53,487 nucleotides of DNA from the NCBI GenBank assembly GCA_017993835.1, contig JAGOLX010000042.1, positions 1 to 53,487 on the forward strand, written 5' to 3'. Positions 1 through 53,487 of the stretch are shown in pieces. Under the pieces are notes generated by a model. It worked only from the letters and a program-made list of their open reading frames with translations, ran no database searches and was not told the DNA's origin. The translations under genes were made by a program, and so were the position numbers. Within the stretch, counting starts at the first letter, position 1. Each line of letters begins with the position of its first letter. This stretch comes from Phycisphaerae bacterium (GTDB lineage: Bacteria; Planctomycetota; Phycisphaerae; Sedimentisphaerales; Anaerobacaceae).

Positions 1-29
1 ACCCCCGGTGGAGCCCCCTTCGTCTTAAG

Positions 30-117
30 CCCGCTTGGAGCGGGGTCCTTGAAGCCGGCTTGAGCCGGAACCCTCGGCTTTAGCCGAAAAAACGAAGCCC
101 TCGCCTTTAGGCGAGGG
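30..117. repeat. Tandem array of four short hairpins
   Basis: Four consecutive hairpins share the layout G/C-rich arm, TTNA-type loop, arm: 30-44 (5-bp stem, loop TTGGA), 55-68 (5 bp, loop TTGA), 75-86 (4 bp, loop TTTA) and 98-117 (8 bp, CCCTCGCC/GGCGAGGG, loop TTTA). The spacers share AGCC-type motifs. There is no T-tract, so this is unlikely to be a simple terminator. The array ends about 40 bases before the first gene and may be its leader, or the end of an upstream transcription unit. It could also be a REP-like dispersed repeat. Confidence 0.5.
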
Positions 118-157
118 AGCATTCACTGCAGAAACACGGGTCCGAAAAGGAGATGAG

Positions 158-2188
158 ATGGGAAGGAAGGAATTCGTTGTGGTTGTCGCGGGCCTTTGCC
201 TGATTGTCGCCTTGTCGGCTGCTGCGGAGGATAATCTCCGCGTCCTGCCGGAAACGGTGGACGGCGGGCCGGCCGGCGAGATGATGTCTCGCTACCTGAT
301 GCGACAGGCGCAGCCGTTGTTCGAACAATGGAAGACGCGGTACGAGCAGTTGAAGACGCCCGATCAGATCGAGGCCTGTCAGCAGAACCTGCGCGAGCGA
401 TTCATCGAAGCCATCGGCGGTCTGCCGGCTCGGACGCCTCTGAATGCAAAAGTGACCGGCGTCGTCTCTCGCGAAGGGTACCACGTCGAGAAGGTCATCT
501 TCGAGAGCCAGCCGAAGCACTACGTCACGGCGTTGCTCTTCCTGCCGGCCGGCGGCGGGCACCAGCCTCCCTTCCCGGGCGTCCTCGTGCCGTGCGGGCA
601 CGCCTCCGACGCCAAGGGCCACGAGGCCTACCAGACCATGGGTGCCCTGTTGGCCCTCCACGGCATGGCGGCCCTGGTCTTCGATCCCATCGACCAGGGC
701 GAGCGCAGCCAGATGCCCTCGGCGCTGCCCAAGGTCTGGGGCACCGCGGCCCACACCACGCTGGGGGTCGGCAGCATCCTGCTGGGGCGCAACACCGCTC
801 GCTTCGAGATCTGGGACGGGATGCGGGCCATCGACTATCTCCAGTCCCGGCCCGAGATCGACTCGAAGCGCATCGGCTGCACTGGCAACAGCGGCGGGGG
901 TACGCAGACTTCCTACCTCATGGCGCTGGACGACCGGATCGTCGCGGCGGCCCCGAGCTGTTACATCACGAGTCTCCAGGCCCTGCTCTCGACCATCGGG
1001 CCGCAGGACGCGGAGCAGAACATCTTCGGTCAACTGGCGTTCGGCATGGACCACGCGGACTACCTGATGATGCGAGCGCCGACCGCGATCCTGATCTGCG
1101 CCGCGACGAAGGACTTCTTCGACATCCAGGGGACCTGGACCTCGTTTCGATACGCCAAGCGCCTGTACACCCGCCTGGAATTCGCCGAGCGGATCGGCCT
1201 GCTGGAAAACGACGCGGAGCACAACTACAACCGGACGCAGCGCCAGGGCGTTGTGCGGTGGATGTCACGATGGCTGCTGGGCAAGGACGAGCCGATTGTC
1301 GAGCCGAACATCGTCCTGCTCAGCGCCGCGGAGGTCCGCTGCACGCCCGACGGCCAGGTGATGAACCTGGAGGGAGCCCGCTCGACGTACGATTTCAATC
1401 GGGACTGCGAGAGAGAGCTGGCGGCTCATCGAAAGCAGCTTTGGTCGACGACGCCCCGCGCGGAACTGCTGGGGCAGATCCGACGACTCGCAGGCGTGCG
1501 AGCCCTTGCCGAACTTCCCGAGCCGCGGGTGGTGGAAATGCGAGAGATCGTCGAGCGGGACGCTCTGAGCATCCAGAAGGTCGCGGTCACGCTGGAGGAA
1601 GGTCTGTACCTGCCGGCGTTGGTGTTCCGCCCGCGTGGAGAGTCTGTGGGCAATGACGTGCTGTACGTCCATGAGAGCGGCAAAGAGGCCGACGCCGGAC
1701 CGGGCGGCCCGATCGAGAAGCTGGTCGAAGCCGGCCGCGTGGTCATTGCGGTGGACCTGGGCGGCCTCGGCGAAACGCAATCGAAAAACGGCTGGGGCGG
1801 CGACCTGTTCGGACCCGACGTCAAAGACGTGCTCACCGCCTATCTGCTGGGCCGGTCCTACGTGGGGATGCGGGCGGAGGATATCGTGACATGCGCGCGG
1901 CTGATCGGGCAGCGGTCCGACAGGCCGGTCGATCTGGTCGCGGTCGGGCACGTGTGCGTGCCCGCCCTGCACGCGGCGACGCTGGAGCCCGAGCTTTTCG
2001 ACTCGGTCCGCTTGGTCCGCGGGCTTGTCTCGTGGTCGAACGTGATCGAGATGGGCCAGTCCCGCGGTCAACTGGTGAACATCGTCCATGGGGCGCTGGG
2101 CCTGTATGACCTGCCCGACCTGGCGAGACTGCTCGGGGACCGGCTCAAGATTGAGCAGCCGCTCAACGCCCTCGGCGAAGCCATGTGA
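158..2188 (+). CDS. Secreted alpha/beta-hydrolase, acetylxylan-esterase-like, tandem domains
   Basis: Predicted exported esterase of 676 aa. The first ~24 residues form a signal peptide, and AAGGAG lies 7 bases before the ATG. The first hydrolase domain (about 80-380) carries the nucleophile elbow GNSGGG with Ser245, a plausible acid Asp319 in KDFFD and a base His355 in EHNYN. This matches the large acetyl-xylan-esterase-type hydrolases that remove acetyl or other acyl groups from polysaccharide. A second hydrolase-like half (about 430-676) has GHVCV where a GxSxG elbow would be expected, so it is probably non-catalytic. The gene converges on the Nramp-like gene with only 7 bases between the stops. 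Substrate is inferred from family and from neighbouring glycoside hydrolases. Confidence 0.85.
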   Translation: MGRKEFVVVVAGLCLIVALSAAAEDNLRVLPETVDGGPAGEMMSRYLMRQAQPLFEQWKTRYEQLKTPDQIEACQQNLRERFIEAIGGLPARTPLNAKVTGVVSREGYHVEKVIFESQPKHYVTALLFLPAGGGHQPPFPGVLVPCGHASDAKGHEAYQTMGALLALHGMAALVFDPIDQGERSQMPSALPKVWGTAAHTTLGVGSILLGRNTARFEIWDGMRAIDYLQSRPEIDSKRIGCTGNSGGGTQTSYLMALDDRIVAAAPSCYITSLQALLSTIGPQDAEQNIFGQLAFGMDHADYLMMRAPTAILICAATKDFFDIQGTWTSFRYAKRLYTRLEFAERIGLLENDAEHNYNRTQRQGVVRWMSRWLLGKDEPIVEPNIVLLSAAEVRCTPDGQVMNLEGARSTYDFNRDCERELAAHRKQLWSTTPRAELLGQIRRLAGVRALAELPEPRVVEMREIVERDALSIQKVAVTLEEGLYLPALVFRPRGESVGNDVLYVHESGKEADAGPGGPIEKLVEAGRVVIAVDLGGLGETQSKNGWGGDLFGPDVKDVLTAYLLGRSYVGMRAEDIVTCARLIGQRSDRPVDLVAVGHVCVPALHAATLEPELFDSVRLVRGLVSWSNVIEMGQSRGQLVNIVHGALGLYDLPDLARLLGDRLKIEQPLNALGEAM

Positions 2189-2195
2189 GGATCTG

Positions 2196-3770
2196 CTACT
2201 GGAACACGGCGAGGACGGACCACGTGCCGACGACCAGGAAGGCGGCGAAGGCGGTCCACAGGAGTGCATCCCACAGCGGGCCCGGTCGCAGGGCGGGATC
2301 GCTCCGACGGTAGCGGAAGAACAGGGCCGTGCCGCCCAACAGGGGCAGCATGATCGACTGGCAGATCCCACACGCGATGATCATCGCGGCGGGCGCTCGC
2401 ACGAAGACGTACAGGAGCAGGGCGATGGCTGGCCAGACCACGCTGATTCTGCGCGTCCATGTCGCTCGGGCGGCCTCGGAGCCGTCGGTCAGGCCGTACT
2501 GGCCCAGGCCGTCCGCGACCATTCGCGAGTTGCCCGCGGCCGCGACGAACAGCGTCGAGTACAGCACCGCGAACGCCCCGCACAGGAAGACCGGATATGC
2601 CCACGAGCCGAAGACTGGGACGTACATCGCGGCCAGCGTTCGCACCATGTCCCGTCCTTCGGGGTTGATCCCGATGCGTCCCAGCACCGCGGCCCCCAGC
2701 AGGTAGAACGCCAGCGTCGCGAACGTGTAGATCACCATGGAGGTCCAGGCATCGACGTGCAGGACGCGAATCCAGCCGCGCGCCCGCTCGACCCACGCGG
2801 CGGAGCCGTCGCGCGGTCCCGCGTATCGGGCATACCCTTTCTCCAGGCACCAGTAGGGGTAGATGAGCAGCTCGGACGCGCCGACCCCGATGATGCCGAA
2901 GGCGCCGAGCGCGGTGCGAACGGGATTGCCGCCGGCCGGACCCGAAGGGGGCAGGTGAAAGCTCAGTCCGCCCGCCAGCTCCTTGGCTGAGACCGCCCAT
3001 TCGGGTCTCATCTGGAGAGCGACCAGGGTGAGGATCGTCACGAGAGTGAAGGTGGCCACGAGAGCAGTCGAGACGAATTGAATAACCCGGTATCTTCCCA
3101 CGTACAGCAGCAGCGAAGTCGCGCCGGCCAGGACCGCGGCCCAGAGGTACGTGTCACAGGGTTCGCGTCGCGCGGCGATCTGGTCGACGAGATCCGCGAT
3201 GTCCTGCCGCAGTGGGACGACGCGAGAATCGTCGCTCTGCTTTGCTTCGAGCAGCTTGAGCTGGATTCGGTCCCGCGTGAGCTGGTCCTGGAGGCGGTTG
3301 TACTCGGCGCCGGACGCGGTCAAGGGACAGCCGATGGCGAGGGTCTGACCAACGCCGCCGAGGATGCCGCCTTGCTGGAAGACGATCAGGACCGTCATGA
3401 CGGTCCAATAGACCACGAGCCAGTTGGCGCCCGGGCGCAGGCGTGGGCCGGGGACCTCGTTGATTGCGTTCAGCGGCGTCTGACCCCAGGTGATCGTGTG
3501 CCGCGCGAACTCGATCTGCGTGGAGACCTTGATGACGCACCCGATGAGGACCAGCCACAGCAGGCAGAAGCCCGCTTCGGCGCCAGTCTTCGTCGTGGCG
3601 ATCAGCTCGCCCGATCCGACGATGGAGCCGGCGATGATCATGCCGGGACCGAGCCTTGCGAGGGTACTAAGGAGGCCCCGCGGCGCCGCCTGAACATCGC
3701 CGCCGTGCACGAAGGGCTCGGGATTGAGCCCTTCGCGTCCGCTGCGGTCCGTAGGCCCGTGCACGGTCAT
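2196..3770 (-). CDS. Divergent Nramp-family membrane transporter
   Basis: Integral membrane protein of 524 aa with about 11-12 hydrophobic segments. The opening stretch around GPGMIIAGSIVGSGEL is typical of Nramp (SLC11) proteins, which move Mn2+/Fe2+ with protons. The classical DPGN of helix 1 reads GSIVGSGEL here, and the Met-Pro-His of helix 6 is replaced by a region reading GASELLIYPYW. Canonical metal ligands are therefore missing and the cargo is unknown. A charged loop of about 50 residues lies between helices 3 and 4. It sits 21 bases downstream of the MFS gene on the same strand and is probably co-transcribed. The ATG at 3770 abuts AGGA; a GTG at 3764 would be better spaced from it. 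Confidence 0.8.
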   Translation of the reverse strand: MTVHGPTDRSGREGLNPEPFVHGGDVQAAPRGLLSTLARLGPGMIIAGSIVGSGELIATTKTGAEAGFCLLWLVLIGCVIKVSTQIEFARHTITWGQTPLNAINEVPGPRLRPGANWLVVYWTVMTVLIVFQQGGILGGVGQTLAIGCPLTASGAEYNRLQDQLTRDRIQLKLLEAKQSDDSRVVPLRQDIADLVDQIAARREPCDTYLWAAVLAGATSLLLYVGRYRVIQFVSTALVATFTLVTILTLVALQMRPEWAVSAKELAGGLSFHLPPSGPAGGNPVRTALGAFGIIGVGASELLIYPYWCLEKGYARYAGPRDGSAAWVERARGWIRVLHVDAWTSMVIYTFATLAFYLLGAAVLGRIGINPEGRDMVRTLAAMYVPVFGSWAYPVFLCGAFAVLYSTLFVAAAGNSRMVADGLGQYGLTDGSEAARATWTRRISVVWPAIALLLYVFVRAPAAMIIACGICQSIMLPLLGGTALFFRYRRSDPALRPGPLWDALLWTAFAAFLVVGTWSVLAVFQ

Positions 3771-3791
3771 TCCTGACTACCGGCAAAGGCC

Positions 3792-5558
3792 TTATGCCTT
3801 CGCCGCCTCGGGGGCCGGCGTCGCCTTCTTGAGCACGTCGTCCCGGAAAAGGAACCAGAACGCCGCCATCAGGACCGCGCTCATGGCAATGAGAATCAGC
3901 CAGACGGGATTCCAGTCCACCCTGTGCACGCTTCCGTTCGTGTAGAGCTGGATGGCTTTGCCGTCGAACATGGCCGTCACGTGAGTGCCTGGGACCTTCC
4001 CGTTCCCGTCTATCTCACGGGGCAACATCGTCTTCTGAGCTATGATGCTGGCGCCCGCTTTCCAATAGAGTCTGTCTTTCTCCACGCCCAGGACCATTGC
4101 GTTGTCGCCCTCGCCAACCGCGAACAAGGTCCCCGAAATAGGCTCTTTGCCCTCCGGCAGACTCACCACTGCCGAAAAGGTCATTGTGCCTTCGATTCTC
4201 TTGTCCGACAGCGAGGACGGACTTGTTCCCGCCGCCAGCAATCCGTCTTCGAGCTTCACCGGCTCGGAAGCGGCCTCGGTGAGTTTCTTGGCCTCTTCGG
4301 GCTTTCCGAGATCTCGCTTCGCGAGAACGCCCACCTCAGCGGCGGAGAGCGACCGCCCATAGAGGCTGACATTGGACACGTTCGCATTCGCAATCGTGGG
4401 CACTGTGGAGGGCAGCGTCGTAGGGGCTTTGTAGCCGGCTGCCACAGGCAGGCTCGTGGTGGCGTAGCGGTCGATGAGCTTGTTGCTGACGAACGTGCCG
4501 AGGAGCATGCCGACGCCGAACAGGAGCAGCCCGACCAGCCCCTGTGCCTGGGCCTTGATCTCCGGCGGGGCCTTCTTGTCCACGTACACCTGCCCGCCGA
4601 CGATGAGGAAGCCGAAAATCGCGCCGTGTACGAGAATGGGGATGTAATAGAGCCACGTCTGATCGAGCATGCCGCCGGCCAGGAACCCCAGATAACGAAC
4701 CAGCAGCGTTCCGAGACCCGCGGTGATCGCCCACTTGGCGCCGTAGCGCGTCAGCGCGATCGGGACCAGAAGCATGATCAGCATCTCTGCGACCTGGCCC
4801 CAGCTCATGACTGCCGTTACTTGCGTGAAACCTTGGCTCATGAGGAATTGCGATGCGAATGAGAAGTACATCGTGAAGGGGATCATCGCGATCATGGAGA
4901 TGAGCATGAAGAAAGCGAAGTTGCCGCTCTTGAGAAGGCCCATCGCCCGCAGGCCCAAAACGTCGACGACCGAGGCGGGCTTGCCCTTGGACGGCGGGGG
5001 CGTGTTGGGCAGCGTCATGTTCAGCACAGCCGCGACGAAGGCTGTGCCCGCGCCGCAGAACAGCGGGATATTCGTACCGTCGATCCTCGTGTCATTGAAG
5101 AGCTTGGCGGCTATGAGACCGAACAACCCCGCTGCCGCCCAGCCAATCGATCCGAACACCCGAATCTGGGGGAATTTCTCCGAGGGGGCGTGCGCCATAG
5201 CCACTGCGCTGGTCAGGCTCCAGGTGGGCATGTAGCAGATCATCGCCAGCAGCAGGAATATGAACAACGCGACCGGGCTGCCTACCATCGCCGCAAGGAA
5301 GAGCAGGACTGCGCAGGCGAAGTTCATCGCCATCAACACCTTTTGACTGGCGAAGTGGCGATCCGCGATCATGCAGAAGATCGGCGAGACCAGGCTGCCG
5401 AGGGGCATGCTGCCGAGGATCAGAGCTTTCAGAGTGCCTGTGACGCCGATCTTGTCGAGGTAGCCGGCCAGTTGCACGAACCAGACGGCGAAGAGCATGT
5501 ACTGCAGGAACATCATGGCGCTCAGGCGGATTCGGACGTTCAAAGGCATGGCGTTCAT
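3792..5558 (-). CDS. MFS transporter, nucleoside:H+ symporter type, with LamG-like periplasmic insert
   Basis: Twelve-helix major facilitator of 588 aa resembling the NupG/XapB nucleoside-proton symporter branch (N-terminus RIRLSAMMFLQYMLFAVWFV). Helices 1-11 occupy about residues 10-365. A soluble insert of about 175 residues (370-545) follows, then the last helix (about 547-567). The insert contains NVSLYGRSLSAAEV and FDGKAIQLYTNGSV, strongly reminiscent of LamG/concanavalin-like folds; by MFS topology the loop between helices 11 and 12 is periplasmic. I chose the ATG at 5558 over upstream in-frame starts because AAGGAG lies 6 bases before it. The gene is divergent from the glycosidase operon and upstream of the Nramp-like gene. 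In this lineage such carriers may take up sugars or nucleosides; the cargo is unproven. Confidence 0.85.
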   Translation of the reverse strand: MNAMPLNVRIRLSAMMFLQYMLFAVWFVQLAGYLDKIGVTGTLKALILGSMPLGSLVSPIFCMIADRHFASQKVLMAMNFACAVLLFLAAMVGSPVALFIFLLLAMICYMPTWSLTSAVAMAHAPSEKFPQIRVFGSIGWAAAGLFGLIAAKLFNDTRIDGTNIPLFCGAGTAFVAAVLNMTLPNTPPPSKGKPASVVDVLGLRAMGLLKSGNFAFFMLISMIAMIPFTMYFSFASQFLMSQGFTQVTAVMSWGQVAEMLIMLLVPIALTRYGAKWAITAGLGTLLVRYLGFLAGGMLDQTWLYYIPILVHGAIFGFLIVGGQVYVDKKAPPEIKAQAQGLVGLLLFGVGMLLGTFVSNKLIDRYATTSLPVAAGYKAPTTLPSTVPTIANANVSNVSLYGRSLSAAEVGVLAKRDLGKPEEAKKLTEAASEPVKLEDGLLAAGTSPSSLSDKRIEGTMTFSAVVSLPEGKEPISGTLFAVGEGDNAMVLGVEKDRLYWKAGASIIAQKTMLPREIDGNGKVPGTHVTAMFDGKAIQLYTNGSVHRVDWNPVWLILIAMSAVLMAAFWFLFRDDVLKKATPAPEAAKA

Positions 5559-5685
5559 TCGTATCTCCTTGAAATAGGACCGGCCGCGGACCCGGCGCTG
5601 TCGCGCACCGTCGCGAGTCCCGGCCGGACGCGGGCAATCATACCGGCAGTCAGGGTCTTTTGCCAGCAAGAAACTGCCGCCTCCG

Positions 5686-5714
5686 TTGACGCGCGCCGGC
5701 CGGCCCATTAGCAT
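5686..5714 (+). promoter_or_regulatory. Candidate sigma70 promoter for the glycosidase operon
   Basis: TTGACG (5686-5691) and TAGCAT (5709-5714) are separated by exactly 17 bases in the 189-base divergent region between the MFS gene and the plus-strand operon. Transcription would start near 5721, giving a leader of about 27 bases. The opposite strand carries TATGAT (5642-5637) as a possible -10 for the MFS gene, but without a convincing -35. Confidence 0.4.
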
Positions 5715-5747
5715 GACACTACACAACCGCGAATCGAAAGGGTGACT

Positions 5748-8468
5748 ATGAGCAGGTTGCTATCGCTGTCGCTGATCCTGGTGTTCTTCCCTGTTGTCCA
5801 GATGTCTGTGTCGTCCGCCGATGACGCGAGCCGCATCCAGCCGTGGTCCGAGAACCCCCGCTACTGGCAGTACAAAGGCCGGCCCATCCTGCTGCTCGGC
5901 GGCAGCAAGGACGACAATCTGTTCCAGATCCCCGACCTCAAGGAGCATCTCGACGAGATTCGCACCGCCGGCGGAAACTACATCCGCAACACGATGAGCG
6001 ACCGGCAGGACAAAGGCTTCGAGGTCTATCCATTCGCTCAGCGCCCCGACGGCAAGTACGACCTCGACCAGTGGAACGACGAGTACTGGCGGCGCTTCGA
6101 GAACATGCTCCGCTGGACCGCAGAGCGGGACATCATCGTGCAGATCGAGGTCTGGGACCGTTTCGACTACTCGACGAAGAACTGGGAACCCCATCCGTAC
6201 AACCCGAAGAACAACGTCAACTACACCTACGAGCAGTCGGGCTTCGCAGAGCACTACCCCGACCACGCGGGTACGAACAAGCAGCCGTTCTTCTTCACCA
6301 CGCCGGACCAGCGGGACAATGCGGTCGTCTTCAAGCACCAGCAGCGATTCGTGGACAAGATGCTGTCCTATTCGCTCCGGTACGATCACGTCCTCTACTG
6401 CATGGACAACGAGACCTCCGCCCAGGAGCAATGGGGCGCCTATTGGGCCGGCCACATCCGCCGTCGCGCCGTGGAGGCAGGCAAGAAGGTCTGCATCACC
6501 GAGATGTGGGACGCGTGGGACCTGAAATCCGACGAGCACAAGCGGACGCTCGACCATCCCGAACGGTACGACTTCGCGGATGTCTCGCAGAACAACCAGA
6601 AGAAAGGCCAGGAACACTGGGACAACTTCCAGTGGGTGCGAGCCCATATCGCGGGGCAGCCGCGACCGCTCAACACGGTGAAGACCTACGGCGCCGACGG
6701 CGGTCGTTTCGGCAACAATCGCGACGGCTTGGAGCGGTTCTGGCGACATGTCATTGGCGGGGCGGCCTCTGCGCGGTTCCATCGGCCTGATTCCGGGCTG
6801 GGCCTCTCCGCGCCGGCGATTGCCGCCATTCGGGCCGCCCGTGAGCTGGAATCGCTCGTCAAACCATGGGAGGTCGAGCCCGCGAACCACCTGCTCAGCG
6901 ACCGTGCGGAAAACGAAGCCTACGCAGCCGCTCGTCCCGGCGCGGCCTACGCACTGTATTTCACCGATGGCGGCTCCGTCGGCCTGGACCTCAGAGATGC
7001 GCCGGGTCGTTTCGATGTCCGCTGGATCGACATCGCGACCGGGCAATGGGCCAAGCGGGAGAATGTCGAGGGCGGCGCCGTTGTCACGCTCCAAGCCCCC
7101 CGGCAGGGCCATTGGGCCGCGGCCATCGTACGGGCCGCATCTGCATCCGTCGCCGATTCCAGCCCGGATGCATCCACCGCCCGCATGCGACTGCTCGTCG
7201 AGACTGATGCGGGCGGCGACCCGGATGACGAGCAATCACTGGTCAGATTTCTTCTCTACGCCAACGAGTGGGACATCGAGGGAATCATTGCGAACCGGCC
7301 GGCGACGCGTCGCCCGGAGAACAAGAATCCCGAGGATACGGGCCTGGGCATTGTCCGGCGGCTGCTCGACGCCTACGGCCGATGCCGGCCGAACCTCGTG
7401 CAGCACGATCCAAGGTATCCGGAGAAGCAGTCTCTCTGGCGATGCACCGTTCCCGGCTGCAACGATACGGACGAAGCCGTGAATCTGATCCTCGCCGCGG
7501 TGGACCGGGACGATCCGCGTCCGCTCTGGTACTCGGACTGGGGCACTGACAGCGGCGCTGCCGTGAACAACCTCAGGCGAGCTCTCGACCGCGTCCTCCG
7601 CGAGCGGGGTCCGGAGGGCTATGCCCGATTCAAATCAAAGCTGCGCCTGTCATCCTACAACAAGTTCGCCGAACACACGACGACCGTCGCACCGCCATTT
7701 CCAATCTGGGTGAACACGTTCGAGCCCCCGCTCGAGGGCAAGCGATGGTACCATCGCTTTTCCGCTCTCACCTTCCATGCGGGTGGATTCGATCTGGTGC
7801 GCGACGTGCTCACCGATCATGGCCCGCTTGGTGCGCTCTACCCGACGAACACGACGCACTCGGGCAAAGAAGGCGACACGATGACGTTCCTCTACCTGGT
7901 TCCCACGGGGATGAACGATCCGAACGAGCCATCCTGGGGCAGTTGGGCCGGGCGCTACGGTCCGAATGAGAGCTTCCCCGGCGCCCGATACTACTGGGCC
8001 AATCAGATCGACGCGTGGGATGGCGCCAGCAGCCGTGACAACACGCTCGCTCGCTGGGCGGCAGACCTGCAGAATGACTTCCGCGTGAGGCTGGACTGGT
8101 GTGTGAAGCCGCCGCGCGAGGCGAACCACGCCCCGCAGGCTGTCGTGAACGACATCGGCGGCAAGGAGATCCTGCGGATCACCGCCCGGCCGGGGCAAGA
8201 GGTTGCGCTCAACGCCGCTTCTTCGCACGACCCCGACGGCGACGCGCTCACCTACGAATGGTTCGTCTATCGCGAGGCCGGCACGTATGAGGGCGAAGCG
8301 ACGATGGCGAACGTCTCGTCGCCGCTGGCCGTCCTGCGTGTTCCCTCCGACGCCGGCGGCCGGGTTATTCATGTCGTCTTGGCCTTGCGTGACAAGGGGA
8401 TTCCGCCGCTGGCGGCCTACCGGCGGGTCATTGTACAGGTTGCCCGGGAACAGGATCAACGTGGATGA
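5748..8468 (+). CDS. Secreted fusion: glycosidase-like (DUF4038-type) barrel plus Sde182/DUF1593 nucleoside-hydrolase-like domain
   Basis: Two enzyme-like modules in one secreted protein of about 906 aa. After a signal peptide (~1-25), residues about 30-370 resemble DUF4038/GH-type TIM barrels; acidic candidates lie in CMDNETS and ITEMWDAW. A small beta domain follows (about 375-465). From about residue 480 the chain matches the DUF1593/Sde182 family: [12 protein letters not shown] resembles the Asp-rich Ca2+/ribose site of nucleoside hydrolases. An Ig-like C-terminal domain (about 775-900, [14 protein letters not shown]) ends it. Sde182 homologues are described as cellulose-binding; the catalytic role is unproven. 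The ATG at 5748 is preferred to a GTG at 5742, which overlaps the ribosome-binding site. It is the first gene of the plus operon and ends 11 bases before the next start. Confidence 0.8.
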
Positions 8469-8479
8469 GAAGGAGAAAG

Positions 8480-10114
8480 ATGGTGAAACGCAGCCAGCGA
8501 GTGGCCATTTGGATAGTGGTCTGCCTGATGTCGTCTCTGCAAGGGATCGTGACGGCGGCAATGCCTGCGGCCGGTCCTTTGCGGGTTCATCCGCACAACC
8601 CGCGATATTTCACCGATGGGACCGAGAACGCCGACGGTTCGCTGAAGGCGGTCTACCTCACCGGCTCGCACACCTGGAACAACCTCGTCGATATGGACAA
8701 GGCGGATCCGCCCACCCCCTTCGATTTCGAGGGATACCTGGACTTTCTCCAAGGACACGGGCACAACTTCATTCGCCTGTGGACGTGGGACTCGGTGACG
8801 TGGGACACCCGGGCCAACGGCAAGCTCGGCAAGGACTTCGTCCACCACGTCGCTCCGTTGCCTTGGGCGAGAACCGGGCCCGAAGAAGACGAATCGGGCC
8901 TATATTCTGCAACGAAATCTCTTGGCTCGATTTCGTTGAAGAATGGAGGAGCCGAATCGACCGACGCGCGTCCGGGATTTGGGAGGGAAAAATCGAAGAC
9001 GGAGATTTTTCCCTCCCAAAGTAGGCCCGATTCGTCTTTTTCGGACTCGGGCAATGCCTTGGACGGCAAACCGAAGTTCGACCTCACGAAGTTCAGCCCA
9101 GAGTACTTCGACCGTCTGCGGGCGCGGGTCCGCGCCGCGGGTGACCGGGGGATCTACGTCTCCGTGATGTTGTTCGAGGGCTGGGGACTTCGCCATGGCA
9201 ACCGCAGGTCGGGCACGCCTGACGGCTGGGCCTATCGCGGACACCCCTTTCATCCGGGCAACAACATCAACGGCATCACGGGCGACCTGAACGGCGACGG
9301 CAACGTCCTGGAGATCCATTCCCTGGCCAGTCCTGCGATTACGGCATTGCAGGCGGCCTACATCCGCAAGGTCGTCGATACGGTCAACGACCTGGACAAC
9401 GTGCTCTTCGAGGTCATCAACGAGGGCGGCGAGAAGGAATGGGACTGGTGGGTCGTCAAGACCATCCAGGACTACGAGCGGACGAAGCCCAAGCAGCACC
9501 CGGTCGGTCTGACCGGCCACGGCGGCGAGAAGACCGACAGCATGCTCGCCAGCAACGCCGACTGGATCTCGCCGGGCGGGCAGGACGGCTACCGCGACCC
9601 CGCGCCCGCCTGGGACGGCAGGAAGGTCAGCCTGCTCGACACCGATCACATCTGGGGCGTGGGCGGCAACCATGCCTGGGTCTGGCGGAGTCTCCTCCGC
9701 GGGCATAACCCCATCTTCATGGACCCCTACGACGGCTCGTTGCTTGGGAATCGGTTCGATCCGAAGTTCGAGCTGCTCCGTCGGAACATGGGCTACACAC
9801 GGCGATATGCCCAGAGGGTGAACCTGGCCGCGATGACGCCGCGATCCGAACTCGCGTCGACGCAATTCTGCCTCGCCGATCCGGGCAAAGAGTACCTGGT
9901 CTACCTCCCCGACGGCGGCGATGTCACCGTGGATCTCGGCGCCGTCTCGGGCGAGCTGTTCGTCGAGTGGTTCAACCCTCGCACCGGTGAGACCGCAGAG
10001 GGCCCCCGCGTCGCCGGCGGCCAGAAACGCACGTTCAACCCGCCTTTCGCGGGCGACGCAGTCCTTTATCTGAGGTCTGCCGGACCGGGTGCAACCGCGC
10101 GCCCGGAGTCATGA
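8480..10114 (+). CDS. Secreted glycosidase-like protein interrupted by an in-frame palindromic repeat
   Basis: Protein of 544 aa with a signal peptide (~1-28) and a TIM-barrel-like body similar to DUF4038/DUF6298-type putative glycoside hydrolases. The segment FEVINEGGEKEW supplies a likely Asn-Glu acid/base pair; a short C-terminal beta domain (about 460-540) resembles the putative collagen-binding modules seen with these barrels. The ATG at 8480 is chosen because AAGGAG lies at 8470-8475; an in-frame ATG at 8465 overlaps the preceding stop (ATGA) but would place that motif inside the gene. Residues about 132-190 (KSLGSISLKNGG and flanks) are low-complexity and encoded by a nested palindrome at 8874-9050, splitting a segment that otherwise reads RTGP then ALDGKPKFDLTKF. 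Whether the protein tolerates the insert is unknown. Confidence 0.78.
   Translation: MVKRSQRVAIWIVVCLMSSLQGIVTAAMPAAGPLRVHPHNPRYFTDGTENADGSLKAVYLTGSHTWNNLVDMDKADPPTPFDFEGYLDFLQGHGHNFIRLWTWDSVTWDTRANGKLGKDFVHHVAPLPWARTGPEEDESGLYSATKSLGSISLKNGGAESTDARPGFGREKSKTEIFPSQSRPDSSFSDSGNALDGKPKFDLTKFSPEYFDRLRARVRAAGDRGIYVSVMLFEGWGLRHGNRRSGTPDGWAYRGHPFHPGNNINGITGDLNGDGNVLEIHSLASPAITALQAAYIRKVVDTVNDLDNVLFEVINEGGEKEWDWWVVKTIQDYERTKPKQHPVGLTGHGGEKTDSMLASNADWISPGGQDGYRDPAPAWDGRKVSLLDTDHIWGVGGNHAWVWRSLLRGHNPIFMDPYDGSLLGNRFDPKFELLRRNMGYTRRYAQRVNLAAMTPRSELASTQFCLADPGKEYLVYLPDGGDVTVDLGAVSGELFVEWFNPRTGETAEGPRVAGGQKRTFNPPFAGDAVLYLRSAGPGATARPES
8874..9050. repeat. Nested palindromic element inserted in frame in a coding sequence
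   Basis: The outer arms 8874-8901 and 9023-9050 pair over 28 bases, with two G-T pairs and one mismatch. Their innermost 14 bases (GACGAATCGGGCCT/AGGCCCGATTCGTC) are perfect. Inside lie two perfect hairpins: 8911-8919 with 8929-8937 (9 bp) and 8978-8994 with 9004-9020 (17 bp, loop 9). The whole would fold as a three-way junction. At 177 nt it is exactly 59 codons with no stop in the gene frame. Base composition is visibly more A/T-rich than the host gene. It has no transposase, so it is MITE-like or comparable to Rickettsia palindromic elements. Confidence 0.85.
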
Positions 10115-10139
10115 GTCCCAGCTATCGAAGGAGGTCCCC

Positions 10140-13022
10140 GTGAGATCGATTCTTGTGTGCCGTGCGCCGGTCGTGCGAGCGGCTGTCTCGGTGCTGTGCC
10201 TCGTGCTCGGAATGGCGAGCGCGTGCAGGAGCATGGACACATCCTCGCGGGCGGCGGACCGTGTGTCTCTCGCGGGACCGTGGCGGTTCGCGCTCGACCG
10301 CCAGGACGAAGGCGTCGCGCAGCAGTGGTTCACGCGGGACCTGACGGATCGCATCGAACTGCCCGGCGCACTGCAACAGCAGGGTTACGGCGACCCCATC
10401 GGGACGGACACGCCCTGGGTGGCCAAGCTGATCGACGTGCAGTGGCATACGAAGGAGAAGTACCGCCCGTACACCGAGCCGGGCAAGGTGCTGGTTCCGT
10501 TCTTCCTCCAGCCCGAGCGTCACTACGTCGGTCCCGCGTGGTACCAACGCGACTTCTCCATCGCCGACAAATGGCAGGGTCGCAGGATCGTTCTGACACT
10601 CGAGCGGGCCCACTGGGAGACGCAGGTCTGGGTGGACGACAGACCGGCGGGCGGCAATCGAAGTCTCGGCGCGCCCCATGTCTACGATCTGGGAACGCAC
10701 CTGACGCCGGGACAGCACCGTCTGACGATCCGCGTGGACAATCGGATGATCGTCGACGTGGGCGCCGACGCCCACAGCATCAGCGACGAGACGCAGACGT
10801 GCTGGAACGGGATCGTCGGTCGCATCGAGCTGGCCGCGACGTCGCCCGTCTGGCTGGCCCAGGTTCAGGCCCATCCGAAGGTCGCGACGAAGTCGGTGCT
10901 CCTTAAGGTCCGCTTGGGCAACGCGACCGGCCAGGCCGGCCAGGGGACGCTGACGGCAGGCGGTCGCAGTCAACCCGTGACCTGGGGCGCCGACGGCGGG
11001 CAAGCCCAGATCGAGGTGAGCCTGGGCGCCGAGGCCCGCCTGTGGGACGAGTTCGATCCGGCGCTGCACCAGGTCACGGTCTCCCTCACGGCCCCCGGCG
11101 TGGACGACTCCGCGTGCGTGACCTTCGGCCTTCGCGAGGTCGGGACCGAGGGGCTCTACCTGACGATGAACGGCAAACGGTTCCTGGCTCGCGGCGTGCT
11201 CGAATGCGCGGTCTTTCCCCTGACCGCGTATCCGCCGACCGATGTGGACTCCTGGCGGCGGATCATCCGCATCTGCAAAGATCACGGCCTGAACCACATG
11301 CGATTCCATTCGTGGTGCCCGCCGGAAGCTGCATTCGTCGCCGCGGATGAGTTGGGATTCTACTTGCAGCCGGAATGCGGGATTTGGGCCCGCGCCGGCA
11401 CCCGCCTGGGCTACGGCGACCCTGCGGACAAGTGGCTGTACGAAGAAACCGACGCGATTCTCGATGCCTATGGCAATCATCCGTCGTTCGTGTTCATGGC
11501 GCACGGCAACGAGCCCTCGGCCAAGACCGAGTTCCTCGCGGCCTGGGTCCGGTACGTGAAGGAAAAGGACCCCCGGCGGCTCTATACGAGCGCCACCGGC
11601 TGGGGCCCGACCGAGGAGAACCAGTACGACGCGGCGCTGGCGGTGGGCGGTCGCCAGGGCCGGCGCATCCGCGGCGATACCGGCTGGCGCGGCGCGGACT
11701 ACCGCGAAGGGATCGCGCCGACGAAGGTCCCGATCATCGGGCACGAGATCGGGCAGTTCTGTTCCTATCCGAACTTCGACGAGATCGCCAAGTACACCGG
11801 GGCGCTCAAGCCGGGCAATCTCATGATCTTCCGCGATTTCGCCCGTGCCGGCGGCATCCTGGAACAGAACCGCGAGCTCGCCCACGCGTCGGGCAAGCTC
11901 CAGGTCCTGTGCTACAAAGAGGAAATCGAAGCGGCCCTGCGAACCCGAGGGCAAGCGGGTTTCCAGTTGCTCGATCTGCACGACTTCCCCGGCCAGGGCA
12001 CCGCGCTGGTGGGCGTGCTGGATGCGTTCTGGGATTCCAAGGGCTATGTGACACCTGCGGAGTATCGTCGCTTCTGCAATACGACCGTGCCGCTGGTTCG
12101 TCTGGCCAGGCGGGTCTTCACCACCGCTGAGACGTTGGAGGCGGACGCCGAGATCACGCACTTCGGTCCGGCGCCCCTGGAGAGTGCGTCGCCCTACTGG
12201 AGACTCGTCGATGCCGGCGGCAACGTCGTCGCCTGCGGGGACTTCCCGACCTTGACGATCCCGCTCGACAGCGCGACCCCGCTGGGTCGGCTGCGGATCG
12301 ACTTCTCGAAGCTCGATGCGCCGAAGGAGTATCGCATCGTCGTCGGTATCGAGGGCACGCCCTTCGAGAACGACTGGTTGATCTGGCTCTATCCGTCCGA
12401 CGTGGATGTGACAGCGCCCCAGGGTGTGTTGGTGACCACCCGCCTCGACGACGCGACGAAGGCGGAACTGGAGAAGGGCGCGACCGTCGTGCTGTTCCCC
12501 GAGCGGATCGGGCGGGCGCATCCGCCCGTCTCCTTCACGCCCATCTTCTGGAACAACCAGCTCTTTCCGAACGAGCGGCGCCAGACGCTGGGACTGCTCT
12601 GCGATCCGAAGCACCCCGTCCTGGCGCGATTCCCCACGCGCGAGCACAGCGATTGGCAGTGGGAGGACATCGTGCGAGGATCGCGGGCGTTCGACTGCGC
12701 GGCCCTGCCTGCCGAGGTGCGCCCGCTCATCCGGGTCATCGACGATTGGAACACCGGGCGCAAGCTGGCGCTGGCGTTCGAGTGCCGGATCGGTCCGGGG
12801 AAACTGCTCGTCTGCGGCGCGGATCTCTCGAAGACAGGGACTCGCTCGCCGGCGGCAAGGCAGTTATACTCTAGTCTGCTGGCCTATGTGTCGGGTCCGG
12901 GCTTCCAGCCGGGAGTGACGCTGACGGCCGATCAGGTGCAGGCGCTGCTGGACCAGGAGACCCCGGCCAAACGCGCGCCGCAGAGCGACAAGCCGTTGAC
13001 CGAGCTGACGCCCGACATCTGA
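10140..13022 (+). CDS. Secreted glycoside hydrolase family 2 protein
   Basis: Exported GH2-type beta-glycosidase of 960 aa. The GTG at 10140 is taken as start: AAGGAGG lies 5 bases upstream, and it opens a signal peptide ending near LGMASAC, a weak lipobox. A jelly-roll sugar-binding domain (about 40-220, WYQRDFSI, ERAHWETQVWVD) and an immunoglobulin-like domain (about 225-330) precede the TIM barrel (about 335-620). Predicted acid/base is Glu458 in HGNEP; predicted nucleophile is Glu536 in IIGHEIGQF. The C-terminal region (about 720-930) looks like a glutamine-amidotransferase/ThuA-like accessory domain without obvious catalytic residues. Third gene of the plus-strand operon, 25 bases after the previous stop. 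Glycan specificity cannot be read from the sequence. Confidence 0.85.
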   Translation: MRSILVCRAPVVRAAVSVLCLVLGMASACRSMDTSSRAADRVSLAGPWRFALDRQDEGVAQQWFTRDLTDRIELPGALQQQGYGDPIGTDTPWVAKLIDVQWHTKEKYRPYTEPGKVLVPFFLQPERHYVGPAWYQRDFSIADKWQGRRIVLTLERAHWETQVWVDDRPAGGNRSLGAPHVYDLGTHLTPGQHRLTIRVDNRMIVDVGADAHSISDETQTCWNGIVGRIELAATSPVWLAQVQAHPKVATKSVLLKVRLGNATGQAGQGTLTAGGRSQPVTWGADGGQAQIEVSLGAEARLWDEFDPALHQVTVSLTAPGVDDSACVTFGLREVGTEGLYLTMNGKRFLARGVLECAVFPLTAYPPTDVDSWRRIIRICKDHGLNHMRFHSWCPPEAAFVAADELGFYLQPECGIWARAGTRLGYGDPADKWLYEETDAILDAYGNHPSFVFMAHGNEPSAKTEFLAAWVRYVKEKDPRRLYTSATGWGPTEENQYDAALAVGGRQGRRIRGDTGWRGADYREGIAPTKVPIIGHEIGQFCSYPNFDEIAKYTGALKPGNLMIFRDFARAGGILEQNRELAHASGKLQVLCYKEEIEAALRTRGQAGFQLLDLHDFPGQGTALVGVLDAFWDSKGYVTPAEYRRFCNTTVPLVRLARRVFTTAETLEADAEITHFGPAPLESASPYWRLVDAGGNVVACGDFPTLTIPLDSATPLGRLRIDFSKLDAPKEYRIVVGIEGTPFENDWLIWLYPSDVDVTAPQGVLVTTRLDDATKAELEKGATVVLFPERIGRAHPPVSFTPIFWNNQLFPNERRQTLGLLCDPKHPVLARFPTREHSDWQWEDIVRGSRAFDCAALPAEVRPLIRVIDDWNTGRKLALAFECRIGPGKLLVCGADLSKTGTRSPAARQLYSSLLAYVSGPGFQPGVTLTADQVQALLDQETPAKRAPQSDKPLTELTPDI

Positions 13023-13055
13023 GTTTCGAAACACGTACGCGAAGAAGGAGATTGT

Positions 13056-15167
13056 ATGAGAAGGTGTGTCACAATTGTTGTCTGTGTCTGCATGACTCTG
13101 GCGCTGGCCGCGGCTTCCAATGCCGAGATCAAGGTTATCGCGGACCGCCAGCCGAGCGATGCGGCGTCCGCCGGTTTTCGCTTTGCGAATATCCCCTCTC
13201 CCTCCCAGAACGACGCGGCTATGAAAGCTGCGTTCACCCTCGTCGATGGCCGGGCCGACCGCAACGGCGGCGCCCTCGACGTGCTCCACGACGGCAGAGT
13301 CCCCACCGAAGCTGATCAACCCTCCGCGAACTTCTTCTTCAATGCGGGCACGGACGGCGGCAGGCTACTCGTAGACCTCGGGAGCGTCATCGAGATCAAG
13401 CAGGTGAACACGTACTCCTGGCACCCGGGCTCGCGCGGCCCGCAGGTGTACGGACTGTATGCTTCCGATGGCGCCGCGGACGGTTTCAACGCCCAGGCGA
13501 AGAAGGGGACTGACCCGGCGACGTGCGGATGGATACTGCTCGCGCAAGTCAATGCCCGCCCCCAGCAGGGCGATGTCGGCGGGCAGTACGGCGTCTGCAT
13601 CTGTGATTCCGCCGGCGTGCTCGGCAAGTATCGGTATCTGTTGTTCGATGTCTCGCGTACGGCGGGCGATGATCCTTTTGGCAATACGTTCTTCAGCGAG
13701 ATCGACGTCGTCGATTCCGTCACGGCGCCCGTTCCGATTGCCACAGCCGAGCAGGCGGGCGGCGCAGAGGTCGTCGAGGCCGAAGGCGGCAAATATCGCA
13801 TCACCATCGACACCAGCGAGACGCCCGACCTGACCGCGTGGGCACACAAGGAACTGGCGCCGGTCGTGCAGCAGTGGTATCCGAAGATCGTTGCCATGCT
13901 GTCCAGCGAGGGATACGAGGCGCCGACGCAGGTCAACATCACGTTCAGCGCGAACATGCAGGGCGTTGCCGCCACCGGCGGGACGCGAGTCCGCTGCGCC
14001 GCGGCGTGGTTCCGTCAGAACCTGCAGGGCGAAGCCAGGGGCGCGGTTGTCCACGAGCTGGTGCACGTCGTCCAGAACTACGGGCTCGCGCGGCGGAACA
14101 ATCCGAACGCGACGCGAACTCCCGGCTGGGTGGTCGAGGGAATCGCCGACTACATCCGCTGGTTCCTGTACGAGCCCCAGACCCGCGGCGCGGAGATCAC
14201 CGCCCGCAGTATCGACCGCGCCCGATACGACGGCAACTACCGCGTCAGCGGCAACTTCCTCAACTGGATTGTCGGGACCTGCGACAAGGACATCGTGACG
14301 AAGCTCAACGCCGCCGCTCGCGAGGGCAGGTACAGCGAGGATTTGTGGAAGGAGGCCACCGGGCGCACGCTACAGGAACTGGGCGACGAGTGGAAGACGT
14401 ACCTCCAGAAGAAGATCGCGGCCGAGGCCGAGGAAACCGCCAGAATGAACAAGCTCACGCCGGAGGAGGAAGCCGCCGGCTGGAAGCTGCTGTTCAACGG
14501 CGCGGACCTCACCGGCTGGCACAACTTCCGTCGGGAGGACATCCGTCCCGGCTGGCAGATCAAGGACGGCGTCCTCACCTGTGCCGACCCCCACAACGCA
14601 GGCGATCTGTGCACGAGCGATCAGTACGACTGGTTCGAGCTGCAGATCGAGTACAACATTTCCGCGGGCGGCAACAGCGGGATCATGTACCACGTGACGA
14701 ATGAGGGACAAGCCGCGTGGGCGACCGGGCCGGAGTTCCAGCTCGAAGACAACGCAGCGGCGGCCGACCCGGTTCGCTGCGGATGGCTCTACGCCCTGTA
14801 CCAGCCGCCGACTGACCCGAGCACGGGCAAGCTGCTCGATGCGACCAAGCCCGCAGGCCAGTGGAACGAGATTCGCCTGCTCATCACCCCGACGAGGTGC
14901 GCGCACGTCATCAACGGCGTGACCTACTTCGAGTACGTCCTGGGCAGCGAGGATTTCCAGCAGCGGGTGGCCGCGAGCAAGTTCTCGCGAATGCCCCTGT
15001 TCGCCAAGTCGAACAAAGGCTTCATCGCCCTCCAGGGCGATCACGGGCAGGTCTCGTTCCGCAACATCAAGATCCGGCCGATCCAGTCCGTGGCTCGTGG
15101 CGATCGGCCTGAGGCAGGCAAATCCGAAATCCGAGACTCGAAATCCGAAACAAATCCAAAGGGCTGA
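13056..15167 (+). CDS. Secreted basic-secretory-protein metallopeptidase fused to DUF1080
   Basis: Protein of 703 aa with three modules. A signal peptide (~1-23) is followed by a discoidin-like beta region (about 25-235). A basic-secretory-protein domain (about 250-455) contains the zinc motif HELVHVVQ near His333 and, about 30 residues on, EGIADY, the layout of gluzincin-like metallopeptidases. A DUF1080 domain (about 467-690, starting LLFNGADLTGW) adopts a concanavalin-like fold; members act on 3-keto-glycosides. AAGGAG precedes the ATG by 5 bases. The last ~20 residues (KSEIRDSKSETNPKG) are encoded by the palindromic repeat at 15118-15275, which also supplies the stop codon. The downstream oxidoreductase could supply 3-keto sugars to DUF1080, which is inference. 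Confidence 0.83.
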   Translation: MRRCVTIVVCVCMTLALAAASNAEIKVIADRQPSDAASAGFRFANIPSPSQNDAAMKAAFTLVDGRADRNGGALDVLHDGRVPTEADQPSANFFFNAGTDGGRLLVDLGSVIEIKQVNTYSWHPGSRGPQVYGLYASDGAADGFNAQAKKGTDPATCGWILLAQVNARPQQGDVGGQYGVCICDSAGVLGKYRYLLFDVSRTAGDDPFGNTFFSEIDVVDSVTAPVPIATAEQAGGAEVVEAEGGKYRITIDTSETPDLTAWAHKELAPVVQQWYPKIVAMLSSEGYEAPTQVNITFSANMQGVAATGGTRVRCAAAWFRQNLQGEARGAVVHELVHVVQNYGLARRNNPNATRTPGWVVEGIADYIRWFLYEPQTRGAEITARSIDRARYDGNYRVSGNFLNWIVGTCDKDIVTKLNAAAREGRYSEDLWKEATGRTLQELGDEWKTYLQKKIAAEAEETARMNKLTPEEEAAGWKLLFNGADLTGWHNFRREDIRPGWQIKDGVLTCADPHNAGDLCTSDQYDWFELQIEYNISAGGNSGIMYHVTNEGQAAWATGPEFQLEDNAAAADPVRCGWLYALYQPPTDPSTGKLLDATKPAGQWNEIRLLITPTRCAHVINGVTYFEYVLGSEDFQQRVAASKFSRMPLFAKSNKGFIALQGDHGQVSFRNIKIRPIQSVARGDRPEAGKSEIRDSKSETNPKG

Positions 15168-15275
15168 AATTCAAATGACCGAAACGCTGTCGCTGCATCG
15201 GGTGGTCCGTTTTGAATTTCAGGTTTTGGTCATTCGTGCTTGTTTCGGATTTCGGAGTTCGAATTTCGTGCTTCT
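15118..15275. repeat. Palindromic repeat covering two convergent gene ends
   Basis: Imperfect inverted repeat built from AAATCCGAAA-type words. CGAAATCCGAAACAA (15139-15153) is perfectly complementary to 15240-15254, CTGAAATTCAAA (15164-15175) to 15211-15222, and AATGACC (15174-15180) to 15228-15234. It fills the whole gap between the BSP/DUF1080 stop (15165-15167) and the HEAT-protein stop (15274-15276). Sequences of this style recur in many environmental bacterial genomes, to my recollection; I cannot verify copy number here. It could serve as a bidirectional terminator. Confidence 0.75.
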
Positions 15276-17475
15276 ATCTTCGCCGCCATCCGCGTCCGCT
15301 GATGACGCCGTCGGCTCGACGATTGATCTCGTCGGAGATGTTCATGTCGCGGACCTTCTGGGCGAGGCTTCTTGCGGCCTCCCGGTCCGTCATAGTCAAA
15401 CGCCCGGCCAGATCGACCAGCGCCATGCCCGCCTCGGCCTTCAACGTCTCACTCTTGAGAAGCTCCTGGAGTCGGTCGATTGCCTTCGGACCGGGCAGCG
15501 TACCGAGAGTCGCGATGGCCTGTCTTCGTTCGTCGTCGCGACGGGCGCGATCCAGCACCGCCAGACACAGCGTGGTTCGATCCTTCAGCGGGGCCGACTG
15601 GCTCGCGCCGATCAATCGCAACGCGCCGCGGACCGCCAGGACGTAGTGGGTCAGCGAGGTCTCGGTCCTGGAGGCGATGACGGCCAGCGTCTCGGCGGCC
15701 TCGAACTCGGGCCAGTTGCCGAGCGTTCGGATCCCGGCCTCGCGAAGCGCGTCGTCCGCCGACTGCGCCGCGTCGCACACCGCGGCCAGGGCGGCGGTCC
15801 CGCCCAACGCATCGAGGCAGCTCAGCATGGCGATCCGAGTTTCCGCGTCGGCCGTCTTCATCTTGCTGAGGACCGCTTCGGCCGTTGCGTCCTTGTCCTT
15901 GGCGACCGCCAGGGCCGCCCGCAGGGCCGCGACGCCGCTCTCGCGAACGGCAGGGCTCTTTGTCTTGGCCACCAGATCGGTCAGGGCCGCGACATCGACC
16001 GTATCGGCGACGTCGACGAGAGCGCCGAACGCCGCACGCGAGATCGGCTCGTCCGCATCGGCGGCGTAGCCCAGCAGGCTTTCCGCTGCCCCGGATACGC
16101 GTCGCTTGCCCAGCAGGCCGATCGCTACAGCGCGGGTATTGACCTCGCCCGAGGCGGCAAATGCGGAGATCGTTTCATCCACGCGGGGGCCCGCCATCAG
16201 GGCCAAGTCTTCGCGTGCGGCCTTCTGAGCCGCACCGGAATCGGCGACCGCGATCTGGAGCAGCGCCTCGGCCCCTTCGTCGGTCCCGATCTTCGTCAGG
16301 GTCTCGATAGCCGCCAGACGCACGGAGCCATCGCTGCTGTTCAGAACGCGGATGGCCGGCTTGACCGTGGACAAATCGCCGCGGTCGCAGACCAGGCCGA
16401 GGACCTGCACCTGCGACTGTGGGTCCAGATCGAGCAGCAGAGCAACCAGCGCATGCATGGGGGCCTTGCTCCCGACGTTTCTCGCGGCCTGAACCACCGC
16501 AGCGCGGACCTTCGGGTCCCTGTCCTGCATCAGCTCGCGAATCCGGGTGGCAAATCCCTCCGGGTTGCACGTCATCAATCCGGTAATCGCGGCGGCGCGG
16601 ATGCTGAACGGGTTCACGTCCACTGATTTCTCTGCGGTCTGCGTGGCGCAGTCGTAGAGGGTTCCGTAGATCGTTGCAGCGCCTGCGAGATCATTGTGCC
16701 GAGCCATCTCCTGGGCGACGTCGATCAGGCCCTGGGCGGCTTTCATGTGAATCGGGCTCAGCGGCGTGTCAACGACGCCCAGCAGGGCCTGCACACTGTC
16801 CTGGCCTCCAATTCGCGAGAGGGCGGTCACAGCCGCCGCCGCGACCTTCCGATCCGGATCGCTGAGAGCCTTGGAGAGCGACTGGACCGCGGTTCGATCC
16901 CCGCGAGATCCGAGCGAACTGACCAGTCCGATTTTCCACTTCGCGTCCCTGGCCTCGCTCAGAGCTCCCAGCAGAGCGTTTGTTGCACTCGCGTCGGGGT
17001 TCTTCTCCAAGGCCCGGCGGGCATAGTCCCGCAGATGTTCGTCCGGGTCCGTCATCAGTTTCGCCAGGCAAGGGATGGATTCGCCTTTGCCGATTCGCTC
17101 GATCTGCAGGACGATCCAATGGCGGACCGTGGTCTCGATCGCGGACTGCTCGACGGTCTTGACCAGCGCCTTCGCGAGGGTCTCCCGCTCGGCCTGGGCG
17201 CCGGGACGGGCCGCGTGAGAGCCCATGTCCTGGAGCATGATCTGATACTTGTAACGCGAGCCGACATCCTGCGCCGACATCAACGGGAGCAGGTAATCGA
17301 TGGCCGTCTGATAGGCTTGGGCCAGTTGCGTCGCGTCGCGAGCGGGGGCCTCGGCCTTGCCGGACAGTTGTTTGACGAGGTCCTCACCGCTTTGGGCGAA
17401 CGCGGGCGACGCCACTACGAACAGGGCAACCGTCGCCATCGCGGTAACTGATATCTTCAAGAGGCTGCGTGTCAT
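15274..17475 (-). CDS. Secreted HEAT-repeat protein
   Basis: Protein of 733 aa with a clear signal peptide (~1-28, cleaved near ASPAFA-Q). The rest is almost entirely helical repeats of 30-40 residues in which Asp-Pro-Asp and RxAAxxAL patterns recur (for example DPDEHLRDYARRALEKNP and DRKVAAAAVTALSRIGG). This is typical of HEAT/PBS-lyase-like repeat solenoids, which bind proteins or cofactors; there is no visible catalytic motif. The ATG at 17475 is chosen because GAGGAA precedes it and the signal peptide starts there, although the frame stays open upstream. It lies 41 bases after the oxidoreductase gene and is probably co-transcribed. It might scaffold that enzyme or a secreted complex; this is inference. 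Confidence 0.85.
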   Translation of the reverse strand: MTRSLLKISVTAMATVALFVVASPAFAQSGEDLVKQLSGKAEAPARDATQLAQAYQTAIDYLLPLMSAQDVGSRYKYQIMLQDMGSHAARPGAQAERETLAKALVKTVEQSAIETTVRHWIVLQIERIGKGESIPCLAKLMTDPDEHLRDYARRALEKNPDASATNALLGALSEARDAKWKIGLVSSLGSRGDRTAVQSLSKALSDPDRKVAAAAVTALSRIGGQDSVQALLGVVDTPLSPIHMKAAQGLIDVAQEMARHNDLAGAATIYGTLYDCATQTAEKSVDVNPFSIRAAAITGLMTCNPEGFATRIRELMQDRDPKVRAAVVQAARNVGSKAPMHALVALLLDLDPQSQVQVLGLVCDRGDLSTVKPAIRVLNSSDGSVRLAAIETLTKIGTDEGAEALLQIAVADSGAAQKAAREDLALMAGPRVDETISAFAASGEVNTRAVAIGLLGKRRVSGAAESLLGYAADADEPISRAAFGALVDVADTVDVAALTDLVAKTKSPAVRESGVAALRAALAVAKDKDATAEAVLSKMKTADAETRIAMLSCLDALGGTAALAAVCDAAQSADDALREAGIRTLGNWPEFEAAETLAVIASRTETSLTHYVLAVRGALRLIGASQSAPLKDRTTLCLAVLDRARRDDERRQAIATLGTLPGPKAIDRLQELLKSETLKAEAGMALVDLAGRLTMTDREAARSLAQKVRDMNISDEINRRADGVISGRGWRRR

Positions 17476-17516
17476 TGTGTGGTTCCTCTTCAAAGTGCAT
17501 TCCTGTCTGATCGGGA

Positions 17517-18815
17517 TTACAACACGTAGGGCGCCCGGCGAGGGCGGTCGTACCAGCGCTCGGCCGCGGGATCGTCGAGGATCTTTTCCTCCACCGGGTC
17601 CCACTGGATCGGTCGGCCCAGGCGCTCGGCGATGCCGCTGAGATGGCAGATCGTCGCGGTGCGATGGCCGATCTCCACCGGGCAGATCGTCGGTTTGCGA
17701 GTGCGGATGCCCTCGATCCAGTTCCCGTCGTGGTCCTTGGAGTCGTAGAGGTGGATTTCGCTCGGCAGCAGCGGAGCGTGCGCCAATTCCGCGGGTTTCG
17801 TGTCGATCCTCGCGCCGCGACTGACCAGCACTTCGCCCTCGGTGCCGATGAACTGGATCATGTGGCCGCGTTCGACGGGGTGATCGCGGAGGACCTTCGT
17901 GCCGTCGGCGTAGTAGTGGGTCTGCCACTGGTAGCCGCCCCAACCCTTGGGGACGAACTTCACCGGGCCCGAGTCGTCCATGCCCAGGGCCCACTGGATG
18001 ATGTCGAAGTGGTGGGCGCCCCAGTCGCCATTCTTGCGCGAGCCGTACTCCCAGAATCGTCGCCATCCGCCGCCGTAGTCGCCTTTGACGCGCTCCGCAT
18101 TGTATGGATACCACGGCGTGGGACCCAGCCAGCGGTCATAGTCGAATCCATCGGGGATTGGCTCCTCGGGCAACGTCATCGGCGGTGCGAACTGGCCCAG
18201 ACTCGTGTAGATCGTGTGTACCTTGCCGATCCACCCGTTGCGGACGATCTCGCAAGCCTTGCGGAAAGCCCACTCCGACCGTTGCTGCGAGCCGACCTGG
18301 AAGACCGTGCCGTACTGCTTGCAGGCGTCGCTCATCAGGCGGCCCTCGCGGATCGTGAGCGTCATGGGCTTCTGGCAGAAGACGTCCTTGCCCGCCTTGA
18401 TGGCCGCCAGCGAGCACATCGCGTGCCAGTGGTCGGGCGTCACGATCACTACCGCGTCGATGTCGGGCCGGGCGCAGAGTTCCTCGTATTCCAGATACGC
18501 GGCGCAGCCTTTGTACGTCCCGCCGGCGGTCCGTTCGGCGTAGGTCCTCTCGGCCCGGGCCCTGGCGTTCTCGCGCTTGGCGCGGTCCACGTCGCAAACG
18601 GCGAGCACCTGCACCTCCCTGCGATTGAGCATCCCGCTGAAGTGACCGCCCATCTGCAGGCCCATGCCGATCAGGCCCATCGTGATGCGATTGCTGGGCG
18701 CTGCGGCCCCCAGGACGGTCGAGGGCACGATGGCCGGTCCCGCTGCAACGGCGCCGACCGCCGCCGCGGACGCGAACAGAAAGTCGCGACGGCTTATGCT
18801 CTGGTTCTTCGTCAT
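17517..18815 (-). CDS. Tat-exported Gfo/Idh/MocA family oxidoreductase
   Basis: NAD(P)-dependent sugar oxidoreductase of 432 aa. The N-terminus holds a twin-arginine signal (SRRDFLFASAAAVGA), so the folded protein with cofactor would be exported. A Rossmann domain follows with GLIGMGLQMGGHF (about 48-60), DVDRAKREN, and the hallmark CQKPMTLTIREG equivalent to the family EKP motif. The C-terminal dimerisation/substrate domain includes DWGAHHFDIIQWAL, whose His-His is the usual catalytic region. Such enzymes oxidise or isomerise sugars and glycosides; some make 3-keto intermediates that DUF1080 hydrolases cleave. GTAGGAG lies 8 bases before the ATG. The HEAT-repeat gene follows it. Confidence 0.88.
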   Translation of the reverse strand: MTKNQSISRRDFLFASAAAVGAVAAGPAIVPSTVLGAAAPSNRITMGLIGMGLQMGGHFSGMLNRREVQVLAVCDVDRAKRENARARAERTYAERTAGGTYKGCAAYLEYEELCARPDIDAVVIVTPDHWHAMCSLAAIKAGKDVFCQKPMTLTIREGRLMSDACKQYGTVFQVGSQQRSEWAFRKACEIVRNGWIGKVHTIYTSLGQFAPPMTLPEEPIPDGFDYDRWLGPTPWYPYNAERVKGDYGGGWRRFWEYGSRKNGDWGAHHFDIIQWALGMDDSGPVKFVPKGWGGYQWQTHYYADGTKVLRDHPVERGHMIQFIGTEGEVLVSRGARIDTKPAELAHAPLLPSEIHLYDSKDHDGNWIEGIRTRKPTICPVEIGHRTATICHLSGIAERLGRPIQWDPVEEKILDDPAAERWYDRPRRAPYVL

Positions 18816-18934
18816 CGATCAGGTCTCCTACTTGCGATTGACTCTTTCGATCCTGAACGGATTTGCAGTCTCCACTGTATCCCGTTCGCCGGCCGTTGTC
18901 CACATCAGCCTGCGACGACAATCTGCCCAAGAGA

Positions 18935-19921
18935 TCAGCGAGTGACGCTGGATGTCTCAGCCTGCTCGTAGACCCTCGCGATTTCTCGCAGGAGCGATTC
19001 CAGCTTTCCATAGTACTCGGTCTCTGGGAATTGGGCCTTTGCGTCGCGCAGCTCCAGGATCTGCAGTTCGAGCCGGTCCCGCCAGGCCCGCAGCTCGGGC
19101 GGCATGGCTGTCTCGGTCACGCTGGGGACCAGGTGAAACTGATGGGCGCGGTAGCCGTCGAGCGTGGTGTCGTTGCGGGCCTTCTGTATCGGCCGGATAC
19201 CGCGAAACCACTCCGCGGGCGTGCCCAGCCCGTCGCCATTGTCGTCGAGTAGTGCGTGTTCGGTCGCAAGCCGGCCATTGGCGGTGTAGAACGCCGCGAC
19301 GTTGTGCGAAGCGGTGAGCCAGGCTTCCAGCACAGAGGTCTGGCCGTCCTTGTCGAGATCGGCCTGCGGCTGGGCTACCGCCTCCGCCAGGTACTGGCCG
19401 AATCGCGCGTAGTTGTGTTCGAATCCGCTCTTGGTGGCGGTGACCACGACCCGTCCGGGCGCCGACAACTCCTTCAGGAACGGCGCGCTCGCGGAGGTGG
19501 AATCGACAATGGCGAGGGGCCGCTCGATTGGTTTGAGCCATTCTGCCAGATCGCTCGCAGTGACGTCCGGCCCGCGGAGATTGAATCGAGCGGTCTTGCC
19601 GTCATACGTGCCGTGACCGATCAGGACGAGCCACAATGGTGCGGTTGTTTGCTGAGATTGCACCGCCAGCGTCGTGCGGATTCTCTCGCGATCCTGGTAC
19701 TCGCCCTCGTCCTCCAAACCGATGCCGATGAATCCGGCGCTGCCTTTGGCACACGCCTGTTGCCAGAGGCCCGCCCACCGCGCGAATTCGGGCGCGTACT
19801 CCGGCGCGCCGGCCGCGCCCACGACGACGATCACGGTCTGCTTCCGGTCGGCGGCCGAACCGGTGGGCAGAGCCCACCCTACCGCTTGCGCGATCACCAG
19901 CGAGGTCAACAGGGTCTTCAT
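18935..19921 (-). CDS. Caspase/C13-like secreted protein, catalytic Cys apparently lost
   Basis: Protein of 328 aa with a signal peptide (~1-24). The core shows clan-CD features: a hydrophobic strand ending in IGHG (His103) and, about 37 residues later, a strand ending in VDSTSASAPF. In caspase/legumain-type peptidases this second block reads Asp-x-Cys-x-Ser-Gly; Thr142 occupies the Cys position, so it is probably not a Cys protease. An EF-hand-like acidic stretch (DDNGDGLGTP) lies near residue 230 and a helix ends the chain. Its ATG overlaps the preceding gene's TGA (ATGA), implying translational coupling. It is the last gene of the MoxR/BatA operon; a regulatory or binding role there is inference. 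Confidence 0.7.
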   Translation of the reverse strand: MKTLLTSLVIAQAVGWALPTGSAADRKQTVIVVVGAAGAPEYAPEFARWAGLWQQACAKGSAGFIGIGLEDEGEYQDRERIRTTLAVQSQQTTAPLWLVLIGHGTYDGKTARFNLRGPDVTASDLAEWLKPIERPLAIVDSTSASAPFLKELSAPGRVVVTATKSGFEHNYARFGQYLAEAVAQPQADLDKDGQTSVLEAWLTASHNVAAFYTANGRLATEHALLDDNGDGLGTPAEWFRGIRPIQKARNDTTLDGYRAHQFHLVPSVTETAMPPELRAWRDRLELQILELRDAKAQFPETEYYGKLESLLREIARVYEQAETSSVTR

Positions 19922-22257
19922 GGCAGTCCCTTCCAACGACGAATCGCCCACTCGCCGATGAAGCAGCCGATCGCCAGCAGGAACAGGGCAGGCAATACTC
20001 CCGGCACGTCCCACAACGGCCTGACCCATACCTCGCTGACCGGCGCCTTCCGCGAGGGCAAGTCGCGAGCGAACCGGTCCAGCTCATCCAGTTCGACGAT
20101 GCGGCCGCCGGTCTGTTTTGCGATCTTCTCGAGCAATGCCCGATTGCCCTGGATGGACTGGAACTCTCGGCCCTCCAGATCGACCGCCCAGCCGGTCTCC
20201 GCTCCGCCCAGCAGCGTGCCTGTCGCGTCGGCCGCCGCGACCCGTGCGAAGTGGCCGCCATTGGCATGCGGGACATAAGTGGCCTCGAACAGGCCGCTCT
20301 CCGTCGCCGAGGGGGTCGCCGTCAGTCGGACCTCCCGGCCGTTGGGGTCGAGCACCGTCATCGAGATCGACACGTTGTCCGCCGGCTCGAAGGCCCTGTT
20401 GCGGACGCGGGCCTGGAGCACGACCGGCTGGTTCGTCTCGTCGAGTTGCTGCTTGGCCTGGAGCGAGACCTGGGCGGGCACGTCCGCAATCAGCCATCGC
20501 AGCGTTTGGCGCCAGAATTTGTCCATATCCTCGTGCGCCCGCGGATTCCGCATGCCCCAGCGCCAGACGTCGCCGACGACCAGAGCCGCGGAGCGTCCGT
20601 TGCCGATCTGCTGTACGACCAGGCCGGGGAGTTGCCGAGTGTCGTTCACGTCGATGGCCGCCACGACCCTCGCGCCCGGCTTGACTGCGCGGATGCGATG
20701 GACCACTTGGAACTCCGGCATCTCCGCAAGGCGCTGCTTCTCCTCTTGCTCGTTGTCCCGCAGCCTGGCCCACGGCTGGAGCCAGCCCTCGCGGGTCAGG
20801 TCCAGTCGCGTCCCGCCGGTCGAGCCCGGCGGCATCGGGTCCAGGTAGACCGGGAGGATGCTGCCGATGGGTGTTCGCTGGAAACCGCCCTTCTGGAAGG
20901 ACTCCGCGCCGCCGAGCATGAAGAGGCCGCCGCCGCGATCCGTGACGTACCGACGGACCAGGTCCATCTGGTCCCGCGTGAAGAACGCCGACTCGACGTC
21001 GTCGAGAATGATCGCGTGGTACTCGAACAGATCCTCCGGCGTCCTGGGGAATCCCTCGCGAAGTTCCGTCCCGTCCCGTGTATTCAATCGCACGAGGACG
21101 GGCTGATCGTACTGCTCGGCCTGCTCCCGGTCCTGCACGTCGAACCCGCGGTACAGCGGATTGGTCGTCTCGCCGGAATGGCCTCGCCAATCGTACTTCG
21201 GCTCTCGCCTGGCGACCCGAACCAGCGCGACGAGCTGCACCTGCTCATCCTCTTCGACGGCTCTCTTGAGGAACTTCAGTTCCCAGTTCGGACGCCCGGC
21301 CACGTAGAGAATTCGGTAGGGCCCCTTGCCGCGATCCACGACGATCGTGCGAGCGTTGTTGCCGACGGTCGCCTCCGACGAATCGTCGGACGCATCGGTG
21401 ACGTGAAGCTGATAGAACAGGACCCCGATCTTGTCCGGACGCAGGCGGAACCGGAAGCTCTGTTTCGCTTCGCTGCGCCCGACCCTCCACGATTGCTGCT
21501 CGACCGGATTGTCTCCGGCGTCGAGCAGCTCGACCGCGACGCTGCGCCCTGCGAATCCGATGGCCTCCACGTCCGCCAGGATTGTCACGGGTGCGTCCTC
21601 GAACGAGGTCTGACTGACTGTGACGTTGCCCACCGCCAGGTCCCTCGGCGGCTGGTCCCGCCCGATCACGATCGGATAGACCGGCGGCAGACCCGCCAGA
21701 TCGGGAAGTTGCCCGCCCACGTCCGTCGTACAGCCGTCGGTCAACAGGAGCACGCCCGCCAGCGGTCGGCCTTCGTATCGCGCAGCCAGCGTCCGCAGAG
21801 CGGCGCCCAACAGCGTGGCGGTCCCGTCGAACGTCAGATCGGCGAAATCGGGCGTGCGGCGCAATCGGGAATCGAACAGGTACTGACGAATCTGGAATGT
21901 CCCGGACAGGGCGGCCAGCCAGGTGTCCTTCCCGGTCTGCAGCGTGTCCGCGAGGATCTGGGCGCGGGTCCGGTCCGCGCCGTCGTCGCGGATCGTCATG
22001 CCGCGACTGTTGTCCGCGACGACCGCCAGCACGTTGGCGCCCGTCGTCGCGTGCCGGCCGCTCCATATCGGCTCGACCAGGCACAGCGCAATCGCCAGGA
22101 TGCCGAGCAGCTTCAGACCGAAGGCGATCCGCTGGGCGGCGCCGGCGCCCGGATTGCGCCGGTAGGACCAGGCCAGCAGGATCAGCGCCGCCGCGACGAG
22201 CGCCGCAGGCCAGAGCCAGTCGCTCGATGGAATCGCAATGGTCGCAAGGCGCATCAT
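19918..22257 (-). CDS. Membrane protein with VWA-like and glutamine-amidotransferase-like domains
   Basis: Protein of 779 aa. Two N-terminal membrane helices (about 12-30 and 43-63) lead into a VWA-like fold (about 75-240, ADNSRGMTI for a degenerate MIDAS, LTDGCTTDV later). Ig-like strands follow, then a glutamine-amidotransferase-like domain (about 315-600, starting PYRILYVAGRPNWELKFLKR) whose catalytic Cys is not evident. Another beta domain and a C-terminal helix (about 750-770) end it. This architecture is standard in planctomycete BatA-type operons; a role in envelope protein assembly is inferred. I start at the ATG at 22257, whose ATGA overlaps the preceding stop, rather than far upstream in-frame codons lying inside the previous gene. 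Confidence 0.8.
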   Translation of the reverse strand: MMRLATIAIPSSDWLWPAALVAAALILLAWSYRRNPGAGAAQRIAFGLKLLGILAIALCLVEPIWSGRHATTGANVLAVVADNSRGMTIRDDGADRTRAQILADTLQTGKDTWLAALSGTFQIRQYLFDSRLRRTPDFADLTFDGTATLLGAALRTLAARYEGRPLAGVLLLTDGCTTDVGGQLPDLAGLPPVYPIVIGRDQPPRDLAVGNVTVSQTSFEDAPVTILADVEAIGFAGRSVAVELLDAGDNPVEQQSWRVGRSEAKQSFRFRLRPDKIGVLFYQLHVTDASDDSSEATVGNNARTIVVDRGKGPYRILYVAGRPNWELKFLKRAVEEDEQVQLVALVRVARREPKYDWRGHSGETTNPLYRGFDVQDREQAEQYDQPVLVRLNTRDGTELREGFPRTPEDLFEYHAIILDDVESAFFTRDQMDLVRRYVTDRGGGLFMLGGAESFQKGGFQRTPIGSILPVYLDPMPPGSTGGTRLDLTREGWLQPWARLRDNEQEEKQRLAEMPEFQVVHRIRAVKPGARVVAAIDVNDTRQLPGLVVQQIGNGRSAALVVGDVWRWGMRNPRAHEDMDKFWRQTLRWLIADVPAQVSLQAKQQLDETNQPVVLQARVRNRAFEPADNVSISMTVLDPNGREVRLTATPSATESGLFEATYVPHANGGHFARVAAADATGTLLGGAETGWAVDLEGREFQSIQGNRALLEKIAKQTGGRIVELDELDRFARDLPSRKAPVSEVWVRPLWDVPGVLPALFLLAIGCFIGEWAIRRWKGLP

Positions 22258-25200
22258 CGGTCCTCTTGCCCAAGGTTCTCGAAATACGACCGGACCCTGT
22301 CGGCGAAGCGGTCCGGAACCGGGTCGCGATCGATGGGGACCAGCGCCTTGTCCGACTGGAGCTGGGCCAACTTTTCGTTCACTCGCTGGCGCAGCTCGGC
22401 CAGCGGCTCCATGATCTGGCTGCGGACCAAGTCCCATTGCGGTTCTGTGCCGTGCCGTTTGAATTCCGCCCGCACGGTTCTGGCGCGATCCCAGACGGTG
22501 GCCGCCTCGTCGCGAAGCTCCCGCTCGGGGAGCATGTCCTCGACGTCCCGCAGTCGGTCCGCCCACTCGATGAAGTCCTCGCCGGTGAACGGGCCGCGCG
22601 CGCCTTGGTCGTCCCACTCTCCCGGTTCGGTCTGCCAGGCGCCAGCGCCGGTGGGATCGCTTCGCTCGCCGGTTTCATCGCGGGTCCTGCCGCCGCGAGC
22701 TTGTCCCTGTGTATCGGCAGTGTGTGTCGGGTCCGTTTGCGTCTCGGATTGAGCGTTGGCCTGTCGCGGGCCGTTTGCGCCCGCCGGCTCGTTCGTATCG
22801 CTCGCTTGGCGGTTCCCTCCGCCAGCGGCGCGGGCGACCTCGTCGTTCACATCCCGGATCAGTTCGTCGAGCTGCTGTCTGGCCAGGCGGAGCGACTCGG
22901 CTTCATCGCCGAGCACGCTCTCCGCGGCCTCTTCGACGCCCCGGCGCAGTCCGTCGATGCCATCGCTCGCCCGTCGCTCGATCTCCCGCGCCTGGGGGAG
23001 GAAGTCACGCCGGAGCAGTTCGCCCGTCGTCTGGAGCGTCCTGTCCAGGTTCTCCGTGCTCGCCTCGCGCAGCGTGTCGTACAGCCTGCGGGACAGCAGC
23101 GGCTCGGAGGCCTCCGCCTGTTCGCTCGTCGTCTTCATCTGATCGGTCAGCTCCTCCATGGTCTTTCTCTGTTCCTCGACGCGGTCCGCCAACTCCCGGC
23201 TCGCCTCGGCGCCGGCGAGCGATTTCTGCCTCGCGTCGATTTGCTGCTGCATCTCGTCGGCGATCTGGTTCTGTTGCTCGTCGAGCTGGCGGGCCTGGTC
23301 GCGCATGTCCCGCATCGCATCGGTGAATTGGCTGGAGGTCCGGCGCTGGAACTCGTCGCGCATCTGCTCGAGCTGTCGCCCGGCTCGTGCGGCGGATGTG
23401 ATGGCCCGCGAGACCATGCCCTCCTCGAGCGCTTCCGTCGATTCGCGAATCCCGGCGCGGGAGTCATTGAGTTGCTCGCGGGCGTCTGCCATTCGCTGGC
23501 GGTTCTGCGGACTCTCCATCCGCTGCTGGAGGTCGTCCACGTCGCGAAGCGCCTCCATCTGCTCGTCCCGCAGCCGCTTCAACTGCTGCATCGCTTCTTC
23601 CCGGTCCTGCGGATTCTGCGCCTGGCGAAGGGCGGCCTCCGCTTCGCGGAGCCGGTCGCTCATCTCGTTCTGTCGGCGGGCCAGATCGCGGAGTCGGTTG
23701 AGGACCTGGACATCCTCCTGCCGCTCCGTCCGCTGGGACTGAGCGGTCCGCTGTGTTTCGTAGCGGTCCTCGCGCTGCGTCAGCTCCATCTGCTGCAACT
23801 GCTGCTGGAACTGCGCGGAATTGGCGCTGGCCCGGCTCGAATTGCTCCGGCTGCGGGCGATCTGGTGCTCGCGTTCGCGAAGCTTGAGCAACTCCTGATA
23901 CGCCAACTGTTCCGCAGCCAGCGCGCCGGTCAGTTCGCTCGTGGTGTCGGACTGGCCGGCGTTGGCGAGGTGGTCCAGGGATTTCTGCATATGCTCCGTC
24001 GCCGCGCGAAGGGACTGGATCGCCGTAGGGTCCTCGGCTTGCGTCATCGCCTCGCCCGCCTGCTCCAGAGCGTCCGCCTGCGACTGGCGCACGACGTCCA
24101 GGTCGTCCTTGTGGTCGGCGACTCCGCCGGAGCGGTCCGCCTGCTGCTTGATATTCCAGGTGGCGGTGATGATCTGCTTTTGCAGTTGGGCAAGCTGCTC
24201 GCCCGAACGCTGCTGATCCTGGCCCTGCTGATTCTGCTGCTCGTCCTGGTTCTGCTCGTTTTGGAAGGACTGGCTCTCGCGGAAGATCTCTTCGAAAGGA
24301 CGGACCTCGGCGAAGTAGATGTCACTGACGGTTCTGCGAGAAGCGCCGTCGGGTCCGATGTCGTCGGCCCAGAAGTAGTAGGTGAGCAACTGGTCCGGCT
24401 GGGCCTGGAGGTCCTCCATCGCCAGCAGGTGCCCGATCTGTGCCTTGGCGGCGCTGGGCTCCGGGTCCATCACGACGTCCCGGCTCTGTTCGCCCGCGAG
24501 TGTGTACGACAGTCCCGTGGCAGTGATGCCGTAATCGTCCTGGACCGCGGCCTCCAGACGGATCTCCTCCAGCGGCGAGGCCGCGATGTCGCGATTGGGG
24601 AACACCGGCTTGATCTCGGCCGGCAGGTTCTTGTGTACGTCGAGCACAAATCGCGGCGGCATCTTGTTCGTACGGCCCTGGGCGTCCGCCAGGTGCAGCT
24701 CGTACCGCTCGCTCTGCGACGCGGTGATGGACGTGGTGAGCACGTTCGGGTCCGCGCCATCGACGGCTAGTGCCAATGCGATCCCCGTCTTGGGACTGAG
24801 TCGAGCGGAGACCACGGGCTTGTTCAGAGTGAACCGGAGCGTGATCTTCGAGCCCTCGACCACTGCGATCTGGCGTGTGTCCTCGATGGTCTTCTCGGGC
24901 AGCTTCGTATAGGACGGGTACTCGATCTTCGCGTCGGCGCGGAGGAGCTCGGGGCTCTGATACACGCGGATCGTGTAGTCTCGCGTGCGTCGGCCCTCGT
25001 ATTCCAGGCGGTACTTCGCGTCGGATCGGATGTCCTGGAGGATGCCGCCGAAGACGGGGTCGTCCAGGCTCCGCGTCAGCGGGATTCGCTGTGGGTCCTG
25101 GTCCTGCGGCGCGAAGACCAGATCCACGCTCGCGGGCAGATGTCCCTCGAATCGCCCGAGGATCACAACGGGCGATCCCTCCTCGATCTCCGCGTCTCCC

Positions 25201-25766
25201 GGGCTTACCGAGACGCTGGAGTCCAGCGCCGCCAGGATGCCCTTGTCGCTGCGCAGCACCAGGGACGTGGACGGCGCCGCCTGCAGCAGGACAAAGAGCA
25301 GGAAGCCCATCGCTGCAACGCGGGCCAGATTCGCGAGGAAGAGCCGCCCGGCGGAGATGCTCTCCTGCCAGTCGTGGCCGATGGCGTGTGCGATGGCGTC
25401 CGCGATGACTCGTCTCTGGAGGTAACCCCATTGGCCGTCGGGTCCTTCGGGCTTCTGCTCGACCGCGGCCAGCAGCAGCGCCTCCAGGTCGGGATTCTGC
25501 TGCTCGACGGCCCGTGCGAGGGCGCGATAGTCCGGCTGAAGCCGACGGGACGTGATGATCGCCCAGACGGTTGCCAGGACGGTCCCGACGAGCAGGGCGA
25601 CAATCGCCCACGGCGACCTCCAACCCCAGAGCCAGGCGATCCCCGTCAAGACGACGCCGGCCAGCCCGGCGACGAGCCAACAGGCGGTCATCCGCCACGC
25701 CAGGGACACATGCTTGCGACGGTCCACGACGGGCTGCATCTGTCTGCGAAGGGCTTCTTCAATCAT
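22254..25766 (-). CDS. Large membrane-anchored coiled-coil protein (DUF4175-like)
   Basis: Protein of 1170 aa. Two membrane helices near residues 25-45 and 52-73 and a third near 130-150 anchor the N-terminus. A beta-rich extracytoplasmic part runs to about 490. A very long Gln/Glu/Arg-rich coiled coil (about 500-1000) follows, with repeated QQ and RLRE runs. The tail (about 1000-1090) is low-complexity with a high content of Asn, Gly, Thr and Glu. The layout recalls DUF4175 proteins found with MoxR/BatA genes. The start at 25766 overlaps the BatA stop by 8 bases and has GGAG 6 bases before it. It probably acts as a scaffold spanning the periplasm; no enzymatic motif is visible. Confidence 0.78.
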   Translation of the reverse strand: MIEEALRRQMQPVVDRRKHVSLAWRMTACWLVAGLAGVVLTGIAWLWGWRSPWAIVALLVGTVLATVWAIITSRRLQPDYRALARAVEQQNPDLEALLLAAVEQKPEGPDGQWGYLQRRVIADAIAHAIGHDWQESISAGRLFLANLARVAAMGFLLFVLLQAAPSTSLVLRSDKGILAALDSSVSVSPGDAEIEEGSPVVILGRFEGHLPASVDLVFAPQDQDPQRIPLTRSLDDPVFGGILQDIRSDAKYRLEYEGRRTRDYTIRVYQSPELLRADAKIEYPSYTKLPEKTIEDTRQIAVVEGSKITLRFTLNKPVVSARLSPKTGIALALAVDGADPNVLTTSITASQSERYELHLADAQGRTNKMPPRFVLDVHKNLPAEIKPVFPNRDIAASPLEEIRLEAAVQDDYGITATGLSYTLAGEQSRDVVMDPEPSAAKAQIGHLLAMEDLQAQPDQLLTYYFWADDIGPDGASRRTVSDIYFAEVRPFEEIFRESQSFQNEQNQDEQQNQQGQDQQRSGEQLAQLQKQIITATWNIKQQADRSGGVADHKDDLDVVRQSQADALEQAGEAMTQAEDPTAIQSLRAATEHMQKSLDHLANAGQSDTTSELTGALAAEQLAYQELLKLREREHQIARSRSNSSRASANSAQFQQQLQQMELTQREDRYETQRTAQSQRTERQEDVQVLNRLRDLARRQNEMSDRLREAEAALRQAQNPQDREEAMQQLKRLRDEQMEALRDVDDLQQRMESPQNRQRMADAREQLNDSRAGIRESTEALEEGMVSRAITSAARAGRQLEQMRDEFQRRTSSQFTDAMRDMRDQARQLDEQQNQIADEMQQQIDARQKSLAGAEASRELADRVEEQRKTMEELTDQMKTTSEQAEASEPLLSRRLYDTLREASTENLDRTLQTTGELLRRDFLPQAREIERRASDGIDGLRRGVEEAAESVLGDEAESLRLARQQLDELIRDVNDEVARAAGGGNRQASDTNEPAGANGPRQANAQSETQTDPTHTADTQGQARGGRTRDETGERSDPTGAGAWQTEPGEWDDQGARGPFTGEDFIEWADRLRDVEDMLPERELRDEAATVWDRARTVRAEFKRHGTEPQWDLVRSQIMEPLAELRQRVNEKLAQLQSDKALVPIDRDPVPDRFADRVRSYFENLGQEDR

Positions 25767-27957
25767 GGTGCTTCTCCGTAGCATGGCCATCCAGGCCATG
25801 TCCCCACGGGCTGGAAGCCCGTGCTACTGTATCGCTCGGACGGATGAGCCATCCGCCCAGCCAGATCTCGATCAAGATCAGTGCCAACGCGGCGACCAGG
25901 ACCCAGCGCCACAGCTTCTGCTCGGATTCCATTTGCGCGAAGCTGCTGCGTTGCGTTGTCTGCCCGGCCGGCTGGGGTGTGACATCGGAGACGGGCTTCA
26001 TCGCGATGCCCATCCTCTCGAGATCCTCGATGGGCAGGGGCTCCGTGCGACTCTCGGCAGGGGGCAGATTGACGGCGAAGGCCCGACCGGTCGTCACGGA
26101 TTCGATTGTATAGAGACCCGGAAGGTCCGTCTGCGTGAAGACCTCTTCCGTGGGGTCGATATCCGCGACGGCGCCGTCCGGCCTGCGGATCCGCCGGGCG
26201 GCGGGCCCGATGTGGACCGAGTCCCCTGCGAAGTATTGCGACTGACGTTCCGCGAGGTGGCCGCCGTGCTCGAGAATCGAGTACAGCAGCGGGACGAACT
26301 TCGACGACAACGCCAGATCGCTGTCCGAGGGATGCCAGCCGCTCGTCCAGACCAGCAGCGACCCTTCGCCCACGCTGACCTCGAACCACGCGGGGTCGCC
26401 ACTGTCGAAACGAGCCAGCACTCGGACCTGCGGATGATCGGTCAGGTCGACGCAGCGGTACTTCCAGAAGTGGATCCGCGTGAAATCGCCGAATCGCGGT
26501 TCGGAGAACGACGCCAGCAGCGGGTGTTTGAAATCGATGGAGTCGAGCATGGCGTATCGCACCCCCTCGGCTTCTCGGCAGTCGAGATCGCTGATTCCCG
26601 ACAAACTCGAGAGGGTCGTGGCTGCTTCCGCGGATCGCATCACGAGCAGGGCCGCGCCGCCGGAGCCGAGATACCGGCGCAGCGGCGCGGTGCTCTCCGG
26701 CGTGGGCGAGTTGGCGACGATCACCAGACTCGCGGCGGTGACATCCGTCTCATTCAAGACCTGGTCCGATGCTCGGCGCAGGACCTCCACAGGCGAGGCA
26801 TTCGCAGTTCCGAAGGCCTGGCGGACGTAGTAGAGCATCGCGTCGGTGTCGTTTGGATCGTCGTTGCCGATATAGAGGATGTTCACCGGCTGCTCCCACG
26901 GTGCGGCGATGTACAGCGTGTTGTCGAAATCGTGATCGTCGCCGGTCAGGACGAGCTTGGTCGCGGTCGAAGAGTCGGGCTTGGGCGGCGCCTGGACCAT
27001 GATCGATCGGCCGGCGGGCACGTAGACCTCCATTGGACCGTTCGTAGCGACGCCGTCAGGCGTTTCCGGATATGCTCTCACGGGCACACTATGAACAGGA
27101 TTTCCCTCCTCGGCCCAGCGAAGCTGAAACCGATTCTCCGTTGCGTCGGCGGAGTTGGTGATGCGGATGCTCGGGGGATCGCTTTGCCGAGTGGCCGTCA
27201 GCGGATCGCGTGTCGTCACCCATTGCAGGGACGCATTGGTTGTGCCCTCGCACAGGACTGCTCTGATCGCCAGTTCAGTCCGCTCGGGCCATTCGTAGGC
27301 GGGCAGCGCCGTCAGATCGCTGCCCTGCTGCAGGTCGCCGATCAGCACGACCCGGCGTGCTCGCGACGTCTGTTGTTCCTCGTCGGTTTCATCGTCCTCG
27401 ATTGCCTCGGCGGCTGCGATCAGCGCCTGGCCCAGATTCGTCGCCCCCCAGCCGGGAGATCTGCCCGTCAGGCTCTGAATCGTGACCGACAGGCGCTGCG
27501 ACGCGTCCATCTTGCTCCACTGCTCGAAGCTCACCATCATCCGTGTTTCTCGGTCGAAGGTCATCACGCACGCGCGGTCGGTCGGGCCCATGTCCGCAAG
27601 GACAGAGCGGGCTTCCTGCACGGCCCGTTCCCACATGCCGGCCCGGCGCATCGAGGCGCTCGTGTCGATCAAAACCACGGCCCGCGTTCCGGGCCGGGCT
27701 TCTGCCGCCGCGATGGGTTTCCGCAGGAAAGGCCTCGCAAAGGCGAACGCCAGCAGGCACAGGATCAGGCATCGCAGGATGAGCAAGGGGATATGCTCCA
27801 GGCGACGGCGGTTCCTCAACCGCGGCGTCGTGGTCCGCAGGAACATCAGCGAGCTGAACGTCACGCGATTGCGCGTGTGCCGGCGGATCATGTGCAGCAC
27901 AATGGGCAGCGTAACCGCCGCGATTCCGGCCAGGATCAGCGGGTACAGAAAGCTCAT
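25759..27957 (-). CDS. BatA-like membrane protein with VWA domain
   Basis: Protein of 732 aa. The N-terminal ~80 residues match the aerotolerance-type BatA leader: two membrane helices (about 5-25 and 57-75) around RRHTRNRVTFSSLMFLR. A VWA domain (about 92-290) carries the MIDAS signature DTSAS at 98-102 and so should bind a divalent metal and a partner protein. A glutamine-amidotransferase-like region (about 355-560) and a C-terminal helix (about 685-705) follow. The last ~20 residues are encoded by two palindromic hairpins (25782-25823) and are unlikely to be ancestral. The ATG at 27957 overlaps the DUF58 gene stop in ATGA. BatA proteins are usual partners of MoxR ATPases. Confidence 0.85.
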   Translation of the reverse strand: MSFLYPLILAGIAAVTLPIVLHMIRRHTRNRVTFSSLMFLRTTTPRLRNRRRLEHIPLLILRCLILCLLAFAFARPFLRKPIAAAEARPGTRAVVLIDTSASMRRAGMWERAVQEARSVLADMGPTDRACVMTFDRETRMMVSFEQWSKMDASQRLSVTIQSLTGRSPGWGATNLGQALIAAAEAIEDDETDEEQQTSRARRVVLIGDLQQGSDLTALPAYEWPERTELAIRAVLCEGTTNASLQWVTTRDPLTATRQSDPPSIRITNSADATENRFQLRWAEEGNPVHSVPVRAYPETPDGVATNGPMEVYVPAGRSIMVQAPPKPDSSTATKLVLTGDDHDFDNTLYIAAPWEQPVNILYIGNDDPNDTDAMLYYVRQAFGTANASPVEVLRRASDQVLNETDVTAASLVIVANSPTPESTAPLRRYLGSGGAALLVMRSAEAATTLSSLSGISDLDCREAEGVRYAMLDSIDFKHPLLASFSEPRFGDFTRIHFWKYRCVDLTDHPQVRVLARFDSGDPAWFEVSVGEGSLLVWTSGWHPSDSDLALSSKFVPLLYSILEHGGHLAERQSQYFAGDSVHIGPAARRIRRPDGAVADIDPTEEVFTQTDLPGLYTIESVTTGRAFAVNLPPAESRTEPLPIEDLERMGIAMKPVSDVTPQPAGQTTQRSSFAQMESEQKLWRWVLVAALALILIEIWLGGWLIRPSDTVARASSPWGHGLDGHATEKHHD
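25782..25823. repeat. Twin 19-nt hairpins inside the 3' end of the BatA-like gene
   Basis: 25782-25800 folds with arms CATGGCC/GGCCATG and a 5-base loop; 25805-25823 folds with arms CACGGGCT/AGCCCGTG and a 3-base loop. They are near-duplicates separated by 4 bases. On the minus strand they read as a GTAGCACGGGCTTCCAGCCC-type repeat that, from memory, recurs in planctomycete-like genomes. They encode the tail of the BatA-like protein and lie just upstream of the next start codon, where they could also modulate translation. Confidence 0.7.
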
Positions 27958-28907
27958 ATCCGCCTCCCGCCGCCAGGGGCGCGGACACGTCGGACCTGCT
28001 TGCGGATTCGCATTCGATGTTGGAGGAACTCCAGGAGTGCGGTGTCGAACGGGCGGTCCGTCGCGAACAGGTGATAATCGATGCCGAGCCGGACACAGAT
28101 GGCATTGGCGCTGTGGAGATGCTGGGTCAGCATGTGTTTGTAGCTTTTCTGCACGGCGGGGGGATCGATGTACAGGTCCCGTCCGCTCTCGACATCCTGG
28201 AACAAGGCCGGCGAGTCAAAATCGAAATGGATCTCCGCCGGGTCGAGGATGTGGAAGAGCACGACATCGTGGCCGCCGGTGCGGAGGCAGCCGAGATCCC
28301 GTTCGAGCCGGTCGATCGAGGTCAGCAGGTCGGAGATCAGGACGATCATGCCCCGTCGGGTCAGCATTTGGGCGATGCGTTGCAGCGGGGCGCCGAGGTC
28401 CGTGGCCTTGCCTCGCGGCTGCGCGTCCAGGGCGGTCATGAGTCGTCGCAGGTAGCTGGGCCGGTTCCGCGGCGGCATGTACTCCCGGATTCGGTCATCG
28501 AACGTCGCCAGTCCGACGGCGTCGCCCTGCGTGAAGAGGAAATAAGCCAGCGTGGCGCCCAGCGTGCCGGCGTACTGGGACTTCGTGTAGCCGCCGGAGC
28601 CGTAGCCCATCGACCGGCTGTGGTCGATCAGCAGGTGACAGCGGAGATTCGTCTCATCCTCGAACTTCTTGATGTAGTACCGGTCGCTGCGTGCGAAGAC
28701 CCGCCAGTCGATGTGACGCGGATCGTCGCCGGCAGTGTACTGGCGATACTCGGTGAACTCGGCGGAGAAACCATGATAGGGACTGCGATGGATCCCTTTC
28801 CAGAACCCCTCGACGACCGCCTTGGCGCGGAGCTCCATCGACCGGATCTTCATGAGAGTGGCCGGGTCGATCATGCCGCCGAGGATCTGTGACTGCGATG
28901 GAATCAT
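27954..28907 (-). CDS. DUF58 domain protein
   Basis: Soluble protein of 317 aa with the complete DUF58 pattern: an N-terminal helical part (about 15-45), FSAEFTEYRQYTAGDDPRHIDWRVFARSD (positions about 47-75) and a VWA-like core with DHSRSMGYG as the metal-site signature near residue 95, followed by ISDLL at about 190. DUF58 proteins are encoded next to MoxR ATPases across bacteria and are thought to couple the ATPase to VWA partners. The ATG at 28907 lies 28 bases after the MoxR stop with a purine-rich GGAAAAAGG before it; the stop overlaps the BatA start by 4 bases. Function is inferred from genomic association. Confidence 0.88.
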   Translation of the reverse strand: MIPSQSQILGGMIDPATLMKIRSMELRAKAVVEGFWKGIHRSPYHGFSAEFTEYRQYTAGDDPRHIDWRVFARSDRYYIKKFEDETNLRCHLLIDHSRSMGYGSGGYTKSQYAGTLGATLAYFLFTQGDAVGLATFDDRIREYMPPRNRPSYLRRLMTALDAQPRGKATDLGAPLQRIAQMLTRRGMIVLISDLLTSIDRLERDLGCLRTGGHDVVLFHILDPAEIHFDFDSPALFQDVESGRDLYIDPPAVQKSYKHMLTQHLHSANAICVRLGIDYHLFATDRPFDTALLEFLQHRMRIRKQVRRVRAPGGGRRI

Positions 28908-28935
28908 TTGCCTTTTTCCCGCAGAGCGGGACGTT

Positions 28936-29937
<1,002 letters not shown>

Positions 29938-29951
29938 TGGACTGGTCCTTT

Positions 29952-30806
29952 TCAATGCGTCATTGCATAGAACACGATGTTGATCCCTAGGGGATACGCT
30001 TTCTTCTCCGAGAACTCGTGAAAGTACCATTCGTTTTCGCCTTCGCGTTCCCAGCCGTCGCCGAGGTCGGTGTTGTGACAGATGATGACCATCATCCGTC
30101 CCTTGTCGTCGAAGATGCCCCTGTAATGGACCTCCTGGGCGTCCGCGCGTTCCCACGTGATGCCCTGACTTCGACCGCGCAGAGCAGCATCGATGTTCGG
30201 GATCTGGGGCTTCTCCTTCAGATCGAAGACCGCGTGGAAGATCGGATGCGACAGGGGCAGCTCAATTGGCTCGCGGTCGGGGAACACCCGCTTGATCTCG
30301 TTGTAGAAGTTGTACCACTCGTCTTCGCCCCAGAAGTCGTCGACCATGAGGAATCCGCCGTTGAGGAGGTATCGGCGCAGGGCGTCGACCTCGGCTTCGT
30401 CAAAGACGAGCCGACCGGGCTCGAGCAGGTAGATGAACGGGTAGTTCACGAGTTCGGGGTCCGTCAATTCCAGAACTTCCGGGGCCGGATTGACCTGCAT
30501 CGCGGTCAACTGGTGCAGGCGCCAGGAGAAGTTCAGATCGCTGTCGGGGTAGTCCGTCGCCCAACTGCCTCCGCCGGGACCATAACCCCACCCGCCTCCG
30601 CGTCTGCCCCCGCCTCCTCGCCCGCCGTAACCCGACGAATACTGAATTCGCACGAACGTGAACACGTCCTTCGAGAACTCCTTGTCCGGTTCCCAATCGG
30701 GCACGTCGCCGCGGTCGATGCTGTCGTAGTATCTCTGTGCCAGAGTCGCGGCCGAAGCCACGGCCAGGACTGCGATCAGGATGCCAAACCAGCGTGACTT
30801 CATCAT
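29952..30806 (-). CDS. DUF4159 membrane-anchored protein
   Basis: Protein of 284 aa with an N-terminal signal or anchor helix (about 5-22). A Gly/Arg-rich low-complexity stretch (about 58-82: GYGGRGGGGRRGGG and on) interrupts the start of the DUF4159 domain. The domain then runs to the end with the motifs DFWGEDEWYNF and HNTDLGDGWE. It has a glutamine-amidotransferase-like fold by family knowledge, with no visible catalytic triad. DUF4159 genes accompany MoxR/BatA operons in planctomycetes. The start overlaps the upstream TPR-peptidase stop by 4 bases (ATGA). Confidence 0.83.
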   Translation of the reverse strand: MMKSRWFGILIAVLAVASAATLAQRYYDSIDRGDVPDWEPDKEFSKDVFTFVRIQYSSGYGGRGGGGRRGGGWGYGPGGGSWATDYPDSDLNFSWRLHQLTAMQVNPAPEVLELTDPELVNYPFIYLLEPGRLVFDEAEVDALRRYLLNGGFLMVDDFWGEDEWYNFYNEIKRVFPDREPIELPLSHPIFHAVFDLKEKPQIPNIDAALRGRSQGITWERADAQEVHYRGIFDDKGRMMVIICHNTDLGDGWEREGENEWYFHEFSEKKAYPLGINIVFYAMTH

Positions 30807-33376
30807 CGGGATGCCCCCTGGGCGGTCGGTGTTTCGTTCTCGGGGAGCGCCAGCAGCAATCGGTGGCCCTCGCGGAATCGCGGCGCGTCCGCCAGCGCTT
30901 CGAGGATGTGTCTCCTGGCGGCGGCAGGGTCCCGCGTCTGCAAAAGCCTCGCGAGTCGGTAGTGGACATCCACCGGGTCCGCGGGATCGAGCAGCAGGAG
31001 TCGGCGCCAGGCGTCGATGGCGGATTCATCCCGGCCGAGTTCCTCGCTCGCCTGGCCCAGTTGCCGGTAGACCGCCGACAGCATGGGGTGGACCGCCAGG
31101 TACCTGCGACCGTTCTCCGCGACCTGCTCCCAGTTCTTCTGCTCGACGCCGATTTCCATGAGCCGGCTGTACGCGTCAGCAGCGTCCGCCGACAGCTTCG
31201 CCAGTGTCGCGAGCGTCTGAGTCTCCTGCGGTGTCTCGCCCAGGTTGCGATGCGCCTGGGCCAGGAGTTCGTATGCGTTGCCCTCGCCGACGTAGTCGGG
31301 ATACAGCGAAATCAACTTCTGAAGCGGGGCTTTCGCCTGCTCCCATTCCTGGTCTGCGATCAGGCGGTGAGCGTGCAGGTTCAGTGCCCAGAAGCTGTTC
31401 GGATGCTCACCAAGATAATCGGCCACCGCCTGTGGGTCCGCGGGATCGACCTGTTCCCGCGAGGGCTCGTCCCAGTCCACAGTCGTCGCCAGCTTCTCGG
31501 CCCGCTCGCGGGCGAAGGCATCGAACTCCTTCTCGATTGTCTCCAGCGGCCCGGCGTGCCTGGCAATCGCGGTGTTGATCTCTCCGCCCCGCGCCAGATC
31601 CGTGAGGATGGCCTTGACCGACCCGAAGCCGAATCGCTCGACGAGGAACTCGATCACGAGAGCGGACTGGTAGTACGCGAATTGCAGGTGCACCGGGCTG
31701 GCGGGACTCATGAAGGCGGTGCTGAGCCTGCCGACCGGAGTCAGTTCGCCGGCCAGGATCATCCGACGATACGTCGGGTTCATCTTCTGGCCCCACGTCG
31801 GGTCCCGCTGCAATTCCTCATAGACGGAGATCCCCTCGCTGAACCAGCGGGGCATTTTGTTGTTCGTGAGGCTCAGCGTCACGACGTGGGCGAATTCGTG
31901 CCAGAGGGTGGCCTGCCAGTTCGTGTGCCTCTGCGGCTGCGGGCTGGTTGCGGTGATGACGTTGCCGAAGCAGACGCCGAGGAAGCCGTCGCCGCCGGGC
32001 ATGCCGAACGTGCGGACCGCGAAATCCTGCTGATTGGGAAACAGCTCGACAGTGATGGGACCGTCCGGCTTGAAGTCATAGCGTCTGCACAGTTCCGCCT
32101 TGGCCTGCCGGAGCAGTTCCATCACCTGATCGCCGTAGACGGACGCTTCGTGGTCCTCCATTTTCAGGACGAGCCCATCGGCGGTCAGCGTGCGGAATTT
32201 CGTGAGTGTGTCGCGAAGGTGGACGAGGTTGTAAGCCTCGACGTTGTAGGGGTCTTTCTTGTTCACCTCGTCGGCGAGGACCCAGCCCTGTCCCTCGTCG
32301 CCCAGTCGCAGGAGGTCCTGGGCCAGTTGGATTCTGGCGGGCAGGTAGTCCGGCGCCGCCTGGATCGCACGGCGCTGGGACGCGGCGCCCTCGGTGAACC
32401 GGTAATTCTGGGAGAGCTTTCGCCCGATCAAGTAGTCCACCTCGGGGTTGTCGGGCCAGAACTTCAGTGCGCTGGCGCGGCAGCTCTCGACGGCGTTCGG
32501 GTCGTTGCCCAGGTGGGCAAGGACGGCTCGATACGCCCAGACCTGGGGATGCCAGGGATTGACGGCCAGCGCGCGGTCGAGGGTCTTGGCCGCGGCTTCG
32601 TAGGTCTCGCAGTCGATCTGGTGCTCCGCGAGCAGAATCAGGGACGGCGCATGCCTTGGATTTACGATCAGGGCCGCGTCCAGGGCCGCAAGCATCTCGC
32701 TCCGGTCGCTGTAGTAATAGGCCTGCGCCAAGCCGTGCTGGACATCCGGATCATTGCCGAATCGCTTGAGCGCCTCGTGGTACTGGTTGGCCGCCAGCTC
32801 GAAATCCTGTTTCGCCAGCGCCAACTCGCCCGTGGCCAGATACGCCTCGCGGCAGTTCGGGTCGCTCTTCATGGCGTAATTGTAGAAGTGCTCCAGGACC
32901 AGGCGTGGCTCGGCGTTGAGCAGCAGGAGGGATTGGCCCAACGCCACGGCTTCGCCGCTGTTCATGTACTCGATCCGTCGGTAGGAGCCGATCCGGGCGA
33001 TGGTCGACAGGATGGCGGCGGCCTGACGGGCCTGGGCGTTATGCTGGTATGCCATGTGCGCCAGTCGCAGCAGGCGGAGGTCGGCGCGGGATTCCATGAG
33101 GGCCTTGTCTGCGTACTCAGCGGCTTCCTTGTACTGGCCCATTGCGAGCATGGACTCCAGTTCCAGGATCCGCCAATCCGACTGGTACGCGCCCTCGCTG
33201 ACGGCCTGACGTGCGGCTTCGAGGCACTCGGCGTATTGGCCGGTCCGAAGCTGTTCGCGACAGGCGTCGAGCCCTGCCGCAGCGGCAGTCTGGGCCGCTC
33301 CGCCGGTCAAAGCCAGCCAGGCCATGATCCGGAGGAATCGACCGCGATCTGACGTATGTGAGAACCAGCGAGCCAT
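30803..33376 (-). CDS. Secreted TPR protein with gluzincin-type peptidase domain
   Basis: Protein of 857 aa. A signal peptide or anchor (~1-33) leads into about ten TPR-like helical repeats (40-390), a peptidase-MA-like domain (about 400-600) and more TPRs (620-850). The peptidase domain carries HEFAH near residue 493 and, about 24 residues on, SEGISVYEE. That spacing matches zinc metallopeptidases of the gluzincin type, so activity is plausible. The ATG at 33376 is preferred over one at 33403 since a GGGGAAA motif precedes it and the signal peptide begins there. It is the first gene of the operon. TPR repeats probably recruit substrate or partner proteins. Confidence 0.82.
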   Translation of the reverse strand: MARWFSHTSDRGRFLRIMAWLALTGGAAQTAAAAGLDACREQLRTGQYAECLEAARQAVSEGAYQSDWRILELESMLAMGQYKEAAEYADKALMESRADLRLLRLAHMAYQHNAQARQAAAILSTIARIGSYRRIEYMNSGEAVALGQSLLLLNAEPRLVLEHFYNYAMKSDPNCREAYLATGELALAKQDFELAANQYHEALKRFGNDPDVQHGLAQAYYYSDRSEMLAALDAALIVNPRHAPSLILLAEHQIDCETYEAAAKTLDRALAVNPWHPQVWAYRAVLAHLGNDPNAVESCRASALKFWPDNPEVDYLIGRKLSQNYRFTEGAASQRRAIQAAPDYLPARIQLAQDLLRLGDEGQGWVLADEVNKKDPYNVEAYNLVHLRDTLTKFRTLTADGLVLKMEDHEASVYGDQVMELLRQAKAELCRRYDFKPDGPITVELFPNQQDFAVRTFGMPGGDGFLGVCFGNVITATSPQPQRHTNWQATLWHEFAHVVTLSLTNNKMPRWFSEGISVYEELQRDPTWGQKMNPTYRRMILAGELTPVGRLSTAFMSPASPVHLQFAYYQSALVIEFLVERFGFGSVKAILTDLARGGEINTAIARHAGPLETIEKEFDAFARERAEKLATTVDWDEPSREQVDPADPQAVADYLGEHPNSFWALNLHAHRLIADQEWEQAKAPLQKLISLYPDYVGEGNAYELLAQAHRNLGETPQETQTLATLAKLSADAADAYSRLMEIGVEQKNWEQVAENGRRYLAVHPMLSAVYRQLGQASEELGRDESAIDAWRRLLLLDPADPVDVHYRLARLLQTRDPAAARRHILEALADAPRFREGHRLLLALPENETPTAQGASR

Positions 33377-33675
33377 TGTTTCCCCATCCGCGCAATTACC
33401 CATCGTGGACGATGACCCATCGGGTCGTGAGACGCCGACGAGCCATACGCCCGGTGCCTATTGTAGTTCATGCGCCAACGGACCAGAAAGAGCAATAGTA
33501 AGACGGTCGGACACAGATTCCCATTGCAGCGGATGTGCCCCTTTCCTTTTTGGCCTGCAATATCACTCGGATGTCGGGCGTCTTACTAGCCGACACGAGC
33601 GTGGACCCGGACTATCGCTCCCGGCGTGGGAGCCTGCCGATCGCGCGCACATATCTATTCGTGGAGGATAGCACC
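33377..33675. other. Divergent intergenic region with a 9-bp inverted repeat
   Basis: About 300 bases without a gene separate the minus-strand operon from the plus-strand small helical protein. AGTAAGACG (33497-33505) is exactly inverted as CGTCTTACT (33579-33587). A minus-strand TACAAT lies near 33460, with no convincing -35. GGAGG at 33663-33667 is the ribosome-binding site of the next gene. Both promoters should lie here, but no single pair is strong enough to call. Confidence 0.3.
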
Positions 33676-34203
33676 ATGAAAGAACGATCCATTCTTGTCG
33701 TTGGCATCCTGTTGACGGCGGCCCTGACGTGGACCGCGATGGCACAGCCCCCCCAAGGCGGTGGATTCGGCCGGATGCGCGAGATGCGTCTGAACGCGTT
33801 GAACGCGATCCAGGAGCAGCTCACCAAGCTCAAGACCATGATGGAGCAGGCCCCGCAGGGCATGCAGGGTAGGAACCCGCAGGACATGACCGAGGAAGAG
33901 CGTACCAAAATGCGCGAGGAATTCACCAAGAGGCGCGAGGAGCAACGGGCGGCTATGGCCGAGATGTCCAAGCAGATGGACGCACTGAAGGATCCCAGGC
34001 AGTTGATGACCGAGCAGGAGGAGGCTCTGGCGCCTTTGAAGGACCTCCTGGCGTCCGCGCAGGCGGAGAAGGCAACTGCGACCGCCGCCAAGATCGAGAA
34101 GCTGATCGCGGATCGTCAGAAGCAGTTCCAGGACAAGATGACCGCGATGGGCTTCAGCCCGGAGATGCTGGAACGGATGATGCAGAGGCGCCCGCCGCAG
34201 TAA
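33676..34203 (+). CDS. Small periplasmic helical protein, Spy/heavy-metal-sensor-like
   Basis: Protein of 175 aa with a signal peptide (~1-22, cleavage near AMA-Q). The mature chain is nearly all charged helix, rich in Met, Gln, Lys and Glu (TEEERTKMREEFTKRREEQRAAM), as in the Spy/CpxP-like and LTXXQ-type periplasmic chaperone or metal-binding families. Identity is by composition and size only; no diagnostic motif is complete. GGAGG lies 8 bases before the ATG at 33676, which I prefer to the longer open frame from 33535. It stands alone between divergent operons, and its own terminator is not evident in the 120 bases that follow. Confidence 0.72.
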   Translation: MKERSILVVGILLTAALTWTAMAQPPQGGGFGRMREMRLNALNAIQEQLTKLKTMMEQAPQGMQGRNPQDMTEEERTKMREEFTKRREEQRAAMAEMSKQMDALKDPRQLMTEQEEALAPLKDLLASAQAEKATATAAKIEKLIADRQKQFQDKMTAMGFSPEMLERMMQRRPPQ

Positions 34204-34254
34204 TCGCCGAGGACTGGTGTCTGGGGTCTCGGGGACTGGTTCAACGGCCCTTGC

Positions 34255-34282
34255 TTGCGGAAATGTGCCGTCAAGGTACAAT
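34255..34282 (+). promoter_or_regulatory. Candidate sigma70 promoter for the GH2/GH9 operon
   Basis: TTGCGG (34255-34260) and TACAAT (34277-34282) are 16 bases apart. Transcription would start near 34289, leaving about 37 bases before the GH2 start at 34326. The -10 matches five of six consensus bases; the -35 matches the first three. Confidence 0.45.
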
Positions 34283-34325
34283 AATCCGCAAGGAAGGGCC
34301 CGTTTTGTTTTTTGAGGAGCAAGGT

Positions 34326-37229
34326 ATGGATCGCCAAAGGCGCATCGCAGGGATCGTGGCATTCGTCGCCGTTCCATTCTTCATTGCAGGGTGTACGTCT
34401 GAGCGGCGTCGTGCGTTCCCGCTTGCCGATGCCGGACCCTCGCTCAGTCTCGAAGGCCGACAGATCGCGAGTTTCAACCTCGACTGGAGGTTCGCCAAGG
34501 GCGGTCAAGTGGGGGCCGAGAACGTGGACTTCGACGATTCCGCCTGGCAGGCGGTCCGATTGCCTCACGACTGGGCCATCGCCGGGCCGTTCAATCCGAG
34601 CGAGAATGGCTACGCCAGCAAGCTCCCGTGGAAGGGCGAGGGCTGGTATCGCAAGGCCTTCACACTGGACAAGGCCGCCGAGGGCTCCCGCGTCTACTTC
34701 GACTTCGACGGCGTGATGGCCTTCCCCAAGGTCTATGTGAACGGTCAACTGGCCGGGCAGTGGGACTATGGTTACATGTCGTTCCGCGTCGACGCCACGC
34801 CGCACGTCAAATTCGGCCAGAGCAATCTCATCGCGGTCCACGTGGATACGCGCAACCACGGCACACGCTGGTATCCCGGCGCGGGTATCTATCGCAAGGT
34901 GACGATGACGATCTGCAAACCGGTACATGTGGCGCATTGGGGCACATACATAACGACTCCGAGCGTTGGCGACTCCTCCGCCACCGTCCGGGTCCGCTCG
35001 ACCATCGAGAACCACCTCGATACGGAGGCTCAGGGGGTCGTCGAGGTGACTGTCTGCGATCCGGCGGGCAACGCCGTGGCCACGGGTCTCAAGGAATCGC
35101 AGATCGTCATTCCTGCGGGAGGCGCGAGCGATTTCGATCAATCCTTCACGCTCCAGAACCCCCAGCGATGGGACATCGCCAGCCCGAAGCTGTATGCCGC
35201 CAAGGTGGTCGTCCGAGTGGGGGACAAGGTCATGGACAGCGACATCGCCCGGTTCGGCGTTCGGACCTTCGAGTTCACCGCTAATGACGGGTTCCACCTC
35301 AACGGTCGTCGGGTGCAGCTCTTTGGCGTGAACCTGCACCACGACCACGGCCCGCTCGGCGCCGCCTTCTACACCCGCGCCATGGAGCGCCAACTGGAGA
35401 TCATGAAGGACATGGGAGTCAACTCCCTCCGCACGAGCCACAACCCGCCGTCGCCGGAGGTGCTGGATCTGTGCGACCGGATGGGCATCGTCGTTTGGGA
35501 CGAGGCCTTCGACAAGTGGGATGGGACCGCCGACCGCGTCCGCGACGAGCCCCCACTGGAGCAGTATGGCGAGAAACAAATCCGCAACCTGGTCATGCGG
35601 GATCGCAACCATCCCTGCGTCGTGGTCTGGTCCATCGGCAACGAGCTTGGCGGCGGGGGCCGCAGCGGCATCACACCCGAGCGGGTCAAGTTCATGAGCG
35701 ATTTCGTCCGCAAGTACGATCCGACCCGCCCGGTCGGCATGGGCTGCCACATCCCCGGCCTGGCGGAGCAGCCGAATTTCGACGCCCTGGACCTGACCGG
35801 CTGGAACTACCTCCGGCGGTATGCCACCTATCGCGAGCGATACCCCGACAAGCCCATCGTCTACAGCGAGTCCGCGTCGGCCCTCAGCACTCGGGGCTTC
35901 TACGAGCTGCCGCTGCCCAATCGCAAGAACGAGTACTCCAAGCAGCTCCAGGTGAACTCCTACGATCTGAACGCCGCCGATTGGTCGGACATCCCGGACC
36001 GCGAGTTCAAGCTGATGAAGGACGACGCCTTCGTCGCGGGCGAGATGGTCTGGACCGGCTTCGACTACCTCGGCGAGCCCACGCCCTTCAGCCAGGAGGC
36101 GAAGAGTTCCTACTTCGGCATCGTGGACCTCGCGGGCATCCCCAAGGACCGATTCTATCTCTACCGCAGCTATTGGCGGCCGGATGCGACCACCGTGCAC
36201 ATCCTGCCGCACTGGAACTGGCCCGACCGCGTCGGCCGGAACGTCCCGGTCTTCGTCTACACCAACGGCGATTCCGCGGAACTGTTCCTCAACGGCAAGT
36301 CCCTCGGCCGGCGGCAGAAGGGCGTCGTCCCCGAAGGCCCGCCCAACTACGCCCAGGGCAAGCCAGCCACTACAAGCTCCAGCCAGACGGAGCATCCGGC
36401 CCAGCACGCCGACGACGCCGACAAGGACTCCCGCTGGTGCGCCTCCTCGGGGGATGCGAGGCAATGGTGGCAGGTGGACCTGGGCGAGGCGCGGACCATC
36501 CGCTACCTGGCCATCGAGTTCGAGCGGGAGGAGAAGAACTATGGCTACGAGGTCAAGGTCTCGGACGACGGCGTGACCTGGCGGACGATTGTGACCAAGA
36601 GCACGAGCAGAAACCCCCGCTGGGGCGGTCCCACCCAGATCTTCCACGACGTGGACGCGCAAGGCCGCTACGTTCGCATCGAGTTCACCACGACGCAGGA
36701 CGGCGCCTGGGCCAGCATCCGCGAATTCGCGGCGTATCCGGAGCATGCCGAATCAGACTATTACGAATCCACTTACACCTATCGCCTTCGCTGGAACGAG
36801 GTCGTCTACCAGCCGGGCGAGGTGAAGGCAGTGGCCTACAAGGATGGCAAGCGGATCGGCGAGGCCGTCATGCGCACCGCCGGCGACCCGGCGGCGATTC
36901 GCCTGACGCCCGACCGCGCGAAGCTGGTCGCTTCCGGTGAAGACCTCTGCTATATCCTCGTCGAGGCCCTCGACGGCAAGGGCACGCTCTGCCCGCTGGC
37001 CGACAATCTCGTCCGGTTCAAGGTCGAGGGTCCCGCCGAGATCGCGGGCGTCGGCAATGGCAACCCGCTGTCGCTGGAGCCGTTCCAGGCGGACTGTCGC
37101 AAGCTCTTCTTCGGGAAGGCCATGCTGATCCTGCGGACCCAGCCCGGCCAAGCCGGCCAGGTGAAGGTAGTTGCCTCCAGCGACGGCCTGACGACGGCCC
37201 AGACAACAGCGCTCGTAGTGACGCCGTAG
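34326..37229 (+). CDS. Lipoprotein GH2 beta-glycosidase with nested discoidin domain
   Basis: Protein of 967 aa. The N-terminus is a lipoprotein signal (FFIAGC). A jelly-roll domain (about 45-190), an immunoglobulin-like domain (about 195-300) and a GH2 TIM barrel (about 305-600) follow. Predicted acid/base is Glu440 in SIGNE and nucleophile Glu515 in IVYSES, with the family WTGFDYLGEPTP after it. A DUF4982-type domain begins at about 640 (VFVYTNGDSAELFLNGKSLG), is broken at about 672 by an F5/8 type C (discoidin) domain (about 675-808), then resumes (YRLRWNEVVYQPGEVKAVAY). GAGGAG precedes the ATG. The enzyme should hydrolyse beta-galactosides or related glycans at the cell surface; specificity is unknown. 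It heads an operon with GH9. Confidence 0.88.
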   Translation: MDRQRRIAGIVAFVAVPFFIAGCTSERRRAFPLADAGPSLSLEGRQIASFNLDWRFAKGGQVGAENVDFDDSAWQAVRLPHDWAIAGPFNPSENGYASKLPWKGEGWYRKAFTLDKAAEGSRVYFDFDGVMAFPKVYVNGQLAGQWDYGYMSFRVDATPHVKFGQSNLIAVHVDTRNHGTRWYPGAGIYRKVTMTICKPVHVAHWGTYITTPSVGDSSATVRVRSTIENHLDTEAQGVVEVTVCDPAGNAVATGLKESQIVIPAGGASDFDQSFTLQNPQRWDIASPKLYAAKVVVRVGDKVMDSDIARFGVRTFEFTANDGFHLNGRRVQLFGVNLHHDHGPLGAAFYTRAMERQLEIMKDMGVNSLRTSHNPPSPEVLDLCDRMGIVVWDEAFDKWDGTADRVRDEPPLEQYGEKQIRNLVMRDRNHPCVVVWSIGNELGGGGRSGITPERVKFMSDFVRKYDPTRPVGMGCHIPGLAEQPNFDALDLTGWNYLRRYATYRERYPDKPIVYSESASALSTRGFYELPLPNRKNEYSKQLQVNSYDLNAADWSDIPDREFKLMKDDAFVAGEMVWTGFDYLGEPTPFSQEAKSSYFGIVDLAGIPKDRFYLYRSYWRPDATTVHILPHWNWPDRVGRNVPVFVYTNGDSAELFLNGKSLGRRQKGVVPEGPPNYAQGKPATTSSSQTEHPAQHADDADKDSRWCASSGDARQWWQVDLGEARTIRYLAIEFEREEKNYGYEVKVSDDGVTWRTIVTKSTSRNPRWGGPTQIFHDVDAQGRYVRIEFTTTQDGAWASIREFAAYPEHAESDYYESTYTYRLRWNEVVYQPGEVKAVAYKDGKRIGEAVMRTAGDPAAIRLTPDRAKLVASGEDLCYILVEALDGKGTLCPLADNLVRFKVEGPAEIAGVGNGNPLSLEPFQADCRKLFFGKAMLILRTQPGQAGQVKVVASSDGLTTAQTTALVVTP

Positions 37230-37240
37230 GGCGTCCTTTG
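37220..37240 (+). terminator. Weak hairpin overlapping the GH2 stop codon
   Basis: GACGCC (37220-37225) pairs with GGCGTC (37230-37235) across a 4-base loop that contains the stop codon of the GH2 gene. CTTTG follows, a poor T-run. It could attenuate read-through into the GH9 gene, but as an intrinsic terminator it is weak. Confidence 0.25.
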
Positions 37241-37247
37241 CTCTGTT

Positions 37248-37327
37248 ATTCCTGCGAACGCAGGAATCCAGGAACTCCAGGATGGCGAAGCGTCCCATGA
37301 TGTGGATTCCTGCCTTCGCGGGAATGG
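37248..37327. repeat. Paired ATTCC(T/C)GC hairpins
   Basis: 37248-37267 is a perfect 9-bp hairpin (ATTCCTGCG/CGCAGGAAT, 2-base loop). 37306-37325 is a second, imperfect hairpin (ATTCCTGC... then CGCGGGAAT). Short palindromes reading ATTCCCGCGAAGGCGGGAAT are widespread dispersed repeats in bacterial genomes (from memory). They fill most of the 177-base gap between GH2 and GH9. Confidence 0.6.
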
Positions 37328-37406
37328 CAATCCATAGGTGGGCCGCGTGCCCTTGGCGGCGTCTTGCCGTGGTGATGTGTTTGTTCAACGGATCGAAGGA
37401 GAGAAC

Positions 37407-39092
37407 ATGAGAAGAGGTCTGGTTCCCATCGTCTTGTCATCTGTGTTCCTTGCCGGTTCAGTGTGGGCGGCCGATTCGGGCATCCGTCTGAATTCACTGG
37501 GTTTCCTGCCGCAACTGCCCAAGAAGGCGACAATCCTCGCGCCGTGCTCCGACTTCGCGGTCAAGAACGTCGCGACGGGCGAGACGATCTTCACCGGCAA
37601 GGCCGGCGGGCCGGTCCACCAGGACGACGTGAGCCAGGATGCCTGGGTCGCGGATTTCTCCTCGGTGACTGCCGGGGGCAGATTCTGTCTGGATGTGCCC
37701 GGTGTAGGCCGGTCGCCGGAATTCGAGATCGGCGATGCAGTCTACGACTTCCCCTTCCGCACGGCCATGCGGGCCTTCTACCTGTGGCGCTGCGGCGCCG
37801 CGGTCCGCGGCGAGCACGATGGCCAGGTCTATTCGCACGCCGCCTGCCACCTGGAGGACGGCTGGCAGGATTACATCGGGATCGAGAACGCCCGCAGGGA
37901 CGGCGTCGGCGGCTGGCACGACGCCGGCGACTACGGCAAGTACGTCGTCAACGCGGGCATCACCGTCGGGTGCCTGTTCTTCGCCTGGGACCACTTCCAG
38001 GACCGACTCAAGGACGTGTCCCTCGGTCTGCCCGACACTGCGCCGGGCCTTCCGGATTTCCTCCAGGAGCTCAAGTGGGAGACGGACTGGCTCCTGAAGA
38101 TGCCGTACCCGGACGGCTCGGGCAAGGTCTCGCACAAGTTGACTCGCGTGCGGTTCTCCGGCTTCATCATGCCCGAGACGGACTCCGAGAAGCGATTCTT
38201 CACCGACTGGAGCACGGCGGCCACCGCGGATTTTGTCGCGATGATGGCGATGGCGGCTCGCTACTTCAAGCCCTATGACGCGACCTACGCGCAGCGATGC
38301 CTGGACGCGGCGCAGAGGAGCCACGACCTCCTCAGGAACACGCCGGAGAAGCGGTTCGAACAGGGCGAGTTCCGCACCGGCGACTACCAGACGGGCGACT
38401 CGGACGACCGCCTGTGGGCCGCCGCGGAGATGTGGGAGACGACGGGCAATCCCGATTGTCTGAAGGACTTCGAGTCCCTGGCCGTCATTCCGCCGCGGAC
38501 CTTCGGCCGAAGGCCGGGTTCCGCTCCGCTCGGCAAGATCGACGAGGACTGGGATTGGGGCAACGTGCGAAACCTCGGCATGTTCACGTACGCGCTCTCC
38601 AAGCGCCAGGGCCGCGATCCCAACCTCGTGGAGCAGGTGCGTCGTGACACGCTGGCGGTCGCCGATTCGTTGGTCGCCAAGGCCAGACAGGATATCTACG
38701 GCCGGCCTCTGGCGGGCCGGTATTACTGGGGCTGCAACGGGACCGTCGCCCGGCAGGCGCTGAACCTCCAGGTGGCCCATCGGCTTTCGCCCAATCCCGA
38801 GTATGTGGGCGCCGCGCTGGACGCGGTGGCGCATCTGCTCGGACGCAACTACTACAATCGCTCCTATGTCACAGGCCTGGGCCGTCAGCCGCCGATGCGG
38901 CCGCACGACCGTCGCTGCGGCGCCGACGGGATCGACGCCCCCTGGCCCGGCTACGTCATCGGAGGCGGCCAGTCCGCCACCGGCTGGCACGATGACCAGG
39001 AGGATTACAGGACGAACGAGATCGCCATCAACTGGCAGGCCGGACTGGTCTACGCACTGGCGGGTTTCACCAGCGGTCGGACCCCGCAATAG
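37407..39092 (+). CDS. Secreted glycoside hydrolase family 9 cellulase
   Basis: Protein of 561 aa with a signal peptide (~1-22). An N-terminal Ig-like domain (about 25-105, IRLNSLGFLPQLPKKA) is typical of CelD-type GH9 enzymes. The (alpha/alpha)6 catalytic domain follows: GGWHDAGDYGKYV near 167-180 holds the Asp nucleophile/base pair, RPHDRR near 498 the conserved His and Arg, and TNEIAINWQA near 535 the Glu proton donor. All key residues are present. GH9 enzymes cut beta-1,4-glucan, endo or processively, and some act on chito- or cello-oligosaccharides. AAGGAG precedes the ATG at 37407. There is no dockerin or CBM. It lies in line with GH2 and a membrane acyltransferase. Confidence 0.92.
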   Translation: MRRGLVPIVLSSVFLAGSVWAADSGIRLNSLGFLPQLPKKATILAPCSDFAVKNVATGETIFTGKAGGPVHQDDVSQDAWVADFSSVTAGGRFCLDVPGVGRSPEFEIGDAVYDFPFRTAMRAFYLWRCGAAVRGEHDGQVYSHAACHLEDGWQDYIGIENARRDGVGGWHDAGDYGKYVVNAGITVGCLFFAWDHFQDRLKDVSLGLPDTAPGLPDFLQELKWETDWLLKMPYPDGSGKVSHKLTRVRFSGFIMPETDSEKRFFTDWSTAATADFVAMMAMAARYFKPYDATYAQRCLDAAQRSHDLLRNTPEKRFEQGEFRTGDYQTGDSDDRLWAAAEMWETTGNPDCLKDFESLAVIPPRTFGRRPGSAPLGKIDEDWDWGNVRNLGMFTYALSKRQGRDPNLVEQVRRDTLAVADSLVAKARQDIYGRPLAGRYYWGCNGTVARQALNLQVAHRLSPNPEYVGAALDAVAHLLGRNYYNRSYVTGLGRQPPMRPHDRRCGADGIDAPWPGYVIGGGQSATGWHDDQEDYRTNEIAINWQAGLVYALAGFTSGRTPQ

Positions 39093-39159
39093 CGGCGCCG
39101 GGCAATGGCAGGGTGCGTGCCGCGCACCGTTTCCTCTGCATATCGCGAGGTGATCGAGC

Positions 39160-40494
39160 ATGGTGTACAGAGTGGTTGAGCCGGATGAGATGCCTGCGAT
39201 GGATCAGCCGCGGATTGCCGATCCGCCCGAGCGCGTCGCGTCAGTCGATGCACTGCGGGGTCTGGTGATCCTGCTGATGATCTTCGTGAACGACGTTGCA
39301 GGGGTCGGACGGGCGCCCTCTTGGCTCAGGCACGTCAGCGCCGATGCGGACGCGATGACGCTGCCGGACATCGTCTTCCCCGCGTTCCTGTTCATCGCGG
39401 GGATGTCGATCCCGCTGTCCCTTCAGCGTGCAGCCGCCTCCGGCCGAACGCTGATCCATCTCCTGGGCAGAGTGCTGAGCCGGACCTTCGCCTTGCTCGT
39501 GATGGGCGTGATGATGGTCAATGGCGAAGAGCACAACCCCTGGTATCGGGGTCTTTGGGGGCTCCTCGCTTACCTGGCCATGATCCTGGCGTTCACCGCG
39601 GTGCCGCGCGATCCCGGCCCGCGGCGCAGAGTGCTGCTCATCACCTGGCTGATCGGCGTCGTCTCGCTGATCGTGCTGGCACTGGCCTATCGCACGCCCG
39701 GCGGCAGGCCCATGATCCTCGGGCCGCTGTTGGTCCAGGATGACACGGTCTGGCTTCGCCACTCGTGGTGGGGGATTCTGGGCCTGATCGGCTGGTCGTA
39801 CCTGGCCGCGGCGCTGGTTTACCTCGTCTTCGGCCGGCGCCGCGAATGGCTGATTGGCGTCACTGCGCTGATGGCCCTGCTCTATGTTGCCGAGCACAAG
39901 GGGCTGTTCTATCGCGTCGAATCGCGGGCCTGGCTCGCCTGGGCGGCGCCGGCGCTGGGACAGATCGAGCAGGTCGCCAATTGGGTGAATTCCCACGTGT
40001 CCTTCGGCGATTCGCTGGCGTCGATCTGCATGGCCGGCTGCTGCCTGGGCTCCATCCTCGCGCCGCGCTCGGACCTGCGAACGCACGGCGAACGCCTGCG
40101 CTGGGCGCTCGTGTTCGGACTGGGACTGCTCGTCGCTGGGTTGCTCTTCGATCCGTTGTTCGGGATCAACAAGATCGAGGCGACGCCCGCCTGGTGCTTC
40201 TACTGTTCGTTCCTGACGCTGCTCGTTTGGGCGGTTCTCTACTGGATCATGGACGTGCGCGGGCATCGCGCGTGGAGCGTGATCGTCCGCCTGGCCGGGG
40301 CCAATCCGCTGCTGGCCTACATGCTGCACCCCGTGCTCTATCTGGCCGCCGGGGTTGCGGAGATTTCCATCGACTTCTACAAGAGTTCCGACCTGCCCTT
40401 GCTCGTGAACATTCTCGGCTGCCTCGCGATGGCATTGGTCGTGGTCGGCATCACCGGCCTGTTCACCCGTCTGGGCGTTCGAGTGAAAGCGTAG
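39160..40494 (+). CDS. DUF5009-type membrane acyltransferase (HGSNAT-like)
   Basis: Integral membrane protein of 444 aa with about 10-11 helices. The opening RVASVDALRGLVILLMIFVNDVAG and the motif LPDIVFPAFLFIAGMSIPLSL are characteristic of the DUF5009/heparan-alpha-glucosaminide N-acetyltransferase-like family, which transfers acetyl groups from the cytoplasm to sugars across the membrane. It is a standard companion of glycan-degradation loci in Bacteroidetes and Planctomycetes; the acceptor is unproven. It starts 67 bases after the GH9 stop and ends 7 bases before glycerate kinase, suggesting one operon. The ATG is preceded by a modest AGGTGAT. Confidence 0.82.
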   Translation: MVYRVVEPDEMPAMDQPRIADPPERVASVDALRGLVILLMIFVNDVAGVGRAPSWLRHVSADADAMTLPDIVFPAFLFIAGMSIPLSLQRAAASGRTLIHLLGRVLSRTFALLVMGVMMVNGEEHNPWYRGLWGLLAYLAMILAFTAVPRDPGPRRRVLLITWLIGVVSLIVLALAYRTPGGRPMILGPLLVQDDTVWLRHSWWGILGLIGWSYLAAALVYLVFGRRREWLIGVTALMALLYVAEHKGLFYRVESRAWLAWAAPALGQIEQVANWVNSHVSFGDSLASICMAGCCLGSILAPRSDLRTHGERLRWALVFGLGLLVAGLLFDPLFGINKIEATPAWCFYCSFLTLLVWAVLYWIMDVRGHRAWSVIVRLAGANPLLAYMLHPVLYLAAGVAEISIDFYKSSDLPLLVNILGCLAMALVVVGITGLFTRLGVRVKA

Positions 40495-40501
40495 GGGTCG
40501 C

Positions 40502-41686
40502 ATGAAAGTCGTCGTCGCAATGGATTCGTTCAAGGGTTCGCTGACTGCGGCTCGGGCCTGTGACATCGTCGCCGAGACGATTCGCTCGACGGTCCCGGAC
40601 GCGGTCGTCGTCAGCAAACCGATGGCCGACGGCGGCGAGGGCACTGCAACGACCCTGATGGCTGCCGCGAATGGACAGTGGATCGAGGTCGAAGTGATGG
40701 GTCCGCTGCCCGAGATGCGGGTGGCTGGCGGGTTCGCCTGGTTGCCCGAGACGCGTACCGCGGTCGTGGAAATGGCGGTCGCCAGCGGCCTGCCCCTGCT
40801 CCGCCCGGACCAGTACAATCCTCTCAAGACCACGACCTACGGCACAGGCCAGCTCATCCAAGCCGCGATGGAGCACGGCGCAGAGCAAATCCTGCTCGCC
40901 ATTGGGGGCAGTGCCACAGTCGATGGCGGCGTCGGAGCCGCCATGGCTCTCGGTTGGCGATGTCTGGATGGGGGCGGCCGGGATATAGGCCTGGGCGGCG
41001 GTGCATTGTCCGAAATCCGCGAGATCCTCCCGCCGACGAGCGAAGCCCGTGCCCCGAAAGACGAGCGACGAGCGACGAGTGGCGAGCGACGCCTTGACCG
41101 CGGCCTCTGGCCGGCGGTCAAGGTCCTCTGCGACGTGGACAATCCGCTGTGCGGCGAGCACGGCGCCGCCCGCGTTTACGGCCCGCAGAAGGGCGCGACG
41201 CAAGAAATGGCTGAGACACTGGATGCCCACCTGTCACACCTGGCGCAACTCGTGAAGGACCAGCTCGGCCTGAGCATCAAGGACCTACCCGGCGCAGGAG
41301 CGGCGGGGGGCTTAGCCGCGGGAGCGGTCACATTTCTCGACGCCCGCTTAGTCAGTGGCGTCGACGAAGTGATCGCACAGAACGGCTTGCGAGAGGAACT
41401 CGCCGACGCGGATTGGGTCATCACAGGCGAGGGCAAGTTCGATCATCAATCGCTGCGAGGCAAAGTCGTCTCCGGCGTGGCCCGAGCCGCCCGCGAAGCG
41501 GGTGCGAAGGTCGCGGTCATTGCAGGCCAGGTCCGATTGTCTCGCGAGGTCTACACCCAAGCCGGGATCGAGATTGCTGTCCCCTGCATGACAGGCTCGA
41601 TGACTCCCGACCACGCTATCGCCCACGCGGAAGGACTCGTCGTCGAGGCCGCCCGGCGCCTCGCCGACGAACATCTGGTGACGTGA
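40502..41686 (+). CDS. Glycerate 2-kinase (GckA/GlxK type) with repeat-encoded insert
   Basis: Cytoplasmic kinase of 394 aa producing phosphoglycerate from glycerate and ATP. Family motifs are intact: MDSFKGS near the N-terminus, ADGGEGT (about 41-47), GGSATVDGGVGAA (about 135-147), CDVDNPLCG (about 214), FGPQKGA-type YGPQKGA, and GEGKFDHQS (about 310). The stretch of about 30 residues around DERRATSGERR (178-205) is longer and more charged than usual in the family and coincides with heptamer repeats (41061-41123). It follows the acyltransferase by 7 bases, with only a weak AGGGG before the ATG. In this operon it may take up glycerate from sugar catabolism, which is inference. Confidence 0.9.
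   Translation: MKVVVAMDSFKGSLTAARACDIVAETIRSTVPDAVVVSKPMADGGEGTATTLMAAANGQWIEVEVMGPLPEMRVAGGFAWLPETRTAVVEMAVASGLPLLRPDQYNPLKTTTYGTGQLIQAAMEHGAEQILLAIGGSATVDGGVGAAMALGWRCLDGGGRDIGLGGGALSEIREILPPTSEARAPKDERRATSGERRLDRGLWPAVKVLCDVDNPLCGEHGAARVYGPQKGATQEMAETLDAHLSHLAQLVKDQLGLSIKDLPGAGAAGGLAAGAVTFLDARLVSGVDEVIAQNGLREELADADWVITGEGKFDHQSLRGKVVSGVARAAREAGAKVAVIAGQVRLSREVYTQAGIEIAVPCMTGSMTPDHAIAHAEGLVVEAARRLADEHLVT
41061..41123. repeat. Heptamer tandem repeat and hairpin inside glycerate kinase
   Basis: 41061-41088 is four copies of a 7-mer (ACGAGCG, ACGAGCG, ACGAGTG, GCGAGCG). Immediately after, CCTTGACCGC (41092-41101) pairs with GCGGTCAAGG (41114-41123). Four heptamers add 28 bases, so an in-frame gene requires compensating changes. 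The whole reads through without a stop. Confidence 0.65.
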
Positions 41687-41759
41687 CGCTGGAGGTAGAG
41701 TCCCGGGTGCATGACCCTATCTGCTCGCGTGCAATAGGGGTTCACGGAAGCCCCGGAAT

Positions 41760-41876
41760 GTCATTCCCGCGCAACGCCTGCCCTCGACCCGATCGGGGGC
41801 GGGAATCCACTTTCTGGGACACGTCGCGTGTCACGGTTCCTGGATTCCTGCTTGCCTTGGAGCGGCCTTCGGCCGC
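41760..41876. repeat. Cluster of three palindromes after glycerate kinase
   Basis: ATTCCCGC (41763-41770) pairs with GCGGGAAT (41799-41806), echoing the 37248 repeats. GACACG/CGTGTC with a 3-base loop lies at 41818-41832. GCGGCC/GGCCGC with loop TTC lies at 41862-41876. None has a following T-tract, so none is a clean terminator. Confidence 0.55.
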
Positions 41877-41920
41877 AACCCAAGCGTAGGTTCATCGGGT
41901 CTTGAGTCCGTTCGTGTCTC

Positions 41921-42071
41921 TTGGGGGCGCCGCCCCCAAACCCCCGGCATTTGACGCCTTGGGCCAATAGCATGGGAAACGGGAGCGCCGGACTCGCCCC
42001 TCGACACGCCTGCCCATCATGCTGCTGCCGGAAAGCGAAAAATGCCGGGGGGCCGGGGGCAGCGCCCCCGG
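41921..42071. repeat. MITE-like element with about 32-base terminal inverted repeats
   Basis: 41921-41952 and 42040-42071 are inverted copies. The inner 12 bases (CCCCCGGCATTT/AAATGCCGGGGG) are perfect, and each outer end is itself a hairpin: TTGGGGGCG/CGCCCCCAA at 41921-41939 and CCGGGGGC/GCCCCCGG at 42053-42071. An 87-base core separates the arms. It contains no transposase, so if mobile it would depend on one elsewhere. An open frame crossing it (from the TTG at 41921) is probably not a gene. Confidence 0.6.
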
Positions 42072-42152
42072 TCTTACGGTGCGGTCCCGACATCAGGCAG
42101 GCGACGAGGCGAGGACCGGATCAGGCCAAAATGCTTGGCAAGAAGACAAGAT

Positions 42153-42342
42153 GTTGCGCCACTGCAGTGCAGGAATAACGGACTCGGCGCAACGTTTCGT
42201 CACTCTGCGGGAGGTCGCGACTACGATCATGCACCGCAGAGTCCCGGCCTGCGCTACCTGTCATGGCCAGGTAGCGCCGCCGGCCCAGGGTGCAGCCCGT
42301 CGAGCCGGGTCATGGGCCCGAGCCTTTCGTCGGGTGCTGCAC
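42153..42342. ncRNA. Candidate structured region of four consecutive hairpins
   Basis: Four hairpins lie end to end: 42153-42160 with 42186-42193 (GTTGCGCC/GGCGCAAC), 42202-42210 with 42234-42242 (9 bp), 42251-42260 with 42268-42277 (10 bp, loop 7) and 42290-42299 with 42331-42342 (10 bp with a 2-base bulge and an inner stem). The region lies between convergent genes. It could be a structured RNA on either strand, or decayed repeats. No known riboswitch or RNase P, SRP or 6S signature was recognised. Confidence 0.35.
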
Positions 42343-42370
42343 AGGTCCCAGCCTCTGACGGTGGCAGAGC

Positions 42371-43732
42371 CTAGAACACCATGGCGTAGGATGTCGGATC
42401 GTAGACCAGCACCCGGAGCAGATCAAACCCCGCGGGGATTTCGACGGCGCCGGCACGGTCGAAATCCAGAGAGATGTTGCCCTCGACATAGGTGGGGCTG
42501 TCCGAATAGCTGATTATCGTCCCCTTGACTGTGGCGCTAGCGTTGGCGGAAAAGTACAGGCTGCCGGCCGCAATCACGCCGTTCACCGACGCGAAGTTCC
42601 CCGTGAACGACACGTCGCAACTCGGCGCGAGGATCGACGAGCCCTGCTCGTTACGGATTGCGTCGAACTGTGGGTCCAGAGGATATGGGCCTGACTCGAA
42701 ATTACGTTCGAAGCTGATCCGATTCGTACCCGAACCGACCGTGTTTCCATCCGCGACAATTACGCCTGCCATAGCCACGTTCTGTGTGAACCTCACGATG
42801 TTCGGGGTCTCGATCAACAGGACACCCTGGATGATCACATTGCCGAGGAAGGTCGGATTCGTGCCGGCGCGGATGGTCGCGTTGGTCAATGTCATGCCGC
42901 CGGCCAGACTGGTGGTCGAGTCGATCACCGGTCCGGTGGCGTACGGTCTGAACCTCGCCGTGTCCGCCACCGGGAATTCCACCGGATCGGCGCCGATGGT
43001 GACGTGCTCGTCGATGGCGGTCTGTCCAAGGTCGCCCGCGATTTGCACATCGCCGCCGAAGCTCACGTTTGCCGAGGGATTGCCGATGTCGATATCGCCG
43101 TCGAAGTTGGCGTTGCCGCCGACCTCGAGCGCCACAAGGCTACCGCTGCTCTCGACATAGACGTCCGCCTCCCAGTTCTGCGTGGCCCCAGTGATGGTGG
43201 GATTCTGCGGGAAGCGAATAGCGCCCTTGGTTGCAATGCCGTAATTGAAGATCGGGAATCGATATGGCTCGATGTTAAACTGCACTGCCACGGTCCGCGA
43301 TGCGATTCCGCTGGCGCCTGTCGCAGCGACCCGCAGGATGGCGGGATTGTTCGTGGTCGTCGACCATGTGCCCGTGAATACTTGTGCCGTCGCAGACTGG
43401 AGCGTTACCGGCCCGATGGATCCACTACTGCTGACCGGGAAATTCGTAATGGCGTTTTCCTGCAGGTCGCTTTGCACGTCTGCGATGACCGAGCTGAGAT
43501 ACTGCGAGGGCGGCGTCGAGCTGGGAACCCTGACTCGATCCAGCCAGTATCGAGATACCTCCAACCCGGACTCGGCATTCGCAAATGCCTGGTGTGTCCG
43601 CTGGTAATTGCGGGAAACCTGGAGATTCGCAGCAGAAACGCTGGCCAACGCGACGGCCATTGCGGAAACGACCACCAGGACGATCATGCAGGTGACCAGT
43701 GCATGACCTTTTCGAAAGGTACGGAAGACCAT
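42371..43732 (-). CDS. PilX-N/DUF7305-like pilus-associated protein
   Basis: Protein of 453 aa. The N-terminus (FRKGHALVTCMIVLVVVSAMAVALASV) is a type IV pilin-like leader and helix resembling PilX-N, with a Gly-His-Ala after the basic start. Helical residues to about 90 are followed by Gly/Asn/Thr-rich beta-repeat sequence (about 150-440, GNANFDGDIDIG and VIIQGVLLIETP), as in DUF7305 proteins that share this N-terminus. This is typical of minor pilins or adhesins exported through the type IV machinery. Third positions are less G/C-rich than in neighbours, hinting at a different history or relaxed constraint. It is the last gene before the repeat-rich gap, and the upstream 350 bases hold no gene. 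Confidence 0.75.
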   Translation of the reverse strand: MVFRTFRKGHALVTCMIVLVVVSAMAVALASVSAANLQVSRNYQRTHQAFANAESGLEVSRYWLDRVRVPSSTPPSQYLSSVIADVQSDLQENAITNFPVSSSGSIGPVTLQSATAQVFTGTWSTTTNNPAILRVAATGASGIASRTVAVQFNIEPYRFPIFNYGIATKGAIRFPQNPTITGATQNWEADVYVESSGSLVALEVGGNANFDGDIDIGNPSANVSFGGDVQIAGDLGQTAIDEHVTIGADPVEFPVADTARFRPYATGPVIDSTTSLAGGMTLTNATIRAGTNPTFLGNVIIQGVLLIETPNIVRFTQNVAMAGVIVADGNTVGSGTNRISFERNFESGPYPLDPQFDAIRNEQGSSILAPSCDVSFTGNFASVNGVIAAGSLYFSANASATVKGTIISYSDSPTYVEGNISLDFDRAGAVEIPAGFDLLRVLVYDPTSYAMVF

Positions 43733-44088
43733 GGGATGTGCCTTATGAATTACGGTTTCGACTCAATAGGCATGTGTGTTACGTGTACTTCATGTGTCGG
43801 TGGACAGCTAAACCATAACAAATGCCGCTGTGCATCCAAGCAGAAATCAGCAAGAATTGCATTCTGACTGGCAGGCCTTGCGTGCCGCATCGTCCGAAAA
43901 TCTCGCAGAGATCAAAGTACCCAATCACATACGGGTATTTGTGAGTTTGGTCAGGGTTCAGAGAGCGGTCCCCTTCGGATCGAGCGGAGTGCAAATCTTG
44001 CTCAGGGAAGGCGCGTTCGATGTTGTGCCTTCGATCTGGCAGAGGGTCACCACGGCACGACGCAATCGTTTCTTCTCGCTCGATGTCC
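43733..44088. other. Gene-free region upstream of the pilus-like gene
   Basis: About 356 bases between the PilX-like start and the stop of the metallohydrolase. It is more A/T-rich than its surroundings, especially 43733-43880, and must carry the pilus gene's promoter. I see no hairpin, repeat or clear -35/-10 pair. Confidence 0.4.
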
Positions 44089-45768
44089 CTACAGCTTCTT
44101 GTAGACCTCCAGGGCCTCTTCTGCGGCCTGGCGGGCGGTGGTTGCGTCCTGGTCGTTGTAGAACTTCGGGTTCGTGGCCAGCCAGTGGAGCGTGCCTTCG
44201 ACGTACTTCCGCAAGTAATCAATCGAAGCCTGCTCGCGGACCTTGGCGCCTTCCTTCAAGAAGTAGACCGGGTCGGTGTGCGCGAAGACGGGCAGGTCAC
44301 GCGGGAGAATGCGATTCCTCAGGTCCGGATGGTCGATCACACGTGCGGCCAGCCAACAGCTCTGCGTCAGTTCGACTGTCGCTTCGACTTCCAGCGAGTA
44401 GACACCGTCCTTGGGCGGGTCGGATCGGATGAGCGGGACCGTCTTGTGACCGACCTTTTGCCCGTTGAGCACGATGTCGAGTGTGTTGATCGGCAGGATC
44501 GAGCGGGCTGTCGCGCGGGCCTTGACTGTCTTCGTCCCCTGGAACTGGATCACGTCGCCTGCCTGATGGCCGTCGACGTCGAACTCCAGGATCGGGGTGT
44601 TCGTGACGAAGCCTCGACCCGCTTTGACCGCAGCGAGCCAGGAGTCGTAGGTGGGCGGGCCGTCCGTTCGGGCGTAGACGCGATTGCTGCCGAGCGGGAT
44701 TTCCTCCTCGAATTTGTCGGTGCCCGCGGCGATGGGCAGGCGAAAGCCCGCGTTGAGGAACTGGTACCAGAGGTCCATCGTCCGCATGACCGGGAATTCC
44801 GCCATGGAGAAGCCGGAATCCTCCCACGGGCCCCAGTGGTTGGGGAACTGCGTCGGGTCGTTCCACGTCACCAGCTCGATCCCGTCCACGAGGCCCAGCG
44901 CGACGCCGATGGGCAGTTCCGCGCCGGGCAGCGAACAGACGTGCGACCAGAAGACGACGCCGTTCTGCTCGCGGGTCGCGCGGAGGGCTCTCATCAGGTC
45001 CCAGTGCGGGTGGCTCTTCCAGTGTTCGAGCGTGCCGCCGTGGTCGGGGTAGCCTGGAACCAGGGTCTTGATGCCCATCAACGTCAGATGTCCCATCTGC
45101 CACTCGCGGACCTCCTGGCCCACGTAGATCTCGCAGCCCGGCGTCGAATTCGTATCGAGCTTGCCAGTGAAGTGCTTGTTCGTGGCGAGGGAGTACTCCT
45201 TGTCCGCCATGTGAAGGAGGGTCAGCGCGTTGAGGTCCTCCGCGAGCATCTGCGCGTGCGCCTCCTTCGGGATCGGCAGATGGGCGTGGATGTCGCCATT
45301 GGCGTAGCCTTTGCTGCGCATGTCGATCCAGCGATGGAGGCGAAAGGTCTTGCGGATCGTCTTGTCCGATGCGCCGCCCTCCACCGTCGCGGACAGCGGT
45401 CGGGTCTCGAATCCGCGTCGGATCTCAATCGACGCACCGCCTGCCGGGACCTCAAGTGCGAACGAGCCGTTGACATAGCACCATCGCTTGCCCAGGTACA
45501 GGACGTGCTCGTGTTTTCCCTCGACGTCGATGAACTTGCCCTGCGAGTCCGTGATCGCGACGCGTGCGGCCAACGGCTCGCCTGTCGTGTCATCAACGAC
45601 GCTTGCCTCCAGACGAACCGTGGCGTCCGCCGACTGGGCGCGGCAGCCGGGGCCGAACCAGAGCCCGCCCGTCATCAGACACAGCCATGCGATGCGGCCG
45701 GGGAGCATCCGCACGAATGTTCGCAGTCTCCGCTGTCCGTGACAATCCGCTTCATGCAACGTCATCAT
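44089..45768 (-). CDS. CehA/McbA-type metal-dependent hydrolase
   Basis: Exported protein of 559 aa. The N-terminus has an arginine-rich stretch before a hydrophobic helix (about 24-40). A beta-sandwich domain (about 50-150) precedes a PHP-like hydrolase barrel: GDIHAHL (about 158-164) supplies the first metal His pair, with WSHVCS (about 258) and AGTDKFE (about 330) matching later metal ligands. This resembles CehA/McbA-family hydrolases of carbamates and phosphate esters, but the substrate is unknown. A C-terminal helix ends it. GGGAG precedes the ATG at 45768. It starts 59 bases after the mechanosensitive channel's stop on the same strand. Confidence 0.78.
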   Translation of the reverse strand: MMTLHEADCHGQRRLRTFVRMLPGRIAWLCLMTGGLWFGPGCRAQSADATVRLEASVVDDTTGEPLAARVAITDSQGKFIDVEGKHEHVLYLGKRWCYVNGSFALEVPAGGASIEIRRGFETRPLSATVEGGASDKTIRKTFRLHRWIDMRSKGYANGDIHAHLPIPKEAHAQMLAEDLNALTLLHMADKEYSLATNKHFTGKLDTNSTPGCEIYVGQEVREWQMGHLTLMGIKTLVPGYPDHGGTLEHWKSHPHWDLMRALRATREQNGVVFWSHVCSLPGAELPIGVALGLVDGIELVTWNDPTQFPNHWGPWEDSGFSMAEFPVMRTMDLWYQFLNAGFRLPIAAGTDKFEEEIPLGSNRVYARTDGPPTYDSWLAAVKAGRGFVTNTPILEFDVDGHQAGDVIQFQGTKTVKARATARSILPINTLDIVLNGQKVGHKTVPLIRSDPPKDGVYSLEVEATVELTQSCWLAARVIDHPDLRNRILPRDLPVFAHTDPVYFLKEGAKVREQASIDYLRKYVEGTLHWLATNPKFYNDQDATTARQAAEEALEVYKKL

Positions 45769-45827
45769 GTGGTTTCTCCCTTTTCTCGTGACTCTTGGCG
45801 ATCCCCGACACGCCTGGCCCGCCGCGA

Positions 45828-48800
45828 TCAGGGCTTCACCGGCAGCTCGCCCTGGATCGAGCGGATGTGGACATCCTGCTGCGGGAAGGCGATCTCGATG
45901 CCTTCCCTGCGGAAGACCTCGTCGATCGCGCAGTTTACGCCGTGCCAGACGGGCACGTAATTCTCCATGCCGCAGAAGTACGCGCGGAGCTCGAAGTCCA
46001 GACTGCTGGCCCCGAAACCCTTGAAGATAACCACCGGCGACGGGCTCTTCAGCACCAGCGGATTCGCTGCGGCCACCTCATAGAGCAGACGTTCCGCCTT
46101 GCGGATGTCGGAGCCGTAAGCGATGCCCACCGGGAATTCCCGTCGGACTACCGCGTCGGAGAGCGTCCAGTTGATGAGCGTGCCTGTAATGAACTCCTTG
46201 TTGGGCATGATGAGTTCCCGCTCGTCCACCATCCGGATCGTCGTGGCGCGGATCTTGATCTTGGCGACTCGGCCCGTCACGTCGCGGACGGTGACGATGT
46301 CGTCGACGCGGATGGGCTGCTCGAAGAGAATGATCAGGCCGCTGATGAAATTGGCGAAGATCTCCTGCAGGCCGAAGCCCAGTCCGACGGTCATGGCCGC
46401 GATGAGCCACTGGATTTTGGACCAGCCGATGCCGATCTCGGAGAAGGCAATGACCACGCCGATGATGACCAGCAGGTATCGGCAGATCGTAATGGTCGCG
46501 AACCGCACGCCGCGATCGATGGGCAGCCGCCGCAGGATCATGATCTCCAGCAACCCGGGCGCGTTCCTCGCGACGATCCCCGTCAGGATGACGACCACCA
46601 GGGCCATGGCCAGTGCGCCGAGCGTGATTTGCTCCTGGTTGCTCAGCGTCCACAGCGGATACCGCCCGACCCGGGCCAGCGCGGGCAGCACGTTGCCCCA
46701 GAGATACCACACGCCCAGCAGCAGGGTCGCGGTCGTGACCCCGTCGATCAGCTTGCGGGTCTGCTGTGAGATCTGGAAGATCGTCGCCTGGGTCGCGGTC
46801 TCGGAAGTCTCCGCGGGACGGGCGCCGCCTTTCTCCTCCTGCAGGATCTGCTCGAGATTGGCCTCCCGGCGCTTCCGTCGTTCGAAGAGAGCCAGGTGGC
46901 GCTGGGCGATCGTCAGCCAGCGGATGAACATGGCGCGGACCAGCAGGAGCACGACGACCAGGAAGATGGTATCGACGAGTTTTCCCATGAGGTAGCGGGC
47001 GCCGTGGAAGTAGCCCATGACCGCCATGCCCGCCAACGCGATGGGCAGCAGGAAGGCGGCGGGGAACCACAGGTAGCGGAGCTGGTTCACCCAGCCGTTG
47101 CGTCGGGGTCTGAGATACCCCTCCAGCAGCGGCGACGTGGGGCGCAGCACGACGAACAGAAACGCGGCCAGGCCAAGGTCCGCCGCGATGAAGAGCGGCC
47201 GGCCGGCGGTCGTGTACCAATCCTGGCTGACCTGCTGGGCCCGAATCGTTTCGAGCGTGAAGACCACCGGGGTGGCCGCGATGAGGAACCACCGCAGATG
47301 TCGTCTCAGGAACGCCAGGGGTTCTCGCCGCAGGCGGAAGTGCGCCTCGGCCAGGCCCTGGGGCATGACCAGATGGATCAGGAAACCCAACATGAGCATG
47401 ACGTACGCTGCTCTGAGCAGGCCCCAACGCACCGCGCGGGCGAACTCCTCGTCCGGGGCGGCGGCCCCCAGGAGCCACGAAACCATCGCCACGATCACCG
47501 GTCCGGTCGCCGACAGCAGAACCGTCAGGATCAGGACCTTCACCGTCAGAAGGAAGCTGTCCGTGCGGACCTGGCGGATCTGCTCCGCGATCTCGCGGAT
47601 CCGTCGATGGATGCTGGGACGGGAGACCAGCGTCGCGATCGCCAGGCCCAGGACCAGCAGGTAGGGCAGCGGCTGGCGCCGGAAGTCCTGCCACAGGCAG
47701 GCGATGGTCCGCGACCAGTTCGTCGGCGAGACGATCCAGTGCAGGACGCGGAAGCCCTCCGCGGCGTCGGACACGCGGAGCGTCCGTCGGCTCGTCACCC
47801 ACAGGAGGTTCGCGTCGATGTAGCTGCTGAACTCGCTCACGAGACGGACGAACTCGCGTTCCTGCGTGTCGAGCGTGGCCAGTCTCGTCGAGTAGTCGAG
47901 GTACAGGTCGGAGAGGGTCTTGAGGGTCTGGCGCCGCGCCTGGAGGGCGTCGAGAAGCTCCTTGCGGACCGCGGACCGTTCCGGCTCGCCGAGCACGGGT
48001 CGGACCGCGCCGAGCAGGCTGTCCGCGTGCTGCTCCACGTTGGTCAGCGCGGACCACGCGCTGTCGTACTCGATCCACTTGACCTGGGCGTCGTTCGTCC
48101 GAGTCGCCCGACTGCTCATCTTTCGTCGGTTCTCCGCGATGTTCGGCAGCTTGCTCCGCTTGGCGAAGAGGCGCAGGCCCATGACGTCCGTCACGCCGCC
48201 GGCCTTCTCGATCTGCTGCTGCGTCTCTTTGAAGTCCTTCTGCTGCCCCGCCAACTGCTCGTTCACGGTCGTCGCGTACTGGGCGACCTCGTCGATCAGG
48301 GCGGTCAGTTGAGCCTGTTCCTTCGCCAGTTGGGCGTTGTATTCCGCGGCGCTCTGAATCACCGGGTGGGCGTACTTGGTCGCCTTCGTAGCCTCGATCG
48401 CCTTGGCCTGGGCATCCTGGGCCGCCTGCTGGCGCAGCTCGCTGACCTTCTGCTGCCAGAACTCGACCTGCTTCTGGGCGGTCGCGAGCCGGCGGGCGGC
48501 CATGTCCCGCTGGGCCGCCAGCAGCTCGCTCGTCGCATCGTACGACAGGATCTCGTCGGTGTTGGCGTCGAGACGCGCCTGCAACGCGCTGTGCTCGAGC
48601 TGCAGGAGCGTCTGTGTGCCCTGGCTCAAGGCCGGGACTTGGATCGCTTCCGCCTCGGCCAGCTTCGTCTTGATCTCCTCCAGGCGCTGGCGGGCTGCGT
48701 TCGTCTCTTCCGGGATCTTCGTCCGGCGCTCAGCTCTCTTCTTCGGCTCGGCTTCGAGGTTCTCCGACGTCCGTCTGGCCTCCTCAAGGGCCGCATTCGC

Positions 48801-49337
48801 CTGTGTGAGCGACTGCTCCGCCTGAGTCAGCGTCAGGTCCGCGGGCGCCGCGATGCCCGTCTCTGGCGCCGCCTGCTCCAACGATTCACGCAGGCTCTTG
48901 AGCTTCTCCGGGGCCCCCTTGACCGCGTCGTTGTACTGCTTGCGACGGGCCTTCAGCTCGGTGGCGAGTTGCAGTTGGGCGACAGCCTTGTCGTAAACCT
49001 CCGCCAGCCTGGTCTTGACCTCGTCGGCCAGATCGGGCGATTCCGCGGCCTGCTTCTTGCGGGCCTGGAGGGTCTCGACGGTGATCTCGACCGCGGGAGC
49101 CGAGGTGCCGGTATCCATCAAGGCGCTTCGAGCCGCGGCGTTCGGCTCCGCGCCGGCCGGCGAGGGCGCCGTCGCCTGTGCCGACGCATTGGGCTCGCCT
49201 GCGCCTGTGGGCAGCGTCTGCGCTTCCTGCCCCCACGCCGGTTGGCCGAGCAACCCGGCGCACAGCAGCACGACCGCGACAGCAGCCGCCCGCCGGGCGC
49301 CTGTCGCCTGGAACATCCTGGTTCTCATGTCGATCAT
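45828..49337 (-). CDS. MscK-like mechanosensitive channel with long periplasmic coiled coil
   Basis: Protein of 1169 aa of the large MscS/MscK class. A signal peptide (about 14-40) is followed by a Gln/Glu/Lys-rich coiled-coil domain to about residue 520, then eleven or so membrane helices (about 560-960) and the MscS core. The pore and vestibule region reads GLGFGLQEIFANFISGLIILFEQPIRVDDIVTV (about 1000-1030), diagnostic of the family. These channels open under hypo-osmotic stress; the large N-terminal module is as in MscK/YbdG relatives. The start is uncertain: ATGs at 49337, 49328 and 49319 are in frame without a convincing ribosome-binding site. The C-terminus follows a typical MscS beta and alpha/beta cap. 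Confidence 0.85.
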   Translation of the reverse strand: MIDMRTRMFQATGARRAAAVAVVLLCAGLLGQPAWGQEAQTLPTGAGEPNASAQATAPSPAGAEPNAAARSALMDTGTSAPAVEITVETLQARKKQAAESPDLADEVKTRLAEVYDKAVAQLQLATELKARRKQYNDAVKGAPEKLKSLRESLEQAAPETGIAAPADLTLTQAEQSLTQANAALEEARRTSENLEAEPKKRAERRTKIPEETNAARQRLEEIKTKLAEAEAIQVPALSQGTQTLLQLEHSALQARLDANTDEILSYDATSELLAAQRDMAARRLATAQKQVEFWQQKVSELRQQAAQDAQAKAIEATKATKYAHPVIQSAAEYNAQLAKEQAQLTALIDEVAQYATTVNEQLAGQQKDFKETQQQIEKAGGVTDVMGLRLFAKRSKLPNIAENRRKMSSRATRTNDAQVKWIEYDSAWSALTNVEQHADSLLGAVRPVLGEPERSAVRKELLDALQARRQTLKTLSDLYLDYSTRLATLDTQEREFVRLVSEFSSYIDANLLWVTSRRTLRVSDAAEGFRVLHWIVSPTNWSRTIACLWQDFRRQPLPYLLVLGLAIATLVSRPSIHRRIREIAEQIRQVRTDSFLLTVKVLILTVLLSATGPVIVAMVSWLLGAAAPDEEFARAVRWGLLRAAYVMLMLGFLIHLVMPQGLAEAHFRLRREPLAFLRRHLRWFLIAATPVVFTLETIRAQQVSQDWYTTAGRPLFIAADLGLAAFLFVVLRPTSPLLEGYLRPRRNGWVNQLRYLWFPAAFLLPIALAGMAVMGYFHGARYLMGKLVDTIFLVVVLLLVRAMFIRWLTIAQRHLALFERRKRREANLEQILQEEKGGARPAETSETATQATIFQISQQTRKLIDGVTTATLLLGVWYLWGNVLPALARVGRYPLWTLSNQEQITLGALAMALVVVILTGIVARNAPGLLEIMILRRLPIDRGVRFATITICRYLLVIIGVVIAFSEIGIGWSKIQWLIAAMTVGLGFGLQEIFANFISGLIILFEQPIRVDDIVTVRDVTGRVAKIKIRATTIRMVDERELIMPNKEFITGTLINWTLSDAVVRREFPVGIAYGSDIRKAERLLYEVAAANPLVLKSPSPVVIFKGFGASSLDFELRAYFCGMENYVPVWHGVNCAIDEVFRREGIEIAFPQQDVHIRSIQGELPVKP

Positions 49338-49490
49338 CGACAGAACACGATAATCGACCCCGCCCCCGAAGCCAAATGGAAAGTGCGTGAAGCACTGTTG
49401 GCGAAGCGGACACAACAACTATGTTCCTGGAGAATCGAGCGGACAACACGCTCGCTGCGACGAACGAAGCCGGAATGCCCTCGCTCCCCC

Positions 49491-49529
49491 AAAACAGCGG
49501 GGCCTGCACCAGAACGGTGCAGGCCCCGC
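49491..49529 (-). terminator. Intrinsic terminator of the LamG gene
   Basis: A perfect 14-bp stem (49497-49510 with 49516-49529, loop AGAAC) lies 33 bases after the LamG gene stop on the minus strand. It is followed in that direction by TGTTTT. This is the clearest intrinsic terminator in the window. Confidence 0.85.
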
Positions 49530-49562
49530 GACCTTTGCGTGCATTCAACAACTCGGACGCGA

Positions 49563-52500
49563 TCACTTCCCCTGGCTGAAGAGGAAGTCGGCCTCGCCGA
49601 CCGTGAGCGCCTTGTTGTAGACGCGGAACTCGTGAATCTGCCCGAGCCACTCGGGATCGCCGGTGTAGCCGCCCTTGGCCAGATACGCGAAGTTCGTGCT
49701 CACGGCGCTGAGCTTGTTGGCGGCCGAGAGGGTGGCCGGACCGTAGAGCACGCCATCCTGATAGAGCGTGACGCTCGTCCCGTCGATCGTGACCACCACG
49801 AAGTGGGGTTGTCCGTCATCGATCTCGGGTCCGTTGACGCCGGTCTCAGCGCCCCAGGGGGCGTCGACGTTGCCGCAGGAGATGCCCGCCCGGCTCACAT
49901 TGTCGCCTCGCGCGGGGGTGTAGAAGATCCCGTTCGAGCCATAGCCGTTGAGCGAGTCGCCGAAGTAGCAGATCATGTGGTAGCCCGTGTTGGCACCCGC
50001 CTGAGGGGTGAACCAGGCGACGATGCTGAACGCTTCGTAGGTGTTGACGGCGATATCGGCGCCCGACATCTCCATCCACTGATCCTGGGCGGTCGTGAGC
50101 AGGGCGCCGTCAGCAACCGTTGCGCCGCCGACCAGCGTGCCGTTGACCCCGCCGACGCTGTCGGTGGTGGTGCCGTCATCGAAGGTGTACAGGTGCTTCA
50201 GGTTGTCCGTGCCCGGGTCCTTGACCGTCAGTCCGGCCAAGTAGAGGGCCTCGCCGGGGGTCAGGGCCTTGTTGTAGATGCGGAACTCCTGAATGGCGCC
50301 GAGCCATTCGGGATCGCCGGTGTAGCCGCCCTTGGCCAGGTAGGCGAAGTTGGTGCTGATGGCGCTGATCTTGTTGGCCTCGGAGAGGACGGCGCTGCCG
50401 CACAGCTCGCCGTCGAGGTAGTACGCGATCTTTGTGGCGTTGATCGTGACGACTGCCAGGTGCGGCTTGCCGTCATCGTATTCGGTCCCGTTGACGCCGG
50501 TCTCGGCGGACCAGGGAGCCGACGTGTCGCCGCAGGAGATGGCGCCCCGACTGACATTGTCGCCGCGGGCCGGCGAGAAGAACAAGCCGTTCGAGCCGTA
50601 GCCGCCGACCGAGTCGCCGAAGTAGGCCAGCATGTGGTAACCCGTGTTGGCGCCGGCGGTCGGAGTGTACCAGGCGACGATGCTCGCCTCTTCGTAGGTG
50701 TTCATCGCGATGACGCTGCCGGGCATTTCCATCCACTGATCCTGGGCGGTGGTCACCAGGGCGCCGTCGACAACGGCAGCGCCGCCGACCAGAGTGCCGT
50801 TGGCGTCGCCGACGCTGTCGTTGGCGGTGCCGTCGTCAAAGGTGTACAGGTGCTTCAGGTTGTCCGTGCCGGGGTCTCTCGCGACCGCGGTGGTGTCGAA
50901 GCTCTGGACGACGCTTTCCCAGCGAGCGGGATCCTCGGCGTCGTTGACCTCGACGACCTTCCAGAAATACAGGTTGCCCAGATCCACCTCGAGGGTGCAA
51001 GTGGGCTCGGTGGTCGTGGCGACCAGCGGGAGGTTGGCGGCATCGGTGCCCAGGTAGACCTCATGCGTTGCGGCCTCGCGACCCGGACGCCAGCTCAGAG
51101 TCACCGGGCTGGCTACATCCGTCGCCTCGTTCGCCGGAGTCAGATCCGTCGGGCTGACCGGGATGTAGGTGAAGCGAACCTCGCTCAGACCGTACTGCGT
51201 CAGGACGTCGCCCCAGTTGCTGTTGATCGTCAGTTTCACGAACTTGGCCGCGGTGCCGGCAAACGCCACGGTGGTGTCGGCTGTGCAGCCCTCTGCGCCG
51301 GGGGCCTGAACGAACTCGAAGTCGCCCAGGTTCTCCCACGTGCTGCCGTCCATGGAGTACTGGATCGTCACGCTCCTGGCGCCGTAGCCGATGAAGCCCT
51401 CCGATTCCGTGTTGGAGTTCCAGACGAACATCTCATCGAGTTTGTAGAGGCCGTCGAACTCATACTGAATCCAGGTCGGCTGCTCGCCGGTCTTGCTGCT
51501 GAGCCACATGTCGGTTTCCAGCACGCCGTGCTGGTCTGCGGCGTCGAGGCCGGAGCCGTCGATGGTCTTCTCGGGTCCCATCGTGTCGTCCTTCGAGCTC
51601 GATGCGGTGGCCGTGATGCTGGCGCTGCCAAGCGTGTAGGCGTAAGGCTCGATGGTAAAGGACCAGACGTTGCCCTTGTAGGGTGTGAAGCCGGGGCCCG
51701 CGCCGATCTCGTCGACACGCCAGTAGTAGGTCGTACCGAATTCGAGCCGGCCGGCGTTGTACACTGTGTCGGCCTGACCGCTGCTGACCAGCACGCCCAG
51801 CGGATTGGCGGTGTCGGCGGCCGTGACGTCCTCTGCGGAGGTTCCAAAGTAGACGTCATGTGTCTGGGCAACCTGTCCGGCGGTCCAGCTCAGCGTTGCG
51901 TCGGGCAGCACGTACGTCTCCAGGTCTGCAGGACTCGGGGCGCTGGCCAGACCGTACCCGGTCCCGCCCACCATGACGTTCTTGATCTCATCCTGTGTCA
52001 GGAAGCGATCGTAGATTCGCAGTTCATCGACGTCACCCTTGTAGTAAGCGTCCGCCGAATACTGGGACTTGGCGATCCAGTTCTGGGTCGTGACGCCCAT
52101 GTCCTTCGGCAGCAGGGTCGTTGCGCCACTGACAACGGGCATTCCATCGAGGTACATCGTCATCGTCATGGTCGCGCTGTCCATAGCAACGGCCAGATGG
52201 TGCCAACCGGTCGGCAGGGTCGCCGGCGCGGTCAGGATCTGCTCACCCACGGAGGCGGTCCGGATGGCGAACCTTGGCGAGCTCGTCCCGCCCCGGTTGG
52301 CCGACAGGAACGCGTAAGTCGACGTTCCCGATCCGAAGTCGATGATGCGCTGCCAATCGCCGCCGCTGCCGGCCCAGTTGGCCCACAGCGTGAACGTGGT
52401 GCTCTCGAGCGTGCTCAGCAACGACCCGATCGGCAGGGTGACGTAGTCATCCGTGCCGTCGAACGACAGTGCGCCGTCGAACTTGCCGGTGGTCCATGCC

Positions 52501-53294
52501 GCGTCGCCGGTGATCGTGCCGTGGTTGGCGTTCTCCGAAGAGTCGGCGACCGCGGTGCCGGCCGCGTCGTCCAACTTGTACCAGGCGACCGGTTCGATCG
52601 AGTACCCGTTCATGATGGCCTGAATCTCTTCTGCCGCCAAAGCGCGATTGTACACGCGGGCGTCATCGACCGTGCCCGTGAAGTACTGGGCGGCTGCGGC
52701 CGCGTGACGCCCGAGTTTCAGGGTGTTGTTCTCGTTGCCTGCCGCGCCGCTCGGCGAGCTGTTCGTCGCGGCCAACTGGCCGTTCGTATACGCCTTGAGG
52801 TCCTCGCCGTCATAGGTCCCGGTGAGGTAATACCACGTATCGGCCTCCAGGGCGCCGAAATTGGCGCCGTACCAGCCGCCGCTGGTGCTCATGCCGACCG
52901 CCGCACGGAACGAATCCTGGGTATGGTTCCAGTTGATCTGGAAGTTGGCCTCCCGGTGAACGGGTCCGCTCGGCGTGGTCGCCGCCGGCGCCGCCGGGCT
53001 CTTCACCCATGCGCTGACGGTCCAGGCGGCCAGGTTCTGGGCGAGTCCAGTGTCCACATAATCATCGCCGTCGAATTCCAGGGCGGTGCCGGCCCAGCCG
53101 GTCACCCACTCCGGGTCGCCGTAGAACGTCCCGTCGTGTGCATTCCCGCTGGCGTCCCCGGCCACGGTGCCGCTGCCCTCGTCGAGCGGCCACCAGCCCA
53201 CGAGGCCCTCATCCGCCTGTACGGTCGCCGCCGCGATGGCAACGGTCGCCAGAGAGAGAAGAGCCACTCTCCAATACGTTTGTTTGCTGCACAT
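49563..53294 (-). CDS. Giant secreted LamG/discoidin protein
   Basis: Protein of 1243 aa with a signal peptide (~1-27). Domains in order: LamG 1 (about 28-228), LamG 2 (232-440), a fibronectin-III-like domain (450-560), an F5/8 type C domain (565-730), a second Fn3-like domain (735-830), LamG 3 (835-1050) and LamG 4 (1053-1243). LamG domains bind glycans or proteins; each ends with an EFRIYNKAL-type strand. LamG 3 and 4 are close tandem duplicates (period 657 bases). There is no sorting motif, dockerin or PEP-CTERM at the C-terminus, so it is probably released or non-covalently held. AGGAGG precedes the ATG at 53294. It is an adhesin or extracellular binding protein by domain content. Confidence 0.9.
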   Translation of the reverse strand: MCSKQTYWRVALLSLATVAIAAATVQADEGLVGWWPLDEGSGTVAGDASGNAHDGTFYGDPEWVTGWAGTALEFDGDDYVDTGLAQNLAAWTVSAWVKSPAAPAATTPSGPVHREANFQINWNHTQDSFRAAVGMSTSGGWYGANFGALEADTWYYLTGTYDGEDLKAYTNGQLAATNSSPSGAAGNENNTLKLGRHAAAAAQYFTGTVDDARVYNRALAAEEIQAIMNGYSIEPVAWYKLDDAAGTAVADSSENANHGTITGDAAWTTGKFDGALSFDGTDDYVTLPIGSLLSTLESTTFTLWANWAGSGGDWQRIIDFGSGTSTYAFLSANRGGTSSPRFAIRTASVGEQILTAPATLPTGWHHLAVAMDSATMTMTMYLDGMPVVSGATTLLPKDMGVTTQNWIAKSQYSADAYYKGDVDELRIYDRFLTQDEIKNVMVGGTGYGLASAPSPADLETYVLPDATLSWTAGQVAQTHDVYFGTSAEDVTAADTANPLGVLVSSGQADTVYNAGRLEFGTTYYWRVDEIGAGPGFTPYKGNVWSFTIEPYAYTLGSASITATASSSKDDTMGPEKTIDGSGLDAADQHGVLETDMWLSSKTGEQPTWIQYEFDGLYKLDEMFVWNSNTESEGFIGYGARSVTIQYSMDGSTWENLGDFEFVQAPGAEGCTADTTVAFAGTAAKFVKLTINSNWGDVLTQYGLSEVRFTYIPVSPTDLTPANEATDVASPVTLSWRPGREAATHEVYLGTDAANLPLVATTTEPTCTLEVDLGNLYFWKVVEVNDAEDPARWESVVQSFDTTAVARDPGTDNLKHLYTFDDGTANDSVGDANGTLVGGAAVVDGALVTTAQDQWMEMPGSVIAMNTYEEASIVAWYTPTAGANTGYHMLAYFGDSVGGYGSNGLFFSPARGDNVSRGAISCGDTSAPWSAETGVNGTEYDDGKPHLAVVTINATKIAYYLDGELCGSAVLSEANKISAISTNFAYLAKGGYTGDPEWLGAIQEFRIYNKALTPGEALYLAGLTVKDPGTDNLKHLYTFDDGTTTDSVGGVNGTLVGGATVADGALLTTAQDQWMEMSGADIAVNTYEAFSIVAWFTPQAGANTGYHMICYFGDSLNGYGSNGIFYTPARGDNVSRAGISCGNVDAPWGAETGVNGPEIDDGQPHFVVVTIDGTSVTLYQDGVLYGPATLSAANKLSAVSTNFAYLAKGGYTGDPEWLGQIHEFRVYNKALTVGEADFLFSQGK

Positions 53295-53378
53295 AAACTG
53301 TCCTCCTACTTCGATTGTGTCTGTTTTTCCAGGATTGAGCCGGGCCTCCAGCGAGACCCGGCGCGGTCCTGGACGGTT

Positions 53379-53487
53379 CTATCGATCACCCGCGAGGTAA
53401 CGCACCTCAGCTTCGGACAAAGCGCGATTGTAGATTCGGAACTCGTCGAGCGAGCCCGTGAAGAAGGCGTCGCCCTCCCACTGCGAA
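53379..53487 (-). CDS. 3' end of another LamG-domain gene (partial)
   Basis: The reading frame entering from the window edge ends at a TAG at 53379. The visible peptide includes FTGSLDEFRIYNRALSEAEV, the closing strand of a LamG domain very like those in the neighbouring protein. The rest lies outside the window. It is upstream of, and on the same strand as, the 1243-aa LamG gene; 84 bases lie between them, with a GCCGGG/CCCGGC hairpin (53339-53344 and 53357-53362) but no T-tract. Confidence 0.8.
   Translation of the reverse strand, partial: SQWEGDAFFTGSLDEFRIYNRALSEAEVRYLAGDR

Follow-up and report, generated by a model that had tools for sequence, protein, structure and literature searches.

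An in-frame palindromic element dispersed in a Phycisphaerae genome and its likeness in behaviour to Rickettsia palindromic elements

Selfish palindromes lying in frame within genes have so far been regarded as peculiar to Rickettsia and Wolbachia, where they are mainly known. The Rickettsia palindromic elements (RPE) and their Wolbachia counterparts are palindromes of 100-150 bp present in many copies (PMC3767692, PMC10969869, PMC3733652), about half of them within ORFs and in frame, with orthologues that carry the insert and others that lack it, and the same sites can hold different families in different species (PMC3767692). Among other dispersed palindromes, REP/BIME repeats with their RAYT transposases lie in short intergenic spacers and occasionally within genes, and REP-type repeats have been reported from Planctomycetes (PMC3733652). 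MITEs, ERIC and RU elements with ORFs are non-autonomous, bear inverted repeats and are in part intragenic (PMC2759123, PMC10969869), while in the mitochondria of Nematomorpha long palindromes occur in translated genes, both arms encoding conserved host protein (PMC6649704). A literature search found no paper describing such in-frame palindromic elements in Phycisphaerae.

The element described here was found in a stretch of 53,487 nucleotides from a Phycisphaerae bacterium (assembly GCA_017993835.1, contig JAGOLX010000042.1), referred to as the window. A sequence-only reading had described a nested palindrome inside a glycosidase-like gene, in frame and free of stops, and this is borne out by inverted repeats, folding and the ORF, which continues through the palindrome without a stop; the gene product matches Collagen_bind_2, with a DUF6298 match just under the cut-off. 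The size originally given, 177 nt or 59 codons, required correction. Six same-genus orthologues are uninterrupted at the site, reading RTGP followed directly by GNALDGKPKFDL, and the comparison delimits an insert of 168 bp, or 56 codons, at about 8880-9047 with junctions ambiguous by one base; the covariance-model boundary of the copy is 8881-9044. About 9 nt of the 177-nt span belong to the host and lengthen the palindrome by chance. The features of the locus are:

8465..10114, + strand: host ORF, 549 aa, glycosidase-like, with DUF6298-like and Collagen_bind_2 domains (ORF and domain match)
8880..9047, + strand: inserted element, 168 bp or 56 codons (missing in six same-genus orthologues)
8881..8902, + strand: 5' outer arm (inverted repeats, consensus structure, covariance model)
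8905..8943, + strand: inner hairpin 1, consensus stem 15 bp, loop 9 nt (inverted repeats, consensus structure)
8978..9020, + strand: inner hairpin 2, perfect stem of 17 bp (inverted repeats, consensus structure)
9022..9047, + strand: 3' outer arm, whose complementarity carries on a few bases into copy-specific flank (inverted repeats, flank test)

An inverted-repeat search recovered outer arms at 8874-8902/9022-9050 (29 nt each, 90% complementary) and inner hairpins at 8899-8919/8929-8949 (21 nt, 86%) and 8978-8994/9004-9020 (17 nt, 100%). The 21-nt hairpin is stronger than the 9-bp one proposed earlier. The nested palindrome is confirmed as real and far beyond chance: its RNA fold has an energy of -110.4 kcal/mol (z -9.7), equalled by 0 of 200 shuffles. 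The element is also more A/T-rich than its gene, as had been stated, with a GC content of 0.51 against 0.64 for the remainder. In many copies the apex of hairpin 2 carries the reverse complement of the apical motif of hairpin 1, and this common, inverted motif gives the element the look of an inverted dimer. Unlike the nematomorph palindromes, whose arms encode conserved host protein, it is an insert that orthologues lack.

Both findings that would have refuted the earlier reading, a single genomic copy and homologues bearing the segment, were looked for and did not appear. The six orthologues are empty, and the 177-bp query matches about 41 separate places in its own genome (72-88% identity); with one or more further copies from a covariance model, the repeat family numbers at least 42. 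Their alignment defines a common core of about 163 nt, GGAAAAAGGCAGATCGGGCC...GGCCCGATCTGCCTTTTTCC, and two subfamilies, one GC-richer (35 copies) and one more A/T-rich (6 copies). Of 41 copies examined, 21 lie in frame within ORFs, 15 in sense and 6 in antisense orientation, and no out-of-frame gene disruption was seen among the 41. Host genes encode PurQ, NAD synthase, PdxB, an AhbC-like radical SAM protein, RNase R, an FeFe hydrogenase, a GH2 enzyme, a GH127 enzyme, a PstS-like protein and an MTHFR-like protein. Judged by Pfam domain edges the inserts sit in linkers, such as residues 563-635 of the FeFe hydrogenase and 306-366 of PdxB. Some copies are interrupted by other small repeats, none with a transposase gene; separately, in a copy that follows a signal peptide (L042:3044-3220) the middle is swapped for another hairpin repeat with the frame still open.

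For 11 host genes the two flanks were joined and compared with the nine genomes of the genus; relatives with an empty site were found for all 11. Clean inserts measure 165 bp in the FeFe hydrogenase and GH127 and 168 bp in the window gene. Since copies are dispersed and sites occur both filled and empty, the element has been mobile in the past. Sister species carry a copy at the same position in PdxB (G005) and GH127 (G004), possibly one shared event each; in GH127 the two copies share only 82% identity, and that of G004 is closer to other copies of the window's genome. As in MITEs, terminal inverted repeats are present in the form of outer arms of about 20-30 bp and the element seems non-autonomous and partly intragenic. 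As a possible difference from MITEs, no clear target duplication was seen (none was consistent at clean empty sites, where relatives are only 80-88% identical) and no autonomous partner was found among the Y1 transposases examined. For RNase R and GH127 the empty site lacks at least part of one arm.

These observations are very probably explained by a non-autonomous selfish palindrome of about 165 bp, dispersed through the genome and translated as a tolerated spacer. The family is known from 12 or more genera of the order, and outside one subfamily every sampled copy is intergenic; in this genome's lineage the GC-richer subfamily combines a length of 165 bp with at least one frame open throughout. 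Under this account a copy that enters a gene would survive if it offers an open frame and the site is tolerant, be it a loop, a linker or the stretch after a signal peptide, whereas the others would be purged by selection. The ribosome would read the insert as a spacer of 55 to 56 residues that the host may tolerate, movement would be by an enzyme supplied in trans, and the complementarity of the arms may be maintained by hairpin template switching or by selection on single-stranded DNA structure.

Sense copies read as SEKGRSGLYSSTKSLGSISLKNG...SRPDLPFSD and share one frame because out-of-frame insertions have been purged, so that the shared frame is not separate evidence of design. Only two of the six consensus frames are open. 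Among full-length sense copies, frameshifts affect 8 of 12 intergenic but 1 of 12 in-gene copies and stops 6 of 12 against 0 of 12, a contrast that is partly ascertainment, an open frame having been the mark by which genic copies were identified, and in which two copies entered as intergenic or unclassified (L024, L034:6902) were later seen to be in frame in antisense. Codon position 2 is the slowest in genic copies only (p 0.02, against 0.88 for intergenic ones). From these frames the host proteins are expected to be about 55 residues longer, translation being what we infer. Little purifying selection is evident on the peptide, which seems able to drift: codon differences between positional orthologues are 8:2 non-synonymous to synonymous in PdxB and 16:7 in GH127. 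A functional-peptide reading was rejected on the ground that positional orthologues differ mostly non-synonymously.

Removal of the element before or during protein synthesis, whether by RNA excision of the intron or IVS type or by ribosomal bypassing of the hairpin, might be expected from its very stable fold and from hosts that include essential enzymes seemingly intolerant of large inserts. Yet in-gene copies keep the frame and are stop-free despite consensus stops in four of six frames, neither of which an excised segment needs; antisense copies remain open through different frame combinations; and Rfam gave no match to an intron or any other family at the element, in the window region or at 20 relative loci. 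Such removal is therefore hardly credible. The earlier reading had left mobility, translation and splicing undecided. Of these, mobility in the past is upheld by the filled and empty sites, there are strong indications of translation, and splicing is without support. Elsewhere, a TPP riboswitch lies at L177:739-870.

The consensus structure, an outer helix enclosing two hairpins, covaries strongly. Both sides have changed in 26 of 48 pairs, a count reached by 0 of 500 shuffles, and 98.1% of cells are paired. Alternative pairs are Watson-Crick rather than G-U in 109 versus 21 cases among own copies and 204 versus 33 among relatives. Complementarity also extends into the flanks in a copy-specific manner (positions 1-8, 170 of 264 against 93 expected, 0 of 5000 shuffles). 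Watson-Crick double changes together with complementarity into copy-specific flanks suggest copying between arms at the DNA level, of the kind described in quasipalindrome template switching (PMC7202029, PMC3820800, PMC8604942); the flank complementarity and the arm missing at empty sites fit either DNA-level copying of arms or variable ends that are kept complementary. Strong covariation across many genera and constant length would fit a structured RNA or a regulatory element that is conserved, with gene insertions as incidental. Against it, copy dispersal and empty sites amount to mobility, the scarcity of G-U pairs, predominant Watson-Crick double changes and copy-specific flank complementarity fit DNA-level processes better, and the Rfam match is absent, so that this explanation is very improbable. 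Covariation between hairpin loops within copies showed no excess among own copies and a modest one in relatives and the pooled set, for which reason kissing loops are not claimed.

Beyond the window's genome, every one of the nine genomes of the genus has full-length matches to covariance model R1. Across the order such matches occur in 24 of the 161 genomes and 12 of 84 genera, one positive genome belonging to another family. None of 40 copies read from relatives has a coding-like ORF placement, and in 18 of 23 copies from other genera every frame is closed. By gene calls from our own codon-usage scoring, trained on the window's genome rather than taken from curated annotation, in-gene copies number 21 of 35 within the GC-richer, ORF-compatible subfamily and 0 of 46 outside it in a first sample (p ~2e-10, which overstates independence, the copies being related). 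A later sample of 20 further copies was mostly non-genic, the in-gene ones being of the SEKGRSG type (L211 in G005, L220 in G001) also seen at L010, L092, L094 and L095. The exact first-hairpin pattern has a single match in 84,980 genomes, a Phycisphaerae bacterium MAG from Lake Pavin sediment, and none in a scan of viral contigs. A stepwise origin can be put forward tentatively, at slightly less than an even chance, in which an ORF-compatible subfamily arose within one lineage from an old intergenic family, most of whose frames are closed by stops, and then spread through the proteome; that lineage also admits, at the same permissive sites, several in-frame families of repeats unrelated to it.

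The enzyme that moves the element was sought among Y1 transposases, of which the genome has five matches. Movement as a REP-type element by such a RAYT transposase would suit a genome that holds these enzymes and, around one of them, a separate GTAG-REP array, and the element shares with REP/BIME its dispersal, short intergenic spacers and occasional intragenic copies. It is nevertheless unlikely: the element occurs at 0 of 35 Y1 loci in the window's genome and nine of ten relatives searched, a genome with 13 copies (G150) has no Y1 match, although it is only 78% complete, and REP units are GTAG- or CGTC-tagged single hairpins of 20-40 bp, whereas the element is about 165 bp with three helices and has no RAYT linkage. 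The array itself (L103, G000:C37 near 114923), a weak Y1 match amid about 12 GTAG-type REP matches, is probably a REP/RAYT cluster whose repeat is distinct from the window element. This GTAG-type REP is also nested in window-element copies at L037:3771-4007 and L036:1354-1529.

The selfish in-frame palindrome favoured here resembles RPE in its many copies, in the share (about half) found in ORFs and in frame, in orthologues with and without the insert, and in sites that hold different families in different species, here those of the MTHFR-like gene. It differs in its phylum, in its large genome, in being a 165 bp apparent inverted dimer with a three-way junction and in an intergenic family visible in at least 12 genera, and no sequence relation is shown. 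The Rickettsia parallel drawn at the outset is thus a good description of behaviour: the element appears to work like an RPE, and descent is not claimed. An unrelated-looking family would then do likewise in large-genomed Phycisphaerae, core enzymes included, with its likely intergenic ancestors persisting in related genera, which opens the questions of how a repeat becomes coding-compatible, by what route it inserts and what amount of foreign peptide a bacterial enzyme can accommodate. For annotation, such inserts distort protein families.

Further in-frame repeats were observed in the same genome. A second palindromic family (AGAAGGTGAGAAGGTCGGAGAGTC...) occurs at L020:3680-3813, L025:2776-2901, two sites in L037 and about 30 further places; 7 of 8 sampled copies lie in ORFs, and the family reads as EQKVRRSEGEKVGE...RPSDLLNFSPSSS. 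The MTHFR-like gene (L037:2047-5160, minus strand) holds four in-frame inserts of several families, and its counterparts in G004 and G005 have other families at some of the same sites. A third in-frame insert, STGILPV...GRDAHAAT, lies at residues ~130-153 of the PdxB gene (L017) and is present in G005 and absent from G001.
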